A stretch of 39,903 bases of DNA, from positions 1 to 39,903 of the forward strand of contig DSAB01000072.1 of NCBI GenBank assembly GCA_011388275.1, in the 5' to 3' direction. Positions within the stretch are counted from its first letter, which is position 1, and every line of letters starts with the position of its first letter. Shown piece by piece: positions 1 to 39,903 of this stretch. Below the pieces are notes generated by a model. It worked only from the letters and a program-made list of their open reading frames with translations. It was not told the origin of the DNA and made no database searches. The translations under genes and the position numbers were made by a program. This DNA comes from a bacterium (GTDB taxonomy: Bacteria > Zhuqueibacterota > QNDG01 > DSAB01).

Positions 1-124
1 AATTATGAGTCAAATAAAATCATTGTTTTATATGATTTTATTTGACTCTCAACAGTTCCGTGAATTATTCGGGTTATCCCGACTTTCAATCCTATCTTTT
101 CTATTTATGAATAAGTCGGGATAA
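1..124. repeat. Dispersed palindromic repeat, copy A (partial)
   Basis: The right part (62-124, 63 bases) is identical to 39643-39705. It carries the arms TTATCCCGACTT (74-85) and AAGTCGGGATAA (113-124), which can form a hairpin. The left part (1-12) matches 16549-16560. Between them lies a second hairpin with 17-base arms at 7-23 and 32-48. The window starts inside the element, so its left end is missing. I do not recognise the family. It sits directly upstream of the lipoprotein gene at 167. Confidence 0.8.
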
Positions 125-166
125 ATATGTATAAATCGAATTGATATAGAACCCATGAGGAAGAAA

Positions 167-802
167 ATGAAATCCACAAGACTTGTTTCCGCCATACTCG
201 TCGTCTCCATCCTGACCGGCTGCCAGTTCAGAGTCAACCGCAGCATCCATATCCCGGACGGCGAGACCGTTCGCAGAGGCCCGACCGCGATCAACGGCAG
301 CATTCATGTCGGATCAAACTGCCGGATCAGCGGCAACTGCCGGGCTGTCAACGGCTCCATTCATGTCGGATCCGATTCGAAAGTCCGATCCCTGCAAAGC
401 GTCAACGGAGGAATCCGGCTGGACAGCGCCGTGGACGTGTACGGAAATGTGGAGTCGGTCAACGGAAACGTCGAAACCGGCCCTGACACCCGAATAAAAG
501 GTCACACCAAAAGTGTCAACGGAAGAATCCATATGCAGAAGACGGAAGTGGAAGGAAATCTTTCCACCTATAACGGCCACATCACTCTGGCCGATGAAAG
601 CCGGATACGGGGTGATATTATTATTAAGGAAAACCGGGGGCGTTCAAGACGGAACAGCCCGCTGCTCATAGAGATCGCCGATCGTTCCGTGGTCGAAGGA
701 AATATTATCGTACGGAACGAGGATATTCGGGTTCAGGTGATTCTGACCGGCGGAGGCAAGGTACTCGGCCGTGTTCGTAACGCGGAGATTATTCAAAGAT
801 AG
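167..802 (+). CDS. Lipoprotein with six short NG-type repeats (predicted beta-solenoid)
   Basis: Predicted exported lipoprotein of 211 residues. The N-terminus is a short basic and hydrophobic leader ending in the lipobox LTGC, so the mature protein should begin at the Cys and be anchored in the envelope. The body is about six imperfect repeats of roughly 19 residues, each starting with a variant of SVNGSIHV (AINGSIHV, AVNGSIHV, SVNGGIRL, SVNGNVET, SVNGRIHM, TYNGHITL) and usually containing a charged turn plus G-N or G-D. This pattern resembles the beta-helical repeats of bactofilin-like and DUF4097-like proteins. A specific function cannot be assigned. The ATG at 167 is preferred over the in-frame ATG at 155 because GAGGAAG (157-163) is a good ribosome binding site for 167. 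A hairpin terminator follows at 841. Confidence 0.8.
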   Translation: MKSTRLVSAILVVSILTGCQFRVNRSIHIPDGETVRRGPTAINGSIHVGSNCRISGNCRAVNGSIHVGSDSKVRSLQSVNGGIRLDSAVDVYGNVESVNGNVETGPDTRIKGHTKSVNGRIHMQKTEVEGNLSTYNGHITLADESRIRGDIIIKENRGRSRRNSPLLIEIADRSVVEGNIIVRNEDIRVQVILTGGGKVLGRVRNAEIIQR

Positions 803-840
803 CAGCCGGCAGGCGGCTGATAAAATAAAACGAAAACAGA

Positions 841-869
841 AAACCCGGTGGATGCGATCCGCCGGGTTT
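841..869. terminator. Intrinsic terminator between convergent genes
   Basis: A 13-base stem (841-853 with 857-869, one G-T wobble) and a GCG loop lie between two converging transcription units. On the minus strand it is followed by a T-rich tail (complement of 814-840), so it is strongest for the minus-strand operon ending at 925. It may also stop the lipoprotein transcript. Confidence 0.75.
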
Positions 870-924
870 CATTCGATATCGGCTCAATTCAGATGCGCGG
901 CCGGAACCCCTCCCCCGAAACCCC

Positions 925-1560
925 TCAGAAAAGATGCGGATACGTTTCCCTGAACCAGCCGGTGATCTGATCAAAACTGACGTCGGAGACCAGGCCGTGA
1001 TCACGGACATAGTCGATGTGTCTTGCTCCCCCCGAAGTCCGTGAGGGCATTAAACAGTCTGCAAGGGGTCGGTATTCCACAGGCTTCAGCCCTTTCCGAA
1101 GCGTACTGTCCGAATCCAGAGTCGCATCCAGCCTTCTCCAGGCGCCTTGAAGCCACAATGCGGCCACTCCGTGACGATACAGAGTTCGTGTTTTCAGCAG
1201 AGCCGCTATTTGGGTATCCAGAGTGGCATCCACGATATCATAAAACCAGATTCCGGCTGGAATTTGAAGAGCCCGCGCCAGAGCGCAGAACAGAATAGCC
1301 TTCTGCGTACAGAAGCCCCGTTGTGCGTTTAAAACCGATGAGGCCAGAAAACGCTCACGCTTTCGCGGCACCATGAAAACATACCGTATCTGATCACGAA
1401 TGAAATAGAATAATTGCCTTGCCGGGTCTCCGGACCGCTTTCTGAGACGGGAAGCCGTTTCCTGAATCCGCGGATGATGGATGTCCATTAACGTCGTGGC
1501 TCGAAGGAATTCATCATTCGAAGGAGTCGAAATCACGGCCGCTGATCCCGTTTCTTCCAT
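925..1560 (-). CDS. Transglutaminase-like (papain-fold) protein
   Basis: A 211-residue protein of the transglutaminase-like superfamily. The expected catalytic triad can be read as Cys84 (in RGFCTQKA), His130 (YRHGVAALW) and Asp145 (RRLDATLD), in the usual order and spacing. No signal peptide is visible, so it probably acts in the cytoplasm. Bacterial members are often proteases or peptide-modifying enzymes, but the substrate cannot be inferred here. It is the last gene of a minus-strand operon; its start overlaps the upstream TPR gene by 28 bases, which suggests translational coupling. The operon ends at the terminator at 841-869. Confidence 0.8.
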   Translation of the reverse strand: MEETGSAAVISTPSNDEFLRATTLMDIHHPRIQETASRLRKRSGDPARQLFYFIRDQIRYVFMVPRKRERFLASSVLNAQRGFCTQKAILFCALARALQIPAGIWFYDIVDATLDTQIAALLKTRTLYRHGVAALWLQGAWRRLDATLDSDSTLRKGLKPVEYRPLADCLMPSRTSGGARHIDYVRDHGLVSDVSFDQITGWFRETYPHLF

Positions 1561-2537
1561 ATTTTATCCGCCTGCCTCTGTATTTTTCGGATTCTGGATT
1601 CCGATTCCGGGTTCCCTCTAATGGACATCAGGCGCTCATGCTGTTTGCGGGCCGAAAGCTCGTCTGCAAGAGCCAGATGGCACTGAAGCAGCCGCATTCG
1701 GCATACGGCCTCATTGAATCCGTTCCGGTCTTCCTGCGGAAGAATGGATTTTAAAATTTGATGAAATAAAGATGTGGCCTCCACATATTGTTCCATACTG
1801 AACCGGCAGTCGGCCTTTCCCCAGAGAAAAAAACGGCTCCCTGGAAACCGGTCCAGCCCCTGCTGAAAAAGCTCGAAGGCTTTATGATATTCCCTGCGGT
1901 CATAGTAAATCCAGGCCAGACTGTTCACTCCGGCCCAGTAGGAAAATCTCGATCGATCCATGTGTTCCCGAATAAGCCGTATTCCTTCCTCCCTTTCATC
2001 CCGGATCCAGGGAAGCCAGCTGAAGTATTTATAAAACCGGCCGGTCCAGTACATATAGGTCCCGATTCCAATATAAACATCATGCAGCCAGGGCGCTTTT
2101 TCCACCGACTCCTTCAGAAATGCGATGCCTTTGCGTGCATGATGAATACCGGACAAAATCCGGCCGCTTTTGGCTTCATCAAGCCCCCGGTAACTGTAGG
2201 CCGTGCCCAGGTAAAAAGCGGCCCAGGGATCCTTCGACTGCTCCCAAAGCCGATGCCCGCGGATCAGAGTCGAATCAATGTACTGATAGAATTCCGATTC
2301 CCATTGCCGGCTTTCCGAGTCCATCATTTGTGATTGATAGGCCGCCGCCCGATAGAAATAGCCGGAAGGATGCTCGGGATGGCTTTCGATGATTTGTTGA
2401 AAAGTTTCATGGGCCGATTCGAACCGGCCCGTGAACGTCTCTTCGATTCCCCGGCGGACCAACGATTCGACGGTGCTGTCCGGCACAGCGGCCCGCAGAA
2501 TGACGGGGAACAGAAAGATCATAAGCGCCCGCTTCAT
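1533..2537 (-). CDS. Exported TPR-repeat protein
   Basis: A 334-residue protein with an N-terminal hydrophobic segment (about residues 3-17) that looks like a signal peptide. Helical tetratricopeptide-like repeats follow, for example around GRFESAHETFQQIIESHP, DPWAAFYLGTAYSYRG, REYHKAFELFQQGLDRFP and EQYVEATSLFHQIL. An aromatic-rich central part (YMYWTGRFYKYFSWLPW) is atypical of plain TPR proteins. It is probably a periplasmic scaffold or assembly factor; no enzymatic motif is visible. The ATG overlaps the stop of the upstream half-length DUF2400 gene (ATGA) and is preceded by GGGGAGA. C-terminal residues 280-334 are highly charged. Confidence 0.8.
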   Translation of the reverse strand: MKRALMIFLFPVILRAAVPDSTVESLVRRGIEETFTGRFESAHETFQQIIESHPEHPSGYFYRAAAYQSQMMDSESRQWESEFYQYIDSTLIRGHRLWEQSKDPWAAFYLGTAYSYRGLDEAKSGRILSGIHHARKGIAFLKESVEKAPWLHDVYIGIGTYMYWTGRFYKYFSWLPWIRDEREEGIRLIREHMDRSRFSYWAGVNSLAWIYYDRREYHKAFELFQQGLDRFPGSRFFLWGKADCRFSMEQYVEATSLFHQILKSILPQEDRNGFNEAVCRMRLLQCHLALADELSARKQHERLMSIRGNPESESRIRKIQRQADKIWKKRDQRP

Positions 2538-2905
2538 GATAGTCTCCCCGACAACTCTGCCGTTCTATTGGATATCCTTCTCCCGCCCGCGGTCAGAAGA
2601 CAGACCTCGTTGAGGTCACAGTCCGAGCAGGTCTCGAATGAGGGAATGGCGGGACAGGCCTGTCTCTTGCCCGGGGTACAGAGACTGAAATCATACCGGA
2701 TCGGATCTTCAGGATCGAACCGCCGCAGGGAAACGGTGATCTCCAGGGCCGTGTTCCAGCCCGGAACGGCCCGGCGCGTGAACCCGATACATCGTGACAG
2801 GCGAAAAATATGCGTATCCATGGACAGATCATCCGCGCCGGACGATTCAGCCAATGTGTTCAGGATATGCCGGATCCGCTGATGGCGGTTTCGCGCCGGA
2901 TTCAT
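2534..2905 (-). CDS. Half-length DUF2400 (TIGR02757-like) protein with Cys cluster
   Basis: The 123-residue product matches, from memory of the family, only the C-terminal half of DUF2400/TIGR02757 proteins: the DTHIFRLSR core, then WNTALEITVSLRRFDPEDPIRYDFSL. It ends in a Cys cluster, C84-x8-C93-x2-C96-x5-C102, that resembles the iron-sulfur loop of HhH-GPD (endonuclease III-type) glycosylases. The N-terminal half usual for the family is absent, and the sequence just upstream is fully used by the deacetylase gene. The start at 2905 overlaps the deacetylase stop as ATGA, and the stop overlaps the TPR start the same way, so the frame looks maintained rather than decayed. It could be a genuine mini-version or a domain remnant. 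Function is unknown. Confidence 0.6.
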   Translation of the reverse strand: MNPARNRHQRIRHILNTLAESSGADDLSMDTHIFRLSRCIGFTRRAVPGWNTALEITVSLRRFDPEDPIRYDFSLCTPGKRQACPAIPSFETCSDCDLNEVCLLTAGGRRISNRTAELSGRLS

Positions 2906-4254
2906 TCCAGCATTTCCGTGACCGTGACAAAACGGCATCCCTGATCCCGCAGTCCGGCAATGATGTCTGTAAGGCGCAGATGGGGAAAATCATTCTCTCT
3001 TTCAGTGCCCAGATGCATGAGCGTGATAATACCATTCGAACCGTGGCGCCTCTGTTTGCCGTACTGGAGTATTTTTCGAACGATCTCTTCCGCGGAATAA
3101 TAGGCTTGAGATGTGGTGTCCGCCACCCAGTCCAGCGTGTCCATGGACTCTTCCCAACCGCGGCCTACTGTCCAGCCCACATGTTTGTAACCGGCATTCG
3201 CGGCCCAAAGGAGGATTTCCGCGTTGATCTCGCCATAGGGAGCCCGCCACAGACCCGCCATATTCTTTCCGGTCACCAGCTTGAAAAGAGACGCCGTTTT
3301 ACTGAATTCCTGATGCAGGATTTCCTCAGTCATGCCTTCAATCGTTTGATGTCTTCGGTTCTTTGCATACGTCGTTAAATGAGGATGGGTCCAGGTATGA
3401 TTTCCCACTTCATGACCTTCCCTAACGATTCGGCGCACTGTCCGGGGGAATTGCCTGATGAACTGGCCGGTCAGGAAAAATGTCGAACGCACGCCCTCCT
3501 TTTTCAAGGCGTTCAGTATCTCATCGGCCGCGTTGTCGCTGCCTCCCCCGTCAAAAGTCAGGGCCACTTCCTTGCGAAGCAGCGAACCCCGGTTCAACGG
3601 CTCGGACAGATAGGAAAGTGTCGGACTCGCGTAATCAATCATCAGCGTTTGAAGAGTTGAAAATCCTCCGGATGGACTGATCGCCCGGACTTCCAGCCGA
3701 TTGATGCCTCTGTGCAGGCGCACCTTTTCAAAAACAAATTCACGGCCGCGAGGCAGCACGGCCTCAACCGGTTTTCCGTTGACGGACAGGGAGACAATAT
3801 GATCGGGTTCCGCCTCCCCCCTGATATTCAGCGTGCTTTCACGAACCATGCCCTCGCGGACCGGTTCGATGATCTTCGGCGGTTCGATAAACAGCGAATC
3901 AACGGCTGCCGGCGCGGTTCGATAGAGATCTCCCTTAAGAACGGCCATTTCCAGAGTCAATCGGCGAAGGTAAAACGCGCCAATCAGGAGTCCCGCAGTC
4001 AGAACGATCTCCGCCCACCCCCTCCAGGATACCCGTTTCAGTTTCTTCAACGGCCGGAACAGAGCCCCGATCAGGCCGAAAAGGGCTTTAATGGTATTTT
4101 GAACCATAAAAAGCGTCAAACACTGAAAACTGCAGAAGATCCACCCTCCCATGGGCATGCGGCAATTGTAACAAATGGCTTTCCCGCAATACGAACACGT
4201 GTCGGAAGCCACCACATCGGGATGGTTCACGCAGAAATTTGTTTTTTTTATCAT
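2902..4254 (-). CDS. Zinc-finger, membrane-anchored polysaccharide deacetylase (NodB fold)
   Basis: A 450-residue multidomain protein. Residues 8-45 form a B-box/zinc-ribbon-like cluster (C8, H11, C20, C23, C28, C31, C41, C45). A membrane segment follows at about 80-97. Next is an Ig-like domain (about 125-210; SLSVNGKPVEAVLPRG, GINRLEVRAISPSGG). The C-terminal NodB domain shows VALTFDGGGSDN (motif 1), GNHTWTHPHL (motif 2), RAPYGEI (motif 3) and ITLMHLG (motif 5). Motif 1 has Gly where the canonical TFDDG carries the metal-binding second Asp. The NodB part would lie outside the membrane and could deacetylate a cell-wall or surface polysaccharide, with the zinc finger in the cytoplasm. First gene of the minus-strand operon; GGGAGAGG precedes the ATG. 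Confidence 0.85.
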   Translation of the reverse strand: MIKKTNFCVNHPDVVASDTCSYCGKAICYNCRMPMGGWIFCSFQCLTLFMVQNTIKALFGLIGALFRPLKKLKRVSWRGWAEIVLTAGLLIGAFYLRRLTLEMAVLKGDLYRTAPAAVDSLFIEPPKIIEPVREGMVRESTLNIRGEAEPDHIVSLSVNGKPVEAVLPRGREFVFEKVRLHRGINRLEVRAISPSGGFSTLQTLMIDYASPTLSYLSEPLNRGSLLRKEVALTFDGGGSDNAADEILNALKKEGVRSTFFLTGQFIRQFPRTVRRIVREGHEVGNHTWTHPHLTTYAKNRRHQTIEGMTEEILHQEFSKTASLFKLVTGKNMAGLWRAPYGEINAEILLWAANAGYKHVGWTVGRGWEESMDTLDWVADTTSQAYYSAEEIVRKILQYGKQRRHGSNGIITLMHLGTERENDFPHLRLTDIIAGLRDQGCRFVTVTEMLE

Positions 4255-4308
4255 AACCTCTCCCTGAAAGGCATGAGTGTGCTGAAAAAGTTAATAGAAA
4301 AGCCCCAG

Positions 4309-4399
4309 AAAGTCAAGCCGCAAAATGAAAAAGCCAGACTCCCGGAGTTGTCCCCCGGGGTCCTATTTGGCTTGACTTTACCGAATATTATTTTATATT
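4309..4399. promoter_or_regulatory. Inverted repeat and pepD promoter
   Basis: AAAGTCAAGCC (4309-4319) and GGCTTGACTTT (4369-4379) are perfect inverted repeats, with more pairing inside (AAGCCAGAC... and GGGGTCC...). The right arm contains a -35 box TTGACT (4372-4377), followed after 16 bases by TATATT (4394-4399), a good sigma-70 promoter for pepD at 4450. The left arm carries the same -35 sequence on the minus strand, facing the deacetylase operon, but no clear -10 follows it there. The symmetry suggests a shared operator; no regulator is identified. Confidence 0.6.
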
Positions 4400-4449
4400 A
4401 AAAGTGTCTTCAGCGAAACTGTACCCTTTTAAATATAACGGAGGATACA

Positions 4450-5892
4450 ATGGCTTCTTCGATTCTCGAATTAAAACCGGCTTCCCTCTGGAAATATTTC
4501 AATGAAATCTGTAAAATCCCCCATTGCTCCAGGCAGGAAGGCCCCCTGTCCGAATATGTGCTGTCTGTTGCAAAAAAACAAGGCTACGAAGCCCTTGCCG
4601 ACAAGACAGGCAATGTGGTCATCCGCGTACCGGCCACACCCGGCCATGAAAAGGCTCCCACCATCGTGCTGCAGGGCCATCTCGACATGGTTTGCGAAAA
4701 AAACTCCGATTGCTCCCATGATTTTTCCAAAGACCCCATTGAATCGGTTATCGAAGGCGATTGGGTGACGGCCAACGGAACAACACTGGGTGCGGACAAC
4801 GGTATCGGAGTTGCCGCGGGTTTGGCGCTTCTCGAAGAGAAGGACGCGGTTCACGGACCCCTGGAGCTTCTCTTTACGGTCGACGAAGAGACCGGCCTCA
4901 ACGGCGCTCAAGCCCTGAAACCCGATTTTATCAAAGGTCGCATTCTTCTGAATCTGGACAGCGAAGAAGAAGGAACCTTTTTTATCGGATGTGCCGGCGG
5001 TGCTGACTCGGAGACAATCCTCCCCCTGGAACGCGTTGCCGGTCAGGGCACCTGCATGGGTCTCAAGCTCAGCGGTCTGCGGGGAGGCCATTCGGGACTG
5101 GATATTTCTACGGGAAGGGGCAATGCCGTTCAGCTTCTGGCGCGCATGCTTCACAAAACGGACAAACCTTTTCAGTTGATCAGCCTTGAAGGCGGAAGCA
5201 AGCACAATGCCATTCCCAGAGAAGCCTTCGCCCAGATCATGATCAATGAGGCCCACAAGGCGGCTCTGGAAAAAACACTGAAAAGCCGGTTTGAAGGGAT
5301 CCGTTTCGAGTATCACGCGGTGGAAAAAGACATGAAATTCACGATGGTGCCTGAAAAGCCCAAAGGAGAACCCATGGACGAGGCCGGCCGAGACCGGTTT
5401 CTCGCCCTTCTGGTCGGGCTGCCCCACGGAGTGATGGCCATGAGCCAGGAAATCGAAGGCCTGGTGGAAACTTCCAACAATCTGGCCATTGTACAGACGC
5501 AACCGGATAAGGCCACCGTGTACACAAGCACGAGAAGCTCCATCGACTCGGCTCTGGAAGCGACTCGAAAGAAAATCGAAGCCATCGCCACTCTGGCCGG
5601 AGCGGAAATCAAACATCTGGAAGGTTATCCGCCCTGGACGCCCAATTTGAAATCCGAATTGCTGAAAAAAATGAAATCGATCTATACCAGGATCGCCGGT
5701 AAAGAACCTCAAGCCATGGCCATACACGCGGGGCTGGAATGCGGGATTATCGGAGAAAAATATCCGGGCATGGATATGATCTCTTTCGGGCCGGACCTGA
5801 AAAATCCCCATTCACCCGACGAGAAGGTCCACGCCGGATCGGTCGAGCGTTTTTATCAGCTGATCAAATCGACCCTGGAAGCCCTGGCATAA
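4450..5892 (+). CDS. pepD: Cytosolic nonspecific dipeptidase / aminoacyl-histidine dipeptidase (M20C)
   Basis: A 480-residue metallopeptidase of the M20C (PepD) family, full length. It hydrolyses dipeptides including Xaa-His in the cytoplasm, using two zinc ions. Visible signatures are LQGHLDMVCEK (metal ligand His77, with Asp79), LGADNGIGVA (bridging Asp116), TVDEETGLNG (catalytic Glu146 or Glu147), NLDSEEEG (Asp170) and the C-terminal NPHSPDEKVH, which carries the last His ligand. The family-typical lid/dimerisation domain lies between about 200 and 400. The start is set by GGAGG just upstream at 4440-4444. It heads a plus-strand run of genes and has its own promoter at 4372-4399. Confidence 0.95.
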   Translation: MASSILELKPASLWKYFNEICKIPHCSRQEGPLSEYVLSVAKKQGYEALADKTGNVVIRVPATPGHEKAPTIVLQGHLDMVCEKNSDCSHDFSKDPIESVIEGDWVTANGTTLGADNGIGVAAGLALLEEKDAVHGPLELLFTVDEETGLNGAQALKPDFIKGRILLNLDSEEEGTFFIGCAGGADSETILPLERVAGQGTCMGLKLSGLRGGHSGLDISTGRGNAVQLLARMLHKTDKPFQLISLEGGSKHNAIPREAFAQIMINEAHKAALEKTLKSRFEGIRFEYHAVEKDMKFTMVPEKPKGEPMDEAGRDRFLALLVGLPHGVMAMSQEIEGLVETSNNLAIVQTQPDKATVYTSTRSSIDSALEATRKKIEAIATLAGAEIKHLEGYPPWTPNLKSELLKKMKSIYTRIAGKEPQAMAIHAGLECGIIGEKYPGMDMISFGPDLKNPHSPDEKVHAGSVERFYQLIKSTLEALA

Positions 5893-5911
5893 CAAAAAAA
5901 GGAGGGCCTTT

Positions 5912-6319
5912 ATGCCGACACAGAAACCGGCTCAAAAATCAGCGAATTCCGCCCGGGATGTGAAGCTTCTGACCTCCGTGGCCCATTTGTCGATACTGGC
6001 GATTTTCTTTCTGGGGCCCTTCTGCATGGTCATCCCTCTGATCATCTGGCTTTCCGAACGCAACCGGGCCGATGCTTCATCGCAGGTGGATTTTCACGCC
6101 AAGCAAGCCTTCTTTTATCAGCTTGCGTTGGTACTGGCCATGGGCATTCTCATCGTTCTGACCGCGCTGCTGTCCATTATCGTAATCGGCTTTTTTCTGA
6201 TTCCCGTTGTCATTATTGCCGGTCTGGCGGGCATCGCCTACGGGGTTTATGGCGGCATTCAGGTCAGCCAGGACAAGCCGTTTCGATATGCATTGATCGC
6301 TGATTTTATCGAAGCCTAG
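5912..6319 (+). CDS. DUF4870-type small membrane protein
   Basis: A 135-residue membrane protein matching the DUF4870/Tic20-like pattern: a first helix with a conserved LLTSVAHLSILAIFFLGPFCMVIPLIIWL, the motif VDFHAKQAFFYQL, and two further hydrophobic helices ending in a short polar tail. The function of this family is not established. A strong ribosome binding site (AAAAAAGGAGGG) precedes the ATG. It lies 19 bases after pepD and 8 bases before the metallophosphoesterase gene, so it is probably co-transcribed with both. Confidence 0.85.
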   Translation: MPTQKPAQKSANSARDVKLLTSVAHLSILAIFFLGPFCMVIPLIIWLSERNRADASSQVDFHAKQAFFYQLALVLAMGILIVLTALLSIIVIGFFLIPVVIIAGLAGIAYGVYGGIQVSQDKPFRYALIADFIEA

Positions 6320-6327
6320 GCATGCCC

Positions 6328-7242
6328 ATGAAAACCCGAATAATACAATCGTGTGCATTCGCATTTCTGATTCTGTTTGTCGGACTGGGATTATCCGGAT
6401 GCCGGGAAGAACCGGCAGCCTTTCGCTTTGTATTCATGACCGACATCCATCTTCAGCCGGAGCGGAACGCCGGCGAGGGATACGCGGCGGCCGTCGAAAA
6501 AGTGAACCAACTGAAGCCGAGGCCCGACTTTGTCATCACCGGGGGTGACCTCATCATGGACGCCCTGGGCCAGACCTACGAACGGGCCGACAGCCTGTAC
6601 CGATTATTTCTGGAAATCAGTCAACATTTGATACCGCCGGCCTATCATTGCATCGGAAATCATGAGCTTTTCGGAGTGTACACCCAAAGCGGAATCGATC
6701 CTTCGCATCCCGAATACGGCAAGGCCATGTTCAAAAACCGCATTGGCGAAGGATCTACTTACCGGTCGTTCGATCATCAAGGCTGGCATTTTATTCTGCT
6801 GGATGGGATCGGTATCACTCCGGAACGGCGTTATATCGGCCTAATCGACGAAGAACAGATTGAATGGCTCAAGCAAGACCTTCAAAAAACCGGACTCGAT
6901 ACACCGGTGGTCATCGCCCTTCATATTCCGCTGTTTTCCGTCATGACTCAGTTTCTCAGAGGACCCCTGACGCCCAATACGGCCGGTCTGGTCATCACCA
7001 ACGCGAAGGAAGTATGGGATGTCTGTGAGGACTACAATGTCAGGCTGGTTCTTCAGGGCCATCTGCATGTGGTCGAGGATATCGGCTGGAGAAACACCCG
7101 GTTTATCACCGCGGGTGCGGTGAGCGGAAAATGGTGGGAAGGGCCCTACAGGGGATTCGAAGAGGGATTTGTCGTCGTGGATGTCCGTGGAAACGATTTT
7201 GACTGGACCTACGAAACCTATGGATGGCAGGCCGAACGGTGA
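6328..7242 (+). CDS. Metallophosphoesterase lipoprotein (calcineurin-like)
   Basis: A 304-residue calcineurin-like phosphoesterase. The N-terminus is a signal peptide ending in LSGC, so it is a predicted lipoprotein acting in the periplasm or outside the cell. The five metal-binding blocks are present in order: MTDIH, ITGGDLI, IGNHELFG, ALHIPLF and LQGHLHV. The protein resembles the CpdA/Icc-like or purple-acid-phosphatase-like class, but the substrate (phosphomonoester or cyclic nucleotide) cannot be decided. The ATG at 6328 is favoured over 6322 because AGG at 6318-6320 is spaced better for it. The stop at 7240-7242 lies one base before the start of the next gene. Confidence 0.88.
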   Translation: MKTRIIQSCAFAFLILFVGLGLSGCREEPAAFRFVFMTDIHLQPERNAGEGYAAAVEKVNQLKPRPDFVITGGDLIMDALGQTYERADSLYRLFLEISQHLIPPAYHCIGNHELFGVYTQSGIDPSHPEYGKAMFKNRIGEGSTYRSFDHQGWHFILLDGIGITPERRYIGLIDEEQIEWLKQDLQKTGLDTPVVIALHIPLFSVMTQFLRGPLTPNTAGLVITNAKEVWDVCEDYNVRLVLQGHLHVVEDIGWRNTRFITAGAVSGKWWEGPYRGFEEGFVVVDVRGNDFDWTYETYGWQAER

Positions 7243-7243
7243 A

Positions 7244-7693
7244 ATGATGCCGATCGGGAAGGAGGTGCTGGACCGGGCGAAAGCCTTTCTCTGCTGGGAT
7301 GTTTTCGAGGACCTGACGATTCAGCTGATCGAAATACAGGAGTCCGTGTCCTTTTATTATCCCCCGTTTCAGCAGGGCACGATTATCCTCTACTATCAGG
7401 GAGGGATCCGCGATTTCCGGATCCCTCTTTTTCATCTTTTTCATGAAGCGGGCCATGTGCTCCAGTTCAAGCAATGGGAACAAACCGGGAAAGCCATCCG
7501 TTTCTATGGGACGATGGACCTGCCGAAAGGTCTGAAGAGAACGGCTTTCGAAAAGGATGCCTCTGAAAAAGGAAGAGATTTGCTGATCCGCTTCATGGAG
7601 AAGCGAAAACAGCCACATCAACTGATTGCGGAATACGATGCATGGTCACGCTCGGCCGCGGCAACCTATCAATGCCTGGAAAAAGGAACCTGA
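7244..7693 (+). CDS. Small HEXXH-motif putative metalloprotease
   Basis: A 149-residue protein with FHLFHEAGHVLQF, a HEXXH zinc-binding motif at residues 67-71 (His67, Glu68, His71). A possible third ligand is downstream in IAEYDAWSRSAA (Glu130 or Asp132). The size, the N-terminal half without clear domains and the conserved-looking E-x-DAW remind me of minimal gluzincins or ImmA/IrrE-like proteins, but I cannot assign it to a named family. No signal peptide is visible, so it is probably cytoplasmic. The start at 7244 is chosen because it directly follows the upstream stop; an in-frame start at 7169 would overlap the phosphoesterase by 74 bases and has no advantage. It stops 3 bases before the HAD gene. 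Confidence 0.6.
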   Translation: MMPIGKEVLDRAKAFLCWDVFEDLTIQLIEIQESVSFYYPPFQQGTIILYYQGGIRDFRIPLFHLFHEAGHVLQFKQWEQTGKAIRFYGTMDLPKGLKRTAFEKDASEKGRDLLIRFMEKRKQPHQLIAEYDAWSRSAAATYQCLEKGT

Positions 7694-7696
7694 ACG

Positions 7697-8530
7697 ATGG
7701 CCTCAACCTCCACTTTTTTTCTGCTCCTCGATTTCGACGGAGTGATCTCCGATTCGCTGCATGAGTCCTTTTTAACGGCCCTGAACACCTATGTGGAATG
7801 TGTTCCCGATCATTCATTGCCGCTTTCGAAACCCCTGTGCTGGAAGAATTTGCACGCTTTTGAAAAAAAAGAGAGTTTTCTGCTGTCTCGTTTCCGCGAA
7901 ATGATGCCCCTGGCCAATTTCGCGCACGATTATCTGGCTGTATTGATGAGCATCGATCAAAGACGAACTATTCGAAATCAGCAGGAATTCAATGCATTTA
8001 AAAAACAGCTGAAAAAAAGAGACTCCGACGATTACGCGGAAAACTTCTACCGGAACCGGCGCCGGCTTCGGGAATGCCATTCGGAATCATGGAGCGATCT
8101 GATGAAACCCTTTCCAGGCATGGTCAAGTCTCTGAAAAGACTTTCCCGGCTGGGACAATTGGCCATCGGCAGCTCAAAAGACCGCTTCTCCATCCGCACA
8201 CTGCTCGACCAGTATGGCCTGTCGGAATGTTTTCCGGAAAACCGTCTTCTGGACAAGGATTTTGCCGAAACCAAAAAAGAACATGTTCTTCATTTCCTGG
8301 ACCAGGGCATTTCGCGGCAGAAGTTTCATTTCATCGATGATAAAATTTCCCACCTGATGGGTGTAAAACCTTTAGGAGTGAATCTGGTTCTGGCCGGTTG
8401 GGGTTACAACACGCCCCGGGAACATCGTCTCGCAGAAAAGGCAGGAATCGGCCGACTCTCACTGGACGAATTTCTGCGCTGGAACCCGGGATCTCAAACC
8501 GGACCGAACCCAGGCTTGTCTCTGGCATGA
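7697..8530 (+). CDS. HAD-superfamily hydrolase
   Basis: A 277-residue haloacid dehalogenase-type hydrolase. Motif I is LLLDFDGVISDS (nucleophile Asp12, Asp14), motif II is in AIGSSKDR, motif III is the Lys-rich KDFAETKKEH, and motif IV is FIDDKISHLMG. A cap region of about 100 residues, rich in charged helices, lies between motifs I and II. It probably hydrolyses a small phosphate ester in the cytoplasm. Phosphoglycolate-phosphatase-like and nucleotidase-like functions are both possible; the sequence does not discriminate. The spacing to the preceding gene (3 bases) places it at the end of the pepD run. It is followed by the promoter for the PAP2 gene. Confidence 0.85.
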   Translation: MASTSTFFLLLDFDGVISDSLHESFLTALNTYVECVPDHSLPLSKPLCWKNLHAFEKKESFLLSRFREMMPLANFAHDYLAVLMSIDQRRTIRNQQEFNAFKKQLKKRDSDDYAENFYRNRRRLRECHSESWSDLMKPFPGMVKSLKRLSRLGQLAIGSSKDRFSIRTLLDQYGLSECFPENRLLDKDFAETKKEHVLHFLDQGISRQKFHFIDDKISHLMGVKPLGVNLVLAGWGYNTPREHRLAEKAGIGRLSLDEFLRWNPGSQTGPNPGLSLA

Positions 8531-8558
8531 ATTTTGCAGAAATACGGGCAGAATAGAC

Positions 8559-8587
8559 TTGTTTTTTTACCGATTGAATGATATATT
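8559..8587 (+). promoter_or_regulatory. Sigma-70-type promoter for the PAP2 gene
   Basis: TTGTTT (8559-8564), a 17-base spacer and TATATT (8582-8587) lie 32 bases upstream of the PAP2 start. The match to the -35/-10 consensus is reasonable and the position fits. Confidence 0.5.
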
Positions 8588-8618
8588 GTGACAAAACAGA
8601 TCCGGTAAAGGAAAAGTA

Positions 8619-9170
8619 TTGGCCGCCAGGACGATCATGAAAATTTTACCTCTGTTCCGGCATCTGAACCGCTGGGATCAAAAAGTCTGCATCTCCATAT
8701 TCAAGCTCAATGGAAAAAGGTCCGTTGACCGAGTGATGTTCGCTTTCTCCCATTTCGGTTACGGGTACGCGTATCCGGTGATTGGACTCTTTCTGGTGAT
8801 TTTCGACTTTGCCAACACCCGCCTGATCATTCCCATGGGTTTTGTTTCCTTTTTCATCGAACATACCACGCACCGCATTGTCAAATCGAAGACCCACCGT
8901 CCGAGACCATTCAAGGCTCTACCGGAGATCCGAAACCTGATAAAGATCCCCGATGAGTTCAGTTTTCCTTCGGGACACGCGGCCGGAGCCTTTCTTATGG
9001 CCACTCTGCTTCGTCATTTTTATCCGGCCTTTACAATTCCTTTCTATGTATTCGCATCAATGATTGGACTCTCCCGAATCTATAACGGAGTCCACTACCC
9101 AAGCGACGTCATGGCCGGATCCTTCCTGGGTTACATCAGCGCCCGCATCTCCCTCTATCTGGTTGGATAA
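8619..9170 (+). CDS. PAP2-family phosphatase
   Basis: A 183-residue integral-membrane acid phosphatase of the PAP2 superfamily. The three signature motifs are complete: KX6RP (Lys89...Arg96-Pro97), PSGH (117-120) and SRX5H (Ser152-Arg153...His159). Members act on lipid phosphates such as undecaprenyl diphosphate or phosphatidic/phosphatidylglycerol phosphate at the outer face of the inner membrane; the substrate here is not determined. Several hydrophobic helices surround the motifs. The start is either TTG at 8619, preceded by AAAGGA, or ATG at 8637, preceded by AGGA; both have acceptable spacing. The gene stands alone with its own promoter and converges on the YbjQ/anti-sigma/sigma operon. 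Confidence 0.88.
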   Translation: MAARTIMKILPLFRHLNRWDQKVCISIFKLNGKRSVDRVMFAFSHFGYGYAYPVIGLFLVIFDFANTRLIIPMGFVSFFIEHTTHRIVKSKTHRPRPFKALPEIRNLIKIPDEFSFPSGHAAGAFLMATLLRHFYPAFTIPFYVFASMIGLSRIYNGVHYPSDVMAGSFLGYISARISLYLVG

Positions 9171-9173
9171 TTG

Positions 9174-9228
9174 ATTCGTTTTGGTTGCATGCATTCGCAT
9201 GCTACAGACGAATCGTTCACCTGTTTTT
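9174..9228. terminator. Hairpin between convergent genes, probable terminator
   Basis: GATTCGT (9174-9180) pairs with ACGAATC (9209-9215), enclosing a second stem GCATGC (9188-9193, 9198-9203). A run of five T (9224-9228) follows on the plus strand. It lies right after the PAP2 stop and before the end of the minus-strand sigma operon. Confidence 0.5.
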
Positions 9229-9250
9229 CAAATCATTCAACTAGCCCGCT

Positions 9251-9565
9251 CTACTCGACCACCACTGCCGTGCCGTAGGCCAAAAGCTCGGCCGCCGCGC
9301 TCATCACCATGGAGGTGCTGAACCGCACGTTGATCACCGCGTTGGCTCCCAGCCGTTCGGCCTCTTCGCACATACGGTCGATCGCCTGCTCTCTGGATTC
9401 ACCCATCAGTTTGGTATATTCAGATATCTCGCCTCCCACCAGATTCTTCAGCGCCGCCACAATATCATTGCCCACGTGCCGCGCCCGAATCGTGTTTCCC
9501 CTGACCAATCCAATCACTTTTTTCACCTTTCTTCCGGGAATATCGGGTGTTGTCACGACGATCAT
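9251..9565 (-). CDS. YbjQ / UPF0145 family protein
   Basis: A 104-residue protein of the YbjQ (UPF0145, heavy-metal-binding domain) family, full length. It shows the characteristic start MIVVTTPDIPG, the GLVRGNTIRARHVG block, and the C-terminal half with GESREQAIDRMCEEAERLGANAV. The family forms small oligomeric alpha/beta proteins; its physiological role is uncertain. The ATG overlaps the anti-sigma gene stop by 4 bases, so the protein is translated from the same message as the sigma/anti-sigma pair. This tie to ECF control is more informative than the family name. Confidence 0.9.
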   Translation of the reverse strand: MIVVTTPDIPGRKVKKVIGLVRGNTIRARHVGNDIVAALKNLVGGEISEYTKLMGESREQAIDRMCEEAERLGANAVINVRFSTSMVMSAAAELLAYGTAVVVE

Positions 9566-9999
9566 CGTTCTATCTCCTTATAGGGGTCCGATTGATAAGT
9601 CACCGCTCTTTCCCGGATCACCATGATGAGCAGCACGAAAAACCCGATTATCATGGCCGCGATCCCGATACGGGGTAAAGGGGGCTCACTGTTGTCTCGT
9701 ATCATTTCGATCAACCCGTACACCATTAAAACCAGCCATCCGCCTGCGATCAGTAACATGCCGGAAAGACGGGCCCAGCGGCTGTAGGGTGATTTCCAAA
9801 ATTTCCGCAAAACTTCATCCTGAGGTTCATTAAAAGACATGGTATTCAAACTTTCGGTCGTTTCTTTCAGCTGTTCATACTCTTCACGGCATTGACCGCA
9901 GCGCATCAGATGAGCATTGACCTCATGAATCTCTTTCGGCGTGAGCTCGTTATCCATGAGCCCAACGATCAATGCTTTGTATTTTTCACAGTCCTTCAT
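9562..9999 (-). CDS. Zinc-finger anti-sigma factor (zf-HC2)
   Basis: A 145-residue membrane protein with an N-terminal anti-sigma zinc finger: EIHEVNAHLMRCGQCREEYEQL (H-x3-C-x2-C in HLMRCGQC). This is followed by a short linker and two hydrophobic helices (about residues 76-97 and 110-128). By family knowledge the cytoplasmic zinc finger binds and restrains the cognate ECF sigma factor until a signal is sensed. It overlaps the sigma gene by 4 bases and the YbjQ gene by 4 bases, so all three are co-translated. The second helix and the short C-terminal tail leave little extracytoplasmic sensing domain, so the signal may be intramembrane or cytoplasmic. Confidence 0.88.
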   Translation of the reverse strand: MKDCEKYKALIVGLMDNELTPKEIHEVNAHLMRCGQCREEYEQLKETTESLNTMSFNEPQDEVLRKFWKSPYSRWARLSGMLLIAGGWLVLMVYGLIEMIRDNSEPPLPRIGIAAMIIGFFVLLIMVIRERAVTYQSDPYKEIER

Positions 10000-10565
10000 T
10001 TGATCATCTCCTTTGAAGGTTGGGTTTCAGCCGTTATGGATTCATACGCCTCACGGAATGCTTTCCGGGCGTGATACAGCCGGCTCATCACCGTTCCGCG
10101 CGGAATTTCCAGTAGAACCGATATCTCATCATAGCGGCATTCCTTGATGTACTTCATGATCAATATTTCACGATGGTTCAACGGAAGCTTGTATAAAACA
10201 TCCCAGATTCGCACCTTTTCGTCCTGTTTCTCATACAGGCTGGAAGGCGTCTCTTCCTCCATCTCATGAAAAATATTCTGCCGCCTATACCTGTCGGATG
10301 TCTTTTTCCTGCTGAGCATGTTCAAACAGCAATTTTTCAGAATGCGGTAAAACCAGGGGTAAAACGCATCCAGAGTCTGGAGCCGTGAAAAAGCCTCGAA
10401 CGCGCGGGCGAACGATTCCTGACACGCGTCCGCGGCGTCTTCCGCGTTTCCCATAAATATCATGGCGTGCATATAGGCTTCTCTGCGGTATTTTTTGACC
10501 AGGTACTCAAACCCCAAAGGATCCCGGTGTTTCAAACAGCTTTGAATGGCTGTGCTTTCAGTCAT
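9996..10565 (-). CDS. ECF-type RNA polymerase sigma factor
   Basis: A 189-residue sigma-70 family factor of the ECF class. Region 2 is visible as DACQESFARAFEAFSRLQTLDAFYPWFYRILKNCCLNMLSRKK. Region 4 contains KLPLNHREILIMKYIKECRYDEISVLLEIPRGTVMSRLYHARKAFREAY, with the helix-turn-helix that reads the -35 element. It should direct transcription of an unknown set of target genes, probably including its own operon. It is followed by its anti-sigma gene with a 4-base overlap. The 104-base region upstream separates it from the radical SAM gene; I see no confident ECF promoter there. Confidence 0.92.
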   Translation of the reverse strand: MTESTAIQSCLKHRDPLGFEYLVKKYRREAYMHAMIFMGNAEDAADACQESFARAFEAFSRLQTLDAFYPWFYRILKNCCLNMLSRKKTSDRYRRQNIFHEMEEETPSSLYEKQDEKVRIWDVLYKLPLNHREILIMKYIKECRYDEISVLLEIPRGTVMSRLYHARKAFREAYESITAETQPSKEMIK

Positions 10566-10669
10566 CGCGGAGCCTCATGTGAGACGTACCTTTGTTTCAT
10601 ATATTAAACAGGAATCCCCCGAAAATATTCAATTTTTTTCACACAGGGTTCAGGATTCGAGTGAAAAAT

Positions 10670-12598
10670 TCAATAATAATACCAGATGGACTGATAATCG
10701 GATGGATCTTCTCCCCGCCGCTTCAGTTCGGCCAGGTAATCGCTGATAGGCACGTCTTTGTCAATATAAGTATTCGCCAGAGCCAGATTCTTTTCCCAGG
10801 GATGGAATTCATAGACCCGGCTTCCGTCGGGCAGAAACGTCAACACGCTGTGATGCTGAAGAGCCCGAATATAGTTCTTTCCCAAACCCGGCACATTGTA
10901 AACGGGTTCATCCGTCCGGGTCAACCCGGGCATCAGCCGGGCCTCCTCTTTGGTCTCCTGCCTCAGCCGCGCCATTGGAACCCGATAATTTTTTGTTTCC
11001 TCCTTGCCCTTGGTGTTGAATGTATAATAGGGATCCACACCGATCAGGCGAAGGGCCCGGCGCAAAGCCACCAATTCAAATCGCCGGCTGTTTTCAACGG
11101 TAAACACGGCCTGATTGTATACTGAAATTCCTTTTTTCCGAAAACACTGAACGGCCTGCATGGCCTCCGGGGTGACTTCGTAAGAATGTTCAAAATGCGT
11201 CACCAGGGCGATCTCCCGCTTTCCCGGCACATGGTAACGTCCGATGACCGTCATCAGATCGTCCGTGATTCGCTGGGGCAGCACCACCGGTGTCCTGGAG
11301 CCGATTCGAATGCACTCGATCGACTCTATTCCGGCAAGTTCGGAAAGAATTTGATCGATACGGCGGTCTCCCATGATCAGCGGATCGCCTCCGGTCACCA
11401 AAACCTCCCGGACAGCCGGATGGGCACGAAGCCAGTCATAGGCCTGCCTGAGTTTCTTGGCCGATGCCATGGCCCCGGGCTCCAGAACATCATGGATCTC
11501 CCAGTTTCTCTGGCAGTAGACGCAGATCTGACTGCATGTGTTGTAGGGTTTCAGAATAACGATATGCGGATAGCGCCGCGTGATCAAATCCAAGGGAGAC
11601 GTATCGTGTTCAAGCATGAAATCCAGAGCGCCGCTCTTGTCATCACGGTTGGCGATCATGGCCCGTACATAATTCAGCGGCGGAATCACCTGGGCGCGAA
11701 CCGCATGATCTTTTTTACGATGGGATTCCCGGTCCATGAGCGATACATAATAAGGGGTAATGCCGAAGGGAATCTTCCGGCTTCGAGCCAGATCGATGGC
11801 TTCTCTTTCTTCCGTTTTCAGAGAAATTATTTTGCCCAGCGTAGCGGAATCACGGATCACATGTTTCAGGTGCCAGCGATGATCCGCCCAATCCTTCTCG
11901 CCGCCTTTGAGAACATTCAGAATTCGATCCCGGTTTTGTTTGCGCTCGGCAATGATATCGTTCTCCAATCCTGAAAGATATTTTCCGGATCTTTCAAGAT
12001 ATTTCCGGGCCAGTCCGTCGAGCTGATCCGATCTCATGACAGCGGCCTTGCGGCCGTGAAGCTCGGCGAATTCGGGATACCGCTCATCATCATAGATGCC
12101 GCTGCGTCCCTGCATGCCGCGGAACAGATGGATCATCTCTTCAAAAAAGCCGTCACTCAGGTTTTCCGGCAGTTCGTCATATTTTTCATGAATCAGGTGC
12201 CAGAGCAGTTTCAGCAAGCTGAATTTGGTCAGCCGTTCGCTTCGCACGGAGATGATTTTTCGGAAAATCTCAAGACACTGAATCTGTTGAGACCATTCCA
12301 GCGACCGCAGTCTGGGGCTCTCCAGATTTAATATCCGAACCATCTCACTGACAAACCCGATCAGATAGGTTCTGGCCACCGACACATCCACGGAATCGGA
12401 TATCAGCCCCCAAACCGTTGGATTGGCATATCGGAGCCGTGCGACATTCTTTTTTTTATACACGAAAAAGCCTCCAAAAAGGAAATCAAGAAAAGTGAAC
12501 CTCAAACGCTTCAACAATCCCGTTTTTTCATGACCGGCCGCCCGGTTCTCCGGCGGCAATCCTCCTGAGCAAGAGGCTGAAAAAAAAGACCGGAACAC
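10670..12598 (-). CDS. KamA-family radical SAM protein, N-terminally extended
   Basis: A 642-residue enzyme. The C-terminal half is a KamA-family radical SAM domain with the cluster-binding triad C355-x3-C359-x2-C362 (CSQICVYC), then VTGGDPLIM and the strand YYTFNTKGKEETKNYRVP. GLGK later in the sequence fits the PLP-binding Lys of lysine 2,3-aminomutase. Iron-sulfur cluster, SAM and PLP are therefore expected. Lysine 2,3-aminomutase proper is about 420 residues; the first 300 residues here are a mostly helical extension of unknown role (YHHG-like or regulatory functions are not apparent). The substrate could be lysine, glutamate or another amino acid. The GTG start lies 9 bases after the mutS stop, with GGAG about 12 bases upstream, so the start is uncertain. 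Confidence 0.85.
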   Translation of the reverse strand: MFRSFFSASCSGGLPPENRAAGHEKTGLLKRLRFTFLDFLFGGFFVYKKKNVARLRYANPTVWGLISDSVDVSVARTYLIGFVSEMVRILNLESPRLRSLEWSQQIQCLEIFRKIISVRSERLTKFSLLKLLWHLIHEKYDELPENLSDGFFEEMIHLFRGMQGRSGIYDDERYPEFAELHGRKAAVMRSDQLDGLARKYLERSGKYLSGLENDIIAERKQNRDRILNVLKGGEKDWADHRWHLKHVIRDSATLGKIISLKTEEREAIDLARSRKIPFGITPYYVSLMDRESHRKKDHAVRAQVIPPLNYVRAMIANRDDKSGALDFMLEHDTSPLDLITRRYPHIVILKPYNTCSQICVYCQRNWEIHDVLEPGAMASAKKLRQAYDWLRAHPAVREVLVTGGDPLIMGDRRIDQILSELAGIESIECIRIGSRTPVVLPQRITDDLMTVIGRYHVPGKREIALVTHFEHSYEVTPEAMQAVQCFRKKGISVYNQAVFTVENSRRFELVALRRALRLIGVDPYYTFNTKGKEETKNYRVPMARLRQETKEEARLMPGLTRTDEPVYNVPGLGKNYIRALQHHSVLTFLPDGSRVYEFHPWEKNLALANTYIDKDVPISDYLAELKRRGEDPSDYQSIWYYY

Positions 12599-12607
12599 GT
12601 GAGATGG

Positions 12608-15232
12608 CTACTCCGAATCGATCAGTCCGGTCAAATCATGAAGCAATTGAAGAGCTTCCAGAGGCGTCATGGTGTTGACATCCACTTTTTTAAGAATATC
12701 CCGAAGTTTGCTCTCCTGCTCCGCAAACAGGTACAGCTGCGGCTGGGCGACTTTCATGGGCGCGTGCTCGCCCAATGCCAGTTTGGGAACGGCATTGGGA
12801 GTCAGTTCGTTGGACTCCAGGTTGTTCAGAACCTCTCTGGCGCGCTCGATAATCCTCGCCGGAACACCGGCCAGTCTCGCCACCTGAATTCCATAGGAAT
12901 GATCACAGGCTCCCGGAACAATGGTCCGCAAAAAAACGATATGATCACCCCACTCGCGCACCGCGACATTGAAATTTTTCGCCCGCGGGCAGATCAAGGC
13001 CAGTTCGGTCAGTTCATGGTAATGGGTAGCAAAAATGGTTTTGGCCCGCACACCCGGTTCATCATGAAGGTATTCAGCCACCGCCCAGGCAATGGAAAGA
13101 CCGTCAAAAGTGGAAGTTCCCCGGCCGATTTCATCCAGCAGAATCAAACTCTTCTCCGTGGCGTTGTTCAGGATATTGGCCGTCTCATTCATCTCAACCA
13201 GAAAAGTGGATTCACCGCCTGCCACATTGTCCCGGGCCCCGACACGCGTAAAAATCCGGTCCACAATGCCGATCCGGGCCTCGTCCGCCGGAACAAAAGA
13301 GCCGATCTGCGCCATAAGCACAATCAAACCCACCTGACGCAGATAGGTGGACTTGCCGGCCATATTGGGTCCGGTAAGAATGATCAGTTGATTTTCATGG
13401 GTATCGAGTCTGACATCATTGGGGACAAAAGGTTCGCTGGGATCCAGCAGCTTCTCGACCACGGGATGACGGCCCTGAACAACAAGGAGTTCAGGACCTT
13501 CATGAACAGAAGGCTTGACATACCGGCTGGCTTCGGCCGCCGCGGCCAGAGCCAGGAGCGCGTCCAGTTGACCAATACGAACTCCGTTCTCCTGAATCTC
13601 GGACGCGCGAGAACCCACAAAGTCGCGCAGCTCCTCAAAGAGACGTCTTTCCAAAACCTCCATCTTCTCCTCTGCATGCAGAATTTTCTCTTCCATCTCC
13701 TTGAGTTCAGGCGTGATGAACCGTTCGGCATTGACCAGCGTCTGTTTACGATGGTAATCGTCCGGCACCTTGTTCAGATGAGGCCTGGTCACTTCGAGAT
13801 AATAGCCGAACACCCGGTTATAACCGACCTTTAAAGAGGGAATTCCCGTTCGTTCCCGTTCGGATTTCTGCAGCCGCGCGATCCAGTCCTTGCCGGAAAA
13901 CGCCAGATCGCGAAGTTCATCCAGTTGAGCATGGTACCCGCGGCGGAAAACATGTCCGTCAAAAGACTGGGGCGGATCTTCATCCAGGGCATCGTTGATT
14001 CGCCGGACCGTTTCATCACAGGGAGAGAGGTTGTCCTGAATCACCTTTAACAAGCCGGTGGAATCCGATAAAATCGATAGAATCAGGGGAATTTGAGCCA
14101 GAGTCGACCCCAAAGCCTTCAGGTCCCGGGGCGTGGCCCGCCTTGTCACCACACGGGCTCCGAGCCGCTCCAGGTCGCCCATGGATTTGAACGCATTCGT
14201 CAGCTCCCGGCGCATGATTTTATCGCTGAACAAAGCCTCGACCGCGTTCAGCCGTTCCTGAATCGGCCTTAACCGATTCAGAGGCTGGCGAAGCCAGGCC
14301 GCGAGTGTCCTTCCTCCCATGGCCGTCACGGTTCGGTCCAGCACCGAAATCAAAGTGCCCTGGCGGCCCTGGTCCATGATCGAGTCGGTCAGCTCCAGAT
14401 TGCGGCGTGTCGCCCGGTCCAGAGTCATAAATTCATTCGATCGATAAGGAATCAGGCGTCGAATATGGGTCAGCTCGCTTTTCTGCGTCTCTTTCAGATA
14501 ATGAACAGCCGCCCCGGCCGCCGCGATTCCCGAATCGAGATCCTCACAGCCGAACCCTTTGAGAGAAGCGGTTCCGAAATGCCGGGTGAGCACTTCCATT
14601 CCATACGGCCGGCTGAATATCCAGGGTTCACGACAGGTAACAACCGCCTGTATTCCCATCTTGTCCAAAATGGGCTTCCACCGAGCGGCATGCGATTCGC
14701 TCATAACAATTTCCGAAGGCGCGATAGCCTGGAGTTCTTCCTCGACACGGGTTGAAGGGATCTCCGTGACCCGGAACTCTCCTGTAGAAACATCGGCAAC
14801 AGCAATGCCCGCTGTCTCATCGTCCGGAACCAGAACCGTGAGAAAATTATTGCGTTTGTTGACCAGCAAATTTTCCTGGGTCACCGTACCCGGCGTGACC
14901 ACCTGGATAATATCCCTTTTAACGATCCCCTTGGCCAGACGCGGATCTTCAACCTGTTCACAAATGGCGACGCGGTATCCCGCCTTCACCATTTTGGCCA
15001 GATACCCGTCCAGGGCATGATGCGGAAAACCCGCCAGGGGAACATCGCCAGCCTTCCCGTGGCCGCGGGATGTGAGAGTAATCCCCAAAACACGGGCACC
15101 GATATGGGCATCTTCGTTAAACATCTCATAAAAATCACCCATGCGAAAAAAGACGACGGCGTCCGGAACCTGAGCCTTGACCGTCTGATACTGAGCCATC
15201 AGAGGCGTCTCTTTTATCTGGTTTTTCGCCAT
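12608..15232 (-). CDS. mutS: DNA mismatch repair protein MutS
   Basis: A full-length MutS of 874 residues. The mismatch-recognition motif GDFYEMF (Phe34-Tyr-Glu36) is intact. The connector and lever domains fill the middle, and the C-terminal ATPase shows GPNMAGKST (Walker A), then LILLDEIGRGTSTFDGLSIAW (Walker B and signature) and TIFATHYHEL. The protein binds mispaired DNA in the cytoplasm and starts mismatch repair with MutL. It is the upstream member of a two-gene minus-strand operon with the KamA-family gene. The 472-base region upstream, shared with the lipoprotein gene at 15705, carries no other gene. Confidence 0.97.
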   Translation of the reverse strand: MAKNQIKETPLMAQYQTVKAQVPDAVVFFRMGDFYEMFNEDAHIGARVLGITLTSRGHGKAGDVPLAGFPHHALDGYLAKMVKAGYRVAICEQVEDPRLAKGIVKRDIIQVVTPGTVTQENLLVNKRNNFLTVLVPDDETAGIAVADVSTGEFRVTEIPSTRVEEELQAIAPSEIVMSESHAARWKPILDKMGIQAVVTCREPWIFSRPYGMEVLTRHFGTASLKGFGCEDLDSGIAAAGAAVHYLKETQKSELTHIRRLIPYRSNEFMTLDRATRRNLELTDSIMDQGRQGTLISVLDRTVTAMGGRTLAAWLRQPLNRLRPIQERLNAVEALFSDKIMRRELTNAFKSMGDLERLGARVVTRRATPRDLKALGSTLAQIPLILSILSDSTGLLKVIQDNLSPCDETVRRINDALDEDPPQSFDGHVFRRGYHAQLDELRDLAFSGKDWIARLQKSERERTGIPSLKVGYNRVFGYYLEVTRPHLNKVPDDYHRKQTLVNAERFITPELKEMEEKILHAEEKMEVLERRLFEELRDFVGSRASEIQENGVRIGQLDALLALAAAAEASRYVKPSVHEGPELLVVQGRHPVVEKLLDPSEPFVPNDVRLDTHENQLIILTGPNMAGKSTYLRQVGLIVLMAQIGSFVPADEARIGIVDRIFTRVGARDNVAGGESTFLVEMNETANILNNATEKSLILLDEIGRGTSTFDGLSIAWAVAEYLHDEPGVRAKTIFATHYHELTELALICPRAKNFNVAVREWGDHIVFLRTIVPGACDHSYGIQVARLAGVPARIIERAREVLNNLESNELTPNAVPKLALGEHAPMKVAQPQLYLFAEQESKLRDILKKVDVNTMTPLEALQLLHDLTGLIDSE

Positions 15233-15704
15233 TGAACTTTTATCCCGTTGTTCGAATGGAATGCGTCTTGCCGAATTGGATGCCTTATGCCCCGCGTCCT
15301 GAATGAGCGGTGGAAAGCTTTACTGCTTTATTAAAATCGGTATGGGCTTTCTTATCCATTGATTCGAACTAAACAAATTAATAAACCCGCGCACAAAAAT
15401 CAATTCCTTTTCGAGAAGAAAGAGGACAGCCCCCCGGCTCGTCATTCCCGTCCCGCTTACGCGTGAATAAACTCCAGCGGGACCGCTCTGCGGAGCAGAG
15501 CAGCCTTGAATCCAGGTTAAACCGGCCTCCCTGTCGGATTCATGAATAATCCAGGCTAAATAAAAAGAGGGCATTTTACACAATAAAAACCGCGTACCGG
15601 CGTTTACCTGTTTGTGGTTCGATGATCCGCCGATTTTCGAGACATACCATAAGACGGCCGCGGCCATGGTTGACAGAAACCGCGCAAAATAAAAGGAGTT
15701 CATC
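15233..15704. other. Intergenic region with degraded repeat-like sequence
   Basis: This 472-base gap lies between two divergent genes. It contains a sharp hairpin GCTCTGC-GGA-GCAGAGC (15485-15501), and around it GTCATTCCCG (15441-15450), GCGTGAAT and TGAATCCAG, a pattern reminiscent of degraded dispersed repeats with the theme GTCATTCCCG...GGAATCCAG. I see no open frame with credible coding signal and no tRNA. AAAAGGAGTTCATC (15691-15704) is the ribosome binding site of the next gene. Confidence 0.5.
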
Positions 15705-16403
15705 ATGAAAAAACCGGGAATGTTCATCATCGCAATCCTGGGAGCCGCTCTCATTATGACCCGATGTGAACGGAATCCAGTGACAGCCGATGGAAAAGAC
15801 GAATTTGATTCTGCGATCGAGGAAATCGAGCGGCTCAGCACGGATATACTGACGCTTCACGAAGAAAACTTGCTGAATCCGGAAACGGAAAATCCCGGAA
15901 GAAGACTTCTGGTGGCCATTCACAAACTGGATCTTCTGATTCACCGGGTGCGGTTCGTCGTGATTCGCAGCCGGAATGAGGAAGCGGCGGCCGTGCTGGA
16001 TGAAGCGCGGGCCGCTTATCAGCAGGCTGTGGCCGCGGCCCGTGCCGAAGAATGGGAAACTGCTTTTGAATTCGTGAAAGAAGGAAGATACCTGGCCATT
16101 GAAGCGCTGAAAATGGCCCGGGAAACTCTGGAGACACGCCGTGAAGCCATTCATGAAGCATTGCAGGCAAAGCTGGACGAACTGGACGGACTCCTGGCCG
16201 AGGTGGAAACCCTTTTGACCGAAGAGACGGAAAACGCGTCAAAACTATATGAGCGGGCTTTGGCGCATCGTAATCGAGCGGCTCTGGCCCTGGCTGACGG
16301 CCGCCTGCGTGCGGCGGGATTTCATATTCACGAGGGTTTCTGGTTCGGCCGTTTGGCCCTTCGCTTTATATCACAGGATCATCGGGCAGACAACCTGAAA
16401 TAA
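15705..16403 (+). CDS. Predicted lipoprotein, all-helical
   Basis: A 232-residue hypothetical protein. The leader (residues 1-20) is hydrophobic and ends at Cys21 in IMTRC, a weak lipobox with Arg at -1, so lipidation is only possible. The rest is a nearly continuous helical sequence rich in Glu, Ala, Leu and Arg, with heptad-like patterns (ARAAYQQAVAAARAEEWETA, EALQAKLDELDGLLAEVETL), and it ends in a basic, aromatic segment. It probably forms a helical bundle or coiled coil in the envelope. I do not recognise the family. A strong ribosome binding site (AAAAGGAG) supports the start. A long hairpin follows at 16443. Confidence 0.7.
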   Translation: MKKPGMFIIAILGAALIMTRCERNPVTADGKDEFDSAIEEIERLSTDILTLHEENLLNPETENPGRRLLVAIHKLDLLIHRVRFVVIRSRNEEAAAVLDEARAAYQQAVAAARAEEWETAFEFVKEGRYLAIEALKMARETLETRREAIHEALQAKLDELDGLLAEVETLLTEETENASKLYERALAHRNRAALALADGRLRAAGFHIHEGFWFGRLALRFISQDHRADNLK

Positions 16404-16442
16404 CCAAAAAAAATCCGCCTTCTTCAATTTTCCACATCTCCT

Positions 16443-16479
16443 CTGAGGGTGGAAGGAACCTGCTTCCTTCCACCCTCAG
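16443..16479. terminator. Perfect 16-base-pair hairpin, candidate terminator
   Basis: CTGAGGGTGGAAGGAA (16443-16458) pairs perfectly with 16464-16479 around a CCTGC loop. It lies 40 bases after the lipoprotein stop. The T-rich run begins only about 15 bases downstream (16495-16502), so it is not a textbook terminator, but its position fits the end of this transcript. Confidence 0.6.
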
Positions 16480-16525
16480 TTACACAAGCCTGATATTTTT
16501 TCTTGTAATTCTGTTTGAATTTTAT

Positions 16526-16565
16526 TAACCTGAATAATTCACAAATAGAATTATGAGTCATTGTT
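16526..16565. repeat. Dispersed palindromic repeat, copy B (left half only)
   Basis: TAACCTGAATAATTC plus 14 further bases (16526-16554) is identical to 39621-39649, and 16549-16560 is identical to 1-12. After GAGTCA (16555-16560) it continues TTGTT, where copy A has ten extra bases (AATAAAATCA, 13-22) before the same TTGTT. No right half follows. It lies upstream of the DUF2892 gene. Confidence 0.75.
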
Positions 16566-16596
16566 CAGCCCTGTTGAATCACAAAAGGAGCCCTGC

Positions 16597-16806
16597 ATGA
16601 AAGCCAATATGGGTCTTGTCGATCGTCTCGTCCGATTTCTTCTGGCCATTGTTGTTCTGGTTCTTTATCTGATGAATGCCATTTCCGGATTGGCCGCGAT
16701 CATTCTGGGTATCATTGCCTTGATTTTCATCATCACCAGTTTCTCGGGGTTTTGCCCTTTGTACGTTCCCCTGAAACTGACCACCAAAAAAAGATCGATT
16801 CAATAA
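16597..16806 (+). CDS. DUF2892 (YgaP-like) membrane protein
   Basis: A 69-residue membrane protein beginning MKANMGLVDRLVRFLLAI, the hallmark of the DUF2892/YgaP transmembrane domain. Two hydrophobic helices (about 11-29 and 32-52) are followed by FSGFCPLYVPLKL. In E. coli YgaP this domain is fused to a rhodanese; here it stands alone, as is common. A role in sulfur handling has been suggested for the family but is not shown here. The start is set by AAAGGAG at 16582-16588; the upstream in-frame TTG at 16561 is less likely. Confidence 0.88.
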   Translation: MKANMGLVDRLVRFLLAIVVLVLYLMNAISGLAAIILGIIALIFIITSFSGFCPLYVPLKLTTKKRSIQ

Positions 16807-17002
16807 CCGGGCAGTCCCGGACGTTTCCCGGCATACGGCCGGTCGGAAGAGTCGTTGTCCGGGGCTTATAAACCCGAATTCTCTTTCGAGAAGCAATCCG
16901 GCGAGGCCGGCGTAGACTGTTTTTTGCCCTGATTATTTTGCCGAACAAGATCTTGTCCCTCCCTTCCGCAAGAACCGCACCCTGTTCCCGTCTTGAAAAT
17001 CC

Positions 17003-17031
17003 TTGCATATTTATTCAAAATGGTGCATATT
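17003..17031 (+). promoter_or_regulatory. Possible promoter for the SDR operon
   Basis: TTGCAT (17003-17008), a 17-base spacer and CATATT (17026-17031) lie 58 bases before the ATG at 17089. The match is moderate. Confidence 0.4.
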
Positions 17032-17088
17032 GAAAATACGGCCACCGCCTTTTCGGAATCACAAGACATCGAAGCAGGAACACCCGTC

Positions 17089-17907
17089 ATGAACGAACAA
17101 CCAACCGCCATTGTCACCGGAGGCGCCTCCGGCATCGGACTGGCCCTGTGCCAGGAGCTGACCCAGAGCGGTATTCATACCGTGATGGCGGACATCAATC
17201 AGGAACGGCTGGAGCAAGCCTCATGGAGGATCCGTGATGCAGGAGGCAGCATCGAACCCCGATGGCTTGATGTGTCAAAGGCCGAAGAGGTCAAACGTGT
17301 CGTTCAGGACACCGTGAAAAAGCACGGACGCCTGGATTATATGTTCAACAATGCCGGCATTTCAGTAAGCGCGGAAGTCCGTGACATGTCGCTTGAACAC
17401 TGGCAGCGCCTGCTGGATGTAAACCTGAACGGAGTGATTTACGGCTCCATCTCCGCTTATGAAGTCATGATAGAACAGGGCCATGGGCACATTGTGAACA
17501 TCTCGTCGCTTCAGGGAATCATTCCCCTTTCACTCAGTGTGGGATACACGACCACCAAATACGGTGTGGTCGGATTTTCTCTGGCTTTGCGGCCCGAAGC
17601 GGCATTTTACGGAGTCGGAGTCACTGTAGTCTGTCCCGGATTTATTGAAACCGAGATACTGAATGATCAGCCTTTCATCAACATCGATAAAAAAAAGCTG
17701 CTCTCCGCTTCACCCAGAAAAAAAATGTGCCCTCAAAAATGCGCCCGAAAAATTGTACGGGGTGTCAACAGCAATAAGCCCATGATTATGGTTCCATTCT
17801 ATTCCTATATGATTTGGGTGGCCCATCGGATTTTTCCCTTTATTATGCCCATGGTCAATCATCGACTGATCAAGAACAATCGGGATTGCAAATTCCTTTC
17901 ATCCTGA
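17089..17907 (+). CDS. Short-chain dehydrogenase/reductase
   Basis: A 272-residue NAD(P)-dependent oxidoreductase of the classical SDR family. It has the nucleotide-binding TGGASGIG (residues 10-17), NNAG (87-90), a Ser near 139-140 (NISS) and the catalytic YTTTK (Tyr153, Lys157). The substrate is unknown; the C-terminus is hydrophobic and basic (YSYMIWVAHRIFPFIMPMV), suggesting membrane association and a lipid or sterol-like substrate. The ATG at 17089 is preferred over an in-frame codon at 16993 because AGGAA precedes it and the Rossmann fold starts there. It is followed 105 bases later by the oligopeptidase gene. Confidence 0.88.
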   Translation: MNEQPTAIVTGGASGIGLALCQELTQSGIHTVMADINQERLEQASWRIRDAGGSIEPRWLDVSKAEEVKRVVQDTVKKHGRLDYMFNNAGISVSAEVRDMSLEHWQRLLDVNLNGVIYGSISAYEVMIEQGHGHIVNISSLQGIIPLSLSVGYTTTKYGVVGFSLALRPEAAFYGVGVTVVCPGFIETEILNDQPFINIDKKKLLSASPRKKMCPQKCARKIVRGVNSNKPMIMVPFYSYMIWVAHRIFPFIMPMVNHRLIKNNRDCKFLSS

Positions 17908-18012
17908 AAGGGGGCGAAACAAATCATGCGACATGCCATGAATAACCAATACAATCCTTGCAGTATAGAGACGAACAAACCACTCGGAGATCATCAAATT
18001 CAGGAGTTCAAC

Positions 18013-20148
18013 ATGGCGAAAAAACAAAATCTGAAACGACTTTCAAGTCTGGCCGTCCTTGTGATCGCAGCGGCCTGTCTCATGCCGGGATGCCGTCTGA
18101 AACCCAAAGCGATCGATGTTTCACCGCCTCAAGCTCAGATGATTCCAAAAGCATTGACCGCTCACGGTCATGAGCGCATCGACAACTACTACTGGCTGAA
18201 TGAACGCGAGAATCCGGCTGTTCTGGAGTACCTGGAAGCAGAGAATGCCTATCTGGACGCGATGATGAAGCACACCGAACGGCTGCAGAAAAAAATTTAC
18301 AGGGAGATCGTTAAAAGAATTCCCCAGGAAGACGTCTCCGTTCCCTATACATGGAATGGATATGAATATTTCACCCGGTATGAAAAGGGAAAAGATTATC
18401 CCCTCTATTTCCGCCGGCCGGCCGGTTCCGAGGAAAAGGAGTCGCTGCTTCTCGATGTCAATGAATGGGCCGAAGGGCACGCCTATTGCCATATTACTGG
18501 ATTGAATATCAGTGAAAACAACCGCTATCTGTCTTTCGGGCTGGACACCGTGAGCCGCAGGAAATACATACTGTATTTTAAGGATCTGAAAACCGGGCAT
18601 ATTTTGGCGGAACAGATCCCGAACACAACCGGATATGCCGTGTGGGCCGACGACAACCAGACCGTTTTTTATGTCACGAAAGATTCCACCCTGCGCCCCC
18701 ACAAGATTGTCCGGCACCATCTGGGTTCCGACCCCTCCCAGGATATCGAAATATATCATGAATCCGATAACACGTTTACAACCCACATGACCAAGTCCAA
18801 ATCCGGACGGTATCTTTTCATTCGGTCAAACAGCACTCTTTCCACGGAAACCCGCTTTTTGCCGGCCGACGATCCCGAAGGAAGGTTTCGAATCTTTCAG
18901 CCCAGAAAGCGGAACCTGGAATATCACGTGGCCCATCATGGAGACTGGTTCTACATACTGACCAACGATGAAGCGGAAAATTTCAAGCTGATGAAAACAC
19001 CGGTCACCGGCACGGTCATGCGCCACTGGCAGGAAGTGATCCCAACCAGCGAAGATCTGTTGATGGAAGACATCGAGATTTTCAAGGATTATCTGGCTGT
19101 TCAGGAAAAACACAAAGGTCTGGATCGAATCCGCATCCGTCATCTTTCTTCCGGAGAAGAGCATTATCTCGCTTTTGATGAAGAAGCCTATACGGCCCGC
19201 ATCTCCGTGAACCGCGAATTCGATACCGATGATCTGAGATTTGTCTACTCCTCTTTGACCACTCCTTCAACCACCTACGATTACCGAATGACCAACCGAG
19301 ACCGGACTCTGCTGAAACAGGATGAAGTCAAAGGCTTCGATTCGAGCCGTTACCGGACTGAACGGCTCATGGCGCCTTCCCGAGACGGCGTTCAGATTCC
19401 CGTTTCCCTGGTTTACCGGCGTGGTCTCGTAAAAGACGGAAGCCGCCCACTTCTCCTGTATGGATACGGATCCTACGGAGCCAGCATGAGCCCCTATTTC
19501 CAGTCCGCCATTCTCAGCCTGCTCGACCGGGGTTTTATCTACGCCATCGCGCACATTCGCGGAGGGCAGGAGCTGGGAAGAACCTGGTACGAACACGGCA
19601 AACTGCTCAGGAAGAAAAATACCTTTACGGATTTTATCGACTGCGCCGAATATCTGATTCAGGAAAACTACACCTCTCCCGAAAGACTGTGCTGCAGAGG
19701 CGGAAGCGCCGGAGGGCTGCTGATCGGAGCCGTGATCAATATGCGTCCCGATCTTTTCAAAGCCGCCATCGCCGGCGTTCCCTTCGTGGATGTGGTGACC
19801 ACCATGCTGGACGAATCGATTCCATTGACCACCGGCGAATATGACGAATGGGGAAATCCCAATATCAAAAAACATTACGAATACATGCTTTCCTATTCGC
19901 CTTATGACAATGTCATTGCGCAGAACTATCCCGCCATTCTGGTCACGACCGGCTTTCACGATTCGCAGGTCCAGTATTTTGAGCCAGCCAAATGGGTGGC
20001 CAAACTCAGGGCGCTGAAAACAGACAGCAACCCGCTTCTTTTTCAAATACAGATGACCGCGGGTCACGGCGGCGCTTCGGGCCGGTTTGAACGTTACCGG
20101 CGGACAGCTCTGGAATATGCGTTCCTTCTCGATCAGGTCCAAAACTGA
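18013..20148 (+). CDS. Oligopeptidase B-like (S9A) predicted lipoprotein
   Basis: A 711-residue serine peptidase of the prolyl oligopeptidase family, closest in pattern to oligopeptidase B. An N-terminal seven-bladed propeller covers residues about 100-430. The C-terminal hydrolase domain shows LLLYGYGSYG, AHIRGGQELGR, the nucleophile CCRGGSAGGLL, the Asp in TGFHDSQVQY and the His in TAGHGGASGRF. Unlike cytosolic enzymes it begins with a signal sequence ending in CLMPGC, so it is probably exported as a lipoprotein, perhaps to process peptides in the periplasm. The start at 18013 is set by AGGAG at 18002-18006; starting earlier (17926) would bury the signal peptide. Confidence 0.9.
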   Translation: MAKKQNLKRLSSLAVLVIAAACLMPGCRLKPKAIDVSPPQAQMIPKALTAHGHERIDNYYWLNERENPAVLEYLEAENAYLDAMMKHTERLQKKIYREIVKRIPQEDVSVPYTWNGYEYFTRYEKGKDYPLYFRRPAGSEEKESLLLDVNEWAEGHAYCHITGLNISENNRYLSFGLDTVSRRKYILYFKDLKTGHILAEQIPNTTGYAVWADDNQTVFYVTKDSTLRPHKIVRHHLGSDPSQDIEIYHESDNTFTTHMTKSKSGRYLFIRSNSTLSTETRFLPADDPEGRFRIFQPRKRNLEYHVAHHGDWFYILTNDEAENFKLMKTPVTGTVMRHWQEVIPTSEDLLMEDIEIFKDYLAVQEKHKGLDRIRIRHLSSGEEHYLAFDEEAYTARISVNREFDTDDLRFVYSSLTTPSTTYDYRMTNRDRTLLKQDEVKGFDSSRYRTERLMAPSRDGVQIPVSLVYRRGLVKDGSRPLLLYGYGSYGASMSPYFQSAILSLLDRGFIYAIAHIRGGQELGRTWYEHGKLLRKKNTFTDFIDCAEYLIQENYTSPERLCCRGGSAGGLLIGAVINMRPDLFKAAIAGVPFVDVVTTMLDESIPLTTGEYDEWGNPNIKKHYEYMLSYSPYDNVIAQNYPAILVTTGFHDSQVQYFEPAKWVAKLRALKTDSNPLLFQIQMTAGHGGASGRFERYRRTALEYAFLLDQVQN

Positions 20149-20223
20149 TTTCCGCCTGTAAACAGCATGGAGAACGCATGCAGCAACATGTAAAAGTCCT
20201 GATAAAAACTCACGCAAACAACC

Positions 20224-21078
20224 ATGGAGAAGACAACCGGCATGGGTAAAGACATTTTGCATCAACTGATGACCGAAACCCATTATCGATCTCCGAATCG
20301 CTCTCCGGGCTGGACGGCAGAATGTTTTCCGGGTCTGTATTTCTACTGGAAAATCGCCGGGGTCGTGCTGCGTGCGTCGAAATATGCCCGACGCAACCAG
20401 TACAGCGATGAGAGATGGATTGCAGACAGTCTGCAAATCCTGAAGATACTGGAGAATACAGGCGTTCGTGTTTCCATCGACCATATGGATCGCCTGCGCC
20501 GCCTCAAATCGGCCTGCGTGTTCATCGCGAACCATATGAGCACCCTGGAAACCTTCGTCCTGCCCTGTCTGATTCAGCCTCATCGTAAAAGCACTTTCGT
20601 GGTGAAGCAATCTCTCGTCGAATATCCCGTTTTCAAACATGTGATGATCAACCTGCAGCCCATTGTCGTCACCCGTGAAAACCCCAGGGAGGACTTGAAA
20701 ACCGTGCTGGAACAAGGGATCCGGCGTCTTCGTGAAGGCATCTCCATCATTGTATTCCCCCAGACCACACGGCATGTGGACATCCATCTGAGCCATTTCA
20801 ATACCATCGGAATCAAGCTGGCCGCCCGGGCGGGTGTGCCGGCTCTGCCGGTGGCGGTTCGAACCGATGCCTGGGGCAACGGGAAGTGGATCAAGGAGTT
20901 CGGCCGAATCCATCCGGAGAAACCGGTTCATTTCTCCTTCGGCGAGCCGATATCCGTTACCGGTCATGGCAAGCAACAGCATCAAACAGTTGTCAACTAC
21001 ATCAAATCCCGGTTGTCTGAATGGTTCGCTGAAAGTCCTGCCGCCAGTTCCGAACCCCCGAAAGCTTCAGCCCTTTAG
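20224..21078 (+). CDS. PlsC-like lysophospholipid acyltransferase
   Basis: A 284-residue acyltransferase of the PlsC superfamily. The catalytic block is NHMSTLETF, where the canonical HX4D is HX4E (His104, Glu109). The second block FPQTTR (178-183) replaces the usual FPEGTR. The hydrophobic strand VPALPVAVRTDAWGNG follows. It probably acylates a glycerophospholipid or related lipid at the membrane. The ATG at 20224 has no clear ribosome binding site; ATG at 20242, preceded by GGAGAAG, is the better start. It lies 15 bases before the GxGYxYP gene. Confidence 0.82.
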   Translation: MEKTTGMGKDILHQLMTETHYRSPNRSPGWTAECFPGLYFYWKIAGVVLRASKYARRNQYSDERWIADSLQILKILENTGVRVSIDHMDRLRRLKSACVFIANHMSTLETFVLPCLIQPHRKSTFVVKQSLVEYPVFKHVMINLQPIVVTRENPREDLKTVLEQGIRRLREGISIIVFPQTTRHVDIHLSHFNTIGIKLAARAGVPALPVAVRTDAWGNGKWIKEFGRIHPEKPVHFSFGEPISVTGHGKQQHQTVVNYIKSRLSEWFAESPAASSEPPKASAL

Positions 21079-21093
21079 TTCGAGGACGAAACC

Positions 21094-23151
21094 ATGAGAA
21101 ATGCCTTTTCAGTCTTGCTGTTCTTTCTTTTTGCTGCCGGCGTCAGCGGATCGGAATCGCTGGATGGCGAGTGGGTACTCATTCCTGACCAGAGCGCGGA
21201 TATCGATCTGTACGGAAGCCTGTCCCTGAATATCACCCGCCATGGCGATTCTCTGACAATCGTTCAGCATTGGGGAAGAGGCAGCCGTTTTTTCGATGAC
21301 AGTCTCACCGTTGTTCCGGACGGAACGATCCGTTCCTTTCCTGTCCGCAGCCGCCTTTTCCCAAGCAATGTTTTCATGGGAATCGCGGCCACACCGGGTG
21401 AAAAACGTCATATCCAGGCGCATTGTCCGGACCGTCAGACCCTGATCATGGATAAGACCAAAATGCTGCGCGGTTCTCAGGGTCCGCGTTCCATCAAGAG
21501 CCGCCATCGGTATCATGTTTCCGAAGACGGCCTTCTGAGCTACACTCTGCATCGTTCCACGCGCCCCACTCCCCTGATCTACCGGCTCAAACGCCCGGGC
21601 GACCGCAACGCCCGATTCATGATTCTGGAAGACGACTGGAGACTGGACGGAAAACTGGACCGGCAGGCATTTCTCATTTCCCTTCAGGGACTGGTCAACC
21701 GGGACCAGCCCCTCCTCTATTTTATCTATCCCGATTCATGGGACTTTCGGTTCACCGAACCGGTAAAAACCCATCTGGAAAAACAAAGAGGGTATACGTT
21801 CACACTGCTTGAAGATTTTCGGGAAGCCCTGAACGTTTTCAGACCGTTTATACAGGGATATGTTGTCTGGGATAAAAAGGTCAGAACTTCTCTGATCGTC
21901 GCTTTCACGGCAGCCGGCCTCAACCGGGCCGTGGTTGTCAGCGAAGCCATGATTCCCCTCATGCAGGCCGCGGGCATTCGCTGTGTGGAGGACTTCCGCG
22001 GCCGCTTCACGGAAAAATCAGACCATGAGATCTATTCCTGGGCCGTAGATGCCTATTGGAATCAATGCAGCAGGGAACTCATCGTCTGGATGGGTGGTGA
22101 ACACGGTCCTGTCATGAAACCCGGAGTCGCCGACTGGGGCATTCAGAACAGGGCCTTTTTTCAGGATCTGTCTACGGCTCCCCGTGACACACTCGAGTTT
22201 CAGCTTGCCGCACGCCTTCTTTCGGAACTCAACCCCCATTCCCTGATATTCGGCTGGCACTCCTATAAAAAAGACCTGGAAAGGGATCACGTGACCCTGA
22301 CTTCCTCCTACGGACATCGCGTGGAAGGCCTCCACACCCTTCCCAATCTCAGTTTCAGCAGCCTGATTCCGGCCGCTCCGGGATTCCGTTTTCAAAACAA
22401 TCACAGCGTGCAGCCCGGCCAAAAGCTGAAAGCGCAAAAAAAGGTCTACATCGCCTGCATTCAGACCGACTGCCTGGGCCTGGGAGCCTGGACCCGGCCG
22501 GGCCGCGGAGAAATACCCTACGCCTGGGAAGTAACCATGAACTGGGTCTGGCTGGCACCGGCCATGATGGAGTATTTCTACTCGCAAGCGACACCCAATG
22601 ATTATTTCATCGGAGCATTGTCTGGCCCGGGTTATCTCTATCCAAAAGCGGTTCCCCCCAACCTGCTTCCGCCCCTGATCGATCAAGCCCGTCAATTGAT
22701 GGAAACGCTCGACCTGCGGATTTTCGAAATCATGGATTACTCCGAAGGAGCCACTGTAGAAGGCAACACGGAACTGACACGGGAAGTGGTGGACTCCTAT
22801 TATCAGGGCATGCCGGAGGCGATCGGTTTTGTCAACGGATACGCACCGGCGTATACATTTCACGTACGAGACGGACGTCCGCTGATTTCCTATGACTACT
22901 ATCTGTCTCCGGTGAAGTCCGAAAAGGAAGCGGTCGATGATTTGCTTGAACTGGCGGCCTTCAATGCCAAACGTCCCTACTTTCTTCTGATGCATGTCCG
23001 GCAATGGAGCGATATCCACCGGGTTAAAAACATCCTCACCCGGCTGGGCCCGGAATTCGAAGTCGTTCCTCTGGACCTCTTTCTAACCCTGGCCGGTCAG
23101 AATCCCACTTTCATGGAAAAATTTCTGGAACCGGAAGGCGGCGAACGTTGA
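21094..23151 (+). CDS. GxGYxYP-family protein (putative glycoside hydrolase), exported
   Basis: A 685-residue protein with an N-terminal signal peptide (cleaved near VSGSES). Residues about 21-165 form a beta-rich domain. The rest matches the GxGYxYP family: FLISLQGLVNRDQPLLYF, a central FGWHSYKKDLERDH, and the diagnostic GALSGPGYLYP. The family is annotated as putative glycoside hydrolase; activity has not been demonstrated to my knowledge. It is likely secreted or periplasmic. GAGGACG precedes the start. Operon neighbours are the acyltransferase and the peptidase. Confidence 0.85.
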   Translation: MRNAFSVLLFFLFAAGVSGSESLDGEWVLIPDQSADIDLYGSLSLNITRHGDSLTIVQHWGRGSRFFDDSLTVVPDGTIRSFPVRSRLFPSNVFMGIAATPGEKRHIQAHCPDRQTLIMDKTKMLRGSQGPRSIKSRHRYHVSEDGLLSYTLHRSTRPTPLIYRLKRPGDRNARFMILEDDWRLDGKLDRQAFLISLQGLVNRDQPLLYFIYPDSWDFRFTEPVKTHLEKQRGYTFTLLEDFREALNVFRPFIQGYVVWDKKVRTSLIVAFTAAGLNRAVVVSEAMIPLMQAAGIRCVEDFRGRFTEKSDHEIYSWAVDAYWNQCSRELIVWMGGEHGPVMKPGVADWGIQNRAFFQDLSTAPRDTLEFQLAARLLSELNPHSLIFGWHSYKKDLERDHVTLTSSYGHRVEGLHTLPNLSFSSLIPAAPGFRFQNNHSVQPGQKLKAQKKVYIACIQTDCLGLGAWTRPGRGEIPYAWEVTMNWVWLAPAMMEYFYSQATPNDYFIGALSGPGYLYPKAVPPNLLPPLIDQARQLMETLDLRIFEIMDYSEGATVEGNTELTREVVDSYYQGMPEAIGFVNGYAPAYTFHVRDGRPLISYDYYLSPVKSEKEAVDDLLELAAFNAKRPYFLLMHVRQWSDIHRVKNILTRLGPEFEVVPLDLFLTLAGQNPTFMEKFLEPEGGER

Positions 23152-23292
23152 ACACGACTCGAAGAGTGTCTTCTCACGTTCATGGCCGCACGCATCAGGT
23201 CGTCCCTGAATTCAAGCCAATGCAATCCATACTGCTGCGTGTGGATCCCGCGGGCGTGGCCTCTGCCTTCCTCCCATCGATAAGGAACCCGT

Positions 23293-23646
23293 ATGGCAGT
23301 CGAAAATAACAATCCGCTCGTTTACTCGACCGAAGGAGGCAAGACCTGTCCCGAATGCGGCCGGCCGGTCAATCAGTGCCGCTGCCGGTCCGGTTCCGGA
23401 AATATCCCCGACGGCAGCCGCGTCAGGGTTCGCCGTGAACGTTCGGGAAGGCGCGGAAAGGTTGTCACCGTTGTCAGCGGATTGCCTCTGGATGACGCCT
23501 CACTGCACGCTCTCGGAAAATCATTAAAGACTTTTCTGGCCTGTGGGGGAAGTCAAAAAAACGGAGAACTGCTGATTCAGGGCGATCATACCGACCGGAT
23601 CATTCAATGGCTTCGTGAAAAAGGATATCATGCTCAAAAAGGATGA
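23293..23646 (+). CDS. SUI1/eIF1-like translation factor (YciH family)
   Basis: A 117-residue protein with an N-terminal zinc-ribbon-like cluster (C19, C22, C29, C31: CPECGRPVNQCRC) and the SUI1 core: RVRRERSGRRGKVVTVVSG, LPLDDASLHALGKSLKTFLACGGSQKNGELLIQGDH and IIQWLREKGYHAQKG. Bacterial YciH is homologous to eIF1 and affects fidelity of translation initiation; it binds the 30S subunit. It overlaps the next gene, pth, by 17 bases, so two translation factors are joined. Confidence 0.93.
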   Translation: MAVENNNPLVYSTEGGKTCPECGRPVNQCRCRSGSGNIPDGSRVRVRRERSGRRGKVVTVVSGLPLDDASLHALGKSLKTFLACGGSQKNGELLIQGDHTDRIIQWLREKGYHAQKG

Positions 23647-24229
23647 AGAGAGTGATGCCATTCAAATGATCGTTTTTCTGGGCAACCCCGGCCTCCGGTA
23701 CCATTCAACACGCCACAACCTGGGCTGGATGCTGGCAGATACTCTCGAAAAAACTGCGCCGCTGTCATGGAAATCGAAATTCAAGGGCCTCATTGCCGAC
23801 TGGCGCCTTGACTCGAACCACACTCTGTTGTTGAAACCGCAGACCTTCATGAATCAAAGCGGCCGAAGCGTTCAGGCGGCTATGGACTTTCACCGGATAC
23901 ATCCTGAATCCACGCTCGTCGTTCACGATGATATTGAACTCGATTTTGGAACCGTGGACCTGAAAGCCGGCGGAGGTTTTGCCGGGCACAACGGACTGCG
24001 ATCCATCGCGAAATGTATCGGTGTCTCTTCATTTCTTCGTTTTCGTATGGGCATATCCCGGCCCGGCCACGGCAATGCGGCCGGTTTTGTACTGTCGTCT
24101 TTTTCGAATGAAGAACTTTGCCGTCTGCCGGTCTTCCTCGATCGATCACTGGAAATCCTGATTCAATGTATTCAAAGGGGATTCAAGGAGACGCAGCCGC
24201 AGTATCAGAAAATTCAGGTTATGGTCTGA
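23630..24229 (+). CDS. pth: Peptidyl-tRNA hydrolase
   Basis: A 199-residue Pth that releases peptides from prematurely dissociated peptidyl-tRNA. Key residues are Asn19 in LGNPG, catalytic His29 in TRHNLGW, MNQSG, HDDIELDFG, GGGFAGHNGLRSI and FRMGISRPGHG. Start choice: ATG at 23630 is preceded by AAAGGA; a GTG at 23615 and an ATG at 23666 are alternatives, the latter giving the length usual for the family. The gene overlaps the 3' end of the SUI1 gene. A tract of nine C (24230-24238) follows the stop. Confidence 0.93.
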   Translation: MLKKDEESDAIQMIVFLGNPGLRYHSTRHNLGWMLADTLEKTAPLSWKSKFKGLIADWRLDSNHTLLLKPQTFMNQSGRSVQAAMDFHRIHPESTLVVHDDIELDFGTVDLKAGGGFAGHNGLRSIAKCIGVSSFLRFRMGISRPGHGNAAGFVLSSFSNEELCRLPVFLDRSLEILIQCIQRGFKETQPQYQKIQVMV

Positions 24230-24272
24230 CCCCCCCCCACCTTTTATGAAGTCTTTGGAAAGGAGGTACGCG

Positions 24273-25238
24273 ATGACGAGAATCAACCATCGATCCGGGA
24301 GTTTTCGAATTTTCCTGATCCTGCTCCTGATCGTATTGATAATTGCCAGCTCCCTGGGCTGGACCACCCGTGCTTTCGGCTGGATGGGACTCAATCAGCT
24401 GCGTCAATCCAATGACCGGTATCTTCAAAGTGCCATGAATCAATCGCTGACGACTTTCGGGGTTCTTTCCATTCTGAAAGTCGGCCTGGCCATCGTCGAA
24501 GGAACGAGTGTGGGTGTCGGATTCAACCTTCAAATCGGAGACGCGGTACAGGCGGTCTATGATTATGTCGATCTGGCCTGGCGGGTCGTTCTGATCAGCG
24601 CCACCGTCCTTCTGGGCACCCGCTATATTCTGCAAACCGCGGAGCTGATTGATCAATGGGTATTGGCCTTTGCGCTTCTGCTCCTTCTCCTGCTTGTTCT
24701 TCTGAGATGGTTTAAACCCAACTGGAAAACCCTGATCCGGATTTTGCGCGACCTCTCTCTCTTTTTCTTTATTTTCAGTTTGTCGCTCTTCGTACTGCTT
24801 CCTCTGTCCGTCACAGGCGGCCGGCTTCTTTCGCAATACATCACAGCGCCTTCTCTGGAGGAGGCGGAAGAGGGCCTTTCCATTATACAGTCCGAACTGT
24901 TCCCTGAAGGACCTCCCGAATCCCCCTCTGTTTGGCAGACCATCAAAAACACGTCCGAAAAAATCGCTTACATTTCACGGATACTGACCCAAAAGGCTTC
25001 GAATCTCATCACCTGGGTGGTGAAACTCATTGCCGGGTATCTGTTTGACAGTCTGATTTTCCCCTTATTGCTGTTTCTTTTTTTATTCTGGTTTACCCGG
25101 CTTGTTGGTCGATATCTTTTCGGCATACAATCCCAAAAGACTTTTCGGGAAGACCTTCACCAGATTCTGCATCGATTGACCATGGAGAACACTTCCCAAT
25201 CGCCTCGAAAATCCGATGCGCCGGAAATCAGGGGATGA
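24273..25238 (+). CDS. Polytopic membrane protein of unknown function
   Basis: A 321-residue membrane protein that I do not recognise. A strongly hydrophobic segment near the N-terminus (about 14-30) is followed by a region with ATLLGTRYILQ-type hydrophobic stretches near 95-115, two dense helices (about 132-150 and 163-185) and a last one near 262-285. A soluble loop of about 60 residues, rich in Glu, Ser and Pro (SLEEAEEGLSIIQSELFPEGPPESP), separates helices four and five. The C-terminal 40 residues are polar. AAAGGAGG at 24258-24265 sets the ATG at 24273. It lies between pth and the SpoIID gene. Confidence 0.75.
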   Translation: MTRINHRSGSFRIFLILLLIVLIIASSLGWTTRAFGWMGLNQLRQSNDRYLQSAMNQSLTTFGVLSILKVGLAIVEGTSVGVGFNLQIGDAVQAVYDYVDLAWRVVLISATVLLGTRYILQTAELIDQWVLAFALLLLLLLVLLRWFKPNWKTLIRILRDLSLFFFIFSLSLFVLLPLSVTGGRLLSQYITAPSLEEAEEGLSIIQSELFPEGPPESPSVWQTIKNTSEKIAYISRILTQKASNLITWVVKLIAGYLFDSLIFPLLLFLFLFWFTRLVGRYLFGIQSQKTFREDLHQILHRLTMENTSQSPRKSDAPEIRG

Positions 25239-25328
25239 AAACGCAAAACCCTGTATTATCTCTTGCATTTATAAACCGGACAGGATATATTTTGATTCAG
25301 TCGATTGATTATTTATCAACATGAGAAA

Positions 25329-26951
25329 ATGCCGATGAAACGAATTTTATGGGGACTTCCGGCCTGTTTCTGGATCATTATTCAATGCGCTCCGCCTCCA
25401 CCTGTTTCGATACCCCATCGGCCGAGGGAAGAACCCGCTATACGCGTCGGGCTCACCTGGGGTCAAACCCGCGTGGTTTTTTCATTGGAAAAGGACGGGG
25501 TTCTGTCCACTCCGGAGCAGAACCTGGCCATAAGAGGCGGCCTCAATGAAAAATGGGCCGTTTCTGTGTCCGGCGGCACTTCGAAAGACCGATACCGGCT
25601 GGTTGCCGCCTCCATGTCGACCCGGTCCGGAGCCGAAACCATGTCAAGGGAAATCAATCAAAAGGGCTATTCCAATTTTATTCAGGAGATCAACCATACC
25701 GAGGCCCCTGATGGATCAAAACGACTCTACCGGATTGTTCTCAGCAACACTTTTTCCACACATGAAGAGGCCAGGCGTGTGCAGGAACGCGTGCAGCGAG
25801 ACCTGAATACTTTTATTATCCAGGAAGGCGAAAACCATTCAGCGGAAAAACTGGTCATGACCCACCTTTCATCAGGCAGAACCATCACATCCAAAGGGCC
25901 CATGACTGTCAGCGGCACGAACGTGATTATCGATAATCTGGACGTGGGCAAGGGTTTTCACTGGCAGGGTCGTGAGACTCGAGTATTTCCGGAAAAAATC
26001 ATTTTTACCAGGGACAGCCGGGGAATGCTGGCTGTCATCAACAGGCTCCCCATTGAAACCTATCTCAAAGGGGTTCTACCCTCGGAAATGCCTCATGGAT
26101 TCCCGATGGAAGCGTTAAAAGCCCAGGCTATCGCTGCACGCAGTGAAGCGCTCTTTAAAACCGGCAGGGCGCATTCGAATGAACCTTTTGACATCTGTGC
26201 CGATGTTCACTGCCAGGTTTACAGCGGACTCTCCAGGAATCATGAAAAAACCGACAAAGCCGTTCTCCTGACCCGGGGGCTGGTGCTTTTCTACGATGGG
26301 TCGATTTGCGACGCCGTATACTCGGCCATGTGCGGCGGTCATACCGAAAACAACGAGGCCGTCTGGGGAGGAAAACCACAGCCATACTTGCGCGGAGTCC
26401 CGGACGGCCCCTCCCGCCTTCGTCATTATGGATCTTTGGCTCATGAACGAAATATTCGCCGATGGATCGATTCCGAAGTATCCGCCTTCTGCAATTCTCC
26501 GCGTTATGGATCGCTTCCCGCTCTTGAGTATACGAAAAAGTACCACCGCTGGGAGGTTCAATACGATCAAAAACAGCTTCAAACTCTGATTGCACGCCAG
26601 ACCGGACAATTTCTGGGAGATATTCAACGATTAAAGGTGTTGAAACGCGGCGTTTCAGGCCGCATCCTTTCACTCAGGATAGAAGGATCGCGTTCCTCAC
26701 TGGTTCTGAACAAAGAACTGTCCATCCGCAAGGCATTGTCCTCCAATACCCTGTGGAGCTCATGCTTTTATGTGACCGAAAAAAATATCCGCGGAGGAAT
26801 CCCCCAGTTGTTTATACTTAAAGGCGCGGGTTTCGGCCATGGCGTAGGCATGTGCCAAACAGGCGCAGCTATTATGGCCCTGAACGGCAAGTCCTTTTCC
26901 GCCATTCTCACGCACTATTATCACGGAACCCGAATCAGACGGATGTACTAG
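25329..26951 (+). CDS. SpoIID/LytB-domain protein with SPOR domain
   Basis: A 540-residue exported protein. The N-terminus is a signal peptide (MKRILWGLPACFWIIIQC), possibly a lipoprotein with a weak lipobox. Residues about 80-160 look like a SPOR domain (DRYRLVAASMSTRSGAETM, SKRLYRIVLSNTFSTHEEA), which binds denuded glycan strands. The C-terminal 320 residues are the SpoIID domain: GVLPSEMPHGFPMEALKAQA, CGGHTENNEAVW and GFGHGVGMCQTGA. SpoIID proteins cleave peptidoglycan glycan strands as lytic transglycosylases. So this is a SPOR-targeted cell-wall enzyme. The start may be 25329 or 25335. The stop TAG is directly followed by the ATG of era. Confidence 0.88.
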   Translation: MPMKRILWGLPACFWIIIQCAPPPPVSIPHRPREEPAIRVGLTWGQTRVVFSLEKDGVLSTPEQNLAIRGGLNEKWAVSVSGGTSKDRYRLVAASMSTRSGAETMSREINQKGYSNFIQEINHTEAPDGSKRLYRIVLSNTFSTHEEARRVQERVQRDLNTFIIQEGENHSAEKLVMTHLSSGRTITSKGPMTVSGTNVIIDNLDVGKGFHWQGRETRVFPEKIIFTRDSRGMLAVINRLPIETYLKGVLPSEMPHGFPMEALKAQAIAARSEALFKTGRAHSNEPFDICADVHCQVYSGLSRNHEKTDKAVLLTRGLVLFYDGSICDAVYSAMCGGHTENNEAVWGGKPQPYLRGVPDGPSRLRHYGSLAHERNIRRWIDSEVSAFCNSPRYGSLPALEYTKKYHRWEVQYDQKQLQTLIARQTGQFLGDIQRLKVLKRGVSGRILSLRIEGSRSSLVLNKELSIRKALSSNTLWSSCFYVTEKNIRGGIPQLFILKGAGFGHGVGMCQTGAAIMALNGKSFSAILTHYYHGTRIRRMY

Positions 26952-27845
26952 ATGGATTCATCCTCCAAACCATTCAAAGCCGGCTACGCGGCCATCGTGG
27001 GAAAACCCAATGTCGGCAAATCCACTCTGATGAATGCGCTGCTTCAACAAAAACTGGCCATTGTGTCGCCACGGCCCCAGACCACACGAAACCGCATTCT
27101 CGGCATTCTAAACGGAATCGGTTATCAGATCATCCTGCTCGATACGCCCGGTATCATGCACCCCGAATATTCGCTGCAACAATCCATGGTTGACGCGGCC
27201 TGCACGACCATGAAAGAAGCGGATCTGTTGATTATGATGATAGAACCCTATCCGCCCGACGAACTGGATTGGACCATTATGAAAAAATGCGGTCAACTTT
27301 CCATGCCGAAATTTCTGATCATCAACAAAATCGACCGGGTGCCCAAACATACGTTGCTTCCTCTTATTGATGAAATGAACCAGACCTCCGTTTTTGAAGC
27401 GATTATTCCCGTCTCCGCATTGAAACAGGACGGCCTTCAAGACCTGATGGACACACTGCTCGAAGCCATGCCCGCCGGCGAACCCCTGTATCCTTCGGAC
27501 ATCATCAGTGATGAGCCCGAACGGTTTTTTGTCGCTGAACTGATCCGGGAAAAAATATTCTATCAATACGGCGAAGAGATCCCCTACGCGACGGCAGTCC
27601 AGATTCGTTCCTTTGAAGAACATTCAGGCAAGAAGGACTATATCCATGCCGTCATTGTCGTTGAGCGTGACTCCCAAAAAGGTATACTTATCGGAAAACA
27701 GGGTCGGGCGATCAAATCACTGGGCTCATCGTCTCGTGAAGCAATCGAAAACTTTCTTCAGCGGTCGGTTTTTCTCGAACTGGAAGTCAAGGTAATGAAA
27801 AAATGGCGAAAAAAATTCGATCTGACCCGAAAAATGGGGTATTAA
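26952..27845 (+). CDS. era: GTPase Era
   Basis: A 297-residue Era, required for 30S ribosome maturation. G1 is GKPNVGKST (17-25), G2 is the TT in RPQTTRNR, G3 is DTPG, G4 is NKID and G5 is SAL. The C-terminal KH domain, with GILIGKQGRAIKSLG, binds 16S rRNA. The start codon abuts the SpoIID stop, and the 3' end overlaps the next gene by 43 bases, indicating tight coupling. Confidence 0.97.
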   Translation: MDSSSKPFKAGYAAIVGKPNVGKSTLMNALLQQKLAIVSPRPQTTRNRILGILNGIGYQIILLDTPGIMHPEYSLQQSMVDAACTTMKEADLLIMMIEPYPPDELDWTIMKKCGQLSMPKFLIINKIDRVPKHTLLPLIDEMNQTSVFEAIIPVSALKQDGLQDLMDTLLEAMPAGEPLYPSDIISDEPERFFVAELIREKIFYQYGEEIPYATAVQIRSFEEHSGKKDYIHAVIVVERDSQKGILIGKQGRAIKSLGSSSREAIENFLQRSVFLELEVKVMKKWRKKFDLTRKMGY

Positions 27846-28762
27846 AACGGGTTATTATGATCTTTTTCGATGGTATCGGGGTGGGCATCGATGATCCTGA
27901 AATCAATCCCTTCTCACGCACCCGAACCCTGTTATCCTATTTTTCCCATGAGGGCAGAATTCAGGAAGGCCCTGAAAATGGATTCATGGCCGCCGCCGAT
28001 GCCACGCTGCAGATTCCGGGCATACCCCAAAGCGCCACCGGACAGGCCACTCTGTTTTCCGGGCAAAATGCGGCCCGGCTCCTGAACCGGCATCTGCCGG
28101 CATTTCCCAATGCCCACCTCAGATCCCTTTTAAGAGAATACTCCCTGTTCAAACAACTCGGAGCAATGGGTCTGTCCACCGCTTTCATCAATGCCTATCG
28201 ACCGCTCTTTTTCAAGCTGACCGAGGAACGTCAGTGGTGTTTGTCCGCCACTACCATAGCCGCTTTATCAGCGGGCCTGCCCTTTTTCCATATCGAAGAT
28301 ATTATTCAAAAAAAGGCCCTGTATCATGATTTTACCAACGCGCCTCTCATCGCCATGAACTACGATATGCCCCTGTATACGCCCGAAGATGCAGCCGCCA
28401 CATTGGCCGAAGCTTCGAAACCCTATGATTTCTCGCTATACGAATTTTTTTTAAGCGATCGATTGGGGCACCGTCAGGACATGAACAAGGCGGAAGAACT
28501 CATCGGACGGCTGGATCGATTTTTAAAGCATCTTCTCAGGCTTCTTCCAATGGAAGAAACATTGGTCCTGGTTGCCAGTGATCACGGCAACCTGGAAGAT
28601 CTGTCAGTCAACACCCATACAATGAATCCGGCCCTGATTCTCGGCTGGGGGCACGGCGCACGGTGTTTTGTTTTCGGTATCCAGTCTTTGGAAGATATTG
28701 TTCCGGCCATACTGAAACAAGCCCGTGAAATCGGAAACGCCCATGAGACCCTCCATTTATAA
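27803..28762 (+). CDS. Alkaline phosphatase/phosphoglycerate mutase superfamily metalloenzyme
   Basis: A 319-residue protein of the metalloenzyme superfamily (phosphopentomutase/iPGM/alkaline-phosphatase fold). The N-terminal metal ligand is Asp23 in FFDGIGVG; the probable nucleophile is Thr79 in SATGQATLFSG; later ligands are in LSDRLGHRQD, ASDHGNLED and NTHT. It probably hydrolyses or transfers a phosphate; the substrate is unknown. It lacks the large insert of true iPGM. ATG at 27803, preceded by AAGG, overlaps era by 43 bases; its end overlaps the TtcA-like gene. Confidence 0.85.
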   Translation: MAKKIRSDPKNGVLKRVIMIFFDGIGVGIDDPEINPFSRTRTLLSYFSHEGRIQEGPENGFMAAADATLQIPGIPQSATGQATLFSGQNAARLLNRHLPAFPNAHLRSLLREYSLFKQLGAMGLSTAFINAYRPLFFKLTEERQWCLSATTIAALSAGLPFFHIEDIIQKKALYHDFTNAPLIAMNYDMPLYTPEDAAATLAEASKPYDFSLYEFFLSDRLGHRQDMNKAEELIGRLDRFLKHLLRLLPMEETLVLVASDHGNLEDLSVNTHTMNPALILGWGHGARCFVFGIQSLEDIVPAILKQAREIGNAHETLHL

Positions 28763-29489
28763 ACAGTTTGAAAAATCCGTTCTGCAATACAGAATGATCC
28801 AGGAAGAAGACCGAATTATTGCCGGATTATCAGGGACAGACAGTCTGGTAATGCTTCGATTATTGGCTGACCATTTGAAGTACCGCAAAGTGTCATTTGA
28901 TCTGCAAGCGGTTCATGTTGATGTGGGATTCCCGAATTCCGACAGGCTCATCGCGCTTCTGGAATCCTTCTGCCATTCGATAGACATTCCTTTTCATCAT
29001 ATCCCCACTCGAATCTACGAAACTGCATTTCATCCAAAAGCCAAAAAAAATCCGTGTTTTATCTGTTCTCTGTATCGCCGGCGTAAATTATATCAATATG
29101 CCCATGACCACAACTTCAACCTTATTGCCTACGGCCATCATAAAGACGATATTATTGAAACCCTTCTATTAAACATCCTTTACGGGCGGAAGATCGAAGC
29201 CATGAGCCCGGTTCAGAGTATCTTCAAAGGAACATTTTTTATTATTCGCCCGATGGCTTACACCGATGAAGCCGCCATCAAGGCGTGGGCGAAAAAACAG
29301 AATATGCCCTCCATGCCCCATTACTGCCCTATGGATGGACAGTCCAGACGCGAAAAAGTCAAAGTTTTCATTCGGAGCTTACAGGAAAACGAACCAAACG
29401 CCAACATCAGAGAAAATATATTTAAATCGCTTGACCAGATTCATCTTCGCCCGATCCGGCAATCCATCCGGCCGGAATCCCTCGACTGA
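28743..29489 (+). CDS. TtcA-like tRNA thiolation-type protein with shortened P-loop
   Basis: A 248-residue protein of the TtcA/TilS PP-loop ATPase family. CFIC (C111 and C114 if numbered from GTG at 28725), YGHHKDDIIETLLLNILYGRK and a third Cys in HYCPMDG match the TtcA layout, in which cysteines hold an iron-sulfur cluster used for 2-thiocytidine synthesis in tRNA. The PP-loop is SGTDS rather than SGGxDS: one residue is missing (bases 28829-28843, read directly). The third cysteine lacks the CxxC partner (CPMD). The protein may be a divergent paralog with altered ATP binding or another sulfur-transfer role. The start is GTG at 28725 or ATG at 28743. Confidence 0.75.
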   Translation: MRPSIYKQFEKSVLQYRMIQEEDRIIAGLSGTDSLVMLRLLADHLKYRKVSFDLQAVHVDVGFPNSDRLIALLESFCHSIDIPFHHIPTRIYETAFHPKAKKNPCFICSLYRRRKLYQYAHDHNFNLIAYGHHKDDIIETLLLNILYGRKIEAMSPVQSIFKGTFFIIRPMAYTDEAAIKAWAKKQNMPSMPHYCPMDGQSRREKVKVFIRSLQENEPNANIRENIFKSLDQIHLRPIRQSIRPESLD

Positions 29490-29566
29490 CAGTAAAATTG
29501 TCTTGATTTTATCATTTAAAAACTGTATCCTACAGATAATGAAACCCTTTACCCGGGATTAAAACC

Positions 29567-30145
29567 ATGATTGTTGCTGTGCGAGTGGAAAGAGTGACCC
29601 TGGATACGACAAGCAACCGGTTTGTCGTTATCCTGCGAGACGACACCTACAAACGCTGGCTTCCCATCGTCGTGGGCCCGGCCGAAGCTCAGGCCATCGC
29701 CCTGAACCTTGAACAGGTTTCTCCGCCCAGACCCATGACCCATGATTTGATGAAAAATCTGATGGAATCTTTGAAAGCCAATATCAGCCGGGTCGTGGTC
29801 AACGCACTCAAGGAAAACACCTATTACGCCTTCATCGACGTGAAGAAAAACGGCTCCCAGACGCAGATCGATGCCCGCCCGAGTGACGCCATCGCTCTGG
29901 CCCTGAGAACTCGAGCGCCTATCTTTGTCGACGAAGAAGTCATGAAGAAAGCCGCCATCGGTGAAGACTTGAATATCGTCACTGACAAGGAAAATCTTCT
30001 GGAATTAAATAAGAAGCTTCAGAAAGCCGTGGAAGAAGAACGGTATGAAGAAGCCGCCCGTATCAGAGATCTGATCCACGAATTACAGAAAGAAAATAGA
30101 GATCGCCCTGAAAACGATTCGAAACCTTCAAAGAACGCAAAATAA
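29567..30145 (+). CDS. Bifunctional nuclease-family protein with UVR motif
   Basis: A 192-residue protein. Residues 1-135 form the bifunctional nuclease (BFN, DUF151) domain with WLPIVVGPAEAQAIAL and the conserved IDARPSDAIALALR (101-114). Residues 147-178 form a UVR-type helical hairpin (LQKAVEEERYEEAARIRDLIHELQ), which in UvrB/UvrC and McsA mediates protein contacts. The C-terminal 15 residues are charged. The bacterial role of this family is not clearly established. It ends the plus-strand block; the next gene is convergent. Confidence 0.9.
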   Translation: MIVAVRVERVTLDTTSNRFVVILRDDTYKRWLPIVVGPAEAQAIALNLEQVSPPRPMTHDLMKNLMESLKANISRVVVNALKENTYYAFIDVKKNGSQTQIDARPSDAIALALRTRAPIFVDEEVMKKAAIGEDLNIVTDKENLLELNKKLQKAVEEERYEEAARIRDLIHELQKENRDRPENDSKPSKNAK

Positions 30146-30184
30146 TACCCCTTTGAAAATCATCGTGAATCAATCCGTTTCGTC

Positions 30185-31075
30185 TCAATTCGGTAATAAC
30201 CGGAAGCGGATTGATGTCGACAGATAGCCTTGAACCCCGTTAAAATCCAGCCGGGCCGGCCTTACATTCTCTCCAAGAGGTTCATCCACCGACATCACCG
30301 AAATGGATTCACCCCAGACGTCCCTGATCATGGTCAGCCGGGCGTGTGTTTTCTCGCCTTCAGAATTGGTAACGATTCCGGAAAATTGATCCAGAACGTG
30401 GCGCCGATAATACAATCCGGCGTTAATTGAAAGCCAATGGGTCAGATCTTTTTTCACTCCGAAAAACCCATGCATCCCCCATCCCGAATCCTTTAAATCT
30501 CCCTGATTGACAAATGCGATCCCCTGGGTATCCGCCTCATAGCGGTAACGTACGGTGGGCAGCCACCAGTCCACACCCGCCCCGCATGTGATAAACAGTT
30601 TCCAGCTGTGCCATATTGGATAACGAATTAAAAGACTCACAGGAAAACGAAGACCTTGAATCTCTAGACGGTACCGGCTCTCGGTGATGTAATCGACAAG
30701 GATATGCTGAAAAGCACCCCCCATCAAATAAGAAATCCCTCCGCGCAGCCCCAATTCCATATTCAAAGGCAGGCGAAACCAGAGCATCAAATCGATTCCC
30801 GCAGAACCGGATCCAGGCAAGGTTTTGGTTGTGGCCTCAAAATCAGGCAGTACATTTAAATCATTGAAATACTTCTGTGACCTGCCCAAATCCTCCAGCC
30901 TCCAATTCTCCCATCCGGCATGAACCTGAATACCGAATTCGATTGTGGTTTTCTTTTTCGTCTGAAGGGTTAGCTCCTCATACTCCGGTAAATCGGTCCT
31001 TCGGCTTTCCGCTGCAGATGCCGGTTCACACATCGAAACAACAATCCACACCAAAAACAACAGACAAGACCTCAT
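30185..31075 (-). CDS. Outer-membrane beta-barrel protein
   Basis: A 296-residue protein with a signal peptide (MRSCLLFLVWIVVSMCEPASA). The rest is made of alternating strands such as IEFGIQVHAGWENW, IDLMLWFRLPLNMELGLRGGISYL, FPVSLLIRYPIW and WLSINAGLYYRRHVL, ending in LSTSIRFRLLPN. It looks like an 8- to 10-strand outer-membrane barrel of the OmpA/OmpW-like type; no ligand is evident. The ATG at 31075 is preceded by GGGAGG; a longer in-frame reading from 31252 would push the signal peptide inside, so it is rejected. It diverges from the nhaC pair. Confidence 0.8.
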   Translation of the reverse strand: MRSCLLFLVWIVVSMCEPASAAESRRTDLPEYEELTLQTKKKTTIEFGIQVHAGWENWRLEDLGRSQKYFNDLNVLPDFEATTKTLPGSGSAGIDLMLWFRLPLNMELGLRGGISYLMGGAFQHILVDYITESRYRLEIQGLRFPVSLLIRYPIWHSWKLFITCGAGVDWWLPTVRYRYEADTQGIAFVNQGDLKDSGWGMHGFFGVKKDLTHWLSINAGLYYRRHVLDQFSGIVTNSEGEKTHARLTMIRDVWGESISVMSVDEPLGENVRPARLDFNGVQGYLSTSIRFRLLPN

Positions 31076-31209
31076 GCTGTCCTCCCGATTCTGAATCAAG
31101 ACTGGCCGAAAATCACACAACTGGCGAAGAATCCTTTTATTCAAAACAGGCCAGAAGTTGATAATCGTATCGATTAATTCTGTTGCATAGCAACAAGCAT
31201 ACCACCTGC

Positions 31210-31239
31210 AACCGGTCTGCAAGGCCTTGCAGACCGGTT
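31210..31239. repeat. 30-base perfect palindrome
   Basis: AACCGGTCTGCAAGG (31210-31224) is followed without a spacer by its exact reverse complement (31225-31239). Another small inverted repeat, TGTTGC-ATA-GCAACA, is at 31181-31195. Both lie between the divergent barrel gene and nhaC pair, and either could be a binding site for a dimeric regulator. On the plus strand TT follows the palindrome (four T in all, 31238-31241), so a terminator role is possible but no gene precedes it on that strand. Confidence 0.8.
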
Positions 31240-31278
31240 TTATCCATGCCAATGAATTTTTAAAATAGTATTTTTCAC

Positions 31279-31307
31279 TTCACTTTTATGCCCTTTTTTG
31301 TTATAAT
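31279..31307 (+). promoter_or_regulatory. Strong sigma-70 promoter of the nhaC pair
   Basis: TTCACT (31279-31284), 17 bases, then TATAAT (31302-31307), an exact -10. Transcription should start near 31314. Confidence 0.75.
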
Positions 31308-31312
31308 GGGAG

Positions 31313-31459
31313 TCAAGCGATACTGCCCGCAAAACCGGTTCGCCAAATTTCTGCGGCCTAATAAACGCCGAATAGTCAGCGGGTCTCCGGATTCAAAACT
31401 TCGCCCGGCGGCTGTGCACAGAATCAACGGCAATTCAACAACCTGGAAGGTTCCCCGTT
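31313..31459 (+). other. Long 5' leader of nhaC, unassigned
   Basis: A leader of about 147 bases separates the promoter from the nhaC start. It is GC-rich with local pairing (for example CTGCGGC...GCCG around 31353-31378, and a repeated CCGG). It does not match the riboswitch consensus patterns I know. It may be a structured regulatory RNA or simply a long untranslated region. Confidence 0.35.
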
Positions 31460-32875
31460 ATGAATAAAAAACCCGCTATTCCTCTGGGTATCGCACTCAT
31501 TCCTATTGTCTTCCTGATATTCCTTTTATCCTTTGTAATCATCGTTTTTAAACAATCCCCGCATATTCCGCTGATAATCGCCGCGGCTGCCGCGGCTGTG
31601 GTTGCGGCCTTTTACAAGGTGCCCTGGAAACAGATCGAACAGGGGATGGTTCACGGTATTACTCTGGCCATGGGTGCCATTCTTATTTTACTCGTTGTCG
31701 GGACCATGATCGGAACCTGGATTCTTGGCGGCATTGTCCCGGCCATGATCTACTACGGTCTTCAGATCCTTTCGCCCGGCATTTTTCTTTCAGCTACACT
31801 GATTATCTGTTCGGTGATCTCACTGGGAACCGGTTCATCCTGGTCTACGGCCGGTACCGTTGGCGTCGCCCTGATCGGAGTCGGCCAGGGTCTGGGTATT
31901 CCTGTCCCTATGGTGGCAGGCGCTATTATTTCCGGAGCCTACTTCGGTGACAAAATGTCTCCCCTGTCCGATACCACCAACCTGGCTCCTGCCGTGGCCG
32001 GCACAGATGTTTTTACGCATATCCGTCATATGATGTATACGACCGGGCCGGCCTATATCCTGGCATTGATTCTTTACACGATCATCGGAACACGGTTTGC
32101 CGCCGGACAGCTGGAAACCCGTAATATCGAATTGCTCTTGACCACATTGAGAACCCATTTCTTTATTCACCCCTTACTGCTTTTGCCTCCGGTTCTGGTC
32201 ATTCTGATGGTGATCCTCAAAGTGCCTCCCCTGCCGGCACTTCTTGGCGGCACGATGATTGGAGGAATCTTCGCGCTGGCAGCCCAGTCCGCTTCATTGG
32301 CACATGTATTTGAAGCCGCCTTCTCCGGTTATACCAGCCTGACAGGAGTGCCAATGGTCGATGATCTGCTCACGCGAGGCGGATTGATGAGCATGATGGA
32401 AACCGTGGCATTGATTATGTGCGCTCTCTCCTTCGGCGGCATTATGGAAAAAACCGGAATGCTCGAAACCATTGCCGCCTCGCTACTGAAACGGGTCAAA
32501 CGTACCGGTTCTCTTGTCACCACGACCATTCTGTCCTGTATCGGCATGAACGCCATTGCCTCCGATCAGTACCTGGCCATCGTGATCCCCGGTCGCATGT
32601 ATAAAAAAGCCTTTGACAAGAAAGGCCTGCACCCGAAAAATCTGTCACGGTGTCTGGAAGATGCCGGAACACTCTCTTCACCCCTCATTCCCTGGAACAG
32701 CTGCGGGGCCTTCATGCATGCCACTTTGGGAATCAATCCGCTCTTGTATCTGCCATACGCATTTCTCAACCTGGCCACACCGCTGATCTCAATTTTGTAC
32801 GGGTACACCGGCATCACCATCGAAATGAAAAAGGATCCCGACTCGGCCTCATCAAGCCAGCAGAAGGAAATTTAA
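31460..32875 (+). CDS. nhaC: NhaC-family Na+/H+ antiporter, copy 1
   Basis: A 471-residue polytopic inner-membrane protein of the NhaC family. It shows LGTGSSWSTAGT, GDKMSPLSDTTNLAPA (the family signature) and IASDQYLAIVIPGRMYK near the C-terminal third. NhaC proteins exchange Na+ (or another solute, such as malate/lactate in relatives) for protons. AAGG precedes the start. It is followed 4 bases later by a second nhaC. The promoter at 31279-31307 drives both. Confidence 0.93.
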   Translation: MNKKPAIPLGIALIPIVFLIFLLSFVIIVFKQSPHIPLIIAAAAAAVVAAFYKVPWKQIEQGMVHGITLAMGAILILLVVGTMIGTWILGGIVPAMIYYGLQILSPGIFLSATLIICSVISLGTGSSWSTAGTVGVALIGVGQGLGIPVPMVAGAIISGAYFGDKMSPLSDTTNLAPAVAGTDVFTHIRHMMYTTGPAYILALILYTIIGTRFAAGQLETRNIELLLTTLRTHFFIHPLLLLPPVLVILMVILKVPPLPALLGGTMIGGIFALAAQSASLAHVFEAAFSGYTSLTGVPMVDDLLTRGGLMSMMETVALIMCALSFGGIMEKTGMLETIAASLLKRVKRTGSLVTTTILSCIGMNAIASDQYLAIVIPGRMYKKAFDKKGLHPKNLSRCLEDAGTLSSPLIPWNSCGAFMHATLGINPLLYLPYAFLNLATPLISILYGYTGITIEMKKDPDSASSSQQKEI

Positions 32876-32879
32876 CAAT

Positions 32880-34259
32880 ATGGTCAAACGCAGACCCATT
32901 CCGTTTTTATGGACACTCATCACACTTCTGTTTCTGATGGGGACTCTCTTCCTCTCACTGGTCACCTACGATCAGCCCCCTCACATGGCCCTGATAGCCG
33001 CCTCCGCTCTGGCCGCTCTGGTGGCTCTTCTGCACGGCTTTTCATGGAAGTCCATCGAACAGGGCATGATTCATGGAATCACTCTGGCCATGGGCGCTGT
33101 ACTGATTCTTTTCATCATCGGCATCATGATCGGCATCTGGATTTTGGCCGGCATTGTCCCTTCGATGATCTATTATGGACTCAAGCTCCTCTCTCCCGGT
33201 ATATTCCTCACAGCCGCACTCATTATCTGTTCTATTGTCGCTCTGGGAACCGGTTCATCATGGTCAACCGCCGGAACCATCGGCGTAGCGCTCATCGGTG
33301 TGGGCAGGGGGCTGGGCATTCCGCTGCCCATGGTAGCCGGCGCCATCATCTCCGGCGCGTATTTCGGCGACAAGATGTCTCCGCTCTCGGACACAACCAA
33401 TCTCGCCCCGGCTGTTGCGGGCACCGACCTTTTCAGCCATATCCGTCACATGGTTTATACGACCGTCCCCGCCTACGTGATCGCCCTGATTCTGTTTACG
33501 ATTCTGGGATTCCGATTTGCAGGCGGAGAACTGGATGCTGTGAAAGTCGAGCAGATGCTGGTAACACTGGAATCCGGTTTTTTCATTCATCCTGTCATGC
33601 TTCTGCCACCTTGTCTGGTCATTTTCATGGTTATTCGGAAAACTCCGGCTCTGCCCGCTCTTCTGGTCGGCGCGGTACTGGGAGGATTTTTCGCTTTTAT
33701 CTTCCAGTCCGCTTCAATAAGCGATATATTTCTTTCTGCTTTCTCCGGCTATACCAGCCTGACCGGAGTTCTCATGGTCGATGAACTGCTCTCCCGCGGA
33801 GGGCTGATGAGCATGATGGAAACCGTGGCTTTAATTCTCTGCGCTCTCTCTTTCGGCGGTATCATGGAAAAAACCGGAATGCTTGAAGCGCTTGCCGAAA
33901 CCTTGCTGAAAAAAATTCGCAAACCCGGTTCATTGATTGCCGCCACTCTTTTTTCATGTATTCTGACCAACGCGGCGGCACCCAATCAATACATGTCTCT
34001 GGTCATTCCAGGACGAATGTTCAAACCGGCTTATGACAAAATGGGTCTTCACCCTAAAAATCTGTCCCGCTGCCTCGAAGACGCAGGAACCCTGTCTTCG
34101 CCGCTCATACCCTGGAACAGCTGCGGTGCGTTCATGCATGCCACTCTGGGCGTCAGCCCGCTGCTGTATCTGCCCTATGCTTTTCTGAATGTGTTGTCGC
34201 CCCTGTTTTCGCTGTTTTATGGATATGCGGGAATCACGATTGTCCAAAAAGACCCCTGA
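32880..34259 (+). CDS. nhaC: NhaC-family Na+/H+ antiporter, copy 2
   Basis: A 459-residue close paralog of the preceding gene, clearly a tandem duplication: long stretches such as GDKMSPLSDTTNLAPA are the same. In the motif where copy 1 has IASDQYLAI, this copy has AAPNQYMSL, so the conserved Asp is Asn (codon aat at 33983-33985, read directly). Ion or proton coupling may therefore differ, or the pair may form a heterodimer. AAGGAAA lies upstream at the usual distance. The C-terminal tail is shorter than in copy 1. Confidence 0.93.
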   Translation: MVKRRPIPFLWTLITLLFLMGTLFLSLVTYDQPPHMALIAASALAALVALLHGFSWKSIEQGMIHGITLAMGAVLILFIIGIMIGIWILAGIVPSMIYYGLKLLSPGIFLTAALIICSIVALGTGSSWSTAGTIGVALIGVGRGLGIPLPMVAGAIISGAYFGDKMSPLSDTTNLAPAVAGTDLFSHIRHMVYTTVPAYVIALILFTILGFRFAGGELDAVKVEQMLVTLESGFFIHPVMLLPPCLVIFMVIRKTPALPALLVGAVLGGFFAFIFQSASISDIFLSAFSGYTSLTGVLMVDELLSRGGLMSMMETVALILCALSFGGIMEKTGMLEALAETLLKKIRKPGSLIAATLFSCILTNAAAPNQYMSLVIPGRMFKPAYDKMGLHPKNLSRCLEDAGTLSSPLIPWNSCGAFMHATLGVSPLLYLPYAFLNVLSPLFSLFYGYAGITIVQKDP

Positions 34260-34372
34260 CCCCGTCACGCTGCTTCAATTGTTTTATCGCCCCGTATTTT
34301 TATTCCTGTCCATGCTTGCATCTCGGGGAATCGCAATCTCTATTTCCCGAGAATTCACCTCAAGAGGATGCC

Positions 34373-36769
34373 ATGATTCGCCAGCCTGTTATCGCGCCGG
34401 CCATGAAAGCGGCTGTATTCTTTATAGCCGGCATTGTTTCATCCAAACTGTTCAGTCTTCCTGTGTATGCCGCAGGATTGTCGGCTCTTTTGACCTTTTG
34501 CGCCGCCTGCATCGCCTGGCAAAGAGGGAATCAAACCCTGGTCGGCGTAACCCTCGGCTTCGCGCTTGCCCTATGTGGACATATTCGAATCCTTCAGGTA
34601 AACCGGCTTCCCTCGAATCATGCCATCTTTCAGGTGCCGCTTGAACATTCCGTCATCCTCGATGGAATTGTACTTCAGGATATCCCTTCGGACATGCCTT
34701 CTTTGAGAATTATCATCGGCCTGACCCATTTTCACATTCCAGATTCCGTACAGCCAATACAGGGAAAAGTGCTTGCCTCTTTTCCCTCCAGCATCCACAC
34801 GCAAATACCGCAATACGGCGACCGGGTCCGCATACGGGGAAGGCTTATCCGTCCATCTCCTCCTGCCAATCCAGGTCAATTTGATTACGCGAATTACCTG
34901 TCCAGACAGTCTGTTCATCTGCGCATTCTATGTGATGCACCGATTACCATTCTGGACGGTCAGGGCGGCAGCCGGCTTCTTCGAAGGTTCATTTATCCTC
35001 TTCGACGGCGCTTTTTCCGTATACTCGGCCGAAGTATCTCTTCGGTGAACCTGCCGCTCATGTCGGCACTCCTTTTGGGCGACAAATCCCGCATCACCGA
35101 TGATCAGCGCGAATCCTTTTCCAAAGCGGGCGTTATCCATACTCTGGCAGTCAGCGGTCTTCACGTGGGTTATATACTCATGATTTTTTCTGTTCTCGGC
35201 TCATTTTTCCGACTCAAGAGTTTTTTTCGATTGGCTTTCATCAGCCTCGGTTTGGTGATCTTCTGTTTTCTGACCGGTTCAAAGCCTCCGGTCTTGCGGG
35301 CCACTCTGATGGCCGTTTTGTACCTCTTAGCCAGGGATCTGGAACGATTTCCCCAGCCTGTCAACAGCATTGGATTTTCCGCTCTGGTGTTGTTGATGAT
35401 CAACCCCATGGATCTTTTCGATGCGGGCTTTCAATTGTCCTATTCCGCCGTCCTGTCTATTGTCACGCTTCAGCCCCGCCTGAAAGAATGGACCATTCCC
35501 ATCACATCCCGTCTTCCGCCATGGCTTGCGGGCAGCCTGTCCCTTGTTTGTGTGTCATTATCCGCTCAAATGGGAACGCTTCCCGTCATATCCGCTCAGT
35601 ATCATCTTTTTCCCCTGTATGGGGTCCTGGCAAACTGCCTGATTGTGCCCTTGACAGGCATTGTTACGGCTCTCGGATTCATCACTTTGATTTTCGGTTT
35701 TTTTTCTTCATTCCTGTCCATGATATACGGCGGACTGGCGGATCAGCTGATGACCCTCTTAAGCCGGATCACGGGGTTCGTCTCCCGGCTGCCCGGGGCC
35801 TCCCTTCCCATACCCCCTCTCTCGATCTGGTTCTGGGTCGGTTATCTTTTCCTGCTTTTGGCGATTACCATACGATCCTTCACGGGGATTTTTAAAAAGG
35901 TGATGTTCGCGTCTTTTCTGACCCTAAATATTCATATCTGGAAAGCCGCCATTCAGGCTCCGGCCCGAACAATGACCTGGATTCAGCTGGATGTCGGCCA
36001 GGGTGATTCGGCTGTTCTGCATTTGCCCAGGAGAAAACATATCATCATCGATACAGGAGACCGAAATCCCCGTTACGATTCAGGAAAACATGTTCTCATT
36101 CCCTATTTACGAAGCCGGGGCATTCAAACGATCGATGCACTTTTTCTAACCCACCCCCACAACGATCATATTGGAGGCACCCTGTCTTTGATGGAATACG
36201 GCCGAATTCGCCGGCTTTTTGTGACAGAACGGTTTCAGCGATCCAAACTTTTTCAAGAAATCCTCAAGCGGGCCGATCAATGCCACATACCGGTCATACG
36301 GCTCACCGCACCGGATACTCTCATCTTCCCGGGAATCCGTATGCTGATTCTCTCACCCGACTCAAATCGAAAAAAAGAAGTCTCAAGCGGTCGATGGAAT
36401 GCCAACAATCAATCCATTGTACTCAGAATCCGCTATGGGGATCACAATTTTCTTCTGACAGGCGATGCTGAAATTCCTGTGGAAAAGACCCTGATCGAAT
36501 CAAACCTGCCTCTTCAAAGTGATGTTGTAAAATGCGGCCATCATGGCAGCTCAACATCTTCATCCCCCGCCTTTATCGCTGCCATCCGTCCGCAATTCGC
36601 CGTCATCTCCTCGGGACGGAACAACCGGTTTGGTCATCCATCCCCGCAGGTGGTTCAATACCTTCAAAAAATGCACATATCAGTATCGAGAACGGACCGG
36701 CACGGAGCCGTTTTTTTCTACAGCGACGGCAAATATCTTCGCAAATCTCACTTCAAAAACAGGCAATGA
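34373..36769 (+). CDS. comEC: DNA uptake channel ComEC/Rec2
   Basis: A 798-residue ComEC/Rec2. The N-terminal part has hydrophobic helices and an OB-like soluble domain, the central competence domain begins LMSALLLGDKSRITDDQR and contains HTLAVSGLHVGYIL. The C-terminal metallo-beta-lactamase domain starts LDVGQGDSAVLHLP and has LTHPHNDHIGG (HxHxDH) and KCGHHGSSTSSS. ComEC forms the inner-membrane channel for single-stranded DNA in natural transformation. It is full length. AGAGG precedes the ATG at 34373, so the upstream in-frame TTG at 34316 is not used. Confidence 0.95.
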   Translation: MIRQPVIAPAMKAAVFFIAGIVSSKLFSLPVYAAGLSALLTFCAACIAWQRGNQTLVGVTLGFALALCGHIRILQVNRLPSNHAIFQVPLEHSVILDGIVLQDIPSDMPSLRIIIGLTHFHIPDSVQPIQGKVLASFPSSIHTQIPQYGDRVRIRGRLIRPSPPANPGQFDYANYLSRQSVHLRILCDAPITILDGQGGSRLLRRFIYPLRRRFFRILGRSISSVNLPLMSALLLGDKSRITDDQRESFSKAGVIHTLAVSGLHVGYILMIFSVLGSFFRLKSFFRLAFISLGLVIFCFLTGSKPPVLRATLMAVLYLLARDLERFPQPVNSIGFSALVLLMINPMDLFDAGFQLSYSAVLSIVTLQPRLKEWTIPITSRLPPWLAGSLSLVCVSLSAQMGTLPVISAQYHLFPLYGVLANCLIVPLTGIVTALGFITLIFGFFSSFLSMIYGGLADQLMTLLSRITGFVSRLPGASLPIPPLSIWFWVGYLFLLLAITIRSFTGIFKKVMFASFLTLNIHIWKAAIQAPARTMTWIQLDVGQGDSAVLHLPRRKHIIIDTGDRNPRYDSGKHVLIPYLRSRGIQTIDALFLTHPHNDHIGGTLSLMEYGRIRRLFVTERFQRSKLFQEILKRADQCHIPVIRLTAPDTLIFPGIRMLILSPDSNRKKEVSSGRWNANNQSIVLRIRYGDHNFLLTGDAEIPVEKTLIESNLPLQSDVVKCGHHGSSTSSSPAFIAAIRPQFAVISSGRNNRFGHPSPQVVQYLQKMHISVSRTDRHGAVFFYSDGKYLRKSHFKNRQ

Positions 36770-36855
36770 AAGTTAATCGGTCATCAATATGTTGCATAAC
36801 TATCGCTTATTTCACTACATATAGTTACTCAAAAGCAGTCAGCCTTAAAAATGCC

Positions 36856-36884
36856 TTGACTTTCCAGGCCCGATTCGATATATT
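36856..36884 (+). promoter_or_regulatory. Promoter of the cobalamin riboswitch unit
   Basis: TTGACT (36856-36861), 17 bases and TATATT (36879-36884) give a near-consensus sigma-70 promoter. Transcription would start just before the riboswitch. Confidence 0.8.
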
Positions 36885-36892
36885 GTACCATC

Positions 36893-37078
36893 GAACGGGT
36901 GTCCTGAAGGGCACATTAATTACCGGGCCCTCTCAGGAAGAATAGGGAATCCCGCGAGAATCGGGAGCTGCCCCGCAACTGTGAGTCCGAAAACGTCTTG
37001 ACAGATACAGCCACTGTTCACGGGTTGATGAATGGGAAGGCCGTCAAGACGGGATAAGCCAGGAGACCTGCCTGTTCA
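36893..37078 (+). promoter_or_regulatory. Cobalamin (adenosylcobalamin-type) riboswitch
   Basis: Conserved elements are in order: GGGAATCCCG and CGGGAGCTGCCCCGCAACTGT (core, about 36947-36983), CCACTG (37011), GGGAAGG (37034) and the B12-box-like GCCAGGAGACCTGCC (37058-37072). The pattern is that of a B12 riboswitch aptamer. A terminator follows at 37115. CGAGGG (37088-37093) is complementary to CCCTCG (37122-37127) inside the terminator, so it can form an antiterminator. B12 binding should lower expression of the S component and receptor genes downstream. Confidence 0.92.
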
Positions 37079-37114
37079 ATATGTCCTCGAGGGAGGGAAT
37101 CACCAAACAGAAGG

Positions 37115-37142
37115 AAACCGGCCCTCGGTGTCGGTTTTTTTA
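37115..37142 (+). terminator. Intrinsic terminator of the riboswitch
   Basis: AAACCG (37115-37120) pairs with CGGTTT (37132-37137), with further pairing inside (GCC with GGT), and a run of T follows. It lies between the aptamer and the first gene, as expected for control by premature termination. Confidence 0.75.
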
Positions 37143-37153
37143 TTTTCCAAACC

Positions 37154-37702
37154 ATGATGCGCACAGCTTACCACATCGCTTCGATCGGTCTCTTTACCGC
37201 CCTGGCAGTCGCGCTGGGCTATGCTTTTGTCGCCATTCCCAACATAGAGATGATAACCCTTTCGGTTTTCCTTGCCGGAATCCTTCTGGGATCCGCGAAA
37301 GGATTCATCGTCGGTTTTTTGGCGGAATTCATTTTCGCCGTATTCAACCCGGTTGGAATGGCCGGTCCGCAGCTTCTGATCGGCATGGTCCTTGGAATGG
37401 CATTGATCGGTCTTGCCGGCGGCCTGTTTGGAAAATTTCGAAAAACCAAATACTCCCCCCGTATCCTTCTGTTTTTTACCGGAGTGGCCTGTACCGTTCT
37501 TTTTGATCTCCTGACCACGGTTTCATTCGCTTTGATGACTGGATTGAGTCCGGGGCAAACCGCAGCGACTTACGTGGCTGGCGCCTGGTTCTATCTGATT
37601 CATATGCTTGGAAATGGAATGCTCTTTTTTCTGTTGATACCCACTTTGTCACGTTTATGGCAAAATACATCCTGTGGACCGCTCCGGGAAGGTGTTTCAT
37701 GA
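37154..37702 (+). CDS. ECF transporter S component (probable cobalamin-related)
   Basis: A 182-residue membrane protein with five to six hydrophobic helices (for example MRTAYHIASIGLFTALAVALGYAF, ITLSVFLAGILLGSAKGFIVGF) and the conserved FNPVGMAGPQLLIGMVLGMALIGLAGGLFG, matching ECF-type vitamin transporter S components. Such proteins bind a vitamin and require an ATPase/T module (EcfA/EcfT) that is not in this window. Position directly behind a B12 riboswitch argues for cobalamin or a precursor as substrate. The stop overlaps the start of the TonB receptor gene by 4 bases (ATGA). Confidence 0.82.
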   Translation: MMRTAYHIASIGLFTALAVALGYAFVAIPNIEMITLSVFLAGILLGSAKGFIVGFLAEFIFAVFNPVGMAGPQLLIGMVLGMALIGLAGGLFGKFRKTKYSPRILLFFTGVACTVLFDLLTTVSFALMTGLSPGQTAATYVAGAWFYLIHMLGNGMLFFLLIPTLSRLWQNTSCGPLREGVS

Positions 37703-39597
37703 TAATCCGGCGTTCGTACATACCGATTTTATTCCTGTTGCTTTCCTGCATGAACCTGTCAGGCCAGGAATTCAAGCCGCTTTATGAATGGGATATTCAT
37801 GAATTCAAACGTATGCCCTATACCTACGCGGGTGATTTGCTGTCTGCCATTCCAGGTTTAAGGGTGCGTGATGCCGGTCTTACGGGTCAATGGGCTCCCT
37901 GTCGAATTCGGGGAAGCAGTGAAAACCAGGCGCTCATCTTTATCGACGGCCTTCTTTTTAATGATCCGTGGACCGGTTTCGCCGATCTGAATGTGATTCC
38001 TGTCGAGATCATGGATAAAATCGAATATTATCCTTTGATGAATCCTTTCGGCCGCCATGCTCCAGGCGGCGCGGTCAATATCGTGACTCGAAAATGGAAT
38101 TTCAATCAGCCGTTTACTCATGTCGTCTATCGAAGCGGGAGTCAATCTTTCAGTGATCTGGATGTCACCTATGCTCAGCCATTCACATCCTATCTTCGCA
38201 TGACAGCAGGGGTTCTCTTGAAAAAATACGGTGAAACCCTGGAAGACAGTCAATACAAGGCTCAGAAAACCCGGCTTCAATTGCAGCTCAAACCCGCCTC
38301 CGAAATCGAGATAGACTATCGTCTCTACAACTACCGTTCATCGGCGGATATCCCCTATGATCAGTTTTTTCCCGATGACACCGTATCTGTCATGTCCCCA
38401 CATCTGGACATTAAAAGAATCGATCAGGACTTTTCCTTGCGGTGGAACAGATCCCTGCCCTTTTCCATCCGTATCACTCACAACGCATCGGTATTTCGAA
38501 TGCGTGATAACGCATTCGATGCTGCGTTCACTTACCCGGGATCCCAAACGAACCTGCAAGCGCAACAACAGGTATCAAATAAGATTCCTCTGCGCCTGTT
38601 TGCCAACTGGACGAAAAGCGCACTTCAACCTCCGGATGGACCGGGAACGGATCAGTCGATTTTTACAGGAGGCATTCACTGGCAAATGCACCTGCCCGGT
38701 CTCTGGACGGTCAACGGTCAATGCTATCTAATCCATCCCTCCAATCACGATGTCAAGCCTTCCCTCGGCATGGAACTGGCCAGATCCCGTTCAGCTTTTC
38801 GTTTCAGTATTCAATGGCTTCACTCTGTCAGGCCTCCTTCCATGATGGAACAGACCGGCCTGGCTTATTACCCGTTCGCACCCGGAACCCAGAATGTCTT
38901 TGATCAAGGCACTCAAACCGCAGCCAGGCCCGGATTTTACTTGGCCGACACGGCTGCGCCGTATTCTTTTCATCTTCGCTCACTGGACAGGGTAACGATT
39001 CCCAATTGGTCGCTTTCAGCCGAATCATTTCATACAGGTCAATTATCGGTATTTTGGCAGCCCGTTCCGGCCATTAATCTGATGTCCACCGGATATCTCC
39101 GCAGCGTTCAAAACACGATCCATCCCGAAATCACCGATGAAGGCATTCAATACCGGAATACGGACTCTCAAACCTATTATGGTTTGGAAACAGTTTCCCG
39201 TTTGCGGTTTTTTCGCAACTTTGATCTTTCTCTTTCAGGAATCTGGTCGCAAACCATCGATCCTGAGCCGGTTCCGGAACATCCCCCCTGGGAAGGGCAG
39301 ATACGTCTCGAGTGGAATTATTCATTGTTTCAGGACGATCTGGACATCGTCCTTATGCTCAGAGCCAGGGGGTGGTCCTCTTTTATGATCTATCATAAGT
39401 TCGAGGATGCAGTTCGGAAAGAGACCCTTTCTTCTCATGCATTACTGGATTTTAAGGCCTCTTTCAATATAATTGACAACGTGACGGTTTCTTACGCACT
39501 TGAAAATCTGCTGGACTCATACTATGAACTTGTTCCGGGAATCGCTCTTCCGGGACGACGCAATCGGTTGAGCATAAGCTGGAAACTGTATAATTGA
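37699..39597 (+). CDS. TonB-dependent outer-membrane receptor, BtuB-like
   Basis: A 632-residue receptor with a signal peptide (MIIRRSYIPILFLLLSCMNLSGQ). The plug domain contains LSAIPGLRVRDAGL, CRIRGSSENQALIFIDG, IPVEIMDKIEYYP and APGGAVNIVTRK. The rest is barrel strands ending in RRNRLSISWKLYN. Location in the same riboswitch-controlled operon as the S component makes corrinoid the likely ligand. The ATG overlaps the previous stop (ATGA), preceded by GGGAAGG. No obvious TonB box was located near the N-terminus. Confidence 0.88.
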   Translation: MIIRRSYIPILFLLLSCMNLSGQEFKPLYEWDIHEFKRMPYTYAGDLLSAIPGLRVRDAGLTGQWAPCRIRGSSENQALIFIDGLLFNDPWTGFADLNVIPVEIMDKIEYYPLMNPFGRHAPGGAVNIVTRKWNFNQPFTHVVYRSGSQSFSDLDVTYAQPFTSYLRMTAGVLLKKYGETLEDSQYKAQKTRLQLQLKPASEIEIDYRLYNYRSSADIPYDQFFPDDTVSVMSPHLDIKRIDQDFSLRWNRSLPFSIRITHNASVFRMRDNAFDAAFTYPGSQTNLQAQQQVSNKIPLRLFANWTKSALQPPDGPGTDQSIFTGGIHWQMHLPGLWTVNGQCYLIHPSNHDVKPSLGMELARSRSAFRFSIQWLHSVRPPSMMEQTGLAYYPFAPGTQNVFDQGTQTAARPGFYLADTAAPYSFHLRSLDRVTIPNWSLSAESFHTGQLSVFWQPVPAINLMSTGYLRSVQNTIHPEITDEGIQYRNTDSQTYYGLETVSRLRFFRNFDLSLSGIWSQTIDPEPVPEHPPWEGQIRLEWNYSLFQDDLDIVLMLRARGWSSFMIYHKFEDAVRKETLSSHALLDFKASFNIIDNVTVSYALENLLDSYYELVPGIALPGRRNRLSISWKLYN

Positions 39598-39620
39598 ATA
39601 ACAGACAGACTCAATTTTTA

Positions 39621-39706
39621 TAACCTGAATAATTCACAAATAGAATTATTCGGGTTATCCCGACTTTCAATCCTATCTTTTCTATTTATGAATAAGTCGG
39701 GATAAC
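39621..39706. repeat. Dispersed palindromic repeat, copy C (short form)
   Basis: Hairpin 1: TAACCTGAATAATTC (39621-39635), loop ACAAATA, GAATTATTCGGGTTA (39643-39657), one G-T pair. Hairpin 2: GTTATCCCGACTT (39654-39666) with AAGTCGGGATAAC (39694-39706). The right half equals 62-124 of copy A; the left half equals 16526-16554 of copy B. Here the halves join at a single GAATTAT, where copy A has an extra segment flanked by AATTAT copies. Confidence 0.85.
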
Positions 39707-39711
39707 AACGC

Positions 39712-39885
39712 ACAGATCCGTGTTTCATCCGTTCACGGGACCCGTTCGGGAAGGCGGTGTGAATCCGCCACAGCCCCGCTACTGTATTCGGTGACGAAAA
39801 CCGGCAACCACTGTCAGCTGCTTTTGATGGGAAGGGCCGGCCAGTAGGCTGGAGCCGTAAGTCAGGAGATCGGCGAGTCTCAATC
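39712..39885 (+). promoter_or_regulatory. Second cobalamin riboswitch
   Basis: It shows GGGAAGGCGGTGTGAATCCG (about 39748), CAGCCCCGCTACTGT (39771-39785), CAACCACTG (39805-39813), GATGGGAAGG (39826-39835) and GTAAGTCAGGAGATCGGC (39857-39874), the full set of conserved aptamer elements. The controlled gene lies outside; further B12 uptake or synthesis genes are expected. Confidence 0.93.
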
Positions 39886-39903
39886 CACTAACCTCCGCTT
39901 TCG

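Follow-up and report, generated by a model that had tools for sequence, protein, structure and literature searches.

Organization of the locus and its cobalamin riboswitch leader

The window spans the entire contig G000:C16 (39,903 nt) of the draft genome G000, which comprises 2.82 Mb and is 96.5% complete. At the contig end, a cobalamin riboswitch, a terminator hairpin, the gene of an ECF S component, the gene of a TonB receptor and a second cobalamin riboswitch follow each other in this order:

36856-36884, + strand: weak sigma-70-like promoter candidate (TTGACT-17-TATATT; motif scan)
36880-37089, + strand: cobalamin riboswitch aptamer (RF00174, 108.1 bits, E 2.5e-26)
37088-37093, + strand: candidate 5' half of an antiterminator (CGAGGG), exact complement of 37122-37127
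37111-37141, + strand: intrinsic terminator hairpin with U run, holding the antiterminator 3' half at 37122-37127 (MFE fold, terminator scan)
37154-37702, + strand: CbrT-like ECF S component, 182 aa (profile, fold and sequence matches)
37699-39597, + strand: BtuB-like TonB-dependent receptor, 632 aa from the ATG at 37699 (PF07715 plug, PDB matches)
39701-39892, + strand: second cobalamin riboswitch aptamer (RF00174, 82.4 bits), downstream gene off the contig

Both aptamers scored above the curated gathering score of RF00174 (31.5 bits), and both cobalamin riboswitches found in G000 are located in the window. The upstream aptamer had already been recognized in a first-pass annotation of this DNA, from which the second one, nearly reaching the contig end, was absent. 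A further BtuB-type receptor, larger than the first, is probably the target of the second riboswitch, as genome G002 showed the same order in complete form, with a riboswitch before such a receptor. The only close match to that receptor in G000, a protein of 732 aa, has its start 7 nt away from the C46 contig end; this contig shares no sequence overlap with the end of the window, so that their join is presumed.

Both the MFE fold and the terminator scan showed the terminator claimed earlier, a strong hairpin followed by a U run at about 37111-37141. Three terminator-like sites were found in the 551-nt region against 0.5 expected, and a terminator occurred at the matching place in seven of the nine homologous leaders directly preceding an S gene. 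The proposed antiterminator pairing, CGAGGG (37088-37093) with CCCTCG (37122-37127), was found to be exact. By itself this pairing is borderline (P about 0.09 by shuffling). Complementary boxes of at least 5 bp could also be observed in six of the seven homologous leaders having a terminator, and the boxes summed over the seven leaders amounted to 42 bp as compared with 30.7 expected, a value reached in 0 of 2000 shuffles; as the boxes were picked by eye and the leaders are related, this comparison is supporting rather than conclusive. The promoter suggested in the annotation did not exceed chance (one site found, 0.7 expected), and its -10 element extends into the beginning of the aptamer match.

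The two genes share exactly the four bases ATGA (37699-37702), as had been claimed, with an SD-like GGGAAGG just 5' of the overlap. The description of the two as translationally fused was incorrect for this locus, where they are coupled but separate genes. Directly upstream of the unit lies a ComEC gene (34316-36769), an arrangement also observed in G006 and G008 (L096 and L068), for which a functional reason is not obvious. Further upstream, two adjacent antiporter-like genes (31460-32875 and 32880-34259) are 70% identical and, judged by their sequences, represent a tandem duplication.

Identity of the S component and the receptor

The reading of the 182-aa ORF as an ECF S component was in agreement with its fold and with family matches lying below their cut-offs. 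The protein scored 28.6 bits with PF12822 (cut-off 30.7), 26.3 with PF07155 (cut-off 26.7) and, well below threshold, 29 with TIGR04518 of NCBIfam (cut-off 60). Its AF2 model (pLDDT 92.7) showed the six-helix S-component fold, and the first 21 matches in a fold search of the PDB were all ECF S components (RibU, PanT, FolT, ThiT and others), with TM up to 0.70. A sequence search of the PDB with the single window protein yielded a chance match only. When an alignment of 61 relatives (A1) was used as family profile, the only significant chain was 6FNP chain A (CbrT; E 9.9e-9), followed by PanT with E 0.28, so that the kinship with CbrT is visible at the profile level only. 6FNP is ECF-CbrT, a vitamin B12 transporter (PMC5997447).

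BtuM was not found by the profile search of the PDB, and no cysteine column corresponding to its invariant cysteine could be observed in the alignment (cysteine in at most 8 of 61 sequences). An AxxxA motif was present in TM1 (A16-A20 of the window protein), with alanine in 56 and 46 of the 61 sequences at the two positions. Assignment to the BtuM family was rejected, since the conserved cysteine is missing in the 61 relatives and ECF module genes are present; assignment to folate or riboflavin was rejected because the respective matches were below curated cut-offs. The S component is CbrT-like, most likely of the B12 type, and is predicted from its sequence relatives to bind corrinoids.

The ORF at 37699-39597, claimed to be a TonB receptor, gave a PF07715 plug match of 36.2 bits, and its nearest PDB sequences were those of E. 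coli BtuB (E 7e-15). The BtuB equivalog model TIGR01779 was the best of all models, with 77.1 bits against a cut-off of 599.7; as this cut-off was not reached, the protein is labelled BtuB-like.

ECF module and B12 economy of the genome

The absence of EcfA and EcfT genes from the locus, pointed out in the first-pass annotation, was confirmed, as the module genes lie on other contigs. Of the two options offered there, a shared or an absent module, the former stood and the latter did not. Two adjacent ECF ATPase genes (ecfA1A2) were located at G000:C6:30377-31986, scoring narrowly below the cut-offs of ECF_ATPase_1 (277.6 bits, cut-off 315) and ECF_ATPase_2 (308.8 bits, cut-off 330), and a lone ecfT was found beside truA on contig C18. 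A separate CbiM-CbiQ-CbiO set on C79 is a metal importer; its CbiQ was set aside as EcfT of the B12 transporter in favour of the gene on C18. The ECF genes are neither co-regulated with nor adjacent to the S gene, so that docking of the S component on this module is a prediction. Two other S components, a BioY-like protein on C1 and an orphan on C61, could use the same module. The orphan gene (L059:1-537), cut by the contig start, lies upstream of larE- and larC-like genes.

Seven matches to B12-binding domains were obtained in G000, while the cobalamin synthase CobS was not found in this genome. By its gene content, G000 thus appears to use B12 but to lack the final step of B12 synthesis, which suits dependence on import.

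Alternation of the S component with BtuC

The proposal that an S component takes the place of BtuCDF held up: BtuC (PF01032) was not found in the 96.5%-complete G000, where the best match reached 25.3 bits and remained under the cut-off. As G000 is a draft genome, this absence is strong, not absolute. Nor did the S component fall among binders of other vitamins, its nearest solved relative being the B12-binding CbrT. The 25.3-bit match, a FecCD hit on contig C56, was rejected as BtuC, as it belongs to an ABC-3 Zn-type permease operon, in which genes for a ZnuA-like protein and for an ABC ATPase precede it.

To extend the comparison, 81 genomes consisting of G000 and its relatives were examined, BtuC being scored at about 290 bits or more. 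The S component was present in 60 of these genomes and BtuC in eight, and no genome contained both (Fisher p 6e-6, uncorrected for ancestry). The 13 genomes with neither were mostly less complete assemblies. Switches between the two could be observed inside single families: in f4, G004 has the S component and G009 BtuC, and in f20, G046 and G069 have the S component and G067 BtuC. In G009, which is without the S component, a cobalamin riboswitch precedes cobT-btuF-btuC-btuD. Judged by gene content, the S-receptor system most likely takes over the role of BtuCDF in the majority of the sampled phylum. EcfT/CbiQ-family genes were found in 75 of the 81 genomes. G006 and G016 contained the S component, but EcfT/CbiQ was not found in the genome search, indicating either assembly gaps or S components working alone.

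Pairing with the receptor and riboswitches in relatives

A total of 63 S loci were compared, nearly all from the phylum and few from outside. Seven were fused to a receptor, and in 54 the receptor gene followed immediately in the same orientation, 32 of these pairs overlapping by 4 nt (NTGA). One of the remaining loci ended at a contig edge and the other, from outside the phylum, was without a receptor; the receptor thus directly followed the S component in 61 of 62 testable loci. A search of named genomes with the window S protein alone matched nothing, but a pattern derived from eight closer sequences gave matches, and the pairing held in most of the named genomes found, belonging to candidate division KSB1, Calditrichota, Neomarinimicrobiota, Zixibacteria, Latescibacterota and Krumholzibacteria and including one Gemmatimonadota chromosome.

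A cobalamin riboswitch was located directly 5' of the S gene in G000, G002, G007, G008, G011, G014, G022, G026 and G088, and at a sub-threshold score of 30.5 bits in G001. In some other relatives, it preceded a second receptor beside the S-receptor pair. Cobalamin was the only riboswitch class detected near the scanned S genes. Many pairs in the phylum stood among unrelated genes and had no adjoining riboswitch, so that support for a corrinoid substrate is strongest at the riboswitch-linked loci, among which is that of the window. In G088, which lies outside the phylum, the riboswitch (L148:5500-5631) ends 2 nt before the S ORF and no terminator was seen, suggesting translational rather than transcriptional control.

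A secreted protein of about 630 aa, carrying a FlgD_ig or sorting tail, was encoded after the second receptor at L109:9830-11719 and L042:6120-8045, and ORFs of the same size were observed in L104, L110, L113 and L131. The L109 protein gave a sub-threshold match to a YNCE-like beta-propeller. These proteins recall BtuG of Bacteroides, a surface B12-binding propeller.

S component and receptor in one ORF

A single ORF encoded both the S domain and the receptor in seven genomes, which belong to four families: G006 (f6), G023 (f15), G046 and G069 (f20), and G014, G022 and G026 (f9). Two fusions are readable in the named records MZGM01000154.1 (KSB1 4484_219, L166) and WJJN01000246.1 (KSB1 Bin_079, L167). 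When the fused state was placed on the S tree, four changes were needed, at least two of them forced by strongly supported branches. In f6, f15 and f20, the junction between the domains consists of a basic stretch and a hydrophobic segment, mostly with an AxA-like site, as in KRIPNLQSR-FLLLLLVVNLLVTCVPNYALA-S and KIDYFKPR-LVGGVLLLLCILMNYPESAAA-S. Changes in the junction follow the pattern of a coding sequence, with an excess at third positions, and the motif KIDYFKPRL of f20 is identical across two genera, which makes an assembly error unlikely in this family. In the AF2 model of the L167 fusion, the S domain (residues 1-178) was ordered, whereas order was poor in the junction, which includes a helix at 184-198; these were followed by a plug and barrel, for which the ten best PDB matches were all BtuB.

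The receptor of the f9 fusions is of another type, carrying a CarboxypepD_reg domain, and an internal ATG behind an SD-like GGGAGG is a plausible separate receptor start; these fusions were consequently not taken to prove a polyprotein. In G023 and G069, in-frame ATGs lie close to where TM6 ends, while no good internal start was found in the fused ORFs of G006 and G046.

The C-terminus of S components is cytoplasmic, so that an internal signal peptide at the junction would be rightly oriented. We lean towards the view that in several KSB1-type lineages both proteins are translated as one polyprotein that is cleaved by signal peptidase. The six-helix S domain would remain in the inner membrane with its C-terminal end in the cytoplasm, a signal-peptide-like seventh segment would take the chain outward, and cleavage would let the BtuB-like receptor proceed to the outer membrane. 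Selection may have acted on the synthesis of both halves at a fixed 1:1 ratio, and the ATGA-coupled pair of the window could represent a further form of this coupling. In their layout, the fused relatives resemble the FbcH polyprotein of Bradyrhizobium (cytochrome b-c1), a likeness which we treat as a lead only. In FbcH, an inner-membrane protein with a cytoplasmic C-terminus is followed by an internal signal peptide, whose cleavage frees the next protein. Both FbcH products remain in one inner-membrane complex, whereas the second product of the fused relatives would be an outer-membrane barrel. No description of a fusion between an S component and a TonB receptor was found in the open-access papers searched; one may exist elsewhere.

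Proposed uptake route and alternative explanations

We consider it quite probable that the locus is a B12-repressed corrinoid uptake unit serving both membranes, which relies on a shared ECF module and replaces BtuCDF. The ligand, transport, docking on the shared module and direction of the switch are what we infer. When cobalamin is scarce, antitermination in the leader would allow read-through into one mRNA, from which both proteins would be made, the ATGA overlap coupling translation of the receptor to that of the S gene. The BtuB-like receptor, energized by TonB, would bring the corrinoid across the outer membrane, and the CbrT-like S component would capture it at the inner membrane and dock on EcfA1/EcfA2/EcfT for delivery. 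With cobalamin plentiful, the aptamer would favour the terminator and the unit would be switched off.

The S component might instead act alone, without an ECF module, as BtuM or a solitary BioY. The S gene was never found beside ecfA or ecfT, two S-bearing genomes gave no EcfT/CbiQ hit, and BtuM has been reported to be functional without a module (PMC6072759). Solitary action is nevertheless unlikely, as EcfA1, EcfA2 and EcfT are encoded in G000 and module genes occur in most S-bearing relatives too, the AxxxA motif associated with module docking is conserved, the invariant cysteine of BtuM is absent, and CbrT as nearest solved relative is not functional alone (PMC5997447). That the substrate is a B12 precursor or a lower-ligand piece (cobinamide, or alpha-ribazole as for CblT) rather than cobalamin has a slightly smaller chance still: the riboswitch marks B12-related genes in general and CbrT takes cobinamide too (PMC5997447), but lower-ligand pieces would hardly be usable in G000, where no CobS was found, and the S component alternates with BtuC, a corrinoid permease, and is paired with a BtuB-like receptor. 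Cobinamide is possible as an additional substrate.

Specificity for another vitamin (folate, riboflavin or thiamine), with the gene placed in a B12 operon by chance, is the least probable of these explanations and would be surprising. S models for folate and riboflavin matched weakly, and the riboswitch-less pairs of some genomes adjoin thiD, panB or other genes; the model matches were, however, below cut-off, and the profile significantly matched CbrT alone although structures of RibU, FolT, ThiT and BioY were in the PDB library. Mutual exclusion with BtuC and the lack of any other riboswitch class near the scanned S genes likewise argue against another vitamin and for the B12-repressed corrinoid uptake unit.

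Relation to known systems and significance

The locus is built from known kinds of element, namely a cobalamin riboswitch, a CbrT and a BtuB. With ECF-CbrT of Lactobacillus delbrueckii (Group II, PDB 6FNP) it shares the S fold, CbrT being the sole significant sequence relative in the PDB, and the presence of genes for a shared EcfA1/EcfA2/EcfT module; CbrT without its module did not support growth (PMC5997447). It differs in that G000 is a two-membrane bacterium with a dedicated TonB receptor, encoded by an overlapping gene under one cobalamin riboswitch, and the identity of the window S component to CbrT is remote, at profile level only. The solitary BtuM of Thiobacillus denitrificans is likewise the S component of a two-membrane bacterium and is thought to take the role of BtuCDF, but the window protein is without the invariant cobalt-ligating cysteine of BtuM (PMC6072759) and G000 has an ECF module. 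As in the E. coli BtuB-BtuCDF system, a BtuB-like outer-membrane receptor and control by a cobalamin riboswitch were present, whereas the inner-membrane step is assigned to an ECF S component, and BtuC is absent from G000 and exclusive with the S component in the phylum. In our reading, three features are new: an S-receptor pairing that stays fixed across phyla in the neighbourhood of KSB1, the clean exclusion between the S component and BtuC, and the fusions of inner- and outer-membrane proteins.

BtuCDF has been predicted in only about half of B12-auxotrophic bacteria (PMC6072759), leaving many auxotrophs without a known inner-membrane importer, and the S family described here offers a testable answer. 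This answer covers most sampled genomes of one phylum in the neighbourhood of KSB1 and Calditrichota; through the gene pairing found there as well, it extends to Neomarinimicrobiota, Zixibacteria, Latescibacterota and other groups. Provided that a single chain is produced from them, the fused genes would give a bacterial polyprotein of a rare kind, serving both membranes, and a natural experiment on the tying of two vitamin-import steps.
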